Assembly (NCBI GenBank): GCA_013359255.1
Contig: JABWCF010000006.1
Location: 1-64,000, forward strand
Origin: Flavobacteriales bacterium
GTDB lineage: Bacteria; Bacteroidota; Bacteroidia; Flavobacteriales_E; Vicingaceae
Direction of reading: 5' to 3'
Length of the DNA stretch: 64,000 bases
Of the stretch, positions 1 to 64,000 are shown piece by piece. The first letter of the stretch is position 1. Every line of letters begins with the position of its first letter. The position numbers were made by a program, and so were the translations under genes. The notes under the pieces are model-generated. The model saw nothing but the letters and a program-made list of their open reading frames with translations. It was not told the DNA's origin and made no database searches.

Positions 1-1
1 T

Positions 2-130
2 GATATTAAACAAAGCGGAAAAGGTCAATTAAAAGTATATGCCGCCAACCTTTCTCAGGGCATTTACCAATACAGTATTGTGGTAGATGGTAAAGTAATT
101 GACACTAAAAAAATGCTGGTAGAGAAATAA
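2..130 (+). CDS. C-terminal end of a T9SS type A sorting-domain protein (partial)
   Basis: Only the last 42 codons are in the window. They read as the final strands of a Por-secretion tail: a short beta strand, then LSQGIYQYSIVVDG, then a lysine-rich end (KKMLVEK) before TAA. The pattern of Gly-Ile-Tyr followed by alternating hydrophobics and a basic end is typical of type IX secretion C-terminal domains of Bacteroidota, which are cleaved during export to the cell surface or medium. The cargo domain lies upstream of the window, so the function is unknown. Confidence 0.75.
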   Translation, partial: DIKQSGKGQLKVYAANLSQGIYQYSIVVDGKVIDTKKMLVEK

Positions 131-156
131 TTTTTTTTAAAAAATTCTTCAAAAGG

Positions 157-184
157 AAAAAGGCCGCAAATAGCAGCCTTTTTT
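157..184. terminator. Bidirectional hairpin terminator
   Basis: An 8-bp stem (AAAAAGGC / GCCTTTTT) around an 11-nt loop lies between two convergent genes. The A-run on one side and T-run on the other would let it stop transcription in both directions. Confidence 0.65.
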
Positions 185-202
185 ATATGAAGAATTCATT
201 TG

Positions 203-1138
203 TTATCTTCTTTTACCGGCAATATGCTGATTAAGCTCTTCAATACTCATTTCAAAATCGAAAGCATCATTTACCTTAAAATAATTTCCAATATCATAGG
301 TGTAGTCATATGCAAATTTTGTATAATCGAGTTTGCTTTCTTCAAAATCGAGCAGCAATGTTAATTCTCTTACCTGTTCGGCTGTAAGGCAGTTGCTTTG
401 TGTAATTTGCTTGGCCATGGTTAGTTTGCTATCGTTAAAACTTTTTTGACTAATGCTTTGTTTTGCAGCCGAAAAATCGGCAGGAGCCATTGGCATAGGG
501 CAGCCTACCGGACCATTGTATCCGGGCATGGCATATACCTGCTGTACGGGTTGTGTTGGCTGAACTACGGTTGTAGAAGAATACGATGTAGTTGTAGTAG
601 TGGTTTGAGAAGAAGTTTTACCCGTACCATCGTTTATATTTACATTCATACTGATACCTACCCCTCCTACCCCTGCGTTTACATTTACATTATCGCTCGT
701 GGTGGCAGAATGTGAAGTGGTGGTTTCGGTAACGGTAACCGATGTGGCTTGCGGTGGCGAAGTGTGGTACACAATAACCTGCTGATTTTGGACAGGAGGA
801 AGTGCTTGAGCGATGGGCACCTGATTTAATAAACGAACGACATATACCCCTTTATTGTTTTGTTTTACATTAGCGGTATACTCCATTGCGGGTTCCATGT
901 AAATGGTTTTGTCTACGGGTTGAAGTTGAGCATCGTCAAAAAGAACTTTTACTTTCCATGCTCCCGGACTTAAATCGGTAACCTTTACATTTGTTTGTGA
1001 TTCCACATTTTGTTGAATCCCATTTAGAATAAGCCTAAATCGTTCTCCTCCTTCGGTAAAAAAAATAAGATTCGATGTTTGTGCCCATGTTATTCCTGTT
1101 GCTATAATGGCAATGAGCGATAGTAGTATTTTTTTCAT
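203..1138 (-). CDS. Secreted DUF4476 domain protein
   Basis: This 311-residue protein starts with a clear signal peptide (MKKILLSLIAIIATGITWAQ). An N-terminal beta-rich part (about 20-110) is followed by a Ser/Thr-rich, low-complexity stretch with runs of T, S and V (about 125-205). The C-terminal 90 residues are all-helical, with the spacing of the DUF4476 family (FNDSKLTMAKQI, then LTAEQVRELTLLLDFEESKL). The role of DUF4476 is not known; in Bacteroidota it usually occurs at the end of exported proteins with a variable N-terminal part. Likely periplasmic or surface exposed. It converges with the partial T9SS gene and follows the MBL gene on the same strand. Confidence 0.75.
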   Translation of the reverse strand: MKKILLSLIAIIATGITWAQTSNLIFFTEGGERFRLILNGIQQNVESQTNVKVTDLSPGAWKVKVLFDDAQLQPVDKTIYMEPAMEYTANVKQNNKGVYVVRLLNQVPIAQALPPVQNQQVIVYHTSPPQATSVTVTETTTSHSATTSDNVNVNAGVGGVGISMNVNINDGTGKTSSQTTTTTTSYSSTTVVQPTQPVQQVYAMPGYNGPVGCPMPMAPADFSAAKQSISQKSFNDSKLTMAKQITQSNCLTAEQVRELTLLLDFEESKLDYTKFAYDYTYDIGNYFKVNDAFDFEMSIEELNQHIAGKRR

Positions 1139-1184
1139 AATGATGTTTTTTTATTTAGAGCTATTTGTGTTTCAATAACGATAC

Positions 1185-1192
1185 CAAAATTA
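1185..1192 (-). promoter_or_regulatory. Possible -7 element for the DUF4476 gene
   Basis: The minus strand reads TAATTTTG, matching the Bacteroidota TAnnTTTG box, about 47 nt before the start codon and overlapping the stop of the upstream gene. No matching -33 box is seen, so support is weak. Confidence 0.3.
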
Positions 1193-2029
1193 CCCGAAAT
1201 ATTCTGTAAAAGAAAATGTGCTATCGGATCTTATTCCTTTTTCGGTATGTGTGAGCGTACAGCACTCATTTACCGAATCGTGTTCAAAAAATAAAACATA
1301 TTTTTCTTCAACCGCTTTCTTTAAAAAAATTTCTTTTTCTTCTAAGGTTAAGAGCGGGCGGGTATCATATCCCATTACGTATGGCAAAGGAATATGGCCT
1401 ACCGATGGCAGTAAATCGGCACAAAAAACAATTTTTCTTTGTTGGTATTCTAATATGGGAAGCATCATTGCATCGGTATGTCCGTTAACAGTAATGTAGT
1501 TTTTAAGAGGAGAAGTTTCTATATCGGTAAACGTTAAAATTCCCAATTCCTGCATGGGTAAAATATTTTCTTTAAGAAACGAGGCCTTTTCGCGGGCGTT
1601 GGGCTCGGTAGCCCATTTCCAGTGGGCTTTATTGGTCCAATAAACCGCATTCGGAAAAGTGGCCTCAAACCGGGTGTGGTCTTTATTCCATTTTATTCCT
1701 CCTCCGCAATGGTCGAAATGCAGGTGTGTAAGAAATACATCGGTTATATCATTAGGTGTAAAGCCATATTTTGCCAAGGATTTTTGCAGGGTGTCGGTTC
1801 CGTGTAAATAATAATGAGAAAAAAATTTATCCTCTTGTTTTTCGCCAATTCCGTTATCAATCAGTATTAATCTTTTTCCGTCTTCTATAAGCAGGCAACG
1901 CATTGCCCAATTGCACATATTATTTTCATCAGCAGGGTTCGTTTTTTGCCAAATGGTTTTGGGTACTACTCCAAACATCGCTCCCCCATCTAACTTAAAA
2001 TATCCGGTATTTATAACATATAATTTCAT
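1190..2029 (-). CDS. Metallo-beta-lactamase fold hydrolase (lactonase-like)
   Basis: This 279-residue protein has a complete MBL metal site: HLHFDH at 102-107, His184 in the NGHTDAMM strand, Asp205 in FCADLL and His250 near the C-terminus (FFEHDS). The layout, with a conserved N-terminal strand and no signal peptide, fits the group of cytoplasmic MBL hydrolases that includes N-acyl-homoserine lactonases. Substrate specificity in this group cannot be read from motifs, so the substrate is left open. It is divergent from the mpl-like gene, with a 128-nt shared upstream region. Confidence 0.85.
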   Translation of the reverse strand: MKLYVINTGYFKLDGGAMFGVVPKTIWQKTNPADENNMCNWAMRCLLIEDGKRLILIDNGIGEKQEDKFFSHYYLHGTDTLQKSLAKYGFTPNDITDVFLTHLHFDHCGGGIKWNKDHTRFEATFPNAVYWTNKAHWKWATEPNAREKASFLKENILPMQELGILTFTDIETSPLKNYITVNGHTDAMMLPILEYQQRKIVFCADLLPSVGHIPLPYVMGYDTRPLLTLEEKEIFLKKAVEEKYVLFFEHDSVNECCTLTHTEKGIRSDSTFSFTEYFG

Positions 2030-2157
2030 TACTGTTTTTTTTTGTAAAAATACACTACTGTTTTTAATTTTTTCTGTTTACAAAACATTGTTTAAAAGTA
2101 GTGCTACCTAAAAATAAATAATGGAAGCTTATTGCTTACAATTGTTGAAAAAAGTTA

Positions 2158-3534
2158 ATGCGAATACATTTTATAGCTATTGGTGGCAGTGCTATGCACA
2201 ACCTAGCCATTGCACTACATAAAAAAGGATATGAAGTTACCGGTTCCGATGACGAAATTTTTGAACCCTCAAAAACCCGCTTGCAACAACATGGGTTACT
2301 CCCCTCTGAATATGGCTGGTTTCCTGAAAAATTAAATTCCTCCATTGAGGCTGTAATACTAGGAATGCATGCACGCAGCGATAACCCCGAATTGTTAAAA
2401 TCACAACAACTGGGGCTTCGTATTTTTTCGTACCCCGAATACATATTTGAACAATCGAAAAACAAAACACGTATTGTTATTGGAGGCAGCCATGGCAAAA
2501 CCACCATAACCTCAATGCTTATTCACGTTTTAAAACACTGCAATATCCCATTCGATTTTATGGTGGGTGCCCAGTTGCAAGGCTTCGATACCATGGTACA
2601 ACTAAGCGAGGCACCTCTTATTGTGTTAGAAGGAGATGAGTATTTATCATCACCCATAGACCGCAGACCAAAATTTCATTTATACAAACCACACATTGCA
2701 TTGCTTAGTGGCATAGCATGGGACCATATTAATGTTTTTCCAACTTTTGAAATGTACGTAGAGCAGTTTAACCTTTTTATTGAAACTATTGAGAAAAACG
2801 GAACTCTTGTTTATTACAAAGAAGATGAAGTGTTGCAAAAACTGGCTCATGAAAAAAGCCACTCCGACTCACTTAAACTATTACCATACTCTACCCCTGC
2901 CTACGAAATAAATAACGGCATAACTTATCTTCTGCACGAAAATAAAAGAACAGCACTTGAAATTTTCGGCAAACATAATCTGCAAAACATAGAGGGTACT
3001 ATGCAAATATGCCTTAAATTAGGAATAAGCACCCTCGATTTTTATTCTGCCATAAGCTCTTTTAAAGGAGCCTCTAAACGGCTCGAATTAATTAATAAAA
3101 ATGAAACTACAGCCGTTTACAAAGATTTTGCACACTCACCCTCTAAACTAAAAGCAACTGTTGCTGCCGTTAAAGAACAATACCCCGATAGAAATGTAAT
3201 CGCTTGTATGGAACTTCATACATTTAGCAGCTTAAACCCTGCTTTTCTAAATCAATATCAACACACGATGAATGATGCCGATATTGCATTCGTCTATTAC
3301 AACCCACACACCATCGAACATAAAAAACTGCCCCCCATAAGTAAAGAGCAAGTAAAACAAGCCTTTGAAAGCAATACGTTGCAAGTATTTACCAACTCGG
3401 CAGAACTAAAAAACACACTGCTTACCGCACCAAAAAATAATACGGTGTTCTTACTAATGACTTCCGGAAATTTTGATGGAATAGATTTAGATGATTTAGG
3501 AAACCTGCTTATTGCAAAAACCAATGTTCACTAG
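2158..3534 (+). CDS. mpl: Mpl-type UDP-N-acetylmuramate:tripeptide ligase (peptidoglycan recycling)
   Basis: A Mur-ligase family enzyme of 458 residues. It has the N-terminal Rossmann motif HFIAIGGSAMHNLAIAL (4-20), the ATP-binding P-loop GGSHGKTT (109-116), the central EGDEY segment, and the C-terminal ligase domain starting near KRLELI with its YKDFAHSP motif. Mpl rejoins recovered L-Ala-gamma-D-Glu-meso-DAP tripeptide to UDP-MurNAc, which implies DAP-type peptidoglycan. The alternative is MurC, but the SAMHNLAIAL start and DEYLSSPIDRR segment are typical of the Mpl branch in Bacteroidota. No signal peptide; cytosolic. Confidence 0.85.
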   Translation: MRIHFIAIGGSAMHNLAIALHKKGYEVTGSDDEIFEPSKTRLQQHGLLPSEYGWFPEKLNSSIEAVILGMHARSDNPELLKSQQLGLRIFSYPEYIFEQSKNKTRIVIGGSHGKTTITSMLIHVLKHCNIPFDFMVGAQLQGFDTMVQLSEAPLIVLEGDEYLSSPIDRRPKFHLYKPHIALLSGIAWDHINVFPTFEMYVEQFNLFIETIEKNGTLVYYKEDEVLQKLAHEKSHSDSLKLLPYSTPAYEINNGITYLLHENKRTALEIFGKHNLQNIEGTMQICLKLGISTLDFYSAISSFKGASKRLELINKNETTAVYKDFAHSPSKLKATVAAVKEQYPDRNVIACMELHTFSSLNPAFLNQYQHTMNDADIAFVYYNPHTIEHKKLPPISKEQVKQAFESNTLQVFTNSAELKNTLLTAPKNNTVFLLMTSGNFDGIDLDDLGNLLIAKTNVH

Positions 3535-3571
3535 GTGTTCCTGCGGCATAAATAAATTTGATTAATTTCTA

Positions 3572-3579
3572 TAACTTTG
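3572..3579 (+). promoter_or_regulatory. -7 promoter element TAACTTTG
   Basis: A perfect TAnnTTTG box ends 7 nt before the ATG of the BatA-like gene. With the element centred near -7, transcription would start within about 3 nt of the start codon, giving an almost leaderless mRNA. No TTTG box at 19-nt spacing. Confidence 0.5.
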
Positions 3580-3586
3580 TTGCTTA

Positions 3587-5623
3587 ATGAAATTCGTCTA
3601 TCCCTATTTCCTTTTTGCCCTTTTTCTTATCCTTATTCCCATTATTGTTCATCTCTTTTCTTTTCGCAGACATAAGATTATCTATTTTAGCAACGTACGG
3701 TTTTTAAAAGATGTAAAACAACAAACCAAATCTATAAACAGGCTTAAACACTTGTTGGTACTAATCAGTCGCATTTTATTTATTCTGTTTTTGGTATTTG
3801 CCTTTGCACAACCTTATATTCCTTTTAAAGATAAATTACTAACAGAAGGCCAAAATGTGGTAAGTATATACATTGATAATTCGTTTAGTATGGAGGCCTT
3901 AAACGAAAATGGCAGTTTGCTTGCAGATGCCAAAATTAAAGCATCGGAAATTATTAAAGCCTATGGCCACTCCGATAAATTTCAATTACTTACCAATCAG
4001 TTTGAAGCCAAATACCAACGTATGCTTAGCAAAGAGGAATTTCTGCAAATGCTAGAAGAAATAAGCATTACTCCTATGGTAAAAAACATTTCGCAAGTCA
4101 TTTCCCGTCAGAACGATTTGCTGAAAAACAGTTTGGCGGGATCAAAACAAATTTTTCTTATTTCCGACTTCCAGAAAACGACCAGCGATATGGCCAACAT
4201 TAAACCCGATACAGCCATTTCATACACCCTTGTTCCGGTAAAAAGCCATACCCACGCAAATATGTACATAGATAGCGTATGGTTTGAATCACCCGTACAA
4301 AGCCTTTTTCAACCCGAAAAACTATGGGTTAAAATTGTAAACCAATCGAGCAAAACAGCAGAAGATGTACCTCTAAAACTAATTTTAAACAACCAAACCA
4401 TTACTCCTGCCAGTTTTACAGTAGAGGCCGAAAACGAAACCCTTGTGCCACTGGTTTATAATAACAAAAATACAGGGCATGTAAAAGGACAGGTGTCTAT
4501 CAATGATTACCCTGTTGTTTTTGACGATTCCTTTTATTTTACCTACCATATTTCCAAAAAGATTCCTATTATGGCTATTTATGGTAAAGAAGAAAATAAA
4601 TTTATTAATGCCTTATTTACCCAAGACAGCTCTATTGCTTTTACATCGCAAAACGAAAAAAATATCGATTATTCTACCTTAGTCAAACAAGGCTTTATCG
4701 TCCTATACGATATAGAAAAAATATCGAGTGGATTAAGTACCGAACTAAAAAGATTTGTTGAAGAACAAGGTGGGTACTTGTTAGTGTTTCCTTCTGAAAA
4801 AGCTGATTTGGAAAGCTATAACACATTTTTTAACTTGCTAAAAAGTGTTCGTTTATCACCTGCCGATAGCACTCAACGAAAAGTGAATACCTTAAACACC
4901 CAACATCGCGTATTTTTAAATGTCTTTGAAAAAACTCCAAGTCAAATCGATTTACCCTTAGTAAACAAACATTACCCTATTAACCGCATTATTCAATCCG
5001 CGACTGAAGATGTTTTGAAACTAAACAACGGCAGCGATTTTTTGGTAGAACAAAAATGCAATAAGGGGAGTTTGTTTATTTGTGCTTCACCCTTAAACCT
5101 ACATTGCACCAATTTTTCATCACACGCCATATTTGTTCCAACACTTTACAATTTAGCGTTAAACAGTGTGCGAACTCCTCCTATAACTTATACCATAGGG
5201 AATAACTCCCTGATAGAAATAAACCGCACTTCTCTTTCTGAAAAACCAGTGGTAATTGAAGGAAACGGAAAACAATTAATACCCGGTATTATTAAACGCG
5301 GATTTTCCGAAATGCTACAAACCCACAACCACATAACCGATGCAGGTTTCTACGAGGTAATCAACGAAACCGATACCATTGCTGCCATAGCCTTTAATTT
5401 TAATCGAAACGAATCGGATACTCGTGCTTACACCTTAAGCGAATTGAATGAAATAACCCAAAAACAGCAATATAAAAATGTTTCGATTATAGAACCTACA
5501 ACCGCTAATGTAACAAAATTTATTACCGAAAAAAACAAAGGCCTTCGCCTTTGGAAACTTTGTATTATTTTAGCACTTGTATTTATAAGCATAGAAATAG
5601 CACTTCTTAAATTCTGGAAATAA
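3587..5623 (+). CDS. BatA-domain / VWA-like membrane protein
   Basis: A 678-residue membrane protein. The N-terminus is the BatA (aerotolerance-type) domain: a first transmembrane segment at 5-24, the conserved FRRHKIIYFSNVRFL stretch (26-40), and a second membrane segment at 55-75. A von Willebrand A-like domain follows, with a DxSxS metal-site motif (DNSFS, 97-101). Then come a long beta-rich periplasmic part and a last membrane helix at 655-676. Proteins of this kind are common in Bacteroidota outside the batABCDE cluster; their function is unknown. The stop codon overlaps the ATG of the next gene (TAATG), so translation is probably coupled. Confidence 0.8.
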   Translation: MKFVYPYFLFALFLILIPIIVHLFSFRRHKIIYFSNVRFLKDVKQQTKSINRLKHLLVLISRILFILFLVFAFAQPYIPFKDKLLTEGQNVVSIYIDNSFSMEALNENGSLLADAKIKASEIIKAYGHSDKFQLLTNQFEAKYQRMLSKEEFLQMLEEISITPMVKNISQVISRQNDLLKNSLAGSKQIFLISDFQKTTSDMANIKPDTAISYTLVPVKSHTHANMYIDSVWFESPVQSLFQPEKLWVKIVNQSSKTAEDVPLKLILNNQTITPASFTVEAENETLVPLVYNNKNTGHVKGQVSINDYPVVFDDSFYFTYHISKKIPIMAIYGKEENKFINALFTQDSSIAFTSQNEKNIDYSTLVKQGFIVLYDIEKISSGLSTELKRFVEEQGGYLLVFPSEKADLESYNTFFNLLKSVRLSPADSTQRKVNTLNTQHRVFLNVFEKTPSQIDLPLVNKHYPINRIIQSATEDVLKLNNGSDFLVEQKCNKGSLFICASPLNLHCTNFSSHAIFVPTLYNLALNSVRTPPITYTIGNNSLIEINRTSLSEKPVVIEGNGKQLIPGIIKRGFSEMLQTHNHITDAGFYEVINETDTIAAIAFNFNRNESDTRAYTLSELNEITQKQQYKNVSIIEPTTANVTKFITEKNKGLRLWKLCIILALVFISIEIALLKFWK

Positions 5624-6891
5624 TGATGAATCTAATTATCCGAAACGCTAAAGTGATAGATATACACTCACCGTACCACAATAAAACAGTTGATATTTTT
5701 ATTAAAAACGGGCACATAGAGCAAATTGCAAAAAACATCCAAGTTCCATCAAATATAAAAGAATGCAAGTCAAAAAATACGCACATCTCTCCCGGCTGGC
5801 TCGATATGCAAGCCAAATTCTGCGACCCCGGATTTGAATACAAAGAAGATTTAGAGAGCGGCTTACATGCTGCTGCAAGAGGCGGATTTACGGCAGTAGC
5901 ACTACTCCCCGATACATTGCCCGTATGCGATAACAAATCGGGCGTAGATTACCTGATTAAAAACACAAAAGAAAAAGCGGTAGATATTGTACCCATAGGT
6001 GCTTTAAGTGAAGGAATGAAAGGTGAAAATATTTCCGAAATGTACGATATGCACCTTGCCGGTGCTGCCGCTTTCTGCGATGCAAAAAAAAGTACCAATG
6101 CCGGATTGCTGATGCGTGCCATGCTCTACGCAAAACCTTTTGGTTCGTTGATTATGGATTTTCCGCTTTGCAAGGAAGTGGCTTCAACCGGAAATGTAAA
6201 TGAAGGAAAAGCATCAACCTCGCTTGGATTGAAAGGTATTCCCTCGGTAGCCGAAGATATTATTGTTAACCGAGATATTTACCTTGCCGAATATTGCGGT
6301 AGTCCATTGCACTTTATGCAAATATCATCGGTACACGCTATTCAAATGATTAAAAATGCTAAAAGCAAATCCCTTCCTATATCTTGCGGACTTAGTACCT
6401 ATCACTTATTACTTACCGATGAAGAATTAAAAACATTCGATAGTCACTACAAGGTACAGCCCCCTCTTAAAACCCAAAAAGAAACTAAAGCCTTTATAAA
6501 AGCCATTAAAGAAAATATCATTGATGTGTTGGTATCTGACCATGAACCTCAACACATCGAAAATAAAAAATGTGAGTTCGATTTGGCTGCGTACGGCATC
6601 ATCAACCTTCAAACTTCCTTTGCCATAGCCAACACCATTCTTAGAAATGAAATTTCGATTCAACAACTCGTTGATTTATTCTGCTTCAATCCCCGAAAAA
6701 TTCTAAAACAACCTATTCCCTGCATAAAAGAAGGAGAAGAGGCAAACCTTACCGTTTTTGATACCAATGAGAATTGGATTTTTTCGGAAAATAATATTGT
6801 TTCCAAATCTAAAAATACTCCATTCATTGGCCAATCCTTTACGGGTAAAGTATTGGGAATTTACAATAAAAAACAATGGATAGAAAATTAA
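5623..6891 (+). CDS. Dihydroorotase-like protein lacking the metal ligands
   Basis: The 422-residue protein has the amidohydrolase fold of long-type dihydroorotases (PyrC): N-terminal beta sandwich, the PGWLDMQAKF-CDPG-EYKED segment at 57-76, and a C-terminal SDHEPQH motif at 305-311. In active enzymes the first segment reads DxHxH, whose two histidines bind zinc; here they are Gln63 and Lys65. The usual HCED site after the barrel centre is also replaced (DFPLCKE, 179-185). The catalytic-position Asp306 is kept. It is therefore most likely a non-catalytic homologue, of a type known to form complexes with aspartate carbamoyltransferase in other bacteria; that role here is inference. Coupled (TAATG) to the gene before it and followed after 21 nt by bshB1. 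Confidence 0.8.
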   Translation: MMNLIIRNAKVIDIHSPYHNKTVDIFIKNGHIEQIAKNIQVPSNIKECKSKNTHISPGWLDMQAKFCDPGFEYKEDLESGLHAAARGGFTAVALLPDTLPVCDNKSGVDYLIKNTKEKAVDIVPIGALSEGMKGENISEMYDMHLAGAAAFCDAKKSTNAGLLMRAMLYAKPFGSLIMDFPLCKEVASTGNVNEGKASTSLGLKGIPSVAEDIIVNRDIYLAEYCGSPLHFMQISSVHAIQMIKNAKSKSLPISCGLSTYHLLLTDEELKTFDSHYKVQPPLKTQKETKAFIKAIKENIIDVLVSDHEPQHIENKKCEFDLAAYGIINLQTSFAIANTILRNEISIQQLVDLFCFNPRKILKQPIPCIKEGEEANLTVFDTNENWIFSENNIVSKSKNTPFIGQSFTGKVLGIYNKKQWIEN

Positions 6892-6912
6892 TTTTTGCAT
6901 AGCCTCTAAAAA

Positions 6913-7629
6913 ATGAACGTAGATATTTTAGCGATTGGTGTACACCCTGATGACGTAGAACTAAGTTGTTCTGGTACTCTTCTTAAGCAGCTGGAAATGG
7001 GTTTTAAGGTTGGTATTTTAGATTTAACCCGTGGTGAATTAGGTACCCGAGGCAACGCAGAAATACGTACAAAAGAAGCTCAAAAAGCCGCAAAAATACT
7101 AGGAGTTTCATTTAGAGAAAATGCAAATTTTACCGATGGCTTTTTTAAAAACGATGAAACGCACCAAAAAGAATTGATAAAATTTATCCGAAAATACAAG
7201 CCCTCTGTGGTGCTAGCAAATGCCATTTCCGACAGACACCCCGATCATGGTCGTGCAGCCGCATTGGTGGCCGATGCTTGTTATTACAGTGGTTTGGCAA
7301 AAATTGAAACTTTTATTGATGGATGTAAACAAGAAATATGGAGGCCAAAAGCGGTTTACCACTACATTCAAGACAGATATATTAAGCCCGATTTTATTGT
7401 AGATGTAAGCAAATATGTAGATAAAAAAATGCAAGCTATTGAAGCGTTCGAATCGCAATTTTATAACCCAAATTCTAAAGAACCGGAAACTCCTATTTCA
7501 TCAAAAGAGTTTTACCAATTAATTTTGGCCAAAATGGCTACACTAGGTCGAGACGCTAATTTTGCTTATGCCGAAGGCTTTTGTACAAACCGCCTGATAG
7601 GCGTTAATAGTATAATGGATTTACTTTAA
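6913..7629 (+). CDS. bshB1: Bacillithiol biosynthesis deacetylase BshB1
   Basis: A PIG-L/LmbE-family deacetylase of 238 residues. It shows the HPDD metal motif (11-14), the LTRGELGTRGN segment (38-48) typical of the BshB1 branch, and the second metal motif HPDH (109-112). BshB1 removes the acetyl group from GlcNAc-malate to give GlcN-malate in the synthesis of bacillithiol, the low-molecular-weight thiol of Firmicutes and many Bacteroidota. Same strand as the preceding two genes, 21 nt downstream, so probably in the same transcript. It converges with purL. Confidence 0.9.
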   Translation: MNVDILAIGVHPDDVELSCSGTLLKQLEMGFKVGILDLTRGELGTRGNAEIRTKEAQKAAKILGVSFRENANFTDGFFKNDETHQKELIKFIRKYKPSVVLANAISDRHPDHGRAAALVADACYYSGLAKIETFIDGCKQEIWRPKAVYHYIQDRYIKPDFIVDVSKYVDKKMQAIEAFESQFYNPNSKEPETPISSKEFYQLILAKMATLGRDANFAYAEGFCTNRLIGVNSIMDLL

Positions 7630-7641
7630 ACAGACGAACTT

Positions 7642-9900
7642 CTACTCGTTCATATATTGAGCAAGTGCATTGTTGTACATTTCTTTAACCTCTGCTATTT
7701 TGTGCCATTTTTTGCCATCAATAATAATATCGCCTTTTACTACTTCTCCTAATAAGTAGTAATCAATTTTTAATTTTTCTTCTATCAAATCAATAAAATC
7801 ATCAACTTTTTCGGGCGATACAGACACTACTACTCTGCTTTGAGCCTCACCAAATAAAAAAGCATCTTCTCTTACATCACTATCTATATCTATACTAAAG
7901 CCTAAGTGATATGGCATGGCCGACTCGATTAAAGTAATATACAAGCCTCCATCAGAACAATCGTGGGCCGAAACTATAAACCCTTGCTGAATTAATTCTT
8001 TTAATGCTGTTTGTACTTTCCATTCTTTTTCCAAATTAAAATATGGTGCAGGCGATTGTTTTACTTTATGCCAAGAATACAAATATTCGGAAGAAGAAAT
8101 ATCATTTACTGATTCTCCTAAGAGATAAATTAAATGTCCGGGCTTTTTGAAAGCTAAAGAAGTAATGTATTTCTTGTCCGGAATCATTCCTATCATTCCT
8201 ATCGTGGGAGTCGGAAAAACCGCGTTGCTTACATTTCCTCCTTCTTTGCCAACGCTGGCCGATTGGTTGTAAAAACTAACATTCCCCCCTGTAACAGGTG
8301 TTTTAAATTTTTCACAAGCTTTGCTCATGCCTTTAATAGCACTTACAAATTGCCAATATACTTCCGGATTATAGGGGTTTCCAAAATTTAAACAGTTGGT
8401 AATTGCCGAAGGTTCTCCTCCTGCACAAGTAATATTTCGTGCCGCTTCAGCAACGGCTATAGCGCAACCTTCTTCGGGGTCGGCATAAACGTAGCGAGCA
8501 TTACAATCTACCGTAACGGCAAGTGCTTTATTTAACCCTTTCAAATTAACAATACCTGCATCGGCAGGCTTGTTGGTACTCATATTTACGGTACCTACCA
8601 TGGTATCATATTGTTCTGTAACCCATTTTTTAGAAGCAATATTAGGATGGGTTGTTAAGAAATCGGCAACCGCTTTCAAATCATTAGGAACAGAAATAGA
8701 ATCGATTCTAAATTTTTTATTTTCTTTAAAATAGGCTGGTTCTGAATAGGCTCTCTCATAAACGGGAGATCCTCCTCCAAGCACCAATGACTCGGCAGGC
8801 ACTGAAGCCACTAACTCTTTGTTCATAAAAAATTCAAGTTCATTGCCTTTGGTAACTTCCCCTATTTGCACACAATTCAAATCCCACTTATCAAAAATAT
8901 CTTGTACTATTTTTTCTTTTCCTTTTTTAACCACAACTAACATTCTTTCTTGCGATTCTGAAAGTAGAATCTCCCATGCCTGCATATTTTGCTGTCTTAC
9001 AGGAACTCTATCGAGCCAAATTTTCATTCCGTGTTTTCCTTTGGCACTCATTTCGGAAGTTGAGCAAATGATTCCTGCCGCCCCCATATCCTGCATTCCA
9101 ATGATGGCATCAGTATCGGCAATTTCTAAACTTGCTTCTAGTAATAATTTTTCCTGAAAGGGATCTCCAACTTGCACGGCTGGCAAATCGTCCATTGACG
9201 TTTCTGAAATATCTTTAGAGGCAAACGAAGCTCCGTGTATTCCATCTTTACCTGTGGCAGAACCTACAATAAAAACAGGGTTACCTACTCCGTGCGAAGT
9301 GGCACTAATCATTTTTTTAGAATCAATAATTCCCACACTCATAGCATTTACCAAAGGATTGGTGGTATAGCATTCATCAAAAAAAACTTCTCCTCCAAGC
9401 ACAGGAATTCCAAAGGCATTACCATAGTCTCCAATACCTTTTACTACTCCTCGTAAATGCCATTTAGCGTGTTCGTTTGTAATATTTCCGAAGCGGAGAG
9501 AATTCAATTGAGCAACTGGACGGGCTCCCATGGTAAAAATATCGCGGTTAATTCCTCCCACTCCTGTTGCTGCTCCCTGATAAGGTTCTATAGCCGAAGG
9601 GTGATTGTGTGATTCAATTTTAAAGGCACAACCTAAGCCATCGCCAATATCTACTAATCCTGCATTTTCTTCTCCGGCTTTGGCAAGCATATGAGGACCG
9701 TCTTTCGGAAGTTTTTTTAACCAAGTGATTGAATTTTTATACGAACAATGTTCGCTCCACATGGCAGAATATATGCTTACTTCTACAAAATTGGGCGTGC
9801 GACCAAGTATTTCTTTAATTTTCTCAAACTCTTCAGGTAATAACCCTAGTTTAATCGCTGTATCAACAGAGATGGCTTCTTTGTTTATTGTTTTTCCCAT
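7642..9900 (-). CDS. purL: Phosphoribosylformylglycinamidine synthase subunit PurL
   Basis: This is the small (PurLQS-type) PurL, about 752 residues. It has the ATP/FGAR-binding segment [20 protein letters not shown], the first-half motif [16 protein letters not shown], the [10 protein letters not shown] segment and the second-half CNCLNFGNP-like and [11 protein letters not shown] motifs. It makes FGAM in purine synthesis and needs PurQ and PurS, which are not in the window; purE begins at the far end. A start 18 nt upstream is possible, but a TACCTTTG promoter box at 9916-9923 overlaps it. The ATG at 9900, giving [13 protein letters not shown], is therefore preferred. Confidence 0.95.
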
Positions 9901-9915
9901 ACCTTTTAAAAAGTA

Positions 9916-9923
9916 CAAAGGTA
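9916..9923 (-). promoter_or_regulatory. -7 promoter element TACCTTTG of purL
   Basis: On the minus strand TACCTTTG matches TAnnTTTG and ends 15 nt before the purL ATG. A TTGG sequence lies 20 nt further upstream, close to the -33 position. It helps to reject the longer purL start. Confidence 0.45.
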
Positions 9924-9973
9924 AGGAAGGGTATTGGGAAGTACCAATTGAATTATTAACAGTTTTTATCTTT

Positions 9974-10516
9974 TTAGTTAGGTGTAGAAATTAATTTTGG
10001 AGTGTGGCTGCTACGTTTTTCTCGCGTTGCTTTTTGCATGGTGATTTTATATTTATACCCCTCCTCTACTCTTTCAATAACAACGGTAGAATTAGCTTCG
10101 TTATAACTTCCTGAAGTTCGGTACTGGTTAAAGTGGGTATAAAAACCGTTTGGATCGCAAAATAACATTAGGTATGTATCCTTTCCGTCAAATCCGGGTT
10201 CACCGTGTGGCCCACCGGGTCCACCTAAATTAATGGCAATTTCGTATGTTCCATACCAGTATTCGTAGGGGTTTACAAAATATTCGAACTGGTATATACC
10301 CGGGGCGGTTGGAAAATAATTTCCTAATGTTGGGTTGTTAGGAATAGCCGGATTGTTATCCCAATAGCTGTAGGGTGCACGATGTTGGTAATTGATTCCA
10401 AAAAAAGCTCTTCCATCTCGGCCAGGTCTGCCGGGAGTGTTGTTGACCACCGTAACGCACGATGTTAAAAGTATTGAAGTAATAATCAGTAAGCTAAAAG
10501 GAATTATTTTTTTCAT
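9974..10516 (-). CDS. Hypothetical lipoprotein with collagen-like triplets
   Basis: A 180-residue protein with a lipoprotein signal peptide (LLTSC, lipid-attachment Cys20). Just after it is GRPGRDGRA, and near residue 100 [16 protein letters not shown]: short Gly-X-Y runs like those in collagen-related repeats, but far too short to form a triple helix alone. The middle is rich in Tyr, Asn and Pro ([10 protein letters not shown]), suggesting a beta-sheet domain. I do not recognise the family. It lies 51 nt upstream (minus-strand order: downstream) of the T9SS protein gene and just before purL on the same strand. Confidence 0.6.
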
Positions 10517-10566
10517 GGCATTTGAATTTTATAATTCCAATTCAATTCGTGTGCCAAAAAATACAC

Positions 10567-12147
10567 TTACTGTTTTACAAATCTCACAGACTTTACGATG
10601 TGGCCTTTATTTATAATTGATACGAAATAAATTCCATTATTAAAATTTTCGGTATTTATTTCTAAAACCGAGGCGTCAAAATTTTTAAAATCTATTTCTT
10701 TACCCAAAACATCTGTTATTTTCAGTTGTACCTCTTTACCATATAAGGAAGATGAAATGGTTATGGAATGAGAAGATGGATTTGGGAAAACGGCAAAATC
10801 GATTTGATTGGTTGTTTCAATAATCATTCCGGGTTCTAAGGGAATTTTTCCCTGCAATTTAATTACCCATACATCAGCCAATCCTTTGTTGGTTCCGTTT
10901 ACTATGCCATCACTAGATTCGCTGTTACCGGCAATGATGTATCCAAAATCTGATGTTTCGTAAACCCACAGCCCATTATCATTCAAGGTTCCTCCCAATG
11001 TATGTTGCCAAACAATGGCTCCGGCTGTATCTGTTTTCACAATCCACGTATCGTATAATCCTGTGTTTGTACCAACATCTCCGTTGTTATCGGAGTTCGT
11101 TCTCCCTACCATAACCAAACCGCTATCAGAACATTCAATTACATTTCCGGGTTTTTCCATTTGGTTTCCTCCGTATGTTTTCTTCCAAATAATGCTTCCC
11201 TGTAAATCTAATTTAACCAGCCAAAAATCGCTTCCTCCGTGGTTATTGTTTACATCTCCGGTTACCGAACCCGTTTCGCATAAAACCAGTATATTATTAT
11301 CGAATGTTTGAATAACCGATGTTGCAATATCGGTAGAGGTGCCTCCTAATGTTTTTTGCCAAACGAGATTACCGGTTGAAGTGAGTAATAAAATCCATGC
11401 ATCTTGATTTCCCTTAGGATTGGTAATATCACCATCTAAAGATTTTGTATAGCCAGCTACCACAATGCGGTTATCTTTAAGAATCGTTACCGAATATGCT
11501 TCCTCTTCATCAGTTCCTCCATAGTTTTTTTGCCACTGCAATACTCCTGAAGCGTTTACTTTTACAATCCAAAAATCGCTAAACCCTTTGTTGTTAGTAA
11601 CATCATTATTTGAAGAATAGGTGGTACCAACTACCACAAAACCCCCATCGTTTGTTTCTGCGGCCTGATAAGCGACATCGAAACTAGAACCCCCATAATT
11701 TTTTTGCCACAAAATATTAAAATTAGCATCGGTTTTAACCAACCAAAAATCGTAGCTTCCGTAGTTCGATGTGGCGTGTCCGTTTGAAGAACCTGCGGAA
11801 CCTGTTAGCAAGTAGCCACCATCGGAAGTTTGTAAAATATGCTTACCATCATCGTAATTACTACCACCAATGCACTTTTGTGCATCGAAAGAACCTGTGT
11901 AGGTTAAATTAAAAATCCAATAATCGGAAAAAGAAGAATGATTGCCTGAAACTTCTCCATTATTGGAATGGGAAAGACCAAAAACCACCAACTTGTCGTT
12001 TAGTTTGTTCTGCAACACACATGTGCCGTTATCAAAATTGCTGCCTCCATAAATATAATTCCACTCAACTACAGGAGCCTGAGAAAATAACTTGGATGTT
12101 AATAATATCAAACTCAATGTAACAAAAAGGGTAAAATAATTTTTCAT
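10567..12147 (-). CDS. T9SS type A sorting-domain protein with propeller-like repeats
   Basis: A 526-residue secreted protein with a signal peptide (MKNYFTLFVTLSLILLTSKLFSQ) and about seven repeats of roughly 55 residues. Each carries W-(Q/K)-K-x-x-GG-(S/T) followed by DGG(F/Y)-(V/L)-x-x-G and an SxxGDVxxNxG segment. The repeats resemble the bulb-type or SBBP beta-propeller repeats found in many Bacteroidota surface proteins. The last 80 residues are a type IX secretion tail (VFPNPSSHSITIS, LKITDVLGKEI, NNGIYFVSIIN, VKSVRFVKQ). It is exported through the outer membrane; ligand or enzymatic activity is unknown. Confidence 0.8.
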   Translation of the reverse strand: MKNYFTLFVTLSLILLTSKLFSQAPVVEWNYIYGGSNFDNGTCVLQNKLNDKLVVFGLSHSNNGEVSGNHSSFSDYWIFNLTYTGSFDAQKCIGGSNYDDGKHILQTSDGGYLLTGSAGSSNGHATSNYGSYDFWLVKTDANFNILWQKNYGGSSFDVAYQAAETNDGGFVVVGTTYSSNNDVTNNKGFSDFWIVKVNASGVLQWQKNYGGTDEEEAYSVTILKDNRIVVAGYTKSLDGDITNPKGNQDAWILLLTSTGNLVWQKTLGGTSTDIATSVIQTFDNNILVLCETGSVTGDVNNNHGGSDFWLVKLDLQGSIIWKKTYGGNQMEKPGNVIECSDSGLVMVGRTNSDNNGDVGTNTGLYDTWIVKTDTAGAIVWQHTLGGTLNDNGLWVYETSDFGYIIAGNSESSDGIVNGTNKGLADVWVIKLQGKIPLEPGMIIETTNQIDFAVFPNPSSHSITISSSLYGKEVQLKITDVLGKEIDFKNFDASVLEINTENFNNGIYFVSIINKGHIVKSVRFVKQ

Positions 12148-12213
12148 TGGAATTTATTTTTAAAATGACTATTTCTATATTGCTATTGATTTGCCCAAAT
12201 TAATAAATTGAAA

Positions 12214-13296
12214 TTATAAATTTATTGTTTGGGCTCTAAGTAAATGGTCTACAATCACTAAAGCAGCCATTGCTTCTACAATTACAACTGCTCTAGGCAC
12301 CACACAGGGATCGTGTCTTCCTTTTATTTTAAATTTTACTATTTCGGCTTTTTTATTAACGCTTTGTTGCTCTTGCATAATGCTTGCCACCGGTTTAAAG
12401 GCTACATTAAAAAAAATATCTTCTCCGTTAGAAATCCCTCCTTGAATTCCTCCCGAAAAGTTCGTTTTAGTTCTAATTTTTTTATTTTTTTCTGCAATAA
12501 AAATATCATTATGAATAGAGCCCAACATAGAGGAAGCAGAAAATCCGCTACCGTATTCGAATCCCTTTGCCGCGTTTATGCTAAGCATGGCTTTACCTAA
12601 ATCGGCATGTAGCTTATCGAAAACGGGCTCTCCTAATCCAACCGGCATATTGGTTATAAAACACGACACTTTTCCTCCTACCGTATCTCCCTGTTTTTTT
12701 ATTTTTTTTATACATTTTTCTATTTCGGCTGCCGTTTTTATATCGGGGCAATGTACCGGATTTTTAAATGTATTCTCTATATTTAACTTTTTGTAATCGG
12801 TCAACAATTCAATATTTCCTACGCATGAAACATACGCGTGAATTTTTATTTTGTATTTTCTAAGTAATAATTTTGCTATGGCTCCACCTACTACTCTACA
12901 AGCTGTTTCTCTAGCCGATGCCCTTCCGCCTCCTCTAAAATCGCAGATGCCATACTTTTCAAAATAGGTATAATCGGCATGTGAGGGACGAAAAATATCT
13001 TTTAAATGAGCGTAATCGTCCGACTTTTTGTTTGTATTATAAATGATAAAAGCTATAGGAGTTCCTGTCGTTTTTCCTTCGTAAATACCCGATATAAAAT
13101 GTACTTTATCGTTTTCCTTTCGTTGAGAAACTAGTGCCGATTGGCCCGGCCTCCTTTTATCTAATTCAGACTGAATAAAAGATTCTTTAATTTCCAATCC
13201 AGAGGGGCATCCATCTACAATGCCCCCTATGGCTTCGCCATGTGATTCGCCAAAAGTGGTAAGTTTAAAAATCGTTCCAAAACTGTTTCCTGCCAT
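12214..13296 (-). CDS. aroC: Chorismate synthase
   Basis: A 360-residue chorismate synthase, the last step of the shikimate pathway: it converts EPSP to chorismate with reduced FMN. The family signatures are all present: [18 protein letters not shown] near the N-terminus, RRPGQ, the [12 protein letters not shown] signature in the middle, and [23 protein letters not shown] sequence near the end. The N-terminus MAGNSFG fixes the start. The start codon is only 4 nt after a perfect TAnnTTTG element, so the mRNA is probably leaderless. It is divergent from hutI. Confidence 0.97.
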
Positions 13297-13300
13297 ACCA

Positions 13301-13308
13301 CAAAGTTA
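13301..13308 (-). promoter_or_regulatory. -7 promoter element TAACTTTG of aroC
   Basis: The minus strand has TAACTTTG ending 4 nt before the secure aroC ATG. The expected transcription start falls on or beside the A of the start codon. Confidence 0.55.
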
Positions 13309-13373
13309 AAGAATAAACATTTAAACTATTTTTGTAAAAAAGATGTGCTTACTTTTAGTTTTAAATTAGATGA

Positions 13374-14624
13374 ATGAAAATACTGATTAAAAATATTAAA
13401 GAACTTTTTCAGGTACGAGAAGTATGTATTACTCGTTTATCCGCAGCAGAAATGAGTAACATGCCATCTATTAAAAATGCATGGCTTGCCACAGAAAATG
13501 GAATTATTGTAGGTTATGGAGCAATGGGCGAATGGACAGGAATTACAGACTGGACAGATTTAACTGTAATAGATGCCGAAGAAAAATTTGTTTTTCCCTC
13601 GTTTTGTGATTCACATACCCACTTGATATACGCATCTTCTCGCGAAAATGAGTTCGAATACAGAATAAAAGGTTTAAGCTATGAACAGATAGCCGAAAAA
13701 GGTGGTGGAATACTAAACTCTGCAAATAAACTAAGAACATCTAACGAAGACGACCTCTTTAATTCGGCCATGCAACGAATTAATGCCATAATAAAAACAG
13801 GAACAGGAGCTGTAGAAATAAAAAGCGGTTATGGTTTAGATGTAGATTCGGAACTTAAAATGCTAAGAGTAATAAAAAGAATTAAAGAACAATCGCCTAT
13901 TACGGTAAAGACTACTCTTTTAGCGGCACATGCTATTCCTAATGAATACAAAAATAACCGAAAAGCTTATATTAAATTAATAACCGATACCCTTATTCCC
14001 CTTGTTAAAGAAGAATGTTTGGCCGATTTTATTGATGTGTTTTGTGAAAGGAATTATTTTACTCCCGAAGAAACAAGAGAAATAATTTTTTCCGGAAACG
14101 AAGCCGGACTAAGAGCAAAGATTCATGTAAACCAATTTTCTAGTAACGGAGGTATTCAAGTAGCTGTTAAAGAAAATGCACTTTCTGTAGATCATTTGGA
14201 GGTAATGCATGAAAAAGATTTCAGTGTACTAAAAAATGTAAACACCATTCCCTGTTTACTTCCTTCCTGTTCCTTTTTTATAGGTATTCCTTACGCTCCC
14301 GCACAAAATTTATTACATAATAACATACCTTTTGCCTTAGCTACCGATTACAATCCAGGGTCATCGCCTAGCGGAAGTATGCCTTTTGTTATATCTTTAG
14401 CTTGTATAAAAATGAAACTTACACCCGAACAGGCTATTAACGCGGCCACTCTTAATGGAGCTTATGCCATGAACACCGAAAATGAAACCGGAAGTATTAC
14501 GATTGGAAAAAAGGCTAATCTTTTTATTACTAAACCTCTTTCTTCATTAGCCTACCTGCCGTACGCATTTACCGAAAACTACATTGATACAATAATACTT
14601 AACGGAAAAATTGTAAATTCGTAA
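13374..14624 (+). CDS. hutI: Imidazolonepropionase
   Basis: The 416-residue amidohydrolase has the HTH metal motif at 81-83 (CDSHTHLIYASSRENEF), the family-specific GGGILNSANKLR segment, KSGYGLD, the HVNQFSSNGG motif with its metal-binding His, and ATDYNPGSSPSGSM near the end. It hydrolyses 4-imidazolone-5-propionate to N-formimino-L-glutamate in histidine breakdown. No other hut genes are adjacent. It is followed after 22 nt by a TPR/PD40 gene on the same strand. Confidence 0.95.
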   Translation: MKILIKNIKELFQVREVCITRLSAAEMSNMPSIKNAWLATENGIIVGYGAMGEWTGITDWTDLTVIDAEEKFVFPSFCDSHTHLIYASSRENEFEYRIKGLSYEQIAEKGGGILNSANKLRTSNEDDLFNSAMQRINAIIKTGTGAVEIKSGYGLDVDSELKMLRVIKRIKEQSPITVKTTLLAAHAIPNEYKNNRKAYIKLITDTLIPLVKEECLADFIDVFCERNYFTPEETREIIFSGNEAGLRAKIHVNQFSSNGGIQVAVKENALSVDHLEVMHEKDFSVLKNVNTIPCLLPSCSFFIGIPYAPAQNLLHNNIPFALATDYNPGSSPSGSMPFVISLACIKMKLTPEQAINAATLNGAYAMNTENETGSITIGKKANLFITKPLSSLAYLPYAFTENYIDTIILNGKIVNS

Positions 14625-14646
14625 ATTAGCCCTCACAAAATAAAAC

Positions 14647-16938
14647 ATGAAAAAACAATATCTTTTTACACTCATACTTGTTTTTACACTTATCATTTCT
14701 GCATCTGCACAAAAAAAAGAACAAACCGGTGATGGGATAGAAACCTATTACACAAATGCCGAGGAATTTTATAAGAATGAAAGTTATTTAGATGCTCTGC
14801 CCCTTTATTTAGCTCTTGCCGAAAAATACCCTAAAGTAATAGAATATAAACTTAAAGCGGGAATTTGTTATTTATATAAAACCGATGAAACTGAAAAATC
14901 TATTGAGTTACTTGAGGAAGTGAAGCAAAAAAAATCGTCTACCCCTAATATAAATTATTACCTAGGTAGAGCGTATTGTCTAAACTATAAATTTGATGAA
15001 GGTATCCGCTTTTTTACAGAAGCCTTAAATAATAAAAAAACAGACGAGCTCTTAAAAAAAGAAATTCCGTTACGCATTACACAAGCCAATAATGCCAAAG
15101 AATTTACAGCTTCGCCAATAGAGGTTACCATTTCTAATTTAGGAAGCCCTATCAATTCAACAGGGCACGAATACAGCCCCATTATAACCTCCGACCAAAA
15201 AACCATGTTCTTTACTTACCGTGGAGAAAAAAGCATTGGCGGATTACAAGATGAATTTTTTAGACCCAGTAAAACCGGAAAATATTTCGAAGATATTTAT
15301 ATGAGCCATTTTGAAAACGAAGCATGGCTAGAACCCATCTCACTTTCAATAAACACTAAACACCACGAAGCCACCGTATCTGTTACCCCCGATGGACAAA
15401 CCCTTTTGTACTACATAGATTCCGACAATCATTGGGGCGATATTTTTGCAACTACTTTAGAAGGCGAAACATGGACGTACCCGGAACGTATGGCTTTTAA
15501 CTCTGAAGAATGGGAAGGTAGTGCCACCTACAGCCCCGACCGTAGTACGATTTATTTTTCTAGCGAACGTGGTGGTGGATTGGGAGGAAAAGATATTTGG
15601 AAAACAAGCCTTGATGAAAACGGTTTTTGGCAAGAACCCGTAAACCTTGGTCCTACCATAAATTCTAAATATGATGAAGATGGTTGTTTTTTGCACCCCG
15701 ATGGAAGAACTCTTTTTTTTAGTTCAAACGGAGAAAAATCTATGGGGGGATACGATATTTTTGAAACCAAACTTTCGCCCGAAGGAATTTGGACCACCCC
15801 TCGTAATTTAGGCTATCCTGTAAATACTACAGGCGATGACATTTATTTCGTGGTATCGGGCGATGGAGAAAAGGGATATTATTCTTCGGCTCGAAAAAAC
15901 GGAATAGGTGGGCAAGATATTTATGCACTTAATGTAAAAAATATTGTTACACCAGAAGTGGTGGTTTTAGTAAAAGGAAGTGTTACTCTCGATGACAGTA
16001 TCGTTCCCTGTAAAATAAGAGTAAAAACAGCTAATTCTGAATTTATTTTTGCCAACCTTAACAATAACGCTAAAACAGGAGAATATAAAGTAAATCTACC
16101 AGTTGGCCTGTATTACATCATTATGTACGAAGTAGAAGGAATGCCCACTCACATTGAAACTGTAGACCTAAGTACTACCACCGAGTATCAGGAAATAGTA
16201 AAAGATATTAAACTAAGAAGTAAAACCATAACCATTTCCGGCAATGTGTACTACAAAGAAAACCCCTTGGTAGCCGCAAACAATATTATGATTATGCTTT
16301 ATAACAACGATAGTGTGCTGATTGCAAAAAAACGTACTGATGAAAATGGATTCTTTGAATTTACGTACTTGAACCCGGAAAAAAAATATCTTATTGAAAT
16401 AGATGAAAACGACCCTTTTCTTAAAATAGACAGCAACATGTTTCTTTCCGGCAAAGTATTGTTAAACGGCCTGCCAGCCAGCAATATTTTTATAAGCGAA
16501 ACCATAACCGAACAAGATGGATCCTTCCGACTTCGATTGTTTAAAAACCACCACTTTAAAAAATTATTAGCAGATAATAAACAACTTCCCTTATTAAATG
16601 AAAACGATAAATCCGATTTAAATTTTATGGAAAAGTTTGCCGAACGTTATGGCGATAAATCAGCTGCAGGTTTGATTTATAAAGTGCAAATTGCTGCTTA
16701 TAAATTTGCTCAGAATTTCGATTATTCTTTAGCTAACAAAGTAGGTAAAATAGATAAACAGATATTGGAAGATGGTATAACCCGATTTACAGTGGGTTCT
16801 CTACAAACTTTTAATGAGGCAAATGCTCTTAAAAAGAAAATGATTCAGCAAGGTATAACAGATGCGTTTATACTAGTTTTTGTAAATAACAAACGCACCT
16901 ATTTAGAAGAACTGGAAAATTTAAAAGTTTTTGAATAG
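14647..16938 (+). CDS. TPR / PD40 beta-propeller / SPOR envelope protein
   Basis: A 763-residue exported protein. It has a signal peptide (1-21, ending ASAQ), TPR-like helices (about 28-150) and PD40 propeller blades (about 165-430; for example SATYSPDRSTIYFSS and DGRTLFFSSNGEKSMGGYD). Two carboxypeptidase-regulatory-like beta domains follow (about 445-620). A C-terminal SPOR-like domain (about 675-757) starts at YKVQIAAYK and includes RFTVGSLQTFNEANALKKKM. The first three parts match PorE-like T9SS/gliding proteins, which normally end in an OmpA peptidoglycan-binding domain; here a SPOR domain, which binds glycan strands, takes that place. Function is inferred as an outer-membrane or periplasmic anchoring component. 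Confidence 0.75.
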   Translation: MKKQYLFTLILVFTLIISASAQKKEQTGDGIETYYTNAEEFYKNESYLDALPLYLALAEKYPKVIEYKLKAGICYLYKTDETEKSIELLEEVKQKKSSTPNINYYLGRAYCLNYKFDEGIRFFTEALNNKKTDELLKKEIPLRITQANNAKEFTASPIEVTISNLGSPINSTGHEYSPIITSDQKTMFFTYRGEKSIGGLQDEFFRPSKTGKYFEDIYMSHFENEAWLEPISLSINTKHHEATVSVTPDGQTLLYYIDSDNHWGDIFATTLEGETWTYPERMAFNSEEWEGSATYSPDRSTIYFSSERGGGLGGKDIWKTSLDENGFWQEPVNLGPTINSKYDEDGCFLHPDGRTLFFSSNGEKSMGGYDIFETKLSPEGIWTTPRNLGYPVNTTGDDIYFVVSGDGEKGYYSSARKNGIGGQDIYALNVKNIVTPEVVVLVKGSVTLDDSIVPCKIRVKTANSEFIFANLNNNAKTGEYKVNLPVGLYYIIMYEVEGMPTHIETVDLSTTTEYQEIVKDIKLRSKTITISGNVYYKENPLVAANNIMIMLYNNDSVLIAKKRTDENGFFEFTYLNPEKKYLIEIDENDPFLKIDSNMFLSGKVLLNGLPASNIFISETITEQDGSFRLRLFKNHHFKKLLADNKQLPLLNENDKSDLNFMEKFAERYGDKSAAGLIYKVQIAAYKFAQNFDYSLANKVGKIDKQILEDGITRFTVGSLQTFNEANALKKKMIQQGITDAFILVFVNNKRTYLEELENLKVFE

Positions 16939-16944
16939 TTTTCT

Positions 16945-18687
16945 TTAGCCGTTCATCGAAGCCAAAAACTCGTAATTATCTTTTGTTTTCGACATTCTAT
17001 CTAGCAAAAACTCCATCGCTTCTACAGGATTCATATCAGCAATGTAATTTCTGAGTATCCACATTTTTTGAACCACTTCTTTGGATAACAACAAATCTTC
17101 TCTGCGGGTGCTGGAGGAAATAATGTCGATAGCCGGGTAAATTCTACGATTTGAAAGTTTACGTTCTAATTGTAATTCCATATTACCGGTACCTTTGAAT
17201 TCTTCAAAAATCACCTCGTCCATTTTTGAACCGGTTTCTGTTAATGCGGTAGAAAGAATGGTTAGAGAACCGCCATTTTCAATTTTTCTGGCCGAACCAA
17301 AAAAACGTTTCGGTTTATGCAAAGCATTCGCATCTACCCCACCCGATAAAACTTTTCCGGAAGCAGGTTGCACTGTATTATAGGCTCTTGCCAAGCGGGT
17401 AATAGAATCTAATAAAATTACCACATCGTGTCCGCACTCTACCATACGTTTTGCTTTCTCTAAAACAATATTGGCCAACTTAACATGTTTATCGGCTGGC
17501 TCATCAAACGTAGAAGCCACCACCTCAGCCCTTACGCTTCGAGCCATATCGGTTACCTCTTCAGGACGTTCATCTACCAGAAGAATAATTAAATAACATT
17601 CGGGGTGATTGTAAGCTATTGCATTGGCCACTTCTTTGAGCAAAGTAGTTTTTCCTGTTTTGGGCTGAGATACGATTAAGCCTCTTTGCCCTTTTCCTAT
17701 AGGAGTAAATAAATCCATAACCCTCATAGAAAGGCTAGATTGCGGATGACCTGTTAAATTAAATTTTTCGTTAGGGAATAAAGGGGTTAAAAAGTCAAAG
17801 GGCACTCTGTCTCTGACATAATCGGGATTCCTATTATTAATTTTATCGATCTTAATAAGCGGAAAATATTTTTCACCTTCGCGTGGTGGGCGTACTGAAC
17901 CTCTAATACTATCTCCTGTTTTCAATCCAAACAATTTAATTTGCGACTGCGAAATGTACACGTCATCGGGTGAATTCATGTAATTATAATCTGAAGATCT
18001 TAAAAAGCCATACCCATCTGGCATAATTTCCAAAACACCTTCGGTTATTACTATACCATCAAAATTATATTCAACCCTTGGCTTTCGTTCAAAAGGTTTA
18101 TTTATTTCAGGTCTATCAGCCGAAGGGGAAAAGGCTACTCCTTCCTCTTTTTTAATTGGGAATTCCGTTTCGGAAATAGGCAAAACTGGTAATGCTGAAG
18201 GATTTAAAAAATTTTCATCAACCTCCGACTCTTCCTTATTCTTATCTGTGTAATCTTGGATTAACTCTTCCGAAGTGTTAACCGGATGATTCGGTAATAG
18301 TGAGTCGGACGGAATACTTTCTTGTGTTTCTGAAAACGCAGGAACAGGGTCCGTAATATTACCTGTTTCGCTGGAACTCTCTGTATGACTAAAAATGTCG
18401 CGTTTTTCTGTAGTATCTATTTTTTTATTTTTTCCGGCATTTTCTTTTTTTGCCACTTTAGGATCGTACGATACTTTCTCTATTTTTTTATCAACCCGTT
18501 TTCTTTTAGGCTTACCATCAAATTCTTCTGAAGAAGAGTTTTCTTCTGAAACGAGAGGCTTTTCTTGTAAAAGCCTTTCTATGAGATGCTCTCTATCTAA
18601 TTCGGCACAATTCTCTATACCTTTTGTTTTGGCAATTTCAACTAACTCTTCAAACGATAATTTATCAAACTCAGAAGCCTTATTCAT
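16945..18687 (-). CDS. rho: Transcription termination factor Rho with long disordered insert
   Basis: A 580-residue Rho. A Rho-N helical domain (about 5-42) is followed by about 160 residues of low-complexity, charged sequence (45-205, rich in E, S, K, P). Then comes the cold-shock RNA-binding domain ([15 protein letters not shown], 216-230) and the ATPase core with Walker A (QPKTGKTTL, 341-349), [10 protein letters not shown] and the SGGVDANAL loop. It releases RNA polymerase as a hexameric RNA translocase. The insert makes it far longer than the roughly 420 residues of E. coli Rho; such insertions are a known feature of Bacteroidota Rho. It converges with the TPR/PD40 gene with 6 nt between them. 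Confidence 0.97.
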
Positions 18688-18899
18688 ACATGGATTTTTA
18701 AAATAATTAAACTATAATTGTTGTAAAAAAGATAGGGTAAAAGATTTGTTTTTGAAAGAAGTTGCACAGACCGATGCACAACTAAACGTGATGCAATAGT
18801 ACTATAATTTATTCTGAAAATACGTTTTTTATATTTTTTTTGTTTATTCTTGAACAAACTTTATGCTCTCAATAACCAATTTACCTTTCAAATTTAATT

Positions 18900-19340
18900 A
18901 TGGTTGCATTAGCTAATTTAAAAACTGTAGTTGCTTTTTTTATTTTATTTCCCCTGATTTACTGTAGACCCTCTAAAACAATGAATGAAAATGAAAACAC
19001 AAGTATTACAGAAAAGTCTCCAACGAATTTGACTAAAGATGTAGAAAAACCTAAATACCCTCTGTTTGTATCATTTTATAGTATAGGAGAAGGAATAAAT
19101 ACAGAAGCATTAGAAAAATTTGAATCATTCTTATCCGATTTTTTGAAGAGAAACAAACTAGACAATTTTGGAGAAGAAAAAATATATTGGGGCAGAGAAG
19201 GCGAAGTTGATTATTGTATACGTTTTACGAACGTAAGCCAATCCATTTGCACTGATTTTATCAACCAAGCAAAAATATTAATGTCTAAATATCAACATGT
19301 TACTATTAAAGAAAAAAACGAATGTGTTCATAAAAGGTAG
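18900..19340 (+). CDS. Hypothetical small lipoprotein
   Basis: A 146-residue protein. The N-terminal hydrophobic stretch ends in FPLIYCRPS, a plausible lipobox (Cys22). After a Thr/Asn/Glu-rich linker comes a compact domain starting at YPLFVSFYSIGEG, with a predicted long helix (ALEKFESFLSDFLKRN) and the segment YWGREGEVDYCI. I do not recognise the family. The domain pattern (strand, helix, strand, strand, helix) resembles a small ferredoxin-like fold. It stands alone between rho and pckA with its own upstream region. Confidence 0.55.
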   Translation: MVALANLKTVVAFFILFPLIYCRPSKTMNENENTSITEKSPTNLTKDVEKPKYPLFVSFYSIGEGINTEALEKFESFLSDFLKRNKLDNFGEEKIYWGREGEVDYCIRFTNVSQSICTDFINQAKILMSKYQHVTIKEKNECVHKR

Positions 19341-19371
19341 TATTATTTTTCAGTGTTTTTCTTTAAATTCC

Positions 19372-19379
19372 TAACTTTG
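19372..19379 (+). promoter_or_regulatory. -7 promoter element TAACTTTG of pckA
   Basis: A perfect TAnnTTTG match 69 nt upstream of the pckA ATG, which predicts a 5' leader of about 60 nt. No good -33 box is seen. Confidence 0.5.
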
Positions 19380-19448
19380 GTGCCTAATTAAATTAATTTG
19401 TGTTAATACAACATGAGATCAATTTTTTGTTAAACCAAAAAAATAATT

Positions 19449-21062
19449 ATGAACGAATTCGGCATTAAATCAAAAAAAGCAAACTTAGAAGAATATGGAT
19501 TAGGCAATGTGGCTGCAGCCTATTGGAACTTAAGCCCATCTGAATTAGTAGAAGACACTATAATAAGAGGAGAAGGTGTTCTATCTAATACAGGAGCATT
19601 GGCTATTGATACAGGAGAATTTACGGGACGTTCGCCAAAAGATAAGTTTATTGTTAAAGATGAGTTAACAAAAGATAGTGTTTGGTGGGGAGATGTAAAC
19701 ATCCCCTTTGAACCAGAAAAATTTGAAGCTTTATACCATCGTGTAACCGCATACCTTTCAGGTAAAGAAGTCTACGTAAGAGATTCCTATGTTTGTGCAG
19801 ACACTCAATACAGACTCAATGTAAGAACCATTAACGAAACTCCTTGGGGAAACCTCTTCGCATACAACATGTTCTTGAGACCCGATAAAAGCGAAATTGA
19901 AAATTTTGAAACCGATTGGTTGATTGTTGCTGCCCCAGGATTTAAAGCAGATCCAAAAATAGATGGAACAAGGCAACACAATTTTGCTATACTTAATTTT
20001 ACAAAAAAAATAATTTTAATCGGTGGCTCTGGCTACACCGGAGAAATAAAAAAAGGAATTTTTTCTGTTCTGAACTTTATACTGCCCCACCAAAAAAATG
20101 TATTATCAATGCACTGTTCAGCCAACATTGGAAGTAAAAATGATACGGCTGTATTTTTTGGACTCTCAGGTACCGGAAAAACAACCTTATCATCAGATCC
20201 CAATCGTAAGTTAATTGGAGACGATGAACATGGTTGGTCGGATAAATCCGTGTTTAACTTTGAGGGAGGATGCTATGCCAAATGTATTGATCTATCAAGA
20301 GAAAAAGAGCCTCAAATTTTTGATGCCATTAAATTTGGTGCACTTTTAGAAAATATTAATTTCATAGAAGGTACAACCGAAGTAGATTATGCCGATAAAA
20401 CTAAAACCGAAAACACTCGGGTAAGTTATCCTATTTACCACGTAGAAAACATAGCCAATCCTTCTGTGGGAAACATTCCAACCCATATTTTTTTCTTAAC
20501 TGCTGATGCATTCGGGGTACTGCCTCCAATATCCAAGCTAAGCAAAGGACAAGCCATGTATCAGTTTATTTCCGGCTATACCGCTAAAGTGGCAGGTACA
20601 GAAGCTGGGGTAACAGAGCCTCAGACTACCTTTTCTGCCTGCTTTGGAGCTCCTTTTTTGCCACTACACCCCACCAAATATGCTGAGATGTTGGGAGAAA
20701 AGTTAGAAAAAAATAACGTGAGCGTATGGATGGTTAATACAGGATGGTCTGGTGGAGCTTACGGTACCGGCTCAAGAATTAAATTGAGTTACACTAGAGC
20801 AATGATAACCGCAGCGATGAATGGGGAGTTAAATCATGTAGATTATGAAACGCATTCCGTTTTCGGTTTACAAATGCCAAAGACTTGCCCAAATGTACCT
20901 TCTGAAATTTTAAACCCAAGAAATACTTGGAGTGATAAGACTTTATACGATGCAAAAGCTTCTGATTTAGCTGAAAAATTTGTTAAAAATTTTGAAAAAT
21001 ATACGCAGTTTGCAAACGAAGAAATACGAACTGCTGCACCTAAAGTTGGAGTAAGTGCATAA
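19449..21062 (+). CDS. pckA: ATP-dependent phosphoenolpyruvate carboxykinase
   Basis: A 537-residue PEP carboxykinase with every key motif of the ATP type: TGRSPKDKF (59-67, substrate), GSGYTGEIKKG (193-203), MHCSANIG (metal-binding His) and the P-loop GLSGTGKTTLSSD (238-250). The IGDDEHGW metal motif and TRVSYPIYHVENI follow, then the adenine-binding C-terminal GGAYGTGSRIKLSYTRAMI. It interconverts oxaloacetate and PEP, in gluconeogenesis or anaplerotic CO2 fixation. Monocistronic by context: its own promoter element lies upstream. Confidence 0.97.
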   Translation: MNEFGIKSKKANLEEYGLGNVAAAYWNLSPSELVEDTIIRGEGVLSNTGALAIDTGEFTGRSPKDKFIVKDELTKDSVWWGDVNIPFEPEKFEALYHRVTAYLSGKEVYVRDSYVCADTQYRLNVRTINETPWGNLFAYNMFLRPDKSEIENFETDWLIVAAPGFKADPKIDGTRQHNFAILNFTKKIILIGGSGYTGEIKKGIFSVLNFILPHQKNVLSMHCSANIGSKNDTAVFFGLSGTGKTTLSSDPNRKLIGDDEHGWSDKSVFNFEGGCYAKCIDLSREKEPQIFDAIKFGALLENINFIEGTTEVDYADKTKTENTRVSYPIYHVENIANPSVGNIPTHIFFLTADAFGVLPPISKLSKGQAMYQFISGYTAKVAGTEAGVTEPQTTFSACFGAPFLPLHPTKYAEMLGEKLEKNNVSVWMVNTGWSGGAYGTGSRIKLSYTRAMITAAMNGELNHVDYETHSVFGLQMPKTCPNVPSEILNPRNTWSDKTLYDAKASDLAEKFVKNFEKYTQFANEEIRTAAPKVGVSA

Positions 21063-21110
21063 ATTTTGGTACATTTATTGCACATTCAAAAAAAACTAAA
21101 TCAAAAAAAT

Positions 21111-21605
21111 ATGAAAAAAAGTATTATCAAAATCGCAAGTTTCTTCTTTTTTGCTTTTCTCTCTTTTGCTGTTACTGCTCAGGTAAACAATGTAAAAGAA
21201 AGTAAGGAAAATGTAAAAACAGGGGTAAAAGAGGTAAAAACAGAAACAAAAGACACTAAATCCGATGTAAAAACAAATGTAAAAGATGCTAAAACAGATG
21301 TGAAAGGAGCGAGTAATGATGCAAAGTCAAACACAGAATCTGTAAAAGAAGAAGTAAAATCAGATGCTAAGGAAGTTAATTCCGATGCAAAAGAAATTAA
21401 AAACGAAGTAAAAGAAGCTCCGGCCGAAATAAAAAATGAAGCAGCTCCGGCAAAACCAAAAAAGAACGGTTTAAACTTAGATTTGGGTTCACCAACTCAA
21501 CCTGCAGGTTTAGCTCCTAGTGGCGGTAAAGGCGGAAGTAATCAACGAGTAATAAACGAAGAAGGGATAAAGGCTAGCCCCTCACCTACAGTTAAACCTA
21601 AATAG
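21111..21605 (+). CDS. Secreted Lys/Glu-rich heptad-repeat protein
   Basis: About 164 residues from the MKKSIIKIASFFFFAF start, which gives a normal signal peptide ending in TAQ; the frame extends 45 nt upstream to another start that would bury this peptide. The mature part (about residues 25-105) is built of degenerate seven-residue units of the form (S/T)DVKxxx, alternating Lys with Asp/Glu, with no aromatic residues. It ends in a Pro/Gly/Ser tail. The pattern is like LEA-type or coiled-coil extended proteins. The function is unknown; a periplasmic stress or spacer role would be a guess. It is followed by a perfect hairpin terminator. Confidence 0.65.
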   Translation: MKKSIIKIASFFFFAFLSFAVTAQVNNVKESKENVKTGVKEVKTETKDTKSDVKTNVKDAKTDVKGASNDAKSNTESVKEEVKSDAKEVNSDAKEIKNEVKEAPAEIKNEAAPAKPKKNGLNLDLGSPTQPAGLAPSGGKGGSNQRVINEEGIKASPSPTVKPK

Positions 21606-21617
21606 AACTTTCTAAAT

Positions 21618-21657
21618 AAACAAGAAAGGGAACAATGCATTGTTCCCTTTCTTGTTT
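21618..21657. terminator. Perfect 40-bp palindrome, likely terminator
   Basis: Two 20-nt arms (AAACAAGAAAGGGAACAATG and its exact reverse complement) meet with no spacer, 12 nt after the stop of the heptad-repeat gene. In RNA the inner bases form the loop and the stem ends in a T-run, so it should work as a strong terminator. It also overlaps a false upstream start (21635) for rsmE. Confidence 0.75.
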
Positions 21658-21664
21658 CTACCCT

Positions 21665-22354
21665 ATGCACTATTTTTTTCATCCTAATCTAACAGAAGAC
21701 ATATTTTCTCTAAATAAAGAAGAGAGTAAACACGTAGCCATCTTAAGAAAACTACCTAAAGATGAAATATACGTTACAGATGGCAAAGGAAAACTTGTTA
21801 GAGCAGTTGTTCTTTCTGTTACTAAAGGTTGTATCGAACTTAACATATTGGAAGAAGTAATCCATACCCCTCCCAACAACCGACTGCACGTAGCCATAGC
21901 ACCCACAAAAAACATTGAAAGAATCGAATGGTTTGTAGAAAAAAGTTGTGAAATAGGAATACATAAAATATCTTTTATACTTTGCAAACATTCCGAAAGA
22001 AAAAAAATAAATATGGAACGTTTTGAAAAAATTGTAATTTCTGCATGTAAACAATCTCATAAAACCCTTTTTCCCACTCTTAATCCATTAACTGATTTTA
22101 AGACATTTGTAGCCCAAAGCAAAGAAAAACACAAATTTATTGCACACTGCAATCCCGAAGTATTGCCACATCTGAAAGAAATACTTTCTCCCAACGAAAA
22201 TCTAGTTTTAATTGGTCCAGAAGGCGATTTTTCAACCCATGAGATACATCTTGCGTCTCAACTAAACTACACTTCTGTTAGTTTAGGCTCTGAGCGATTA
22301 AGAACTGAAACGGCCGGATTATACACCTGTGCTATCTATAATTTATTAAACTAA
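21665..22354 (+). CDS. rsmE: 16S rRNA m3U1498 methyltransferase RsmE
   Basis: About 229 residues from the ATG at 21665 (MHYFFHPNL). The alternative start at 21635 lies inside the terminator palindrome and is rejected. The N-terminal PUA-like domain covers SKHVAILRKLPKDEIYVTDG. The C-terminal SPOUT methyltransferase knot shows VLIGPEGDFSTHEI and SLGSERLRTETAG, both typical of RsmE, which methylates U1498 of 16S rRNA using SAM. A promoter element for glmM overlaps its stop codon. Confidence 0.92.
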   Translation: MHYFFHPNLTEDIFSLNKEESKHVAILRKLPKDEIYVTDGKGKLVRAVVLSVTKGCIELNILEEVIHTPPNNRLHVAIAPTKNIERIEWFVEKSCEIGIHKISFILCKHSERKKINMERFEKIVISACKQSHKTLFPTLNPLTDFKTFVAQSKEKHKFIAHCNPEVLPHLKEILSPNENLVLIGPEGDFSTHEIHLASQLNYTSVSLGSERLRTETAGLYTCAIYNLLN

Positions 22355-22359
22355 CTTTG
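22352..22359 (+). promoter_or_regulatory. -7 promoter element TAACTTTG of glmM
   Basis: A perfect TAnnTTTG box overlaps the TAA stop of rsmE and lies 14 nt before the GTG start of glmM, predicting a leader of under 10 nt. Confidence 0.5.
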
Positions 22360-22373
22360 TAAAAAAAAAAATT

Positions 22374-23792
22374 GTGACACTCATCAAATCAATCTCCGGA
22401 ATTAGAGGAACCATAGGAGGTAAAACAGGGGAAGCCTTTACACCTATAGACATTGCCAAGTTTACAGCAGCCTTCGGTTATTGGCTTTTGCAAAAAAATA
22501 ATCAACAAAAAACAAAAATAGTAGTTGGACGCGATGCCAGAATTTCAGGCTCTATAGTAAACCAAATCGTAATAAGTACCCTCCAACTGTTAGGAATTGA
22601 TGTGGTTGATTTAGGATTATCAACTACTCCCACTGTAGAAGTGGCCGTTACAGAAGAAAAAGCAAACGGAGGTATTATTATTACCGCCAGCCACAACCCA
22701 AAACAGTGGAATGCTCTTAAATTACTAAACCAACAAGGTGAATTTATTTCGGCCAGCGATGGCGAAGAAGTATTGAGAATGGCCGAAAAAGAAGAATTTG
22801 AGTTTGCCGAAATTAATTTTCTTGGAAATTACACCGAAAACAATTCCTATTTAGAAAAACACATTCAAAAAATACTCGCTTTACCCTTAGTTAACCCAAA
22901 GACTATTGCTAAAAAGGATTTTACTATTGTGGTAGATGCTGTTAATTCTACCGGAGGCATATTTGTTCCGGCCTTACTAAGAGCTTTAGGAGTAAAAAAT
23001 ATAATTGAATTAAACTGCATTCCGAGTGGAAATTTTGCACATAATCCGGAGCCTCTTCCTGAAAATCTGCTAGAAATTTCAAAAGCAGTGGTAAAACAAA
23101 ATGCCCACCTTGGTATTGTTGTAGATCCAGATGTAGATCGATTAGCCATTGTTTGCGAAGACGGAGAAATGTTTGGAGAGGAATACACGTTGGTAGCCGT
23201 AGCCGATTACATTTTACAACACACCCCAGGCAATACCGTTTCTAATCTATCTTCTACAAAGGCTCTCCGAGATATTACAGAAAAAACATTACAAAAATAC
23301 AATGCATCGGCCGTAGGCGAAGTGAACGTAGTAGAAAAAATGAAAGAAACTAATGCCGTAATTGGTGGCGAAGGAAACGGAGGCGTTATATATCCTGAAC
23401 TACATTATGGTCGTGATGCATTAGTGGGTATAGCCTTGTTTTTATCTCACTTAGCAACATTCGGTGATGGACATTGTACTAAATGTTGTTCCTCATTAAG
23501 AGCAAAGTATCCAAACTATTACATCTCTAAAAATAAAATTGAATTAACCGATGAAATGAATGTAACCAACATACTCCATAAAATAAAAGAAAAATACTCT
23601 AAGCAACCCGTTAATACTATAGATGGAGTTAAAATTGAATTTGATAATGAATGGATACACCTCAGAACATCAAACACCGAACCTATAATACGTATTTATG
23701 CAGAAAGTACCAGTATGGCCACTGCTAATAATTTGGCCGATAAAATAATAACCGATATTAAAGAGATTATTCGTTTAAACTCCAATACATAG
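22374..23792 (+). CDS. glmM: Phosphoglucosamine mutase (alpha-D-phosphohexomutase family)
   Basis: A 472-residue phosphohexomutase starting with GTG. The N-terminal SISGIRGTIGG is typical of GlmM-like enzymes; the catalytic phosphoserine is Ser106 in TASHNPKQWN; the metal loop is DPDVDRLAI; the sugar loop is GGEGNGGVIYP; and the phosphate loop is RTSNTEPIIRIYAES. It converts GlcN-6-P to GlcN-1-P for UDP-GlcNAc. Related phosphomannomutases cannot be fully excluded, but this Bacteroidota type is usually taken as GlmM. Confidence 0.88.
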   Translation: MTLIKSISGIRGTIGGKTGEAFTPIDIAKFTAAFGYWLLQKNNQQKTKIVVGRDARISGSIVNQIVISTLQLLGIDVVDLGLSTTPTVEVAVTEEKANGGIIITASHNPKQWNALKLLNQQGEFISASDGEEVLRMAEKEEFEFAEINFLGNYTENNSYLEKHIQKILALPLVNPKTIAKKDFTIVVDAVNSTGGIFVPALLRALGVKNIIELNCIPSGNFAHNPEPLPENLLEISKAVVKQNAHLGIVVDPDVDRLAIVCEDGEMFGEEYTLVAVADYILQHTPGNTVSNLSSTKALRDITEKTLQKYNASAVGEVNVVEKMKETNAVIGGEGNGGVIYPELHYGRDALVGIALFLSHLATFGDGHCTKCCSSLRAKYPNYYISKNKIELTDEMNVTNILHKIKEKYSKQPVNTIDGVKIEFDNEWIHLRTSNTEPIIRIYAESTSMATANNLADKIITDIKEIIRLNSNT

Positions 23793-23857
23793 CCCTATAA
23801 TAATGTTCCATATATTTTTATTTCTTAATAAATAAAAAGCATATTTTCGCGGCATCA

Positions 23858-24988
23858 ATGAGAGTTTATTTAGATAACGCAGCTACCACCCCACTCGCCC
23901 CTGAAGTAATACAGGCAATGCTTCCTATTATGGAAGGTGTATTCGGCAACCCTTCTTCGGTACATTTACACGGAAGACAAGCCAGAGCCTTAATTGAAAA
24001 ATCAAGAAAACAAATTGCCTCATTGATTCATGCTCGTCCTTCAGAGATATTTTTTACTTCAGGAGGCACCGAAGCTGATAATTTGGTATTCCGATCAGCA
24101 ATTAAAAATTTAGGAATAAGAACTATCATCACATCTCCTATAGAACACCATGCCGTTTCTCATACGGCCGAAGAAATAGCAAAAGAGCTCAACCTTTCTA
24201 TTAAATGGCTAAATGTAAACTCTCTCGGACAGATTGATTTATCACAATTAGAAGAACTACTGAAAACAAATACCCACTGCTTAGTTTCTCTGATGCATGC
24301 CAACAACGAAATAGGAACCCTTTTGCCTCTAAAAAAAGTTTCAGAATTATGTCAAAAGTATAATGCCTTTTTTCACTCAGACACAGTGCAAACCATGGGG
24401 CATTATGCATTTGATATGGAGGCAATAAAAATTCATTTTTTGGCATGCTCGGCACATAAATTTCATGGACCCAAGGGAATCGGATTTATTTACATTAACT
24501 CCGATTTAAAAATTAATCCACAAATAACAGGTGGAGCCCAAGAAAGAAACATGCGTGCCGGCACAGAAAACATATACGGAATTGTAGGAATGGCAAAGGC
24601 TTTTGAAATAGCGTACCAATGTTTATCCGAACATCAGGAATATATAGGTGGCCTAAAAAAATATATGATAGAACAACTCGAAAAAAATATACCCGGAGTA
24701 GAGTTTAATGGCGATGCAAAAGGCTCCTCTTTATATACCGTTCTAAGCGTACGTTTTCCAAGCAGCGAGATAAATGAAATGTTTTTATATAAACTCGATA
24801 TAGAAGGGATTTCAGCATCTGGAGGCAGTGCTTGTTCATCAGGAAGCAATGTGGAATCGCATGTTATTCGTGCAATACACAATGATTCTAAACGCCCCTC
24901 TATCCGTTTCTCATTTAGCAGGTATAATACAAAGGAAGAAATTGATTACACCGTAGGCAAAATCAAAGAATTTTATTCCATTCAATGA
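23858..24988 (+). CDS. Cysteine desulfurase (IscS/NifS family)
   Basis: A 376-residue class-V aminotransferase. It starts MRVYLDNAATTPL, has GNPSSVHLHGRQA and FTSGGTEADNL, the PLP-lysine segment SAHKFHGPKGIG and the active-site cysteine loop SGGSACSSGS. It takes sulfur from cysteine for Fe-S cluster or tRNA thiolation. No isc or suf genes flank it, so the acceptor is not known. A near-consensus TATTTTCG sits 8 nt before the ATG. The stop overlaps the next ATG by 4 nt (ATGA), so the next protein is translationally coupled. Confidence 0.92.
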   Translation: MRVYLDNAATTPLAPEVIQAMLPIMEGVFGNPSSVHLHGRQARALIEKSRKQIASLIHARPSEIFFTSGGTEADNLVFRSAIKNLGIRTIITSPIEHHAVSHTAEEIAKELNLSIKWLNVNSLGQIDLSQLEELLKTNTHCLVSLMHANNEIGTLLPLKKVSELCQKYNAFFHSDTVQTMGHYAFDMEAIKIHFLACSAHKFHGPKGIGFIYINSDLKINPQITGGAQERNMRAGTENIYGIVGMAKAFEIAYQCLSEHQEYIGGLKKYMIEQLEKNIPGVEFNGDAKGSSLYTVLSVRFPSSEINEMFLYKLDIEGISASGGSACSSGSNVESHVIRAIHNDSKRPSIRFSFSRYNTKEEIDYTVGKIKEFYSIQ

Positions 24989-25746
24989 AAATTACATTTC
25001 TTGGCACAGGCACATCACAAGGAGTTCCCGTAATAGCCTGTAACTGCAAAGTATGTAAATCAACCGATCCAAGAAATAAGCGCACCCGAGCCTCTATAAA
25101 AATAGAAATTAAAGACAAAACTTTTGTAATAGATACTGGGCCAGATTTTCGCTACCAAATGCTTAAAAGCAACACTCAAAAATTAGATGCTGTACTATTT
25201 ACACACGAACACAAAGACCATATTGCCGGCTTAGACGATGTAAGAGCATTTAATTACCAAACCGGTCTCCCTATGGATATCTATGCCACACAAAGGGTAC
25301 AAGAAGCTATAAAAAGAGATTTTTATTATGTATTTTCCGGTGAAGGTTACCCCGGAATTCCAGAGCTAAAATTACATACCATATCTAACCAACCTTTTTC
25401 AATAAACGGTATTCATTTTATACCTATCGAAGTTTTGCATTATAAACTTCCTGTATTAGGTTTCAGGTTTGAAGACGTAACGTATATTACCGATGCAAAA
25501 AAAATTCCAAAAAATGAGATCGAAAAAATAAAAGGAAGTAAAATTTTAATACTAAATGCACTTCGAAAGGAAAAACATATCTCTCACCTTACTCTTTCCG
25601 AAGCATTGGACTTAGCAGAAGAAATAAAACCGGAAAAGACCTATTTAACACATATTAGTCATTTAATGGGTATGCATAACGAAGTAGAAAAAGAACTTCC
25701 AGAAAATATTTTTCTTTCTTTTGACAACTTAGAAATAAATACTTAA
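24985..25746 (+). CDS. PhnP-like metallo-beta-lactamase phosphodiesterase
   Basis: A 253-residue MBL protein: GTGTSQGVPVIACNCKVC near the N-terminus includes a Cys cluster (CNCKVC) as in the structural zinc site of PhnP. The catalytic motif is FTHEHKDHIAGLDD, followed by TYITDAKKIP and the C-terminal THISHLMG histidines. PhnP cleaves cyclic ribose phosphates, but many homologues occur without C-P lyase genes, as here, and their substrate is unknown. Coupled by a 4-nt overlap to the cysteine desulfurase gene. The stop codon lies in the terminator hairpin shared with the convergent SiaC-like gene. Confidence 0.82.
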   Translation: MKITFLGTGTSQGVPVIACNCKVCKSTDPRNKRTRASIKIEIKDKTFVIDTGPDFRYQMLKSNTQKLDAVLFTHEHKDHIAGLDDVRAFNYQTGLPMDIYATQRVQEAIKRDFYYVFSGEGYPGIPELKLHTISNQPFSINGIHFIPIEVLHYKLPVLGFRFEDVTYITDAKKIPKNEIEKIKGSKILILNALRKEKHISHLTLSEALDLAEEIKPEKTYLTHISHLMGMHNEVEKELPENIFLSFDNLEINT

Positions 25747-25790
25747 TGAAAAAAGCCCTTTTAGAGGGCTTTTTTCATTAAGTATTTATT
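25734..25790. terminator. Long bidirectional hairpin terminator
   Basis: Two perfectly complementary 25-nt arms (25734-25758 and 25766-25790) enclose a 7-nt loop. The core reads AAAAAAGCCC / GGGCTTTTTT. It contains the stop codon of the MBL gene and ends 8 nt before the stop of the convergent SiaC-like gene, so it can end both transcripts. Confidence 0.85.
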
Positions 25791-25797
25791 CGAAGAA

Positions 25798-26181
25798 TTA
25801 CTCCTCGTTGATTTGAATCATTTTAAAAGGAACACTAATAATTGCCTGATAATCCTCTCCTGCCTCAAGCATATCCTCATCATCTTCCTCGTAATGCCAA
25901 TTTATTATCACATTACTTCCGTTTGAATTTAAGACCTCTAATCTTTTAAAAATGTCTAAAATACACTTAGAAGAACTAGTATTGAAATATTCTAATTGTA
26001 CATCAACTTTCGTGTTACCTAATGGCTTAGATGTGTAAGCCTCAAGCATATCTACTAAAGGTTTATAAAATTCAATTGAGTTTTCAGGAATAGACCTTCC
26101 TCTAATTAACAACTCTCCTTTAACTGCATCAAATTTTATTGTTGGTGTTTTGGGTGTTCCTTCAATGTTTAAGTGTTCCAT
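25798..26181 (-). CDS. SiaC-like partner-switch phosphoprotein (DUF1987)
   Basis: A 127-residue protein of the SiaC/DUF1987 family: EGTPKTPTIKFD at 7-18, the IPENSIEFYKPLVDMLEAY helix region (31-49) and the conserved VQLEYFNTSSSKCILDIF (61-78). Thr68 in FNTSS is at the position phosphorylated in Pseudomonas SiaC, where phosphorylation by SiaB and dephosphorylation by SiaA switch partner binding. It lies 32 nt downstream of the SiaB-like kinase gene and is likely cotranscribed with it. Its output target is not visible: no diguanylate cyclase is nearby. Confidence 0.88.
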   Translation of the reverse strand: MEHLNIEGTPKTPTIKFDAVKGELLIRGRSIPENSIEFYKPLVDMLEAYTSKPLGNTKVDVQLEYFNTSSSKCILDIFKRLEVLNSNGSNVIINWHYEEDDEDMLEAGEDYQAIISVPFKMIQINEE

Positions 26182-26213
26182 AATTCATTTCCTATCTATA
26201 AGTTATACCGAAA

Positions 26214-26783
26214 TTACTGAGCTATATTTATGTTTAAACTAAAAAAAGAATGTTTTGAATCTACCGGATAAAATTGAAACTCTAAAGGCTTTCCTGATTT
26301 TCTGGCAATATCAATCATACCAAGCCCCCCCCCACCTTTTTCAGACATTTCACCATTGTTTAACACTTCCTTATAATATTCTTTCAATTCATCTTTGCTC
26401 ATAGCATTAATTTTTTCTAAACGCCCCTTCATCATGGAAACACTGTCGTTATACATGTAATTTCCGGTAATGATAGAATACTTATCTCCTTCTTTCACTA
26501 TCATAAAAATGGCTGTTTTGTCTTTTTCCCCATTTGCGGAGGCAATAGGATTTTCGTCAATATGGTGATATAGATTTTGTAAACATTCTACTAAAATGTT
26601 GTAAACCTTTTTCTTTATCTTGGGAGATTCTTCCATGGTATCCATTTTAGATTCCATAATTTGAAGAATGGAGGTTAACAACTCGGAAGTAATATCACCT
26701 TTAAAAGAGAGCATGATATTGTTTTTTTCCATTTTGTCGTAAAAATCAAAAATATCCAAATCCATTAAGTTGTTTCTTATCAT
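26214..26783 (-). CDS. SiaB-like protein kinase (DUF6272)
   Basis: A 189-residue protein with a degenerate GHKL/HATPase fold. An N-box-like ECLQNLYHH sits at 66-74 and a glycine-rich ATP lid KGGGGLGMIDIARKSG at 149-164. This fits the SiaB family, which phosphorylates SiaC. A run of Cs in the DNA (CCCCCCCCC at about 26325) encodes the glycine lid. A nearly full promoter lies just upstream, so it and the SiaC-like gene can be expressed without the phosphatase gene. A second ATG six codons in (26765) is also possible. Confidence 0.85.
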   Translation of the reverse strand: MIRNNLMDLDIFDFYDKMEKNNIMLSFKGDITSELLTSILQIMESKMDTMEESPKIKKKVYNILVECLQNLYHHIDENPIASANGEKDKTAIFMIVKEGDKYSIITGNYMYNDSVSMMKGRLEKINAMSKDELKEYYKEVLNNGEMSEKGGGGLGMIDIARKSGKPLEFQFYPVDSKHSFFSLNINIAQ

Positions 26784-26802
26784 TAAGATTTACTCTACCG
26801 TC

Positions 26803-26833
26803 CAAAGATATTAATTTGTCTTTATAATGCAAC
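26803..26833 (-). promoter_or_regulatory. Promoter of the SiaB-SiaC-like pair
   Basis: The minus strand reads GTTG, then 19 nt, then TATCTTTG, matching the Bacteroidota TTTG-N19-TAnnTTTG pattern at 11 of the conserved and spacing positions except one base. The expected start is about 14 nt before the kinase ATG. Confidence 0.6.
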
Positions 26834-26851
26834 TTTTTATCGAAAAAAAAA

Positions 26852-27673
26852 TTACATTTCGAAATCGTAAGTATTTCCGTTTACGGTAATCTTTGCTTTG
26901 TTGTCGCATTTTCCATCACCAAAATCTAATGTTCTTGCAGATTTTCCTTCGGGAGTTAGTTCAATTTTTCCTTTTTGAACCCATTTGCAGTTCATCGCTT
27001 TTATTAGAGGGGATGTAATTTTTGATGTAAAGGCTAAATCTTTTCTATTTACGCCATTTGAATTTCCCGATACTTCAACAATATCATCTGTTACGTCTGC
27101 TTCTGTATCAAAACCTTGTAACCACTTAAAGGTATGAGAGGACGCATATTTTATATTCCATTTTTCGGTTTCACAAATACCATCTACTACGGATACGGTA
27201 TATTGGCCAAGAGCATCGTGTTTTACTACTATTTTTCCTTTCAACTTAATGTTGCTGTCATAAAACTCATCGAAAGTAATGGTTAAAGATGAGCCCACTT
27301 GGTTCCAATAGTTATCGAGAGAAATTTTTAATTTCCCTTTTCTAAAGCGGGCATCGTGAGGGTCGGTACAACCTGCACCATAGTCAATGGTAAAGGTAAA
27401 AGGAAATGTTCCGAATGTTGAAACATCAGAAATTACAGCACAAGATGTTAAAGTATCAGTACCGGCAATACGGTTTACAGAACCGGGTTTAACACCGTTA
27501 TCTGCTATTACGATTCTATGAGTACTCGGAAAAACCTGAGAGTACATATTATCGGCAATACTGTTATCTACTGCAGTTTGTGTTTCAGTATCCACTTCAG
27601 CTTTTTTACAAGAAGTAATGCATATTGTGATTGAAACTAATATTAAAACGGTTAAGTAAATACGTTTTTTCAT
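26852..27673 (-). CDS. Hypothetical lipoprotein
   Basis: A 273-residue protein with a lipoprotein signal (TICITSCKKAE, Cys22). The mature part is almost all beta, with repeated strands ending in Gly/Lys (KGKLKISLDNYW, LKGKIVVKHDALG, WVQKGKIELTPEG). It has several Cys, including CTDPHDARFRKGK and GDGKCDNKAKITVNG. I do not recognise a characterised family; similar lipoproteins are common in Bacteroidota. It lies between the phosphatase and kinase genes of the SiaABC-like set, with its own TACATTTG element, so a link to that system is suggested by position only. Confidence 0.65.
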   Translation of the reverse strand: MKKRIYLTVLILVSITICITSCKKAEVDTETQTAVDNSIADNMYSQVFPSTHRIVIADNGVKPGSVNRIAGTDTLTSCAVISDVSTFGTFPFTFTIDYGAGCTDPHDARFRKGKLKISLDNYWNQVGSSLTITFDEFYDSNIKLKGKIVVKHDALGQYTVSVVDGICETEKWNIKYASSHTFKWLQGFDTEADVTDDIVEVSGNSNGVNRKDLAFTSKITSPLIKAMNCKWVQKGKIELTPEGKSARTLDFGDGKCDNKAKITVNGNTYDFEM

Positions 27674-27696
27674 AAGGTTAATTTTTTATACGAAAA

Positions 27697-27704
27697 CAAA
27701 TGTA
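27697..27704 (-). promoter_or_regulatory. -7 promoter element TACATTTG for the lipoprotein gene
   Basis: A perfect TAnnTTTG on the minus strand, 23 nt before the ATG and 10 nt downstream of the end of the phosphatase gene. The -33 box is not clear. Confidence 0.45.
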
Positions 27705-27713
27705 GTATTTTTT

Positions 27714-30700
27714 TTAAAATTTTATACCAATTATTAAAATATCATCCACCTGTTCATAATTTCCTTTCCATTTATTAAAAAGCTCATCTAATTTGCGTTG
27801 TTGCCCATTCATACTTAAATCAGAAATTTCCAGTAAAACATCTCTGAATCGTTTTACCATAAATTTTTTACCTTCTGTACCTCCGAACTGATCGGCATAA
27901 CCGTCCGAAAACATATAAATCGTTTCTCCTTCATTCAATTTCACAGTAACCGCTGAGAATGTTTTATTCTCTACCGTTTTAAGCCCACCTATTGGAAATT
28001 TATTTCCCTCAATTCTTTCGAGTTCATTTTTTCTAAGAATATAAAGTGGCCTGTACGCTCCGGAAAATTGCACTTCTCTTTTTGTGGTATCTATTATACA
28101 AAGGGCCACATCCATTCCGTCTCTTGTTTCTTGTTTATTACCACCTTCTTGTTTAAGAGATGTTATAATTGCTTTATTCAACAAATTGAGTATTTCTGCG
28201 GCATCAGTTACTGCATTTTCTATTACAATTTGGTTAAGTATATTATGCCCAATCATGCTCATAAAAGCACCAGGCACTCCATGTCCTGTACAATCAACTG
28301 CGGCAATAATTTTTTTACCATTCTTCTCTGCAAACCAGTAAAAATCTCCACTTACTATATCTTTAGGTTTATAAAGTATAAAAGATTTAGGAAAATGTTG
28401 ATAAATCTGTTCTAAAGGGGGTAAAATAGCTTCCTGAATCCTTTTAGCGTATTGTATGCTACTCAGTATATCTCTATTTTTTTCAGCTAGTTCTCGGGTT
28501 CGCTCCTTTACTTTTTGTTCCAGTATTTTTTTCTCTTTTTTAATTTTTTGCGTTCTAAGACGGTTATATACTACTACACTTAATATGAGGATTAAAATGC
28601 AGGTTGCATAAAACAGATTGGTTTTCCAAAACGGTGGAATTATTTTAATATGAATTGCTGTTCCTTCGTTATTCCAGAATCCATCGTTATTGCATGCTCT
28701 CACTCTAAACACGTAATTTCCTCCAGGTAAATTACTGTAACTCACAAACCTTCTGTTAGACGGGGGTGACCATTCGTCATCTAAGCCTTCTAATTTATAG
28801 CTATATAAATTTTTGGAAGGAAATAAATAATCGAGTGCAACAAACTCAAAAGAAAAGAACTTATCCTGATAACTGAGTTCTAGGTGTTTTTTAAAGGCTA
28901 TATTTGTATCTAGTGCTACTTCTTTTTCAAATATTTTAAACGAGGTAAGATATATTTTGGGTGGATTGGTATTGGTTTTAATTTGCGAAGGGTAAAAGGC
29001 ATTGTATCCATTCACTCCTCCAATTAGAATTTCTCCATCTTTACGTTTATAATATGCTCCCTGATTAAATTCCTTATCTTGAATCCCATCTACGGGTAAA
29101 TAATTTTTAAAGAGATTTTCATCTTTATCAAGGTTTATCGGGGAAAACTTAATCAAGCCGTTTCCTGATGTAAGCCAAATATTATCATCATTATCCTCAA
29201 TAACAGAAAATATCATATCGCTACACATTCCATCTTTCTCATAATAAGAAATCACTGATTTAGACTGTGTATCGTATTTATTTAATCCATTTCCTGAAGC
29301 TATCCAGAAAAAACCCTTGGAATCTTTATTAATCGAGTAAATTGTATTATTACTCAGTTCTCCGTCTTTACCTTTTGATTGAATTTTTTCGGTAACCACT
29401 CTTTTATGAATATCGAAGAGATTTACCCCATTGTTGGTTCCTATCCAAAGTACATTTTTTAAGCTATCATAATATATGCAATTTATAGAATTTGAGGTTA
29501 ATCCATCTAGAGTAGTGTAATTTATAAACTTTTGTTCGTTCTTGTTGTAAACACTTAATCCGTCTAGGGTTGCTATCCAAATGTTATTATAATTATCTTC
29601 TTCCATATCTAATATGGTATTCCCCATAATAGTTGTATTATTTATTGGGTTTTCTGTATTGAAGGGTTTGGAGAATTCTTTGGTTTCAGGGTTATAGAAG
29701 TTTACTCCCCCGCCCCATGAACCTATCCATATCAATCCTTCTTTATCTACATGTAGGCTTAAAATACGGTCGTGTATTTTATTTTCATTGAGTCTGTAAT
29801 TTTTTATAACCTTTTTATTTTTATCACAAACGCTTATTCCATCAAGTGTTGCTATCCAAATATTTTCTTTTGAATCTTCACAAAAAGCCATTACTTCATT
29901 GCCTATCAAGGGTAATGAGTCTCTGTTATTTTTAGTATAGTGCTTAAACTGATTGCTAAGTTTTTTATATACATTAATTCCCATTCCATCTGTACCTATC
30001 CAATTAATATTATTTTTACCTATTAAAACAAAACGGATTCTGTTATTGGATAACGAATAAGGATTATCTTCTTCGTGGTAGTAATGGGTAAATTCTTTGG
30101 TTGCGAAATCATAAATAAATAGTCCGTCCATAGAAGCTATCCACAACCTATCGTCCTCACTTTGGTTAATATGATAAATCCCAACGGCTTTTCCGCTTCC
30201 CGGATCTGCGAATTCATTAAATTTACGCGATTTAATATTAAACTGTTGTAGACCGGCCCCTCCGGTACCCACCCATAAATTCCCAAACTTATCTTGAAAC
30301 AATGTGCGAATAAAGACAGACTCTTCTTTTAAAAGATTTCCGGAGGGCAGCACATCTAAATATTGTATAAACTTTTTGGTTTCTTTTTGAAAAAGATGTA
30401 AGCCTCCTCCGAATGTACCTACCCACACGTTGTTTTCTATATCGATTAAAACACTAAAAACTCTGTTGTTTTTTAAGCCATTACTACCTTCGGTATAATG
30501 TTCTGTTTTTTTAGATGCATGGTTATATATATATAATCCACTTTCTGTTCCCAGATATAAATTACCACTCTTATCTTCGGTAATGCACTTTATAATTCCG
30601 CTAGTCAGCACATCGTTATCCGATTTAGATGTAAAACGAAAAAATTTATTGGTTATAGGATTATAATAATTTAAACCACCTCCATTTGTGCCTACCCATA

Positions 30701-30932
30701 TTAGGCCATTATTTGACTGGTGTAAACACCAAATAAAGTTATCGGATAAAGAATTTGTATCATTCGGAATGCGCTTAAATGTTTTAAACTCATATCCATC
30801 GTACCGATATAAGCCATCTTGGGTGCCTGCCCAAATATATCCCATATTATCCTCCAACATAGTGTTGATTACACTTTGCGTACCTTCTATGGAGGTAAAA
30901 CGCATGTCTTGCCCTACAATGAATATGGGCAA
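27714..30932 (-). CDS. Propeller-sensor SpoIIE-type (PP2C) phosphatase, SiaA-like
   Basis: A 1072-residue transmembrane signalling protein. Residues 1-650 are about 14 two-component-regulator propeller repeats (pattern (I/V)W(I/V)GT-x-G-(L/V)-x-x-(Y/F)). A Y_Y_Y domain follows (YSYKLEGLDDEW, GNYVFRVRACN), then one membrane segment (about 770-789), a basic coiled coil (KKILEQKVKERTRELAEKN) and a SpoIIE/PP2C phosphatase domain (GDFYWF, VDCTGHGVPGAFMSM, MFSDGYADQFGG). It would sense something in the periplasm and dephosphorylate a cytosolic anti-sigma-like partner, most simply the SiaC-like protein nearby. The TTG at 30932 cuts the signal peptide: the frame is open upstream, and IKTINIFLLFLLPIFIVGQ is encoded after a CTG at 30968, without any ATG, GTG or TTG. 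Confidence 0.85.
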   Translation of the reverse strand: MPIFIVGQDMRFTSIEGTQSVINTMLEDNMGYIWAGTQDGLYRYDGYEFKTFKRIPNDTNSLSDNFIWCLHQSNNGLIWVGTNGGGLNYYNPITNKFFRFTSKSDNDVLTSGIIKCITEDKSGNLYLGTESGLYIYNHASKKTEHYTEGSNGLKNNRVFSVLIDIENNVWVGTFGGGLHLFQKETKKFIQYLDVLPSGNLLKEESVFIRTLFQDKFGNLWVGTGGAGLQQFNIKSRKFNEFADPGSGKAVGIYHINQSEDDRLWIASMDGLFIYDFATKEFTHYYHEEDNPYSLSNNRIRFVLIGKNNINWIGTDGMGINVYKKLSNQFKHYTKNNRDSLPLIGNEVMAFCEDSKENIWIATLDGISVCDKNKKVIKNYRLNENKIHDRILSLHVDKEGLIWIGSWGGGVNFYNPETKEFSKPFNTENPINNTTIMGNTILDMEEDNYNNIWIATLDGLSVYNKNEQKFINYTTLDGLTSNSINCIYYDSLKNVLWIGTNNGVNLFDIHKRVVTEKIQSKGKDGELSNNTIYSINKDSKGFFWIASGNGLNKYDTQSKSVISYYEKDGMCSDMIFSVIEDNDDNIWLTSGNGLIKFSPINLDKDENLFKNYLPVDGIQDKEFNQGAYYKRKDGEILIGGVNGYNAFYPSQIKTNTNPPKIYLTSFKIFEKEVALDTNIAFKKHLELSYQDKFFSFEFVALDYLFPSKNLYSYKLEGLDDEWSPPSNRRFVSYSNLPGGNYVFRVRACNNDGFWNNEGTAIHIKIIPPFWKTNLFYATCILILILSVVVYNRLRTQKIKKEKKILEQKVKERTRELAEKNRDILSSIQYAKRIQEAILPPLEQIYQHFPKSFILYKPKDIVSGDFYWFAEKNGKKIIAAVDCTGHGVPGAFMSMIGHNILNQIVIENAVTDAAEILNLLNKAIITSLKQEGGNKQETRDGMDVALCIIDTTKREVQFSGAYRPLYILRKNELERIEGNKFPIGGLKTVENKTFSAVTVKLNEGETIYMFSDGYADQFGGTEGKKFMVKRFRDVLLEISDLSMNGQQRKLDELFNKWKGNYEQVDDILIIGIKF

Positions 30933-31024
30933 TAAAAATAAAAGAAATATATTAATTGTTTTTATCAGAATGGTTGAATTAAAAAGTAAAAGTATTAAAA
31001 AGTAACTTGTTAGAAAATTTGATT

Positions 31025-32581
31025 TTATTGTTTTATAATCTTGAAAATTTTACTCTCTATTATTAAAATGTAATATCCATTGTCTAAGTCCGAAATATTT
31101 ATAATACTACCTTGCATTTTAAACGGAATTTGTTTACCGTCTATACTATAAATTTTAACTTCTGTTTGAGGAGGAGTATTCGTAAATAGCAAACCAGAAG
31201 TAGGGTTCGGAAATACCGATAATGGAATCTCATTATTTTTTATTGCAGATATAGAGTTGGGCAATGTACAATTACCCGGTAAATAATAATCCATATACTC
31301 CGACCTAGATTGAAACCACCATTTTAGATAATTAATTTCTTCTTTATATGTATTGCCCACAAAGTAATTCCAGTTTACATAAACACCCAATATGGGCCAT
31401 TGAACAAAATTTCGTTGCTGAGCATCCTCTAAAAGTATTGCTACAGAATCTATCCAATGATTTACATATGTTGTTTTTAAAATGGTACTTCGCAGGTGCA
31501 GCCATCGGCATTGTACTTCATTCGCAAAAGTGGTATCCTCTAATAGTCGTTCCCACCATTCGGGTGGTTCTGTTGTGAACGATGGGCACACATTTGCAAA
31601 ATTGTATTGCCAGCCGGTTGTATCGTATGCACTACAATAATCGGCATTTCCGTACGACAGGTTAAAATCCCACATTGGACCACAAGTTAATTTTCCTCCT
31701 TTACTATCATTATCCTTATACATAAAACTACTGGAACGATAACCATCAACGGTTCTTCCTAATTCCTGCATCAACATAAAGTCTATAAAAGAACCTGTAT
31801 TTATAAATGCTCTATAACCTTGAACTGAGTCTTTAAAATTTGGACCGTACACCGCATTTTCAAAATTGGTAATATAATTTTTTATGTAATTACGCTCATT
31901 GGCATTGAGTTCGGCATACTCCGGATCGTGGTATAAAAATTTTAATTTGGTTTGATAAGGTGATGTCCAGGTTGTACTACTTCCTCCGGTTAGTTTATCT
32001 ATTTTAATAATATATCCGCCACTAATATTCCCGTTACTATCTAGCTTTGCTATGTTTACCCGGTTATAATCCCTTTTAATCTTTTCCATAAGGGAATAAA
32101 CCCCTTTGTATTGGCCGTTAATTACAAGTTCGCAATATACAAACCGAGGTGACCAAGGTTGCATTTTTCCGAATAAATCATATGTAATTTCATTTCTCAT
32201 TAATGTTTTGTCCGGATATGCACCATACAATATCCAGTCATTTTCTTTTGGCATGGTTAATAAAGAAACATTTTTTTTATTTCCTGAATTATCTACGGTT
32301 TCAAAACCATAACTTTTTTTTGGATATTGCTGCGAAGTAGATCCTCGTATTTCTATTGCTATTTTACCGTTGTAATTGTTATATGGATCGGTAATATTGT
32401 TTGTTATGCCCGGGCCATTCCATATAATTCCCATGTTACACATAATTCTAGGTTCATCAACTATTGTTTGATTGTTTGTATTTATTACAACAATAGGAAG
32501 ATTTGAACTGGTGAACACTACTTGAGCATTTACCTTTATAAGGTATAACAAAACATTAATTAAAAGAAAATATTTTTTCAT
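31025..32581 (-). CDS. CotH-kinase-family secreted protein with T9SS tail
   Basis: About 518 residues from the ATG at 32581, which gives a signal peptide (MKKYFLLINVLLYL...VNAQ). The CotH domain shows IEIRGSTSQQYPKKSYGFET, DWILYGAYPDKTLMRNE, GQYKGVYSLMEKIKRD and the metal-site segment GPMWDFNLSYGN. CotH proteins are atypical kinases first known for phosphorylating spore coat proteins; in Bacteroidota they are often secreted, with unknown targets. The end is a type IX sorting domain (VFPNPTSGLLFTN, VKIYSIDGKQI, DLDNGYYILIIES). It lies just upstream of the propeller phosphatase gene on the same strand. Confidence 0.83.
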   Translation of the reverse strand: MKKYFLLINVLLYLIKVNAQVVFTSSNLPIVVINTNNQTIVDEPRIMCNMGIIWNGPGITNNITDPYNNYNGKIAIEIRGSTSQQYPKKSYGFETVDNSGNKKNVSLLTMPKENDWILYGAYPDKTLMRNEITYDLFGKMQPWSPRFVYCELVINGQYKGVYSLMEKIKRDYNRVNIAKLDSNGNISGGYIIKIDKLTGGSSTTWTSPYQTKLKFLYHDPEYAELNANERNYIKNYITNFENAVYGPNFKDSVQGYRAFINTGSFIDFMLMQELGRTVDGYRSSSFMYKDNDSKGGKLTCGPMWDFNLSYGNADYCSAYDTTGWQYNFANVCPSFTTEPPEWWERLLEDTTFANEVQCRWLHLRSTILKTTYVNHWIDSVAILLEDAQQRNFVQWPILGVYVNWNYFVGNTYKEEINYLKWWFQSRSEYMDYYLPGNCTLPNSISAIKNNEIPLSVFPNPTSGLLFTNTPPQTEVKIYSIDGKQIPFKMQGSIINISDLDNGYYILIIESKIFKIIKQ

Positions 32582-32658
32582 TACCGAAAAACTTTGATTT
32601 TTAAAAATAAGCAAATTATACTTTCAACAAGCTAAATCTCTCAAAATTTCAGCAACTT

Positions 32659-33900
32659 TCAAAACTTTTTCTTCTTCTTTTTAGATATTTTCTGAATTCT
32701 TTTTTCCTCTTCGAGCAACAAAGCTTTCCAATCGTGTAATTTTTCTTCAGATAAATCGATTACAAATTCGTAATCCTTTTTAGAGATTTCTATTTTTAAA
32801 ATAGGTTTACCCAGATTATTTTCTACCTCGTTTAAAACCTCTTTTTCTTCCGAACTGCAAAAAGAAATGGCTTGGCCTTTTTCGGCCCCTCTACCGGTTC
32901 TTCCCACACGGTGTACATAATTTTCGGCCGTTTCGGGCATATCGTAATTTACTACCAACTCTACTGCAGGAATATCTATTCCGCGTGCAGTAATATCGGT
33001 AGCTACTAAAATTTTTAGTTCGCTATTTCTAAAATTTTCCATTACCAACTCTCTTTCTGTATGGGTTCTGCTGCTATGAATAGTTTCCGATAAGAGCCCT
33101 ACTCTTTCTAATGCTTTTTTAACACGCTCCGCTCTTACTTTGGTTCTTACAAAAACTAATATTTTTTTATTTTCGTTACTTCTGATAATGCTTTCTAAGA
33201 AAAAACGCTTATCGTCCATTTCTACAAAAGCAACAGAATGTTGAATATTTTTTGCCACCGGATTTTTAGGCGAAATTTGAATACGAATAGGGTTGCTTAC
33301 TAAAGAATTGGCTAGGCTTTTAATTTTTTCGTTTATGGTAGCCGAAAAAAACAATGTTTGCCGCTTTAGTGGTAAATGACGCATTAAATCGCGAATATCT
33401 TTTATAAATCCCAAGTCGAGCATGTGGTCCGCTTCATCTAACACTAGTATTTCTACTCTTCTTAATATTAATGCACCCTGACTTACTAAATCGAACATTC
33501 TACCTGGGGTTGCTATTAATACATCTACTCCTTCGTTTAGTCTTTGTATTTGTGGCTCTTGCTCAACCCCGCCATGAATACAAAAGGTGTTTATTCGAGT
33601 ATATTTTCCTAACTCATTAAAAACACCTTCTGTTTGCAATGCTAATTCGTGTGTGGGAGCTAATACCAAACATTTTACACCATCGGTACGGCCTTTTATT
33701 TTTCGTTCTTGAAGCAGGTGCAATATGGGTATTACAAAAGCTGCCGTTTTCCCTGTACCTGTTTGAGCTATTGCAAGTACATCTTCTCCCCTTAGTATAG
33801 CGGGTATCGATTTATACTGAATATCGGTAGGCTTTTTAAAGCCTAACTTGGAAATGCTTTTTTTTATACCCTCAAAAATAGGGTATTGCTCAAATTTCAT
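32659..33900 (-). CDS. DEAD-box RNA helicase (RhlE-like)
   Basis: A 413-residue DEAD-box helicase with all core motifs: Q motif (GFKKPTDIQ, 20-28), AQTGTGKT (45-52), PTHELALQ, GG, TPGR, DEAD, SAT, the ARGIDIPAVE region and HRVGRTGR. It ends in a lysine-rich tail (KKKKKKF) typical of RNA-binding extensions in small Bacteroidota helicases. It unwinds RNA with ATP, in ribosome assembly or cold-shock RNA turnover. The next gene upstream encodes a cold-shock-domain protein on the same strand, 44 nt away, which fits a shared cold-adaptation role. Confidence 0.93.
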   Translation of the reverse strand: MKFEQYPIFEGIKKSISKLGFKKPTDIQYKSIPAILRGEDVLAIAQTGTGKTAAFVIPILHLLQERKIKGRTDGVKCLVLAPTHELALQTEGVFNELGKYTRINTFCIHGGVEQEPQIQRLNEGVDVLIATPGRMFDLVSQGALILRRVEILVLDEADHMLDLGFIKDIRDLMRHLPLKRQTLFFSATINEKIKSLANSLVSNPIRIQISPKNPVAKNIQHSVAFVEMDDKRFFLESIIRSNENKKILVFVRTKVRAERVKKALERVGLLSETIHSSRTHTERELVMENFRNSELKILVATDITARGIDIPAVELVVNYDMPETAENYVHRVGRTGRGAEKGQAISFCSSEEKEVLNEVENNLGKPILKIEISKKDYEFVIDLSEEKLHDWKALLLEEEKRIQKISKKKKKKF

Positions 33901-33944
33901 TTTTTTGAGTACAATTTACAAAGTGTGTAATTAGCTGCTTGATA

Positions 33945-34397
33945 CTATGAGATGACTTTTACACTCAATGCTACAGGCCCTTTTGCTCCCATACCGTTTA
34001 GAAAGGAAACTTTACTTTTTTCGGTAATCTCTCCTTGAACATCATTTATATGAACAAAGATGCTCTGCTGTGATTGCAAATCTTTTATGAATCCGTATCC
34101 TTTTTCGTGGTTAAAAAAAGTAACAACTCCATTCCGTAAATCTTCTATCTCTTCTTCTGCACTTCTTCTACTTACGCTTACAGCAATTGTATCGGGATTA
34201 ATTTCTATTTTTTTTCTGTTCGGATCTGGTGGGGTATCGGTAATATTACCAAATTCATCAACGTATGCAATCATACTATCTAAACCTCCGGAATTGCTTG
34301 CTTTGCGTTGTTCTTTACGTTGTGCTTTTTCGTCTTTCTTTTTTTGCTTTTGCTTTTCCATTTCTTTTTTCTTGAAAGACTGCTGCGATTTTGCCAT
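33945..34397 (-). CDS. Cold-shock-domain RNA-binding protein
   Basis: A 150-residue protein. The first 35 residues are almost all Lys, Glu and Gln (KKKEMEKQKQKKKDEKAQRK), a charged helix. The last 65 form a cold-shock domain: GVVTFFNHEKGYGFIKD and QSIFVHINDV contain the RNP1- and RNP2-like aromatic motifs. It binds single-stranded nucleic acid. It is longer than a classical Csp (about 67 residues), matching the extended type often found next to DEAD-box helicases in Bacteroidota. About 230 nt upstream are without a gene; I see nothing there except AT-rich sequence. Confidence 0.88.
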   Translation of the reverse strand: MAKSQQSFKKKEMEKQKQKKKDEKAQRKEQRKASNSGGLDSMIAYVDEFGNITDTPPDPNRKKIEINPDTIAVSVSRRSAEEEIEDLRNGVVTFFNHEKGYGFIKDLQSQQSIFVHINDVQGEITEKSKVSFLNGMGAKGPVALSVKVIS

Positions 34398-34630
34398 AAA
34401 TAATTAAATTGTTTTTAGGTTTAGTTTATAAAGTATATTGATTTGTAAAATGAACAAACTGTAAAATAAATATTTTCAGGTAAAGTAATAGAATAAAGAA
34501 TTCTGTTGCTTTTAGTAGAGGGCTGAACGAGTATTTGGGTGTGTATGATGTTCTTGGTTTATTTCTGTTTACACCAGAATTTATTTGCTGCTAAGTTACA
34601 ATAATTATTTTGGTGAAATTCTTTATTACC

Positions 34631-36424
34631 TTAAAAAGGAAAAAATAAAGGAATAAATACCGTAGCAATAATCCAAAACAAAATGTTTAATACTGTACCC
34701 ACTTTAATAAAATCAGCAAACTTGTAGCCTCCTGCACTATATACCATGGTGTTTGTTTGATAGCCAACCGGTGTCATAAAACTGGCCGAAGCTGCAAATG
34801 TAATGGCCATTAAAAATGGCATAGGACTTAAATTTAAGTTATGCGCGGTAGCTATGGCAATGGGAGCAAGCAAAGCTGCTGTGGCATTGTTCGACATTAT
34901 TTCGGTTAATAAAGAGGTTACCAGATACAAACCCGAAACAATGGCTATGGGACCAAATTGACCTAAATGATTTACCAAATTTTCGGCAATGGCTTGGTCT
35001 AAGCCTGTATTTTTCATAGCCACTCCTAAACTTAAAGAGCCTACTATTAAAAAAATTATTTTCCAGTTTATGGCTTCATACATTTCTTTCATGGAAATGC
35101 ATTTTAACAAAACCAATAATACCACCCCGCTTATTGCTCCTGCCATAATATCAAACACTTCAAAAGTGGCTAATGCAATTATTCCCAAAATAACACTTAA
35201 TACTAAATAAAAATTTCTTTGATTAAAATCCTGAATGGTATTTTCTGAAATAAGAACAAAAGGATTATCTTGTTCGGTTTCTTGTTTCTTTAATTCTTTG
35301 ATGTAGTGATTTTTTACTTCGGCTAAAATGACATCGCCCGATTTTAGTTTTACGCCATATAAATCCTCATGTACCACTTCTTCGCGATGTCTTATGGCTA
35401 GAGGTATGGCTCTAAATCTTCTTCTAAAATCAACTTCTTTCAGGGTTTTTCCGTCAAATTCAGAATTAGAAGATATCACTAACTCTATTAAAGAGGAGTT
35501 TTTACCTTTTAAATCATCGTCTCCAATTTTTATAGGTGAAACGAGCATTATTTTTGCCCTATCCTTAAGCGATTTTATTTTTTCTACGTTACAGCGAATC
35601 TTTAATACATCGTGAGCTTGCAAAATAAAATCACCAGCCGGTAAATGAAAACAATCGACTCCCCTTCGCACTTCAATAACATCCATTTCTAATTCTTTTA
35701 CAAGGGCAGATTGCATAATAGATTTCCCAATCGAATCGGAATTTTCAAGTAATTCTATTTGGGTTAAATAATCCCACATTCCAAATTTCGATTTCAAATC
35801 CTGCTCTTCTTTCCGGTTAGGCAATAATTTAATTCCCATAAAAACCATGTACATTACTCCGAATACTAAGAAAATAAGACCTAAAAGCGTCATATCAAAC
35901 ATTGCAAATGCTTTTTCTCCCTCTTTTTCGGCAATACCACTCACTAATATATTGGTTGAGGTGCCTATGAGGGTACAAGTTCCGCCAAAAATGGAAGCAA
36001 AAGAAAGGGGTATAAGCATTTTTGATGGGTTTTGACCCGATGCATTGGCTACTTGTATTATTACAGGAATAAAAATGGCTACTACCGGAGTGTTATTAAT
36101 GAATGCAGAAATAAAAGCTATCAGCAGCATCATTAAAACCATTCCCATTGTAAAATTATGCCTGAACAAATTAGATAAACGAAAAGCTAAATACTGTAAT
36201 GCTCCGGTTTTTAAAAGTGCGGCACTTAACACAAACATAAAAGCTACGGTAATAGTAGCTTTATTGCTAAAACCCTCTATCCCTTGTTCGGGCGTAATTA
36301 CTCCAAAAACAATTAAAGCTACTATTATGAGCAAGGCCACCAAATCGATAGAAATTACTTCGGTGGCAAATAGTATTATGGCAACACAAATGATACAAAT
36401 GGTAATAATTGCTTCAAAAGGCAT
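34631..36424 (-). CDS. SLC13/DASS-family transporter with TrkA-C domains
   Basis: A 597-residue membrane protein with two halves of transmembrane helices separated by a cytosolic region (about 205-385) holding two RCK-C (TrkA-C) domains ([20 protein letters not shown] and [19 protein letters not shown]). The family signatures [15 protein letters not shown] and [19 protein letters not shown] are present, one per half. DASS proteins carry dicarboxylates, sulfate or related anions with sodium; the type with TrkA-C domains is often annotated as sulfate or citrate permease. The substrate cannot be told here. Confidence 0.88.
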
Positions 36425-36518
36425 GGCGAATAATAAAAAAATGATTCATATGAAATAACAAGCAAAAACAACGTCTTTGTTTAAAAATGCAAGTTTAAAC
36501 AATTTAATTTTTAACTGT

Positions 36519-36983
36519 TTAATTAGGAATGTCAATATCTAGGTCTAGCTGCCATGCACAATAATGATGATAATTATAATAAAATATTTGTGCCAAATCG
36601 TTTGTTACTTCTATATACATCAAATTGGCCTCATCATTTGTTCTTACTGATGTAGTAGTTTGTAATACGCTAATTTGGTTAAATGTTAAATTTGGCAAAA
36701 CAGAAATTATATACTTTCCGGGTTCTACCTTAATACGATTTCCAACATCTACAAAAACAGGCTTGGCATTACCAGAATCCATTGCATATACATACACACA
36801 CATATCTGTGGTAGTAGGCGTATTTAACCATACTATTCTTTCGTTACCTTGAGAAGCTCCTTCACAGTATGAGTAACTTATACTGCATTGAATGTTTATT
36901 TCTACTTGCGAAAACGACTTTGTTGGAAAAAAGAGGCCGATAATAATGCTTGTAATTAAAAGCATTTTGTGATGTGGCAGCAT
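36519..36983 (-). CDS. Hypothetical secreted protein
   Basis: A small exported protein. The frame is open to 37034, but starts at 36983 or 36965 give a proper signal peptide (MLLITSIIIGLFFPTKSFSQ). The mature part of about 125 residues is beta-rich with several Cys and ends in YYNYHHYCAWQLDLDIDIP. I do not recognise the family. It stands alone between the DASS transporter and tRNA-Ser. The roughly 200 nt upstream to the tRNA hold no gene. Confidence 0.5.
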   Translation of the reverse strand: MLPHHKMLLITSIIIGLFFPTKSFSQVEINIQCSISYSYCEGASQGNERIVWLNTPTTTDMCVYVYAMDSGNAKPVFVDVGNRIKVEPGKYIISVLPNLTFNQISVLQTTTSVRTNDEANLMYIEVTNDLAQIFYYNYHHYCAWQLDLDIDIPN

Positions 36984-37221
36984 GTTTTGAGAGTATGTTT
37001 TAGTCCTAAGATGCCAAAAGTTTACAACTTTCATAATTTCTATCTCATAAGCGAACGCTAGAGAGCAAAAACAAAAGATTTACAAATAGATAAATTTCCT
37101 CTCTCGAATGCTTCCACAAGAATACAAAAAAAGCGAGCTGAACCTCGTCTAAATTCGACTAATTCGGAAATATAAATTGCAAAAAAGCAATCGTTATTAT
37201 ACAATAATGAATGCTTTTCTA

Positions 37222-37323
<102 letters not shown>

Positions 37324-37350
37324 AAAAATGCTGTATTTTTTAATAGGGCA

Positions 37351-37358
37351 CAAATGTA
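37351..37358 (-). promoter_or_regulatory. -7 promoter element TACATTTG of tRNA-Ser
   Basis: A perfect TAnnTTTG on the minus strand, 27 nt before the tRNA 5' end, the spacing expected for a short precursor leader. No clear -33 box. Confidence 0.5.
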
Positions 37359-37473
37359 ACAATCCGATTTATATTAAAAAAAATAATTTCCATTATAAAT
37401 GTGGGCATTTTTTATTTTATCATTTAAAAAATATCTTTCATCTAATTTTATGCTTTATTTTATCTGCGAATGT

Positions 37474-37481
37474 TATATTTG
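37474..37481 (+). promoter_or_regulatory. -7 promoter element TATATTTG of the peptide transporter operon
   Basis: A TAnnTTTG match 43 nt before the ATG of the substrate-binding protein gene. The TTTG box at the expected distance is missing (TGCT). Confidence 0.4.
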
Positions 37482-37524
37482 CACCTCTTATAAAAAAGTA
37501 GATTCTTAACACAAAATAAATCTT

Positions 37525-39288
37525 ATGTTTATCAGGCAGATAAAGTTTTATTCGTTTCTTGTTGTTGTCTCATTCATTGCTGCTTCGTGCGGAGGAAATA
37601 AGAAAAAAAACAATGGAAATCCCGTAGTTATTGTACATGAATTGTCCGATGCACAAATGCTAAACCCTGTAAATTACAGCGATGCGGCAGCCGGATATAT
37701 TATTACCAATATTTATCAAAACTTGTTAGGAATAGATTTTAAAACTCTTGAACTAGTACCCATTTTAGCTGAAAGCCGCCCCGAAATCACCACCAGCCCC
37801 GACAGCCAACTATTTATCACTTACAGAATACGCGAGCAAGCCCGGTGGGACGATGGTTCTCCGATAACGGCCAAGGACATTGAATTTTCGTTGAAAGTAA
37901 TAAAAAACCCGAGAGTCGATAATCTCAATAATAAACCCTATTTCGAGTTTATTACCGACATGAAGTTTTATGATGACGATCCTAAAAAATTCACCTTTGT
38001 TTGCAAAGGAGTATACATCCTTTCAGAAGTAATGAGCGGGGATATTCCTGCCTTGCCCGAAGCCATATACGACCCCAAAGGCATAATGAAACAATTTACC
38101 ATAAGACAGCTTTCCGAACTTCAGTCCGATTTGGCCGAAAACGAAAGAATTATTGAATTTGCCAACGATTTTAATTCCGAAAAATACCAAAGAGATAAAG
38201 CCTTTATTCATGGCTCTGGAGCTTATCTGCTCGAAGAATGGGCTACTGGTCAAAAAATTGTATTAAAAAGAAAAGACAATTGGTGGGGCGATGAACTAAA
38301 AGGAACCAATGTTTATTTCGATGCCAATGCTCCCCAAATCATTTACCAAACCATAAACGATCAAACCACAGCCTTGGTTGCCTTAAAAGCTGGAAATATC
38401 GATGTAATGAGAGGCATTAAACCTAAAGATTTTTCCGAACTCCCCAAATCCTCTAAATACAACGAAAACTTTAACTCGCACACTCCTGCTCAACTAGCAT
38501 ACACCTACCTAGGCATCAATGTGCGTAACCCCAAACTAAACGATAAAAAAACAAGGCAAGCCCTTGCCCACATCGTAGATGTAGATAAAATTATAAATGT
38601 AGTTAACTACGGTTATGGCGAAAAAGCAGCAGGACCCGTACACCCCTCTAAAAAAGATGAATATAACCACAACCTGAAGCCGTACGAATACAACATAGAT
38701 AAAGCCAAACAACTTCTTACAGAATCGGGTTGGACAGATTCTGACGGAGACGGTATTTTAGACAAAATCATTGATGGGAAAAAAGTTCCGTTTACTATTG
38801 AACTCATTTATAACTCTGGAAACGATGTTCGAAAAGCCATTTGTTTGTTGTTTCAAGAAGAAGCCAGAAAAGCTGGAATAAAGGTAGATGTGATTACTCA
38901 AGAATGGTCTATTTTCTTAGATAAAACCAAACAACACGAATTTGAAATGTACATTGGTGCTTGGATTAATACCCCTATACCTTCTGACCATAAGCAAATC
39001 TTTCATACAAGTTCTTACAACGGGGGATCGAACTACACCGGGTTTGGAAACGAAATAACCGATGCACTTATCGATTCGATAAGAGTGACTCTTGATTCGG
39101 AAAAAAGAAAAGATATGAATTTTCGCTTTCAATCTATTTTACACGATGAGTGTTCTTATATCTTTTTATACTACCCTCAGGAGCGTTTAGCTATACACAA
39201 ACGGTTTGAAAATGCCCAACCTTCTTTGATGCGACCCGGCTACAAAGAGGCTGCATTTACCCTAAAAGAAACAGAAACCGCTGAATAA
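37525..39288 (+). CDS. Peptide ABC transporter substrate-binding lipoprotein (family 5)
   Basis: A 587-residue SBP_bac_5 protein. The signal ends in FIAASCGGN (lipobox, Cys22). The family motifs are visible: YRIREQARWDDGSPITAKD (about 105-123), HGSGAYLLEEWATGQKIVLKR, and GYGEKAAGPVHPS followed by YNIDKAKQLLTESGW. It captures oligopeptides or similar solutes and passes them to the permeases encoded directly downstream. It begins a three-gene operon (7 nt to the first permease). The segment DSDGDGILD is an inserted EF-hand-like acidic loop common in Bacteroidota members of this family. Confidence 0.9.
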   Translation: MFIRQIKFYSFLVVVSFIAASCGGNKKKNNGNPVVIVHELSDAQMLNPVNYSDAAAGYIITNIYQNLLGIDFKTLELVPILAESRPEITTSPDSQLFITYRIREQARWDDGSPITAKDIEFSLKVIKNPRVDNLNNKPYFEFITDMKFYDDDPKKFTFVCKGVYILSEVMSGDIPALPEAIYDPKGIMKQFTIRQLSELQSDLAENERIIEFANDFNSEKYQRDKAFIHGSGAYLLEEWATGQKIVLKRKDNWWGDELKGTNVYFDANAPQIIYQTINDQTTALVALKAGNIDVMRGIKPKDFSELPKSSKYNENFNSHTPAQLAYTYLGINVRNPKLNDKKTRQALAHIVDVDKIINVVNYGYGEKAAGPVHPSKKDEYNHNLKPYEYNIDKAKQLLTESGWTDSDGDGILDKIIDGKKVPFTIELIYNSGNDVRKAICLLFQEEARKAGIKVDVITQEWSIFLDKTKQHEFEMYIGAWINTPIPSDHKQIFHTSSYNGGSNYTGFGNEITDALIDSIRVTLDSEKRKDMNFRFQSILHDECSYIFLYYPQERLAIHKRFENAQPSLMRPGYKEAAFTLKETETAE

Positions 39289-39295
39289 AAAAGAA

Positions 39296-40723
39296 ATGCT
39301 GATTTATATACTTAAACGCGTTTTCATTTTTATTCCTACACTAATAGCAATATCTCTGCTTACTTTTGTTATTAGTATCAATGCCCCTGGCGACCCTGTT
39401 GATTTAATGTTAAACAAAAGTGTGGGTGGAGATGGGCAAGCTTCGGAAAAATTAGCCACCGAAAAATCCTACGAAGAGTTAAGGCATAAACTGGGCTTCG
39501 ATAAACCCTTATTCTATTTTAGCATTACTAATGCTACGCAACCCGATACTCTTTACAAAATACCACAAAAAACCCACAGAGAAACACTGCAACGCTTATC
39601 CTTTACCTACGGAAACTGGGCCGATATTTCAAACTACTACCACCTCATTAAAAAGTTCGAAAACCAGTTGTACAACATAAAAAGAAATGAAGAAACAGCC
39701 ATTGACTTAAGGAAAATGAAAGAGTTAACCAATACGCTCTATAATAATTACGATGAATTTAAAATTAACACCATATTTAATAACCTTGAGTTTACCTTAA
39801 CCCAAAACAAAGTATTAAAATACCAACTTCAGGGAACTTTTAATGCACTCAAAAATTCCGTACTGCGAATTCTGGAAAACAAAAATCCATTTAATAAATA
39901 CAAACCCGATATACACTGGTACGGAACAGATAACCAATACCACCATTGGATTTCAAATTTTATACAAGGGGATTTTGGCATTTCTTATCAAGATAAAAGA
40001 CCTGTATCTTCCGTATTGTGGGATGCACTCAAATGGACCTTTATTCTTAGCTCTCTCTCTATAATTATTGCCTACTTTGTGGCTATACCTTTGGGCGTAC
40101 TTTCTGCTGTTAAGAAAGGAACAAAAACAGAAAAAAGCATTACAACCACACTATTTGTAATGTATTCTTTACCGAACTTCTGGATAGCCACCATGCTTAT
40201 TATTTTCTTTTGTGGAGGCGATTTTTTTGATTGGTTTCCCGCATTTGGATTAGGAACTCTGCCTGAAACAGCCCCCTTTATTGAACGCTTTTTCGAAACA
40301 GCATATCATTATATTTTACCCCTCATTTGCGTTACGTATGCCTCGTTTGCATTTATCTCCCGCCAAATGCGTGGGGGTATGTTAAATGTTATCGGGCAAG
40401 ACTATATACGAACCGCCAGAGCAAAAGGAGTAGATGAAAAAAATGTGGTTTGGAAGCATGCCTTCAGAAATTCTCTGCTGCCTATCATTACGCTATTTGC
40501 CAGTGTTTTTCCTGCCGCCATTTCAGGTTCTTTTATCATAGAAGTTATTTTTTCTATTCCCGGAATGGGTAAATTAACCCTCGAAGCCATTTTTGCCCGC
40601 AATTACCCCATTGTTTTTACAGTACTTATGTTTACTTCTATTCTAACTCTAATAGGAACATTGGTTTCCGATATAATGTACGCAGCAGTTGACCCTAGAA
40701 TATCGTTCTCCGCTAAAAAATAA
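39296..40723 (+). CDS. ABC transporter permease, DppB type, with large periplasmic insert
   Basis: A 475-residue permease; DppB/OppB proteins are usually 310-340. The first membrane helix (IYILKRVFIFIPTLIAISLL) and APGDPVDLML are normal. About 170 residues of helical, charged sequence then separate it from the rest (about 75-240). The transmembrane core follows, with FGISYQDKRPV, RTARAKGVDEKNV (the EAA loop for the ATPase) and IPGMGKL. The insert should lie in the periplasm, next to the binding protein. Coordinates place it 3 nt before the second permease gene. Confidence 0.9.
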   Translation: MLIYILKRVFIFIPTLIAISLLTFVISINAPGDPVDLMLNKSVGGDGQASEKLATEKSYEELRHKLGFDKPLFYFSITNATQPDTLYKIPQKTHRETLQRLSFTYGNWADISNYYHLIKKFENQLYNIKRNEETAIDLRKMKELTNTLYNNYDEFKINTIFNNLEFTLTQNKVLKYQLQGTFNALKNSVLRILENKNPFNKYKPDIHWYGTDNQYHHWISNFIQGDFGISYQDKRPVSSVLWDALKWTFILSSLSIIIAYFVAIPLGVLSAVKKGTKTEKSITTTLFVMYSLPNFWIATMLIIFFCGGDFFDWFPAFGLGTLPETAPFIERFFETAYHYILPLICVTYASFAFISRQMRGGMLNVIGQDYIRTARAKGVDEKNVVWKHAFRNSLLPIITLFASVFPAAISGSFIIEVIFSIPGMGKLTLEAIFARNYPIVFTVLMFTSILTLIGTLVSDIMYAAVDPRISFSAKK

Positions 40724-40726
40724 TAA

Positions 40727-42058
40727 ATGCCAGAAACAGAAAACAGAAACATAGAGCCCGAAAAAATTAATTTAGCAGAAATGGCTAAAGATCAAAGCTA
40801 TTGGGCAAGTGTAAAACGGCAGTTTAATAAAAACAAATTGGCGGTTTATTCTTTGCGAATTATTTTTGTTTTAGTATTTATAGCCCTTTTTGCCGACTTT
40901 TTGGCAAACGAAAAACCCATTATCGCAAGCTACAAAAAAAGTATTTATTTTCCCGTATTTAAAGAATATGCTGTGAATATGGGCATAAGCGAATGGCCAG
41001 CCGAAATGCAAAACATTTCTTCTTGGAGAGATTTAAAATTCGAATGGGCCGTTTGGCCTTTAGTTCCTTATTTACCTAATAACATTGATTTTATTAATGC
41101 ACAGTCAGTCGGGCCTTTCGATGAACAAGAGGTTCCCTCTAAATTCTGGAGGCACTGGCTGGGTACCGATGAATTAGGTCGCGATGTATTTTCCGGCATG
41201 ATACATGGAACAAGAATTGCCGTTATGGTTGGACTTATCTCTATGGGTATAGCTTCGCTTATTGGTATTTTTTTAGGAGCACTTGCCGGGTATTTTGGCG
41301 ATGAGCGTTTACGCTTATCAATAGCTTCCATCTTATTAAATATTGTTTCGCTATTTTTTGCATTGTACTATGGTTTTGGGAGTCGCTCTTACATTTTAGC
41401 AGATGCTATTGGAGTTTCTTTTGGCTTATTTCTAAAAGAGCTTTTTATAAGTTTCATGGTTATTGCTCTAATTTTTGCAATGGGTAATCTTATCTCTTAT
41501 GCACTTAAAAATGTACCCTTTTTAAACCGAAAAATTAAAATTCCGGTAGATATTATGATTAGTCGATTAATAGAAATTATGCTTTCGGTACCCACTTTGT
41601 TCTTAATTATTTCTATTGCCGCCATTTCTAAGCCTTCCATTTTTACAGTAATGGCTATTATTGGCTTTACGTCATGGACGGGTATCGCAAGGTTTATTCG
41701 TGCCGAACTATTGCGAATTCGCAGTTTGGAATACATCGAAGCAGCTAACGCATTAGGATTTTCAGAATTCCGAACGATGTTAAAACATGCCATACCAAAT
41801 GCCCTTTCTCCTGTATTAGTCGCTGTTGCTTTTGGAATTGCTGCAGCCATTTTAATTGAAGCTACACTTTCGTTTATTGGTGTAGGCGTGCCTGCCGAAT
41901 CAATTACATGGGGTTCTTTACTATCGGCTGCCCGCCAAAGTACTTCGGCTTGGTGGTTGGCCATTATTCCCGGATTTGCCATTTTTATAACGGTTACCAT
42001 TTACAATTTAGTAGGCGAAGGCCTTACCGATGCATTAGATCCGAGACAGAAAAAATAG
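40727..42058 (+). CDS. ABC transporter permease, DppC type
   Basis: A 443-residue DppC-family permease with an N-terminal cytosolic segment, a first membrane helix (about 40-60), and a periplasmic loop leading to the family signature WLGTDELGRDVFSGMIHGTRIA. The core includes the EAA loop EYIEAANALGFSEFRTMLKHAIPN. It pairs with the DppB-type permease. The two ATPase genes (DppD/DppF) that usually follow are absent: the next gene is convergent. The ATPases must be encoded elsewhere. Confidence 0.92.
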   Translation: MPETENRNIEPEKINLAEMAKDQSYWASVKRQFNKNKLAVYSLRIIFVLVFIALFADFLANEKPIIASYKKSIYFPVFKEYAVNMGISEWPAEMQNISSWRDLKFEWAVWPLVPYLPNNIDFINAQSVGPFDEQEVPSKFWRHWLGTDELGRDVFSGMIHGTRIAVMVGLISMGIASLIGIFLGALAGYFGDERLRLSIASILLNIVSLFFALYYGFGSRSYILADAIGVSFGLFLKELFISFMVIALIFAMGNLISYALKNVPFLNRKIKIPVDIMISRLIEIMLSVPTLFLIISIAAISKPSIFTVMAIIGFTSWTGIARFIRAELLRIRSLEYIEAANALGFSEFRTMLKHAIPNALSPVLVAVAFGIAAAILIEATLSFIGVGVPAESITWGSLLSAARQSTSAWWLAIIPGFAIFITVTIYNLVGEGLTDALDPRQKK

Positions 42059-42073
42059 ATTTACTTCTCGATT

Positions 42074-44152
42074 TTAAACTTGTGGATAAGCTATTCTTAC
42101 GTGGTAAATATTCATTAACTGTTTTTTGAATATTTTCTTCGCTGTGGTAATATCCTTAAAAGTAATAGGCGAATTTACAAACTGCATTTCTTTTATTTGA
42201 TGGTCTATAATTCGATCTACAAAAAGGTTTATAGTGATTTCATCGTACTTTTCAAGACTTCTGGAAGCTGCTTCTACCGAATCGGCCATCATCAACACGG
42301 CTGTTTCCTTTGAATAGGGTAATGGACCTGGATATTTAAAATCTAATTCGTTTACCTCTATCTCCGGAAAATTTGTTTTTTGCATAGCAAAAAAATAACG
42401 CGTAGTAGAGGTTCCGTGGTGCGTACGAATAAAGTCTATAATTTGATCTGGCAACTTATTTTCTTTTGCTATTTCAATTCCATCGGAAATATGACTAATA
42501 ATTATTTTAGCACTGTCTTCGTAACTAAGTTCCGAATGTGGATTTAATGCCCCTGTTTGATTTTCCGTAAAATAATGAGGAGCTACTATTTTTCCAATAT
42601 CGTGGTATAAAGCACCTACCCTCACAAGAAGTGCTTCTCCTCCTATTTCTCTTATTACACTCTCTGCTAAATTGGCTACTTGTAATGAATGCTGAAAGGT
42701 TCCGGGTGCTTTCATCGAGAGTTTTCGTAAAAGCGTATTATTCGTATCGGCTAACTCCATTAAAGTTACGTCAGAAATAAACCCAAAAAATTTTTCGAAT
42801 AAGTAAATTAAAGGGTAAGCCAATAATGTTAATAGAGCACTGCCTGCAAACCATCCATAATTTAACCCGCTTATATTGGTAATAGAGCCTTCCTGAAGCA
42901 GAAACAAAGATAAATAGGTTACACTATAAGTAATAAAAACCACCAAAGAGGTGTTGAATAACTGCGAACGTCTTTGTAACTGCAAAACAGAAAAAATAGA
43001 AACTACTCCCGCCAAAAATTGTAATAAAAAAAACTCAAACGGATTAGGAGCAAAATACCCTATTAGCAAAATAGTGCAAATATGTATAAATTGAGCTAAT
43101 CGAGCATCAAAAAAGGTGCGCACAATGAGTGGTAAAATGCAAAACGGAATTAGGTACAAATGTAGCTGACTTACCCTCATTATTCCTTTTGATAGCAAGA
43201 CAAAAAGCACTATTAATAATAATAAAAATGCAATTTTTAAATTATCGGATAATACATCGGGGCGAAACAATCTTAGAAATAAAAAAACAGTAAATAACAC
43301 TACCGATACAAGTAAGATTAAACCCATCAAAGATGCCATATTACCTGATTTGCCAATATTTTTTTCAAACTCTATTTTATAAGAATCTAAAAGTTTAAGT
43401 TTATTTTCGTCTATAATATTACCTGTGGAAATAATTACTTCTCCTTTTTGTATTTTCCCTATTGTTGGAGAAACCTGTTGAAGTTTTTCGTTTATTTCAA
43501 ACTCGGTTTTTGTTTTGTCAAAACGTAAATTATACGTTAATTCTTTTTCTATACTTTGTATAAAAAAGGATTTAAGCCTTTCCGGCATATCTGCGGCCTT
43601 TTCTTCGGCTGCTGAGTATGCCATAGCAACAGTATATATTTTTTTTATTTCGGCATCTTCAGAAAAACCATCGTTTCTCCTAATTACAATATGAGATTTA
43701 CCTAAGTTTTCTATTTCTTCGGCATTCACTACGCCTGTATTATAGATATCTGTTAAGCAATCAACCCCTTCTGAAATCAAGTGCCCCATTAAATCTTCTT
43801 TCTTCTCTAACGGAATATCTGTTTCTAAAGAATCTTTAAAAAAACTCAATACCGATTTGCGAAAAGACGAGGTAGCCTTGGTTCCAATTTCGTTATCTAA
43901 AATAAAATAGAAGTCGGCTTCTTGTTTTAATGATTCTTTTTCCGTTTCAATTTCTAAATCCGATTTGTAAATTGGGAAATCAAACGTAGCATACAATGTT
44001 TCATGCAGCCAAGGTTTACCCTTTTGATATTCGTATTTAAATTTTCCTTCGTGCGGAAAAAGGTATACCAATATAATGAGTGTAATAAAAAAAAGAAAAA
44101 ATTTAAAAAACTCTTCGTGCAGATTGCGTAGTTTCTCTATATACTGCTTCAT
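42074..44152 (-). CDS. 7TM-HD phosphodiesterase (PgpH-like, probable c-di-AMP hydrolase)
   Basis: A 692-residue membrane protein: one N-terminal helix, a large extracytoplasmic domain (about 50-260, 7TMR-HDED type), seven transmembrane helices (about 270-460), and a cytosolic HD domain with FQHSLQVANLAE, LYHDIGKI, NPHSELSYEDS and a later HHGTSTTRYF. This layout is that of PgpH, which cleaves c-di-AMP in Listeria; the HD metal residues look intact. It converges with dppC and lies 80 nt downstream of fabI on the same strand. Confidence 0.9.
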   Translation of the reverse strand: MKQYIEKLRNLHEEFFKFFLFFITLIILVYLFPHEGKFKYEYQKGKPWLHETLYATFDFPIYKSDLEIETEKESLKQEADFYFILDNEIGTKATSSFRKSVLSFFKDSLETDIPLEKKEDLMGHLISEGVDCLTDIYNTGVVNAEEIENLGKSHIVIRRNDGFSEDAEIKKIYTVAMAYSAAEEKAADMPERLKSFFIQSIEKELTYNLRFDKTKTEFEINEKLQQVSPTIGKIQKGEVIISTGNIIDENKLKLLDSYKIEFEKNIGKSGNMASLMGLILLVSVVLFTVFLFLRLFRPDVLSDNLKIAFLLLLIVLFVLLSKGIMRVSQLHLYLIPFCILPLIVRTFFDARLAQFIHICTILLIGYFAPNPFEFFLLQFLAGVVSIFSVLQLQRRSQLFNTSLVVFITYSVTYLSLFLLQEGSITNISGLNYGWFAGSALLTLLAYPLIYLFEKFFGFISDVTLMELADTNNTLLRKLSMKAPGTFQHSLQVANLAESVIREIGGEALLVRVGALYHDIGKIVAPHYFTENQTGALNPHSELSYEDSAKIIISHISDGIEIAKENKLPDQIIDFIRTHHGTSTTRYFFAMQKTNFPEIEVNELDFKYPGPLPYSKETAVLMMADSVEAASRSLEKYDEITINLFVDRIIDHQIKEMQFVNSPITFKDITTAKKIFKKQLMNIYHVRIAYPQV

Positions 44153-44232
44153 GCTATTCTATTGGCACGAAATTAAATAAAATAAACCGCACACAAATTT
44201 TTAGAATAAACAGGGTAGTCGAAAAAATGGAT

Positions 44233-45057
44233 TTATGAGAATGCTTCCCCGCTAAATTTCTCAATTACATGCTCTGTAGCTCCTGTAGTTGAATAACCTC
44301 CATCGTGATAAATATTTTGCATAGTTACACCCTTGGTTAAATCGGAAAACATTGCTACGCAAAATTGGGCACAATCATCGGCACTGGCATTTCCCAATGG
44401 AGAGCAAGCATCGGCATAGTTATAAAAATCATTAAATCCTTTTATTCCGCCTCCGGCTTTAGTTTTAGTTGGCGACTGGGAGATTGAGTTTACTCTTACT
44501 CTTTTTGCTTTTCCGTACTGATAGCCGAAACTACGTACAATAGACTCCAACATGGCTTTTGCTTCAGACATATCATTGTAAAAAGGATATGTACGCTGAG
44601 CCGCAATATATGTAAGTGCTAATACACTCCCCCCCTCGTTTATTGCGTCAAGGCGATATGCCGTGCTAAGCATTCGGTGAAGAGACATGGCTGAGATATC
44701 TATTGTTTTATAAAATAAATCGTAATTCAATTCAGTATACGCATTCCCCTTCCTCACATTCATCGACATTCCTATAGAATGAAGAAAAAAGTCAATTTTT
44801 CCGCCCAATATTTCCATTGATTTATTAAAAAGTATCTCTATATCTTCCGGGCTGGTAGCATCAGCAGGAATAATTTGCGAGCCTGTTTTTTCTGCCAGTT
44901 TATTTATTTCACCCATACGCATAGCAATAGGAGCATTTGATAAAGTAAAAACAGCCCCTTGTTCATGAGCCCTTTCTGCTACTTTCCATGCAATAGAATG
45001 TTCATCTAATGCACCGGTTATTATACCTCTTTTTCCTTTTAATAAATTGTTAGCCAT
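44233..45057 (-). CDS. fabI: Enoyl-[acyl-carrier-protein] reductase FabI
   Basis: About 274 residues from MANNLLKGKRGIITG. A start 36 nt upstream exists but lies inside the promoter box and is rejected. The protein has the atypical glycine-rich nucleotide loop GALDEHSIAW, the HSIGMSMN segment and the Tyr-x6-Lys catalytic pair in PFYNDMSEAKAMLE. It catalyses the last reduction of each fatty-acid elongation cycle with NAD(P)H and is the target class of triclosan. Confidence 0.94.
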   Translation of the reverse strand: MANNLLKGKRGIITGALDEHSIAWKVAERAHEQGAVFTLSNAPIAMRMGEINKLAEKTGSQIIPADATSPEDIEILFNKSMEILGGKIDFFLHSIGMSMNVRKGNAYTELNYDLFYKTIDISAMSLHRMLSTAYRLDAINEGGSVLALTYIAAQRTYPFYNDMSEAKAMLESIVRSFGYQYGKAKRVRVNSISQSPTKTKAGGGIKGFNDFYNYADACSPLGNASADDCAQFCVAMFSDLTKGVTMQNIYHDGGYSTTGATEHVIEKFSGEAFS

Positions 45058-45090
45058 TTTCTGATACAAATAATTTATACTTACGAGCAA

Positions 45091-45098
45091 CAAACATA
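45091..45098 (-). promoter_or_regulatory. -7 promoter element TATGTTTG of fabI
   Basis: A TAnnTTTG match on the minus strand, 33 nt before the chosen fabI ATG. It overlaps the longer alternative start. Confidence 0.4.
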
Positions 45099-45296
45099 CG
45101 AAAATGTAACTTAGTTATCTACCTCCTTTAAAAAAATGCTTATTTTACAATACTTGTGGCTTAAAAATATTTACCATTTAGATATATCTCATAAAAAACA
45201 CTAAACAATATCCCTTCCATACAATGTTTACAGAACAACACATCGTTTTTGGCCTTTTGTAAAAATTGTTTGTTGCCTATTTAAAGTGCATAAAAA

Positions 45297-45327
45297 TTTG
45301 CACATTAAAAGAAAAACACGACATTTG
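45297..45327 (+). promoter_or_regulatory. Promoter of the rpsP operon
   Basis: TTTG (45297-45300), exactly 19 nt, then GACATTTG (45320-45327): the Bacteroidota -33/-7 pattern with one mismatch (G for T). The expected RNA start is about 20 nt before the rpsP ATG at 45352, which rules out the longer frame starting at 45286. Confidence 0.65.
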
Positions 45328-45351
45328 CAGCCCAAATTAAAAAAACAAATT

Positions 45352-45900
45352 ATGCCAACAAAAATCAGATTGCAAAGACATGGAAAAAAAGGATATGCTT
45401 TTTTTCATATTGTTGTAGCGGACGGTCGTGCACCTCGTGATGGAAAGTTTATTGAAAAAATAGGCACTTACAATCCAAACACCAATCCGGCTACTATTGA
45501 ATTAGACTTTAACGCTGCCCTAAGTTGGGTTCGCAAAGGAGCACAACCCTCCGACACCACTAAAGCCATCCTTTCTTACAAAGGGGTACTATACAAGTAT
45601 CACTTAGAAGTAGGTGTTAGAAAAGGTGCACTTACCGAAGAGCAAGCTGAAAAGAAATTTGAAGCATGGCTAAACGAGAAATCATCAAAAATAGAGGGTA
45701 AAAAAACAAGATTAAGCAGTGATGCTTCTCAACGTAGAGCTCAACAATTAGCTGCAGAACAAGAAGCTAACCGCAAAAAAGCGGCAGCTATTGAAGCAAA
45801 AAACAAAGTCGCAGCAGAAACTGAAGTAGCAGCTACGCAACCCGAAGAAGCTGCTCAATCGAATAACACTAGCGAAGAGAGCACACCTGCTGCAGAATAA
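45352..45900 (+). CDS. rpsP: 30S ribosomal protein S16 with C-terminal extension
   Basis: About 182 residues from [18 protein letters not shown]. The first 80 are the S16 domain ([35 protein letters not shown]). The rest is a Lys/Glu/Ala-rich tail ending in Ser/Thr/Glu. S16 is normally 80-90 residues; long tails are common in Bacteroidota. It is an assembly protein of the 30S body. Followed by rimM after 9 nt, as in many bacteria. Confidence 0.95.
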
Positions 45901-45909
45901 ACAAAGCAG

Positions 45910-46452
45910 ATGTTTAATACCTCCGATTGTTTTTACCTCGGTTTTATTGTTAAAATTCACGGAAAGCAAGGAGAGGTTATTGCGAAACTTGATGTAGATA
46001 ATCCGGAAAATTATTATAAAACGGAATCGGTATTTGTTCGTTTAAATCAAAGCGAAGAACAACTGATTCCGTTTTTTATTATAGATAACCTACCTATGCA
46101 CAAAAAACAAGTGCGGTGGCGGTTCGAAGGCGTGAACACTGTAGAGAGTGCAAAAACACTTGTTTCGAAAGAACTGTATTTACCCTTAAACAAGCTTCCA
46201 AAGTTAAGTGGCAAAAAGTTTTACCATCATGAAATAATAGGCTTTGCTGTAGTTGATTCTAAACACGGACATTTAGGACAGATTAGTAAAATTTTCAATT
46301 ATCCTGCTCAGTCGGTAATCGAAATATCACAGCATGGTGCCGTTATTTTAGTTCCCATTACCGATGAAATTATTGAAAAAGTAAAACGCAAAGAAAAAGA
46401 ACTGCACATAAACACTCCGGAAGGCTTGGTTGAAATGTACCGAAATGCCTGA
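45910..46452 (+). CDS. rimM: Ribosome maturation factor RimM
   Basis: A 180-residue protein with an N-terminal RimM beta barrel (FYLGFIVKIHGKQGEVIAKL), FVRLNQSEEQLIPFFI, and a C-terminal PRC barrel (GFAVVDSKHGHLGQISKI, AVILVPITDEIIEKV). It helps process the 16S 3' major domain and binds S19. Its gene order after rpsP supports the call; the usual trmD does not follow. The end overlaps the next gene by 8 nt. Confidence 0.93.
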   Translation: MFNTSDCFYLGFIVKIHGKQGEVIAKLDVDNPENYYKTESVFVRLNQSEEQLIPFFIIDNLPMHKKQVRWRFEGVNTVESAKTLVSKELYLPLNKLPKLSGKKFYHHEIIGFAVVDSKHGHLGQISKIFNYPAQSVIEISQHGAVILVPITDEIIEKVKRKEKELHINTPEGLVEMYRNA

Positions 46453-47146
46453 GCTTTTTAAATTTAAACAATTTGAGCTTTACCACGGTTCCGGAGGAAT
46501 AAAAGTAAATACCGATGCCATTATTTGCGGTGCATGGGCCAACTTCTCTAACGATACTTTTATTTTAGATATTGGTACAGGCTGTGGCATTATTGCCCTA
46601 ATGGCTGCACAAAGAAGCAATGCCATTATTCATGCCATTGAAGCGGAAGCAAATTCGATTTCAGAAGCCAATGTTAATTTTAGAAATAGTAAATGGAGAG
46701 AGCGTTTTCAACTTTTTCATCTCGAACTACAACAATTTAAACCAGATGTAAAATACGCACACATTATCAGCAATCCTCCTTATTTTATGCAATCACTGCC
46801 AGCCACTGAAATTAAAAAAAAAATAGCCCGACATGCTGTAAAAATAAATTACAACGATATCTTCATTTTTGCCAAACACCACCTTGTGCATAGAGGAAAA
46901 ATTACGCTTATTTTCCCTTTTGAATATAAAACTAAAATTTTTTCAACTGCACTTTCTCAGGGCTTCTATCCGCAAAAAATAGCTAATATAAATGCTCTAC
47001 CGCACAAAAAACCTTTCAGAATCATTTGTGAATTTTCTAACCTATACACCATACCCAACTTATCATTCCTTACCATTATGAAGGATATTAAAACATATAC
47101 AGAAGAATACACCGAATTAAGCAAAGATTTTTATACTTTTATGTAA
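46445..47146 (+). CDS. tRNA1(Val) adenine-37 N6-methyltransferase-like (TrmN6)
   Basis: About 233 residues from the ATG at 46445 (MPELFKFKQFELYHG). SAM-binding motif I is FILDIGTGCGIIALMAA. The catalytic NPPY motif in HIISNPPYFMQ marks an amino-methyltransferase, and F-x-F-KQF at the N-terminus fits the TrmN6 (YfiC) family, which methylates A37 of tRNA-Val. The 8-nt overlap with rimM and 1-nt overlap with the next gene suggest coupled translation. Confidence 0.88.
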   Translation: MPELFKFKQFELYHGSGGIKVNTDAIICGAWANFSNDTFILDIGTGCGIIALMAAQRSNAIIHAIEAEANSISEANVNFRNSKWRERFQLFHLELQQFKPDVKYAHIISNPPYFMQSLPATEIKKKIARHAVKINYNDIFIFAKHHLVHRGKITLIFPFEYKTKIFSTALSQGFYPQKIANINALPHKKPFRIICEFSNLYTIPNLSFLTIMKDIKTYTEEYTELSKDFYTFM

Positions 47147-47583
47147 TGGATTGGGAGTCTCACTATAGAAAGTTAGAAGCCATGTATTTGGGAGCTAACA
47201 TAAATGATTGGTACAAACCTACCATTCTTATTCGCGAAAAATTTTCCGAAATAAGTATTAAAGTAAACCCCTCGTTTTTTCATGCTGCCAATGCCCTGCA
47301 TGGTTCAGTATATTTTAAACTGTTAGATGATGCGGCTTTCTTTGCTGCAAATTCAGTGGTTCATGAAGTATTTGTGCTAACCGCACAATTTAATATTCAC
47401 CTACTTCGTCCGGTAAACAGTGGGGTTATCACATCCAAAGGTTCTTTGCTATTTTCGAGCCTAAACATGTTAACGGCAAAAGCCGAATTGTTCGATGAAA
47501 AAAAACGGTTACTTGCACACGGTAGTGGGCAATTTGCAAAAAGTAAGATATTATTAAGTTCTATCGAAAATTATAAAAACTAA
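47146..47583 (+). CDS. Hotdog-fold thioesterase (PaaI-like)
   Basis: A 145-residue single hotdog domain: the central helix region FFHAANALHGSVYFKLLDDAAFFAAN is followed by strands FVLTAQFNIHLLRPV and LLFSSLNMLTAKAELFD. The HGSVYFKLLDDA segment matches the PaaI/YbgC catalytic helix, with His and Asp. It probably hydrolyses acyl- or aryl-CoA. The start overlaps the stop of the TrmN6-like gene (TAATG). Confidence 0.8.
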   Translation: MDWESHYRKLEAMYLGANINDWYKPTILIREKFSEISIKVNPSFFHAANALHGSVYFKLLDDAAFFAANSVVHEVFVLTAQFNIHLLRPVNSGVITSKGSLLFSSLNMLTAKAELFDEKKRLLAHGSGQFAKSKILLSSIENYKN

Positions 47584-47605
47584 CCATACGGTAAAAATTA
47601 ATTCT

Positions 47606-48229
47606 ATGAAAAATGTAATTTATTATGTTGTTGCAGCAGCTCTTTTGGTTTCTTGCGGAAGTACAGTAAAAACGGTAAAAATAGGTGCTCAAAAATGGAC
47701 TATCGAAAACCTAAATACCACCACTTTCCGAAACGGAGATAAAATTATGGAAGCAAGCAATATTTACGATTGGGAAAAAGCTACCAAAGAACGAATACCT
47801 GCGTACTGCCACTATTATTATGATACAACCTACGCTAAAAAATACGGAAAACTTTACAACTGGTTTGCTATTAACGACCCAAGAGGCCTTGCTCCTAAAG
47901 GATTTCATATACCTAGCGATAAGGAATTTACCGACTTGATAGCGTACTTGGGCAACGATTCGGCTGGGTATAAACTTAAAAATATAAACGGATGGGAAGA
48001 CGGTGGAAATGGTTCAAATGCTACTGGATTTGGGGCTCTTCCTGGTGGTGGGTGCGGTATTGATGGTGTTTTTGGAATGCTTGGCACACATGGTGCTTTT
48101 TGGAGCAATACCGATGTAGGTGCAGATTTTGCGTGGTATTACTTAGTAGGTAGCGAGTTTATTGTATTACACCGAATGCACAATTATAAATGGGTGGGGC
48201 TTTCGGTGCGTTGTATAAAAGATAAATAG
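47606..48229 (+). CDS. FISUMP-domain lipoprotein
   Basis: A 207-residue lipoprotein (LLVSCGS, Cys17) with a Fibrobacter succinogenes major paralogous domain: KIGAQKWTIENLNTTTFRNG, CHYYYDTTYAKKYGKLYNW, GLAPKGFHIPSDKEFTDL, ATGFGALPGG and a final GLSVRCIKD. The fold is related to formylglycine-enzyme-like and C-type-lectin-like folds. It is widespread in Bacteroidota surface proteins, with no known enzymatic role. Same strand as the rpsP operon, 22 nt downstream; converges with terC. Confidence 0.85.
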   Translation: MKNVIYYVVAAALLVSCGSTVKTVKIGAQKWTIENLNTTTFRNGDKIMEASNIYDWEKATKERIPAYCHYYYDTTYAKKYGKLYNWFAINDPRGLAPKGFHIPSDKEFTDLIAYLGNDSAGYKLKNINGWEDGGNGSNATGFGALPGGGCGIDGVFGMLGTHGAFWSNTDVGADFAWYYLVGSEFIVLHRMHNYKWVGLSVRCIKDK

Positions 48230-48230
48230 T

Positions 48231-48944
48231 TTACTCTTTTTTGCGTACTCTCAGATTTATAAACTCTACGAAAAGAGAAAACGCTAAAGAAAAGTAGATA
48301 TATCCCTTGGGTACATCTACATGAAACCCATCTAAAATTAAAAGAGTTCCTATCATTAATAAAAAAGAAAGAGCCAACACTTTAATGGTTGGAAACGTAT
48401 TAATAAAATTGCTAATGCGTGCAGAAAAGGCCAACATCACAAACAATGAAATAATAACAGCAGTAATCATTATACCAATCTGATTAGATAAGCCAACGGC
48501 TGTTAATATTGAATCGAACGAGAAAACTACATCGAGCATAATTATCTGTAGTATGGCATTTGAAAAAGTTAACTTTTGCCCCATTCTTTTATCCTCCTCG
48601 TCATGCTCCAAACCTTTTACTTTTGCATGTAGTTCTGAAGTACTTTTTGCCAGTAAAAACAAACCACCTATGATTAGAATTAAGTCTCTGATGGTAACAT
48701 CAAATTCAAAAATGGTAAAAAGCGATTTGGTTAAATGCGATAAGTACGATAAACCCATTAAAAGAAGTACTCGAACAAAAATAGCTAACACCAAACCTAC
48801 GGTTCTTGCTTTTGATTGACGATCTTTAGGAAGCCTATCGGCAATAATGGAAATAAAAATAATATTATCTATTCCTAAAACTACTTCAAGAAAAGTAAGG
48901 GTTAATAGGCTAATCCAAATTTCGGGAGCAAAGAGAAAATCCAT
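48231..48944 (-). CDS. TerC-family membrane protein
   Basis: A 237-residue protein with seven or so transmembrane helices and both TerC signatures: LTFLEVVLGIDNIIFISIIA near the N-terminus and MLDVVFSFDSILTAVGLSNQ in the second half. The acidic residues in the membrane (GIDN, FSFDS) are thought to bind metal. TerC proteins are linked to tellurium resistance or to loading manganese onto exported enzymes; which applies here cannot be told. Confidence 0.9.
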   Translation of the reverse strand: MDFLFAPEIWISLLTLTFLEVVLGIDNIIFISIIADRLPKDRQSKARTVGLVLAIFVRVLLLMGLSYLSHLTKSLFTIFEFDVTIRDLILIIGGLFLLAKSTSELHAKVKGLEHDEEDKRMGQKLTFSNAILQIIMLDVVFSFDSILTAVGLSNQIGIMITAVIISLFVMLAFSARISNFINTFPTIKVLALSFLLMIGTLLILDGFHVDVPKGYIYFSLAFSLFVEFINLRVRKKE

Positions 48945-48958
48945 TATCTTAAACTATG

Positions 48959-49123
48959 CTATTTACCCCAAACGTGGCGATTCTTATTTTTGGGGTTGCC
49001 CATTCCTGAACCGGAACGTACCCTATATTTTTTTTTGCCGGAAGAACATGATTCTGCAATAAAACAAGTGGCTGCCACGCACAGCAAAATAAATAGAACT
49101 CGTTTTATACTTAGTGGTTTCAT
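48959..49123 (-). CDS. Small lipoprotein, 54 residues
   Basis: A short reading frame in the gap between terC and the VWA gene. It starts MKPLSIKRVLFILLCV, has a lipobox-like AESCSSG (Cys26) and ends in a basic, Gly/Asn-rich tail (KKKYRVRSG, NPKNKNRHVWGK). The signal peptide, Cys position and clean stop support it as a real gene. The function is unknown. It lies 14 nt upstream of terC on the same strand. Confidence 0.6.
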   Translation of the reverse strand: MKPLSIKRVLFILLCVAATCFIAESCSSGKKKYRVRSGSGMGNPKNKNRHVWGK

Positions 49124-49254
49124 CTTAAACTTTTGAATTGGTAAGCAAATTTTATAAAAAAATATGAATTAAGCTAAAATCAGTTGAGGTATTTAACGCG
49201 AACTATTTCGCAAAGTTACCTTACTTACAAACAATCAGGCAGAAAATGTGAAAA

Positions 49255-51351
49255 TTAATATCCCCCAAAGTATTTCCGAACAAACCATTCTATTGAAACA
49301 AATGCCATTAAAACAAAAAATACCCATTTCATATTTATGATATCCGTAAACTTATTTTCGGAATAAGATACATTAAACAGGTCTTTTCTGGTTGATATTT
49401 CATTGAACATCTTCTCTAAATCTTCTGGTATATACATACGTCCTTTATACCTTTCGCTTAAGGCATAAAGCAGATTGTGGTTTGCTGTTAATTCTACGGA
49501 TTCTATTTGTATAGCATCTACCGTAAAACTACCCTGTTCTACCAATTCTTTTCCTGCACTTTTTACTACTGCTTTGTATGTATAATTACCTACGGGCAAT
49601 ATTCCTGCATTCAAAAAATAGGCCTGTGTTGTTTTGCTAAAAGTAAAGGGGTATTTTTTTTTCTTGGAATCTGTAATAACAATTTGCACTTCGTTTTCGT
49701 TTACCAATTCAAAACTTTCGTTATAGTTTTCTGCATCCATTAAAATGGGTTCATTTTCTAAGTAGCTATCCTTTAAAATAATTTTAAACCTACTCTTATC
49801 TATATGCACCGATAAAAACTGAATCGTTTTAGAAATCATCTCGTTAAAGCAGATATAGTTTCCGGCTTCTTTATAGTTATATATTTTCCAACGCCATATT
49901 CCTTCGCCATTCATTACCGCTGTTTTTCTGTCGCTGTTAACAGAAAAAACAAACAAGGGGGTTTCAGTTTTTACAGAACCAATTTTTTGGTTTAAAAAAA
50001 TGTAGGGATTTCCATTTAGTTTATAATTCCCGAAAGGAGTGTATAAAGGCGGAAAATTTTCTAAAAATTTTTTGTTTTCATTATCAAAGGTAAACAACGA
50101 GAATGTGGTATTTAAAACAGGCGTGGCATTATTTAATTTAGGGCCGGTAGGGGTAATTGAAATACCAGAACTTAATGTGTTAAAATCATTCAGATTGGTG
50201 GCCGTTCCTAAAATATACCAAAGCGAAGTGTTTGAGTTTAAAATCTTTTTTATGAGTGGGCTCGAAGAACTTACCTTGGTGCTTGGCAACTGATGTAATA
50301 TGCACAGATTATATTTCTCGCTTTCATTAATTACCTCATCGGCATACATCACCTTGGTTTCGAAATTGATGTTGGCATCAATAGCTTGTTTTATAGCCGT
50401 AATATCTGGGTGTGGGGCATTGGCCAGTATCAGCACTTTCTGTCGACCATCTATTATTTCTATTAAAAAATCTTTGGTATTGTTAGTTACACTTACTTCG
50501 TTTTTAAGAGTTTCTACCACTACCCTATATCGCTGCATTCCTTTTTTATTTGCCTCTAGCAAAAAAGTAAACGACTGAAAAAAATCATCGTTTTTTATTT
50601 CAATCGTTTTAGTATGCAGTATTTCCTTTCCTTGTATTATTTTAAGTTGTGTCGATTCGTTTTTACATTTATGGGCTTTAATATCTATTTGTACAGGAAA
50701 CTTATTACCTAAATATGCAAATCGATTGGCATATACTTTCTTCACAACCACATCTTTCCGAATAGCCGTATCACCTAAGGCTATAGTATATAATGGAGCA
50801 GTTAAATCATAATTTGCATACAAGGGGTTTTCTTCTTTATTAAAAATGCCATCACTGGCTAAAATAAATGCACCTAAATTTCGATTACTATATTTATTGG
50901 TTACTTCTTCTATAACAGAAGAAATATCTGTTGTTTTTTCTGTAAAAGTCAGCGTATCGTTATGCCTTACAGTTTGGCCAAACGAATAAAACTGCACTTC
51001 GAATCGGTCTTCCAGTTTTTCTTTCAAGCGAGCAAGCTTCTCTTTGTATACTGTTTGGTAAAATAAAGAATCTTTTGATAAGACTAAGGACTGGGAGTTG
51101 TCTTGAGCGAGTACAATAATAGGTTTTTCTATGGTTCTTACTAAAATCTTAAGAAGAGGATTTAATAGCAGAAAGGCTAAAAAAGAAACTAGTATAAAAC
51201 GAAAAAATGCAACTGCCATTTTAATATAGGCAGGCATTTCAATTTTGCTTTTATAGTAGAGTAATATTGAATAAAAAACACCAAGAAGAACGCAAAGAAA
51301 GCTTAGCCATAAGGAGTTTTCGGTTATTAGATTCACGGATAAAATGAACAT
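49255..51351 (-). CDS. VWA-like multi-domain membrane protein
   Basis: About 698 residues from the ATG at 51351. Two N-terminal membrane helices are followed by a VWA-like domain with a DxSxS site (AQDNSQSLVL), a beta-rich periplasmic middle (including a glutamine-amidotransferase-like segment CILHQLPS) and one C-terminal membrane helix (WVFFVLMAFVSIEWFV). The type is conserved in Bacteroidota and is a relative of the BatA-like protein at 3587; its function is unknown. The start overlaps the fabG stop by 1 nt (TAATG), which fixes it and suggests coupling. Confidence 0.78.
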   Translation of the reverse strand: MFILSVNLITENSLWLSFLCVLLGVFYSILLYYKSKIEMPAYIKMAVAFFRFILVSFLAFLLLNPLLKILVRTIEKPIIVLAQDNSQSLVLSKDSLFYQTVYKEKLARLKEKLEDRFEVQFYSFGQTVRHNDTLTFTEKTTDISSVIEEVTNKYSNRNLGAFILASDGIFNKEENPLYANYDLTAPLYTIALGDTAIRKDVVVKKVYANRFAYLGNKFPVQIDIKAHKCKNESTQLKIIQGKEILHTKTIEIKNDDFFQSFTFLLEANKKGMQRYRVVVETLKNEVSVTNNTKDFLIEIIDGRQKVLILANAPHPDITAIKQAIDANINFETKVMYADEVINESEKYNLCILHQLPSTKVSSSSPLIKKILNSNTSLWYILGTATNLNDFNTLSSGISITPTGPKLNNATPVLNTTFSLFTFDNENKKFLENFPPLYTPFGNYKLNGNPYIFLNQKIGSVKTETPLFVFSVNSDRKTAVMNGEGIWRWKIYNYKEAGNYICFNEMISKTIQFLSVHIDKSRFKIILKDSYLENEPILMDAENYNESFELVNENEVQIVITDSKKKKYPFTFSKTTQAYFLNAGILPVGNYTYKAVVKSAGKELVEQGSFTVDAIQIESVELTANHNLLYALSERYKGRMYIPEDLEKMFNEISTRKDLFNVSYSENKFTDIINMKWVFFVLMAFVSIEWFVRKYFGGY

Positions 51352-52097
51352 TAAGTAACCATTCCTCCACACACCGGGATAACCTGTCCGTTTACGTACG
51401 AAGATAAATCCGAAGCAAGGAAAACTGCCACATTAGCTACATCTTCGGGTATTCCTATTCGGTTTAACGGAATATCTTTTATCCAGTTTTCTTTTACGGC
51501 AGGGTCTAACTTGGCGGTCATATCGGTTTCAATAAAGCCTGGAGCTATTACGTTGGTGCGTACATTTCGTGAGCCTATTTCAATAGCAATTGATTTTGAA
51601 AAACCTATGATTCCTGCTTTAGATGCAGCATAATTACTTTGCCCTCCGTTGCCTTCAATACCTACCACCGAACTCATATTAATGATGGAACCGTTTCGTT
51701 GTTTCATCATGGGTTTCATTACTGCTTTGGTAATATTAAAAACCGACTTTAAATTGGTGGTAATAACATTATCCCAATCGGCTTCGCTCATTCTCATCAG
51801 TAATCCATCTCGGGTTATTCCGGCATTATTAACGCAAATATCTATTTTTCCAAAATCCGTCATTACATCATTAACGAGTTTTTCTGCAGCTGTATAATCA
51901 GCGGCATTCGATTGATAGGCTTTTGCAGATCCACCTAATGCGGTAATACTATTGAGTGTTTCTTGATAGCTGTTACCTTCGCTCACATAAGTAAAGGCAA
52001 CCATAGCTCCATGTTTGGCAAATTCTACCGCTACTGCTTTTCCTATGCCTCTGTTTCCTCCAGTAACTAAGGCAACTTTACCCTCTAATAATTTCAT
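51351..52097 (-). CDS. fabG: 3-oxoacyl-[acyl-carrier-protein] reductase FabG
   Basis: A 248-residue short-chain dehydrogenase: NADPH loop TGGNRGIG (12-19), NNAG, the Ser-Tyr-Lys triad in NMSSVVGIEGNG and NYAASKAG, and the FabG-typical ending GFIETDMT with YVNGQVIPVCGGMV. It reduces 3-oxoacyl-ACP in fatty-acid synthesis. It lies 20 nt downstream of sucD on the same strand, so it is probably read from the sucD promoter. Confidence 0.92.
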   Translation of the reverse strand: MKLLEGKVALVTGGNRGIGKAVAVEFAKHGAMVAFTYVSEGNSYQETLNSITALGGSAKAYQSNAADYTAAEKLVNDVMTDFGKIDICVNNAGITRDGLLMRMSEADWDNVITTNLKSVFNITKAVMKPMMKQRNGSIINMSSVVGIEGNGGQSNYAASKAGIIGFSKSIAIEIGSRNVRTNVIAPGFIETDMTAKLDPAVKENWIKDIPLNRIGIPEDVANVAVFLASDLSSYVNGQVIPVCGGMVT

Positions 52098-52117
52098 TCG
52101 GTAATTATTTAATCGGT

Positions 52118-52996
52118 TTATGCTTTAACACTTAGTTTTTCGGCCATGGCTTTACCAATTACAGCAGGCGATTCAACCACAGTAATGCCACATTCCCTCA
52201 TTATTTTCATTTTGGCGGCAGCGGTATCATCGGCTCCTCCCACAATGGCTCCGGCATGCCCCATTCTTCTTCCAGGTGGGGCTGTTTGGCCGGCAATAAA
52301 GCCTACCACCGGTTTTTTATTATTTTCTTTTATCCATCGGGCTGCTTCGGCTTCCATGCCTCCTCCAATTTCTCCAATCATTACAATACCATCGGTTTCG
52401 GAGTCGTTCATAAAAAGTTCTACGGCTTCTTTAGTGGTTGTTCCTATAATGGGATCTCCTCCTATTCCTATGGCAGTAGAAATGCCCAACCCTGCTTTTA
52501 CAACCTGATCGGCAGCTTCGTAAGTAAGTGTTCCGGATTTCGAAACAATACCAATTCTTCCTTTTTTAAATACAAAGCCTGGCATAATGCCCACTTTAGC
52601 TTCTTCGGCAGTAATAATACCTGGGCAATTGGGGCCTATTAATCTTGAATTTTTACCTTTTAAGTATTCTTTTACCTGTATCATGTCTTTGGTAGGAATA
52701 CCCTCTGTGATACAAACTATAACCTCTATTCCCGCTTCGGCTGCTTCCATAATGGAATCGGCTGCAAACGCAGGTGGAACAAAAATTATAGAAACATTGG
52801 CTCCGGTGCTCTTAACAGCTTCGCTCACGGTATTAAAAACGGGCTTATTTAAGTGGGTTTGCCCTCCTTTTCCTGGAGTAACTCCACCTACCACATTGGT
52901 GCCGTAGGCTATCATTTGTTCGGCATGAAAGGTACCTTCTCCGCCAGTAAATCCTTGTACTATTACGTTCGATTTTTTATTTACTAATACACTCAT
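52118..52996 (-). CDS. sucD: Succinyl-CoA ligase, alpha subunit
   Basis: A 292-residue SucD: CoA-binding N-terminus ([20 protein letters not shown]), [20 protein letters not shown], and the active-site phosphohistidine in [13 protein letters not shown]. It interconverts succinyl-CoA and succinate in the TCA cycle with ADP or GDP; the beta subunit gene sucC is not in the window, an arrangement common in Bacteroidota. A full consensus promoter lies upstream. Confidence 0.96.
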
Positions 52997-53039
52997 AATT
53001 TATTTTTAGATTTTTAAGTATGCTGAATTAAAACGGTAT

Positions 53040-53070
53040 CAAAAGTAGTACTTTAAGATATTATTGCAAA
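53040..53070 (-). promoter_or_regulatory. Consensus promoter of sucD-fabG
   Basis: The minus strand reads TTTG (53070-53067), exactly 19 nt, then TACTTTTG (53047-53040). This is a perfect match to the Bacteroidota TTTG-N19-TAnnTTTG pattern. The predicted RNA start is about 38 nt before the sucD ATG. Confidence 0.78.
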
Positions 53071-53124
53071 AGAAAAAGTGTATGCCATTGATTTGTACCC
53101 TTATTTGTGTAAAAATAAAATGCA

Positions 53125-53148
53125 AAAGCCGCTTTTAAAAGCGGCTTT
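53125..53148 (-). terminator. Terminator of tRNA-Pro
   Basis: A perfect 24-bp palindrome (AAAGCCGCTTTT and its complement), 6 nt after the tRNA 3' end on the minus strand and followed by a T-rich stretch. Confidence 0.75.
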
Positions 53149-53153
53149 CTATG

Positions 53154-53227
53154 TCGGGGCGACAGGATTTGAACCTGCGACCACACGCCCCCCAGACGTG
53201 TACTCTACCGGGCTGAGCTACGCCCCG
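53154..53227 (-). tRNA. tRNA-Pro (anticodon GGG)
   Basis: The 74-nt cloverleaf on the minus strand has acceptor CGGGGCG/CGCCCCG, D arm GCTC...GAGT, anticodon stem CACGT/GCGTG with loop CTGGGGG (anticodon at 53191-53193), and T arm GCAGG-TTCAAAT-CCTGT. The discriminator is A; CCA is not encoded. It reads CCC and CCU. Confidence 0.95.
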
Positions 53228-53246
53228 ATTTTCCTTTTAAGGGTGG

Positions 53247-53254
53247 CAAATATA
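53247..53254 (-). promoter_or_regulatory. -7 promoter element TATATTTG of tRNA-Pro
   Basis: A perfect TAnnTTTG on the minus strand, 19 nt before the tRNA 5' end. The -33 box is not evident. Confidence 0.5.
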
Positions 53255-53352
53255 CAATTTAATATAAAATAGCTACTCTAAATTTTAGTTTAAACTTTAT
53301 TGATTTATACATGTTAAAGTTTAGTTTTGCACTCCTTTTTTACGATTTTTTT

Positions 53353-55716
53353 ATGAAATTATTTTTTGTTTCTTTTATCTTCCTTTTTAGTTCTGTTTGT
53401 TCCCCCATTTTCTCTCAAACAAAATACACCATCAGTGGCTATGTAAGTGATAAAACCAATGGAGAAAGTGCCATTGGGGCTAATGTGTATTTGAAGGAAA
53501 TTATGAAGGGTACAGCCACAAACCAATACGGTTTTTTTTCATTATCGGTTGAGCCGGGTTCTTACACGCTAGTGGTTTCTTACCTTGGCTATAGCGACTA
53601 CACTCAAAAAGTTGAACTAAAATCGAATTTGAAATTAAAAATTGAACTTACTACTTCTAGTATTATTACAGATGTTTTTGAAGTTACCGATGAAAAAACA
53701 GATAAAAATACACAAGGCACACAAATGGGAACCGTGCAAATGGAGATGAAACAAATAAAAGAAATGCCTGCTCTTTTTGGCGAAGTAGATATTTTAAAAA
53801 CTATTCAACTTTTACCCGGTATTCAATCATCTGGCGAAGGAAATGCCGGATTTTATGTACGAGGAGGCGGACCAGATCAAAACCTTATTTTATTAGATGG
53901 GGCTCCCGTTTACAATGCATCTCACCTCTTTGGCTTTTTTTCGGTTTTTAATTCCGATGCCATAAAAAATGTAGAACTCATAAAAGGCGGAATGCCTGCA
54001 CAATATGGTGGGCGACTAGCTTCTGTACTTGATATTAACATGAAAGAAGGAAATCTAAAAAAAATGGAAGTTGACGGAGGAATTGGTATTATTTCTTCTC
54101 GACTTACCATACAAGGGCCTATAAAAAAAGACACCAGCTCATTTATTCTTTCCGGACGCAGAACCTATGCCGGAGACCTTGCACAACCCTTTGTTAAAAG
54201 CACTTCGCGTTTTAAAGGCAGCAACTATTATTTCTATGATTTTAATGCAAAGCTAAATTATACGCTGAGCGATAAAGACCGCCTCTTTCTCAGCGGATAT
54301 TTTGGTCGCGATGTATTTACTTTTAAAAACAACCGCGATGGTTTTATCATGCGTAGCCCATGGGGAAATGCTACTGCTACCGCCCGATGGAACCACCTTT
54401 TCAGCGAAAAATTATTTATGAATGCCACCGCCATTTTTACCGATTACAACTTTGTAGTGGAGTTGGAACAACAAGATTTCGAATTTAAACTTTTTTCAGG
54501 TATACGCGATTATGGTGGCAAACTCGATTTTAATTACTTTCCTAGCATTTTACATAATATTAAATTCGGCACCCATTATACTTACCATACTTTTGTACCC
54601 AGCAATGCTTCTGCCAAATCGGGTGATGTTGAATTTGACAAAGGAAAAATAATAAAACAGTATGCACACGATTTAGCGGTATATCTTTCCGATGATTATG
54701 ATTTTACAGAAAAACTTCGTTTCCATGCCGGATTAAGATATTCATTATTTCAGCAAGTAGGCCCATACGACCGTTACATGAAAGACGAGTTTGAAAATAC
54801 CACCGATACGATATATTACCAAAAAGGTGAAAATGTAAAAACATATCCCAATTTAGAGCCTCGTTTTTCAGTTCGCTATATTACTGGAAAAACGTCCTCA
54901 TTAAAGGCTTCGTTTACTCAAAATTACCAATACATACATTTGGCTTCTCTTTCTGCCGTATCTCTTCCAACCGATATTTGGGTACCTAGTTCGGCCATTG
55001 TAAAACCGCAGTTTGGCACACAATACGCCTTGGGGTATTTCAGAAATTTTAAAGATAATGCATTCGAAACTTCACTTGAAGTCTATTATAAAGAAATGAG
55101 AAATCAAATTGAATACAAAGAGGGGGCTCTTCCAGAAAGCAACATGTCGGACAATGTAGATAACAGTTTTACATTTGGCAAAGGCTGGTCGTACGGAGCC
55201 GAGTTGTTTCTTAAAAAAGCAACCGGAAAAATAAATGGCTGGATTGGCTACACTCTTTCTTGGACAGAAAGGCAATTCGATGCCATCAATAAAGGAAATA
55301 AGTTCTTCGCCAAATACGACCGAAGGCACGACCTCTCTTTTGTAGGCATCTACGAAATAAACAAGAAACTTACGTTTGCCACCACCTTTGTTTATGGTAC
55401 AGGCAACGCAATTACGTTACCTGTGGCTCGGTACACCATTAACGGGTATTTAGTGAGTGAGTATGCCGAACGTAACAGCTACCGAATGACCTCCTACCAT
55501 CGTCTCGATTTTTCTCTTACTTTAAAAGGAAAGGAAACAAAGAAATTTAAATCGAACTGGAATTTTTCGGTGTATAATGTTTATCACCGATACAATCCTT
55601 ACTTTATTTATTTTTCTAACGAAGGAAACATCTTAGACGGCACACTAAAACTAAGAGCAAAACAAGTTTCATTATTTGGAATAATACCTTCTATTACGTG
55701 GAATTTTAATTTTTAA
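53353..55716 (+). CDS. TonB-dependent receptor with carboxypeptidase-like N-domain
   Basis: About 787 residues from the ATG at 53353, which gives a clean signal peptide (MKLFFVSFIFLF...IFSQ); a start 42 nt upstream would add a hydrophobic lead without benefit. Next come a carboxypeptidase-D-regulatory-like beta domain (ISGYVSDKTNGESAIGANVY), a plug domain (EVDILKTIQLLPGIQSSGEG, FYVRGGGPDQNLILLDGAPV) and a 22-strand barrel ending at GIIPSITWNFNF with a terminal aromatic. It imports an unknown ligand across the outer membrane with TonB energy. The DUF4249 lipoprotein gene follows after 3 nt, its usual partner. Confidence 0.93.
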   Translation: MKLFFVSFIFLFSSVCSPIFSQTKYTISGYVSDKTNGESAIGANVYLKEIMKGTATNQYGFFSLSVEPGSYTLVVSYLGYSDYTQKVELKSNLKLKIELTTSSIITDVFEVTDEKTDKNTQGTQMGTVQMEMKQIKEMPALFGEVDILKTIQLLPGIQSSGEGNAGFYVRGGGPDQNLILLDGAPVYNASHLFGFFSVFNSDAIKNVELIKGGMPAQYGGRLASVLDINMKEGNLKKMEVDGGIGIISSRLTIQGPIKKDTSSFILSGRRTYAGDLAQPFVKSTSRFKGSNYYFYDFNAKLNYTLSDKDRLFLSGYFGRDVFTFKNNRDGFIMRSPWGNATATARWNHLFSEKLFMNATAIFTDYNFVVELEQQDFEFKLFSGIRDYGGKLDFNYFPSILHNIKFGTHYTYHTFVPSNASAKSGDVEFDKGKIIKQYAHDLAVYLSDDYDFTEKLRFHAGLRYSLFQQVGPYDRYMKDEFENTTDTIYYQKGENVKTYPNLEPRFSVRYITGKTSSLKASFTQNYQYIHLASLSAVSLPTDIWVPSSAIVKPQFGTQYALGYFRNFKDNAFETSLEVYYKEMRNQIEYKEGALPESNMSDNVDNSFTFGKGWSYGAELFLKKATGKINGWIGYTLSWTERQFDAINKGNKFFAKYDRRHDLSFVGIYEINKKLTFATTFVYGTGNAITLPVARYTINGYLVSEYAERNSYRMTSYHRLDFSLTLKGKETKKFKSNWNFSVYNVYHRYNPYFIYFSNEGNILDGTLKLRAKQVSLFGIIPSITWNFNF

Positions 55717-55719
55717 AAA

Positions 55720-56661
55720 ATGAAAAAAATAAACTTTTTAATTTATCTACTCTTACTTGCAGGGGTATTAGCTTCGTGCGAAAAAGATATTACGGTAGAT
55801 TTACCCCAAACTGAACAAAAACTAGTGGTAGAAGGAAGCATCGAGCAAGGACAGCCTCCGCTTATCATTCTTACAAAAACCATTGGCTATTTTGAACCGG
55901 CCGATGTAAACACACTAGAAAAATTATTCGTACACAATGCCGAAATTACGGTAAGTAACGGAAGCATCTCCAAACAACTAATTGAAATTTGCACTAACGA
56001 TATTCCCGATTCACTTATCCCGCTAATTGCCGTTTTATCTGGCGTAAACGTAAACCAATTAGCCGCCATTAATTATTGCGTATATACCACTTTCGACCAA
56101 ACTATTTGGGGCGAAATAGGAAAAACCTACGACCTTACCATTAAAGCCGATGGAAAAATTTTAACCAGCACTACCACTATACCCAACCTCATTCCGCTCG
56201 ATTCTATTTGGTACAAAAACCAAGGCACCTACGATACTATGGGCTACGTTTGGGCCAAACTCTACGACCCCCCCGGCAAGGGCAATGCCTACCGAATGTT
56301 TACACAAAGACGAGGTAAAGACGCCCGCATGATACCTATTATCGGCTCTGTTTTCGATGATAAATTTATTGACGGAAAATACTTTGATTTTTACTCTATC
56401 AGAGGAAGTGAATTTAATTCTGCTGCACCCGATGATAATGGAGAACAAAGAGGTTACTACAAAATTACCGATACCATTGACGTGAAGTTTTGCAACATAG
56501 ACCCTTCTAGTTTTTTGTTTTGGAGAACCTACGAAACTGAAATTTATAATAACGGCAACCCCTTTGCTTCTCCCACCACTATTATGACAAATATAAAAGG
56601 AGGCGGACTCGGTATTTGGTGCGGATACGGAGCAAACTATTACACCATTATTCCTAAATAA
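55720..56661 (+). CDS. DUF4249 lipoprotein
   Basis: A 313-residue lipoprotein (GVLASCEKDITVDLP, Cys19) of the DUF4249 family. The start EKDITVDLPQTEQKLVVEGS and the following ILTKTIGYFEP are typical. Beta-rich, surface or periplasmic. DUF4249 genes regularly follow TonB receptor genes of the type found here, and the product is thought to be the matching lipoprotein partner; the ligand is unknown. Cotranscribed with the receptor gene. Confidence 0.88.
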   Translation: MKKINFLIYLLLLAGVLASCEKDITVDLPQTEQKLVVEGSIEQGQPPLIILTKTIGYFEPADVNTLEKLFVHNAEITVSNGSISKQLIEICTNDIPDSLIPLIAVLSGVNVNQLAAINYCVYTTFDQTIWGEIGKTYDLTIKADGKILTSTTTIPNLIPLDSIWYKNQGTYDTMGYVWAKLYDPPGKGNAYRMFTQRRGKDARMIPIIGSVFDDKFIDGKYFDFYSIRGSEFNSAAPDDNGEQRGYYKITDTIDVKFCNIDPSSFLFWRTYETEIYNNGNPFASPTTIMTNIKGGGLGIWCGYGANYYTIIPK

Positions 56662-56677
56662 AGTCAAGTAATAATTT

Positions 56678-56685
56678 TAACTTTG
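56678..56685 (+). promoter_or_regulatory. -7 promoter element TAACTTTG of trxB
   Basis: A perfect TAnnTTTG, 23 nt before the trxB ATG, which predicts a leader of under 20 nt. No clear -33 box. Confidence 0.5.
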
Positions 56686-56708
56686 CACTTACCATTAAAC
56701 TAATTCAA

Positions 56709-57653
56709 ATGGCAGAAAACAGCACGCACCACCCCTTACTTATAATTGGTTCCGGCCCGGCCGGATATACCGCAGCAATTTATGCCGCCCGAGCAGGACT
56801 TAATCCTGTTATGTACACAGGAATGCAACCCGGAGGGCAATTAACTATTACTACCGAAGTTGAAAACTATCCCGGTTTTCCGGAAGGAGTGCAGGGTCCC
56901 GAGTTAATGACCTTTTTTCAAAAACAAGCCGAACGCTTTGGAACACAAGTAAATTTTGGTCTTGCTACTAAAGTTGATTTTACAGGCCCCATACACAAGG
57001 TGTGGATTGATGAAGAAAAGTTATTGACTGCTGATGCCATTATTATTGCCACCGGAGCATCGGCCAAGTGGCTAGGAATTGAATCAGAACAACGTCTCAA
57101 TGGATTTGGCGTTTCGGCCTGTGCCGTTTGCGATGGCTTTTTCTTTAAAGGTCAAACCGTAGCCATTGTAGGTGCTGGCGACACCGCTGCCGAAGAAGCC
57201 TCTTACCTTGCTAAGCTTTGCCAAAAAGTATATATGATTGTAAGAAGAGGTGAATTCAGAGCTTCTAAAGCTATGCAGGAAAGAGTACTGAATACCCCTA
57301 ACATTGAAATTCTTTATAATTCGGAAACCGATGAAATATTAGGCGGAAAAACGGTAGAAGCAGTTCGTATAAAAAATAATAAAACAGGCGAAAAAAGAGA
57401 AATACCCATTACCGGATTTTTTGTAGCCATTGGACACAAACCCAATACCGATATTTTTAAAGGTTGGCTCAATATGGACGAAACAGGCTACCTTACAGTA
57501 AAGCCAGGAACAAGCTACACCAACATTGGAGGAATTTTTGCAGCTGGCGATTGTGCCGATAAAAATTACAGACAAGCTGTTACCGCTGCCGGCAGTGGTT
57601 GTATGGCTGCTCTAGATGCAGAAAGATGGTTAGCTGCAAAAGGCTTGCATTAG
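56709..57653 (+). CDS. trxB: Thioredoxin reductase
   Basis: A 314-residue flavoprotein: FAD loop IGSGPAGYTAAIYAARAG (14-30), redox pair Cys138 and Cys141 in SACAVCDG, NADPH loop GAGDTAAEEA, and the FAD-binding end GIFAAGDCADKNYRQAVTAAGSG. It reduces thioredoxin with NADPH. CAVC rather than CATC is a common variant. Confidence 0.95.
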   Translation: MAENSTHHPLLIIGSGPAGYTAAIYAARAGLNPVMYTGMQPGGQLTITTEVENYPGFPEGVQGPELMTFFQKQAERFGTQVNFGLATKVDFTGPIHKVWIDEEKLLTADAIIIATGASAKWLGIESEQRLNGFGVSACAVCDGFFFKGQTVAIVGAGDTAAEEASYLAKLCQKVYMIVRRGEFRASKAMQERVLNTPNIEILYNSETDEILGGKTVEAVRIKNNKTGEKREIPITGFFVAIGHKPNTDIFKGWLNMDETGYLTVKPGTSYTNIGGIFAAGDCADKNYRQAVTAAGSGCMAALDAERWLAAKGLH

Positions 57654-57722
57654 AAACGATTTTGTTTTCTACGTTGAACGAGTTATGAATAATTCATTTC
57701 TCGTTTTTCTTTTTATATTTTA

Positions 57723-57730
57723 TAGCTTTG
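57723..57730 (+). promoter_or_regulatory. -7 promoter element TAGCTTTG of the CDF gene
   Basis: A TAnnTTTG match ending 4 nt before the GTG start, so transcription should begin at or next to the start codon, as at aroC. Confidence 0.45.
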
Positions 57731-57734
57731 CCGC

Positions 57735-58718
57735 GTGGAATATTCCAACATTAAAATCAGGGCATTAACCATAACCCTTTTTATAAGCATTTTGCTGTGC
57801 ATCGCTAAATTTGCAGCCTATTTTATTACCTCTTCAAACGCTATTCTTTCCGATGCCTTAGAGTCTATCATCAATGTAGTAGCCGGAGGTTTTGCTCTTT
57901 ACAGCATTCAATTAGCATCGCGTCCCAAAGACCTATCGCATCCCTACGGACACGGAAAAATAGAGTTCCTTTCGGCAGGTATGGAAGGCGGATTAATTGC
58001 CTTTGCAGGAATAGCTATTGCAGCAAAAGCAGCATACAATTTTTTTATACCTAACCCACTGCAAGAGTTAGAATTTGGAATAATTATTTCCGGAATAGCA
58101 GGGCTTATTAATTTATTTGCCGGTTTATACCTCCAAAAAACCGGAAAAAAACAAAACTCAATTACCCTCATTGCCGATGGTAAACACCTTGCTACCGATA
58201 CCTATACTAGTGCCGGTTTAATTATAGGGCTGCTTCTTATTTACATTACCCATATCGAATGGCTCGATAATTTGTTGGCTCTACTATTTGGAATTCTTAT
58301 TCTGTACGAAGGGTATAAACTCATCAGAAAATCGGTGGCCGGTGTAATGGACGAAGCAGATGTTACCCTAATTAATGAAATGATTAAAACTTCTGAGCAG
58401 AACAAAAAAGCAGAATGGATTGATTTGCACAATTTCAGAGTAATTAAATACGGAGCCGATTTACATATTGATTGCCATATTACACTGCCTTTTTATTTTT
58501 CGCTTAAAGATGCCCATGCCGAAGTGGAAGCCTTTGAAAAAATGATGCAAACTCAATATAACGCCATTGAACTTTTTGTTCATGCAGACCCTTGTTTGCC
58601 CGGAGATTTTTGTAAAATTTGTAACATAAAAAATTGCTCCTATCGCAAAGAAGTCTATTATAAAAATATTGTTTGGACATTCGAAAATGTTGCCATCGAC
58701 AAACATCACGAGGTATAA
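57735..58718 (+). CDS. Cation diffusion facilitator (CDF) metal transporter
   Basis: A 327-residue CDF protein starting with GTG: six membrane helices, then a cytosolic domain. Metal-site residues: in helix 2 SDALESIINV (Asp40, then Ser44 where zinc CDFs have Asp), and in helix 5 DGKHLATD (His151, Asp155). The HPYGHGKIEFLS motif after helix 2 is typical. The C-terminus has a cluster of Cys (CLPGDFCKICNIKNCSY). It exports a divalent metal by proton antiport; the changed helix 2 site makes the metal uncertain. Confidence 0.88.
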   Translation: MEYSNIKIRALTITLFISILLCIAKFAAYFITSSNAILSDALESIINVVAGGFALYSIQLASRPKDLSHPYGHGKIEFLSAGMEGGLIAFAGIAIAAKAAYNFFIPNPLQELEFGIIISGIAGLINLFAGLYLQKTGKKQNSITLIADGKHLATDTYTSAGLIIGLLLIYITHIEWLDNLLALLFGILILYEGYKLIRKSVAGVMDEADVTLINEMIKTSEQNKKAEWIDLHNFRVIKYGADLHIDCHITLPFYFSLKDAHAEVEAFEKMMQTQYNAIELFVHADPCLPGDFCKICNIKNCSYRKEVYYKNIVWTFENVAIDKHHEV

Positions 58719-58728
58719 AAAAATATTT

Positions 58729-59631
58729 ATGAAAACACCTTTTTTAATTTTCTTTTCCTCCTTTTTGCTGCTTTGCAGTTGTGGTTTTTTTAAAAAAGAA
58801 GCTAAAAATCCCGAAAAAATTTCAGACCAATGGCATCAGGGAAAAGCCGAAATTTCTTCCTTCGAGATACAACAAGCCCGCTACGGAGAAATTAGAAAAG
58901 GCAAAGCAGTTATGATTTTTGTTACCGAAGATTTCTCAGAAAAAAAACAAGTAAAACTCGATGCTCCCGAACAATACCCCAGCGATGTGATAAAAATTCT
59001 GAAACTCAATTTTTTCAAAAATTTTACCACCGGCATATATCCTTATAATCTAATGACAAGCATTTTTACTCCCACGCATTTTAAACACCTTCCTGCCTCG
59101 TTAAAAATAACAGGCAGTATGCAAGAGTGGTGCGGACATACTTTTACCCAATTAAACAAACAAGGAAAAAAATACAACCTTATTCAACATTCGTATTTCG
59201 AAAATGAGGGAGAAACATACACCCAAATTTCACCTTCATTACTGGAAGATGAATTATGGAACCTAATTCGCATAGACCCAAATCAAATTCCTACCGGAAA
59301 ACAAAAGATGCTGCCTGCCATGATGTATCTTCGTTTTACTCACTTGCCTATTGTTCCGCAAACCGCAGAAATTAAAATAACACAAAACGACACAATTAAC
59401 ACCCTATCGGTTTACTACCCTACTCTTAAAAGAATAATAGAAATTTATTTCGGTACCAAAGAAAACCTCTATGCCATAAATGGATGGAAAGAAATTTACA
59501 CTGACGGGAATGGTGAAAAAGCCCGCACATTAGTTTCTTCGGGAAAAAAAATACAAACCCTTTGGGAACCCTACTGGAAATTAAATACAACACAAGATAC
59601 CCTTTACCGAAAAAAACTACAGCTGGAGTAA
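58729..59631 (+). CDS. Conserved hypothetical lipoprotein
   Basis: About 300 residues from MKTPFLIFFSSFLLLCSCGF (lipobox, Cys18); the frame extends 60 nt upstream into the CDF gene, but this start is clearly right. It has a beta-rich domain with QARYGEIRKGKAVMIFVTEDF and GSMQEWCGHTFTQLN. This family occurs widely in Bacteroidota, sometimes under the unlikely name of septum-formation inhibitor Maf; no Maf motif is present. The function is unknown. Confidence 0.7.
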   Translation: MKTPFLIFFSSFLLLCSCGFFKKEAKNPEKISDQWHQGKAEISSFEIQQARYGEIRKGKAVMIFVTEDFSEKKQVKLDAPEQYPSDVIKILKLNFFKNFTTGIYPYNLMTSIFTPTHFKHLPASLKITGSMQEWCGHTFTQLNKQGKKYNLIQHSYFENEGETYTQISPSLLEDELWNLIRIDPNQIPTGKQKMLPAMMYLRFTHLPIVPQTAEIKITQNDTINTLSVYYPTLKRIIEIYFGTKENLYAINGWKEIYTDGNGEKARTLVSSGKKIQTLWEPYWKLNTTQDTLYRKKLQLE

Positions 59632-59639
59632 TTTTAGTT

Positions 59640-59822
59640 TTATAGTGTTCTCTTTCTCTAAATTTCTTTAAAATTCTCTTGCATTTTAAACCCCTGAAAT
59701 TAAACAAATAAAATGTAATGTTTTCAATGCTCTCATCTTTTTACCATCTCATTTAATGGTTCTAAAATCATTCGATTTTCCTTTTCTTATAAGGATTTTA
59801 CAAGCTCTAATAATTCATTCAT
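59640..59822 (-). pseudogene. Decayed 5' fragment of a TPR-like gene (paralogue of 60836-62317)
   Basis: Read on the minus strand, it begins MNELLELVKSL then a TAA stop, then EKENRMILEPLNEM. This aligns with the start of the intact gene (MNELVELIKSLSVKEKRIIASHLN). The nucleotide similarity continues through GAAAACATTACATTTTATTT (intact copy: GAAAACACTGGATTTTTTTA) and fades near 59640. An early stop, a deletion of about 8-10 nt and further changes show it is not translated. The rest of the gene is gone. Confidence 0.7.
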
Positions 59823-59960
59823 AATTTCTATTGCAACGAATTTTAAACAAAAAAACAAATTAAAAAGATGAAATACAGGAAGATAAAAAAATATACCATG
59901 CAATAAATACTTAATTTTATTGCAACGTTTTGAAAAAAGTGTTACAAAAAAATTAAAAAG
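59813..59960. repeat. Copy A of a duplicated divergent control region
   Basis: About 148 nt matching 62307-62455 at roughly nine positions in ten, with few gaps. It holds two TATTGCAACG repeats, at 59829 and 59919, 90 nt apart, and the shared block GAAAAAAGTGTTACAAAAAA. It lies between the decayed TPR-like fragment and the Cys-rich lipoprotein gene. The region 59961-60055 has no gene; it includes an isolated GC-rich palindrome TTGCGGCCGCAA (59987-59998). Confidence 0.8.
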
Positions 59961-60055
59961 TTTAGCAGAAGTTTGTTTTGTATTTTTTGCGGCCGCAACA
60001 TACAAAGGGAAAACCAATGCCCTAAACAAGTAGGTAAAATTAAAATTCTAATTTT

Positions 60056-60508
60056 ATGAAAAAAAGAACTTTAAATTTAAGCATTATGCTTCTGCTACTT
60101 GTAGCATTTGCATGCAATAAAAGAGAAGACGAAAAAAAGATGCAAAAGATTGGTTCAAGCAATGTGAATCAAAACGACTTGATGAGGCATCCCTCAATTG
60201 ATGACACTATATGGGTTTATGTGCCATATGAAGCGGATAGTGTTTTTGGTGGCTGGATAGCATATAATGAAGATTCTAATTACATTTATTTTGGGCACAC
60301 GGATTTTTCTCAATATTTTCTAAAATATAATAAAAGCACAGATAGAATAGAAACTGATTTGCCAGATAGTGACGGGAGTGTTAAATGCAGATGTGAGTGG
60401 TGCGATATCTCAGGAACATTTAGTTGGGTAATTTGCTATTCTGTAACAACTTGTTCTGCGTGTTGCGACAAATTTTGCACAGCAAAAAAAGTACTTTCCG
60501 GCTCATAA
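60056..60508 (+). CDS. Cys-rich small lipoprotein
   Basis: A 150-residue protein with a lipoprotein signal (LLLVAFACNKRED, Cys20). The last 45 residues contain eight Cys in the pattern CRCEWC...ICY...TCSACCDKFC, a compact Cys-rich tail likely to be disulfide-linked or metal-binding outside the inner membrane. The middle is aromatic and acidic (YVPYEADSVFGGWIAYN). No known family recognised. It sits downstream of copy A of the duplicated control region, in the position that the secreted protein gene at 62497 holds next to copy B, though the two proteins are not visibly similar. Confidence 0.65.
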   Translation: MKKRTLNLSIMLLLLVAFACNKREDEKKMQKIGSSNVNQNDLMRHPSIDDTIWVYVPYEADSVFGGWIAYNEDSNYIYFGHTDFSQYFLKYNKSTDRIETDLPDSDGSVKCRCEWCDISGTFSWVICYSVTTCSACCDKFCTAKKVLSGS

Positions 60509-60551
60509 CTTATTTTCGACACATTCGTATTACCCTTTAAAACCAAAACCT

Positions 60552-60791
60552 ATGAAAACACCAAGCCCTCTTTTAATTATTCTTGTTTTTATACTTTCTT
60601 CTTGCAATAACTCAGTTAATACCGAAACCGATAAAAACGACATGGTTTTTATTGAAGACACCCTGAGCGGAAACTTTACGGAATCAAGTGCCGAATTGTT
60701 GCCCACCGATTCGGTGGGAGTAAAAAATCCCGAAACAGGAGAGTATGAAATGATGACTTACGAGGAAGCGAAGAAATTAGAGAATAAGTAA
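60552..60791 (+). CDS. Small acidic lipoprotein
   Basis: A 79-residue protein with a lipoprotein signal (ILVFILSSCNNS, Cys18) and an acidic, Ser/Thr-rich mature part ending in YEMMTYEEAKKLENK. No family recognised. It lies 43 nt downstream of the Cys-rich lipoprotein gene on the same strand and ends 20 nt before a strong terminator, so the two are probably one transcript. Confidence 0.55.
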   Translation: MKTPSPLLIILVFILSSCNNSVNTETDKNDMVFIEDTLSGNFTESSAELLPTDSVGVKNPETGEYEMMTYEEAKKLENK

Positions 60792-60810
60792 GTACAAACT
60801 TTTTCTGAAA

Positions 60811-60845
60811 AAAGAGATGAGCCAACTTTGTTGGCTCATCTCTTT
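60811..60845. terminator. Bidirectional hairpin terminator
   Basis: Two perfect 16-nt arms (AAAGAGATGAGCCAAC and its complement) around a TTT loop, between convergent genes. The last codons of the TPR-like gene lie inside it. Confidence 0.8.
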
Positions 60846-62317
60846 AATTTCTCTTTCAGCCACACATCGAATGGAATAAGTTCCGCACTAAGCGGCTCCC
60901 AGGCGTTGCGTTTGGTAATGAGCAGCAACTGTTTATTCAGTTGGGATTTTATGTGTTTAAATCGAAACCCGCTTTTGGCTAATTTTTGCAGCAAAGTAAA
61001 AATATGTTTTTGTCGTTTGCTTACCTTTTCGTTCAATGCTTCATTTCTCCAAATATACTGGCGTAAGGCCTGAATGGCATTTTCAGCTTCTTCCGGTTTA
61101 TTCAACTCTATAAAACATTGTATTTGTAATATACGCGATTGCCAGTCCCAACCTAACTTATCTTTAGAAATAATTTGTTTTTGCAATAATTGTTTTAATG
61201 CAGCAGCATAATTTCCTTTGGCAAATTGCAGGCACACACCCAAAAAAAAGTATTTCGATTGCTCAAACGCATCAATGGGTGCTTTACTGTGTTGTAATGC
61301 CAACAAATATTTGTGTGCAATTCTATATTTTTTAGCATAAAATGCTGCGTAAAAAATATATTCCAGGGCCTTGTTACTATTAACCGAATTGGCCAAAAAC
61401 AAGCGATGTGCTGATTTGGCGTGCTCTATGGCCAATTTGTATTTTCCGGCATATATATGTATAGAAGAAGAGTGACCATAAGTTGAAGCTAGACGATTTT
61501 TGCGATATACCGAGGTAGTATTTTTTACCAACTCGGTAAGTTTTTGGCTGTAAATGGCTGCCTGTGAATATTTTTTTATGTTTTCGAAATAATTGATTTT
61601 AAGTAAGTAAAAAAAATAAAGGCTTAAGCCGGATTCCGAGTCCTTTACCGTTTTTTCCAAATGCCTGATGCTCCGGTAAAGGTATTGAGAAATAAAACGG
61701 GTAGGCCTTCCCTCTGTATGGTACATACGAAGCCTGTTAAACGAATTATACACCTCTGTTTGCACACTTAGGTTGCGAATAGAAAAAGCAAGCTCTTTGG
61801 AAAGTGAATCGTATTCTTTTTGCCCCTTTTTATCTTTTGAATAGTCTAGTAACCCCATTTTATACATTAAAGCATCCACTTGTAATGAATATAACTCATA
61901 TTCTTTGGCTTTTCTAATTACAAAATCGAGCAAGTTTAGTACAATCTCAGATTTTCCTTTTAGATTATACAGCACGATAAACTGCATTAGTTTTTTTCTT
62001 AGTCGAATAGATTGTTTTATATTCTCGTCTAATTCGGGATGATTCAATATATAATAGTCATTGCACAAAGCCTCGAATATTTTTTGTTTTAGTCTCGATT
62101 TCATAGAACGAAGACTACTGCTTTGCAACTTTTTTATTTTTAATCTTTCATATACCTCAGGGATATTTTTTTCATCTTTTGAAAAGCCTGAAATAAGGTT
62201 AAAAAAATCCAGTGTTTTCGGCACTTCTCCCATTTGGCGGTATGCGTTCAAATGGCTGGCAATTATTCGCTTTTCCTTTACTGATAAGGATTTTATAAGT
62301 TCTACTAATTCATTCAT
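60836..62317 (-). CDS. TPR-like all-helical cytosolic protein
   Basis: A 493-residue protein with no signal peptide or membrane segment. It is predicted all-alpha. The N-terminal 95 residues are charged and basic (RLKIKKLQSSSLRSMKSRLKQK). From about 110 to 450 there are helical pairs with TPR-like A/G/Y spacing (IYAGKYKLAIEHAKSAHRLF, YAAFYAKKYRIAHKYLLAL, FAKGNYAAALKQLLQKQ, IELNKPEEAENAIQALRQY). Related Bacteroidota proteins are known only as hypothetical. It is divergent from the small secreted protein gene at 62497 across a 180-nt region that, with the gene's first codons, also exists as a decayed copy at 59640-59960. Confidence 0.7.
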   Translation of the reverse strand: MNELVELIKSLSVKEKRIIASHLNAYRQMGEVPKTLDFFNLISGFSKDEKNIPEVYERLKIKKLQSSSLRSMKSRLKQKIFEALCNDYYILNHPELDENIKQSIRLRKKLMQFIVLYNLKGKSEIVLNLLDFVIRKAKEYELYSLQVDALMYKMGLLDYSKDKKGQKEYDSLSKELAFSIRNLSVQTEVYNSFNRLRMYHTEGRPTRFISQYLYRSIRHLEKTVKDSESGLSLYFFYLLKINYFENIKKYSQAAIYSQKLTELVKNTTSVYRKNRLASTYGHSSSIHIYAGKYKLAIEHAKSAHRLFLANSVNSNKALEYIFYAAFYAKKYRIAHKYLLALQHSKAPIDAFEQSKYFFLGVCLQFAKGNYAAALKQLLQKQIISKDKLGWDWQSRILQIQCFIELNKPEEAENAIQALRQYIWRNEALNEKVSKRQKHIFTLLQKLAKSGFRFKHIKSQLNKQLLLITKRNAWEPLSAELIPFDVWLKEKLKR

Positions 62318-62455
62318 AAATTCTATTGCAACGAATTAGAAGCAAAAATACAAATTAAAAACATGAAATACAGATAGATAAAAATACATACCATGCAATA
62401 TATATTCAATTCTATTGCAACGATTTGAAAAAAGTGTTACAAAAAAATAAAAATA
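62307..62455. repeat. Copy B of the duplicated divergent control region
   Basis: It matches 59813-59960. TATTGCAACGA occurs at 62324 and 62413, 89 nt apart in the same orientation. One repeat lies immediately before the start codon of the TPR-like gene (62317), the other about 75 nt before the secreted protein gene. Confidence 0.8.
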
Positions 62456-62496
62456 TTACTCTGTATTTCGTAGTACAAATTTTAAAAATTTATACC

Positions 62497-62805
62497 ATGA
62501 AAAACCAAACAAACTCATTCAATCATCTGTTGAAAGGTCTTGCCTTTCTTTTACTATTCAGTATTTCTTCATTAAGCCATGCCATTAAAAACACCACTAA
62601 GGTACAAACAGAAAGCGAAAATAATTGCGGGGTAACCGATGCACAGGTAACACAATACCTAAACAGTTTCGGTTACCAAGTGTACAGTTTAAGAAACGAA
62701 AGAGGAACCTGCAACCGCATTGCCACTACCCAATACCCCAATATGTGGGTTATTGTATATATAGACAGTACAGGCATCTGTTGTTTTGAAGAAGTTTGGA
62801 ATTAA
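62497..62805 (+). CDS. Small secreted Cys-containing protein
   Basis: About 102 residues from the ATG at 62497 (MKNQTNSFNHLLKG); the longer frame from 62425 runs into the repeat region and lacks a sensible start. The signal peptide ends near SLSHA. The mature part has four Cys (NNCGVTDAQVTQYL, RGTCNR, STGICCFEEVWN), so disulfides are likely. No known family recognised; the order helix (DAQVTQYLNSFGY) then strands suggests a tiny folded domain. It is divergent from the TPR-like gene. Confidence 0.65.
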   Translation: MKNQTNSFNHLLKGLAFLLLFSISSLSHAIKNTTKVQTESENNCGVTDAQVTQYLNSFGYQVYSLRNERGTCNRIATTQYPNMWVIVYIDSTGICCFEEVWN

Positions 62806-62835
62806 ACAAATGATACTCTTATTAAAAACCATTCC

Positions 62836-62955
62836 ATGAAATACGAAAGAATATTGTATATTCTTATCATCTGCACAGCCATAGTGGTGCTTATATTATC
62901 GGCTATGGTTGTGCAGCTTGAGTTTAGCCCTGCCGATGCGGTGGCAAATGAATAA
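62836..62955 (+). CDS. 39-residue single-helix membrane peptide
   Basis: A short frame MKYERILYILIICTAIVV... with a membrane helix of about 22 residues and a short end (EFSPADAVANE). It lies 30 nt after the secreted protein gene, and its last codons overlap the ATG at 62948 of the next frame, which suggests a coupled small operon. Support rests on these positions and the clean hydrophobic profile only. Confidence 0.45.
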   Translation: MKYERILYILIICTAIVVLILSAMVVQLEFSPADAVANE

Positions 62956-63268
62956 CCTTAAAAACGAATACTACCGAATTCTATTTTTTATGAATACAGA
63001 ACAATTGAGAGAAGAAAACAAAAAACAAATGCCCGATTTCAGAATCAACTACGATACATCAATCCAAGTGGTTTACATTGATGTAACTGATTTCGACTGT
63101 AAAAATGCTACCTGTAAAATTGTAGATGATAAGGGCAATTTTGTTTTTAGTAGTATTACGAATAAAAAAACAATTGAAATACCTCTCGAAGATTTCGAAA
63201 AAGGATTTTATGTTCTTTCGGTAGAAAACGATTTGCATAAAAACTCTTTCCAGTTAAATAAGATTTAA
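62948..63268 (+). CDS. Small protein consisting mostly of a T9SS-tail-like domain
   Basis: 106 residues from the ATG at 62948, or 92 from the ATG at 62990 (MNTEQLREENKKQ). After a charged lead, the rest is a beta domain that reads like a type A sorting domain: VYIDVTDFDCKNATCKIVDD, then KTIEIPLEDFEKGFYVLSVEN and NSFQLNKI. It has no signal peptide and no cargo domain, which is unusual for a T9SS substrate. The hydrophobic run EYYRILFF is too short to serve as a signal. Confidence 0.55.
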   Translation: MNNLKNEYYRILFFMNTEQLREENKKQMPDFRINYDTSIQVVYIDVTDFDCKNATCKIVDDKGNFVFSSITNKKTIEIPLEDFEKGFYVLSVENDLHKNSFQLNKI

Positions 63269-63382
63269 ATAAAAGCAGGTACTCTTTTAATAAAGAAAGG
63301 AAGTACGTTTTTGTATTGAGGTTTTTCTCTCTTGATATTTTTATTTAACTTTAAAAACCCATTTTTGTAAAACAGCAAAGCC

Positions 63383-63546
63383 ATGTTTTATAAAAATAAA
63401 ATAGCAGTACTAACAGCAGCAGTCCTTGTGCTGCAGTTGTTTACACCTGCAAAAAAGACCCTTACTTACCTATTGGCGATAGGGATTGTTTTGACTCAAT
63501 GGATATAAAGGGCAACAACCGCAAGGAGCTTACGTTCCCTGAGTGA
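63383..63546 (+). pseudogene. Frameshifted small lipoprotein gene
   Basis: The frame from the ATG at 63383 begins as a normal signal peptide (MFYKNKIAVLTAAVLVLQLF) and then reads into a short nonsense end at 63508. One base over, the sequence reads TCKKDPYLPIGDRDCFDSMD and on to a TGA at 63544: exactly the CKKD start of a Bacteroidota lipoprotein, with no start codon of its own. A single-base change near 63432-63440 would join them into a normal gene of about 54 residues. It may be a real mutation or a sequencing error. Confidence 0.5.
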
Positions 63547-63560
63547 GGAAAAACGAACTG

Positions 63561-64000
63561 CTACCCTACCCTATACTCGAATTTATGTTGTTTCAATTCT
63601 TCGTTAGCTTTTAATATTTTCGATTTAAGGTTTGCCTTAAATTGCAGCACTTCATTAAGCAATGGTTCGTTTCCGGCAGCAATAATTTGAACGGCTAAAA
63701 TACCTGCATTTTGTCCACCATCTAAACCAACCGTAGCCACCGGTATTCCGGGAGGCATTTGAACAATAGAGAGCAAAGAATCCCAACCATCAATAGAAAT
63801 AGACGAACGGCAAGGTACACCTACCACGGGCAATGGGGTTAATGCAGCCACCACTCCGGGTAAATGGGCTGCCCCCCCTGCTCCGGCAATTATTACTTTT
63901 ATTCCGCGAGTATGGGCATTTTTGGCAAATTCCATAACTTGTTCGGGCACACGGTGTGCCGATAATGCATTTATCTCAAACGGAATTTTAAATTGATTGA
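63561..64000 (-). CDS. purE: N5-carboxyaminoimidazole ribonucleotide mutase PurE (partial)
   Basis: The last about 146 residues of PurE; the first 20 or so lie beyond the window. Visible motifs: INALSAHRVPEQVMEF, IIAGAGGAAHLPGVVAA (the active-site glycine-rich loop), PVVGVPCRSSISIDGWDSLLSIVQMPPGIPV and the GGQNAGILAVQI helix. It converts N5-CAIR to CAIR in purine synthesis, the same pathway as purL at 7642. Confidence 0.95.
   Translation of the reverse strand, partial: NQFKIPFEINALSAHRVPEQVMEFAKNAHTRGIKVIIAGAGGAAHLPGVVAALTPLPVVGVPCRSSISIDGWDSLLSIVQMPPGIPVATVGLDGGQNAGILAVQIIAAGNEPLLNEVLQFKANLKSKILKANEELKQHKFEYRVG

Follow-up and report, generated by a model that had tools for sequence, protein, structure and literature searches.

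A probable SiaABC-type threonine phosphoswitch with an HTCS-type propeller sensor in a member of the Flavobacteriales

Introduction

Can the kinase and the phosphoprotein of the SiaABC phosphoswitch serve a different sensor and a different output? The SiaABC proteins have been characterized in Pseudomonas, where they drive a c-di-GMP cyclase. The kinase SiaB phosphorylates SiaC on T68, the phosphatase SiaA reverses the reaction (PMC7647112), and unphosphorylated SiaC binds the stalk of the cyclase SiaD (PMC8457831). The question is raised by a set of genes in a 64,000-nucleotide stretch of Flavobacteriales DNA (hereafter the window) that belongs to contig C33; the genome measures 2.92 Mb and its completeness is rated at 100%. 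A first-pass annotation, made from the letters alone, had described the set as SiaABC-like, with both input and output exchanged. The follow-up analysis bears this out through family membership, active-site residues, SiaB-SiaC pairing, SpoIIE linkage, a gene fusion and the absence of GGDEF domains. We consider the set to be a phosphoswitch of SiaABC type, acting on threonine, whose sensor resembles those of the hybrid two-component systems (HTCS) of gut Bacteroides, and give this reading a probability of about 70%.

Results and Discussion

Organization of the locus

All four genes were confirmed where they had first been placed, at positions 25798-30965 of the window on the minus strand, with their profile matches and with a lipoprotein gene inside the set (Table 1). 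Read 5' to 3' on that strand, the order is propeller phosphatase, lipoprotein-like protein, SiaB kinase, SiaC phosphoprotein and a hairpin. A convergent block of other genes lies downstream, and no polysaccharide-utilization genes were identified adjoining the set. Upstream, a gene on the same strand (31025-32614) encodes a secreted protein with a CotH-like kinase domain and a type IX secretion tail.

Table 1. Predicted features of the gene set, in window coordinates
Feature	Position	Strand	Basis and remarks
Terminator-like hairpin, bidirectional	25739..25785	both	20-bp stem, then T-rich sequence on either strand; closes the SiaC side
SiaC-family phosphoprotein, 127 aa, predicted phosphosite Thr68	25798..26181	-	PF09345, E 1.3e-42
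SiaB-family protein kinase, 189 aa	26214..26783	-	DUF6272/SiaB PF19788, E 1.5e-42
Bacteroidota-type promoter TTG-N19-TATCTTTG	26803..26832	-	pattern scan; 19 nt before the SiaB ATG
Predicted lipoprotein, 273 aa	26852..27673	-	no Pfam or NCBIfam match
Propeller-sensor phosphatase (HTCS-type sensor and SiaA-type PP2C), ~1083 aa	27714..~30965	-	Pfam Reg_prop, Y_Y_Y, SpoIIE; PDB sequence matches; non-ATG start
SpoIIE/PP2C domain, all four metal-site motifs	27717..28316	-	PF07228; PDB match SiaA 6k4e, E 4.8e-39
Single transmembrane helix	28572..28628	-	hydropathy; helix 783-847 in AF2 model
Y_Y_Y domain	28641..28832	-	PF07495, E 1.4e-19
Beta-propeller sensor part	29145..30899	-	repeated four-strand units in modest-confidence AF2 model; matches 4a2l, 3v9f, 3ott

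The kinase and the phosphoprotein

The protein first described as DUF1987/SiaC-like scored 144.7 bits with PF09345 (cut-off 24.5), which places it in the family, and matched the Pseudomonas SiaC entries 6kko, 6kkp and 6k4f with an E-value of 7e-20. The Thr of its FNTSS motif, residue 68, aligned with T68 of Pseudomonas SiaC, and is Thr in 40 of 40 orthologues. SiaB scored 174.5 bits with the NCBIfam model SiaB_fam_kinase (NF038262; cut-off 85), which places it in that subfamily, and matched 6kko_A, from the Pseudomonas SiaB-SiaC complex, with an E-value of 1e-14. The Gly-rich ATP lid seen earlier is present, and the Glu and the Asn of the N-box are kept in 99 and 100, respectively, of 100 aligned sequences. 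In the closest named record, Flavobacteriales contig CAJPFH010000026, SiaB is 99% identical.

Among the loci fetched from the order, position 68 of SiaC is Thr or Ser in 74 of 74 proteins encoded beside SiaB and Ile in 13 of 21 unlinked ones; all 13 Ile68 proteins are unlinked to SiaB. If the residue is conserved for the sake of the kinase, Thr or Ser should persist in the linked proteins, as observed.

Two other arrangements of these genes were seen. SiaC paralogues in which Ile replaces Thr68 (FNIAS, FNIFS, FNIIS, FNIYS) occur at G000:C30:7858-8280 (L041) and at L199-L209, in a conserved block of an M61 peptidase, a LytS-type histidine kinase, a LytTR regulator, SiaC and an OmpH-like protein; they are predicted to be non-phosphorylatable SiaC proteins tied to a two-component locus. 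At G000:C16:178290-179594 (L042), a gene encodes a double SiaB of 365 aa, with two DUF6272 domains in tandem; it precedes SiaC and a TPR-SpoIIE gene in convergent orientation.

The kinase-SiaC pair had also been credited with its own promoter. TAnnTTTG is a Bacteroidota promoter element, and the motif was found before SiaB at the expected place. The pattern matched 10 times in the window versus 6.8 times in mononucleotide shuffles, so that a single match is weak. In 24 of 41 loci, from several genera, the motif recurs, mostly as TATCTTTG, no more than 150 nt ahead of SiaB, and because of this recurrence the SiaB-SiaC pair probably has a transcript of its own, apart from the phosphatase. With what seems to be a separate promoter, the pair may be made independently of this phosphatase, and other phosphatases could make use of it. 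A scan for sigma-70-type promoters was of no use, the site count being at chance.

The propeller-sensor phosphatase

The initial description of the phosphatase, with a propeller, a Y_Y_Y domain, one membrane helix and a SpoIIE domain, stood up to Pfam, hydropathy and PDB comparisons, while its start, and with it the length of 1072 residues, had to be corrected. No ATG precedes the signal peptide; the options in the open frame are a TTG at 30932, which falls too far downstream to include the signal peptide, or ATA, CTG or ATT at 30965-30971. A CTG-ATA-AAA-ACA stretch at the start is nearly unchanged in a 96%-identical relative, which suggests a rare start codon.

PDB matches to residues 1-801 were four distinct sequences, all of them HTCS sensors (4a2l, E 9.7e-92; 3v9f; 3va6; 3ott), and the propeller half aligned along its length with two-propeller HTCS sensors. 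The top Foldseek matches were BT4663, BT4673 and BT3049, obtained with a modest full-length AF2 model (pTM 0.39) that served for secondary structure and this check only. The double-propeller Reg_prop and Y_Y_Y sensor of HTCS proteins is thus present; in the cytoplasmic part, Pfam found SpoIIE only, and no histidine kinase, receiver or HTH domain. The C-terminal 282 residues had Pseudomonas SiaA (6k4e) as their only PDB match, and the NCBIfam SiaA model covers this part of the protein only. Loss of the metal-binding Asp residues had been named beforehand as evidence against the SiaABC reading; the motifs GDFY, DCTGHG, SDG and DDI are all present with Asp, and the domain belongs with the SiaA-type phosphatases.

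As judged from its predicted sequence, the protein is a chimera that joins two proteins known separately, an HTCS sensor and a SiaA-type PP2C. The matches of the sensor half to HTCS sensors also uphold the proposal that a two-component-type propeller replaces the HAMP-type sensor of SiaA. Among the openly available papers searched, none was found that describes a combination of SpoIIE with propeller sensors. Because HTCS sensors with this architecture sense oligosaccharides (PMC3243724), a glycan may reasonably be supposed to be the ligand of the propeller.

Comparison with known systems

The SiaABCD system of P. aeruginosa (PMC7647112, PMC8457831) has in common with the set a PP2C phosphatase, whose domain in SiaA 6k4e is matched here, a SiaB-family kinase, a SiaC with Thr68 and the gene order A-B-C on one strand. 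The two differ in the sensor, which is HAMP-bearing in SiaA and a propeller/Y_Y_Y sensor here, in the SiaD cyclase, which is absent from this genome, and in the lipoprotein gene, which is inserted here. Scores against the Pseudomonas equivalog models were below the cut-offs (209 against 700 bits for SiaA, NF038263; 95 against 225 for SiaB, NF038264; 95.5 against 150 for SiaC, NF038265), and the diguanylate cyclase output that marks SiaABCD was not found in the genome as a GGDEF domain. On sequence comparison, the set is a relative of Pseudomonas SiaABC and not its orthologous system.

The Bacteroides HTCS proteins BT4663, BT3049 and BT4673 likewise have a periplasmic propeller and Y_Y_Y sensor and one membrane helix, but carry a histidine kinase/receiver/DNA-binding cytoplasmic part where SpoIIE/PP2C is found here. 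The RsbU-RsbW-RsbV system follows the same logic of phosphatase, HATPase-fold kinase and STAS-like substrate; its kinase, however, is of the HATPase_c_2 family (PF13581) and its substrate has a Pfam STAS domain, whereas here the substrate is SiaC and the kinase matches DUF6272, not PF13581, which places the set outside the Rsb type.

Conservation of the neighbourhood

Co-occurrence of the genes was surveyed in 46 genomes of the order, from 16 genera, all of one family. SiaC was found in all 46 and SiaB in 44, and SiaC lies directly downstream of 68 of the 70 single-domain SiaB genes. The pair is present in the named strain Crocinitomix algicola (L084), whose SiaB is 57% identical. A SpoIIE gene stands within two genes of 27 of 82 SiaB genes, versus 3.7 expected; the binomial P of 1e-16 overstates the significance, as the genomes are related and the adjacencies lack phylogenetic independence. 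For the expected number, the SpoIIE density of one genome and an assumed gene number of 2600 were used. The conserved neighbourhood predicted at first was therefore recovered, with SiaB-SiaC pairing near-universal in the order and SpoIIE linkage recurrent.

Most genera of the order have the SiaB-SiaC pair without an adjoining phosphatase; upstream of these lone pairs are divergent genes that, by our reading of their sequences, are methyltransferase-like and ZIP-like. In the genome of the window, 28-29 SpoIIE proteins were counted versus 5 SiaC and 2 SiaB genes, SiaA was the best match of 8 of the 9 SpoIIE domains tested, and one RsbW-type kinase is found in every genome of the order. These numbers raise the possibility that the pair is a hub for several phosphatases: SiaB-SiaC would collect signals from many of the ~28 SiaA-type phosphatases, with TPR, propeller or other sensors, and the propeller would be one input among them. 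Such sharing is compatible with our main reading, and it fits the persistence of the pair throughout the order while the linked phosphatases change. On the other hand, some phosphatases in relatives have their own linked SiaB-SiaC pairs, which points to insulated circuits, and we regard the shared hub as a tentative proposal that falls short of even odds. As the genome has about 28 further SpoIIE proteins and four further SiaC genes, that the propeller phosphatase acts on the SiaC of the window is something we infer.

The same observations could be taken to mean that the propeller phosphatase is a chance neighbour, which acts on another SiaC paralogue or on an RsbW-type switch, while other phosphatases serve SiaB-SiaC. 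The frequency of lone pairs, the conserved promoter motif before SiaB, the ubiquity of the RsbW-type kinase and the lipoprotein gene that intervenes between phosphatase and SiaB all agree with this. Against it, the phosphatase domain is of SiaA type, and the propeller phosphatase is found upstream of SiaB-SiaC on the same strand in four genera of the order (g1, g7, g8 and g16) and in another family, f28; in g1 and g7 the lipoprotein gene separates it from SiaB. In a further genus (g15), an orthologous propeller phosphatase lies ~6 kb away. In a PP2C tree with weak backbone support, the SiaB-linked propeller phosphatases fell into four separate supported clades, f28 counted. In addition, a genome of family f32 (G205, L233:6165-8039) encodes a receiver (REC)-SpoIIE-SiaB fusion in one protein beside SiaC. 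As far as gene order can tell, the grouping of phosphatase, SiaB and SiaC is not a matter of chance, and we consider it unlikely that the propeller phosphatase of the window is a bystander.

Output of the switch

The earlier statement that no cyclase lies nearby was correct and proved too mild, since a profile search found no GGDEF domain in the whole of this genome. In the order, GGDEF was found in 3 of 46 genomes, versus 108 of 198 in a sample of the phylum, and the model gave matches in 8 of 14 control genomes. A cyclase output is thereby excluded as far as the GGDEF model can see, and the partner of SiaC here should be something other than a GGDEF diguanylate cyclase.

In family f28 (L229, L230), an operon begins with the same three genes in the same order, propeller phosphatase, SiaB and SiaC, and continues with a GGDEF protein whose match to the SiaD model starts at the stalk and scores below the cut-off; this SiaD-like cyclase is absent here. 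Since the propeller sensor is there paired with a cyclase, what distinguishes the present lineage is that it lacks the cyclase, rather than its sensor. A different gene follows SiaB and SiaC at L133, L167, L182 and L219-L221, where it encodes a TerB-ABC-ABC2 transporter protein of ~1023 aa; where the contig extends far enough, a PAS/GAF-SpoIIE gene lies upstream. Family f9 and the class IV loci of the order have a PAS/GAF phosphatase, SiaB and SiaC followed by a TerB-ABC-transporter protein. The TerB-ABC-ABC2 transporter is a candidate for a non-cyclase output of SiaC. With a cyclase after the set in f28 and a transporter in class IV, it appears that the kinase and SiaC form a fixed core for which both sensor and output can be exchanged.

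The surface of SiaC was compared among 40 orthologues of the window protein. Of the 9 SiaD-contact positions outside the Thr patch, 8 are invariant, compared with 45 of the 104 others (Fisher P 0.01, or 0.02 when each genus contributes one sequence). The contact face differs from that of Pseudomonas by charge swaps (D29R, D79K, R103D). The pattern fits a conserved partner other than SiaD, and may in part be due to binding of SiaB or of the phosphatase. That the output is still c-di-GMP, made by a diverged cyclase that the GGDEF model missed, might be argued from the f28 operon, but is highly improbable: the GGDEF model matched nothing in this 100%-complete genome or in 43 of the order's 46 genomes, it did give matches in controls, and the SiaD-contact residues are altered.

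The SiaABC-type switch with an HTCS-type sensor would then work as follows. A periplasmic ligand, probably a glycan by homology with HTCS sensors, would bind the double propeller and Y_Y_Y domain, and the signal, passed through the one membrane helix and a coiled coil, would alter the activity of the SpoIIE/PP2C domain. SiaB would phosphorylate Thr68 of SiaC and the phosphatase would remove the phosphate, as has been shown for the Pseudomonas proteins and as active-site residues and gene linkage indicate here. To bind its partner, unphosphorylated SiaC may use the face that contacts SiaD in Pseudomonas.

We suggest, with considerable reservation, that SiaB-SiaC of the order is a conserved phosphothreonine hub, served by interchangeable membrane sensor-phosphatases that include HTCS-type glycan sensors and directed at a target unrelated to c-di-GMP. 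On this view the SiaABC core would be a general module with exchangeable sensor and output, the f28 cyclase and the class IV transporter being examples of the latter. Such a role, if shown, would make SiaABC a general signalling module that joins sugar sensing to threonine phosphorylation, its kinase-SiaC core being near-universal in a Bacteroidota order almost devoid of GGDEF cyclases. The question posed is which protein binds the conserved and changed face of SiaC.

The lipoprotein-like protein

The lipoprotein gene is found directly upstream of SiaB in three genera (g1, g7 and g15). An AF2 model of the protein was all-beta with a pLDDT of 52, too poor for a fold search, and the fold assignment was dropped. 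Paralogues of the lipoprotein lie 4-5 kb before the orphan Ile68 SiaC in g8 and g16 (L199-L209), a second setting in which the protein is linked to SiaC.
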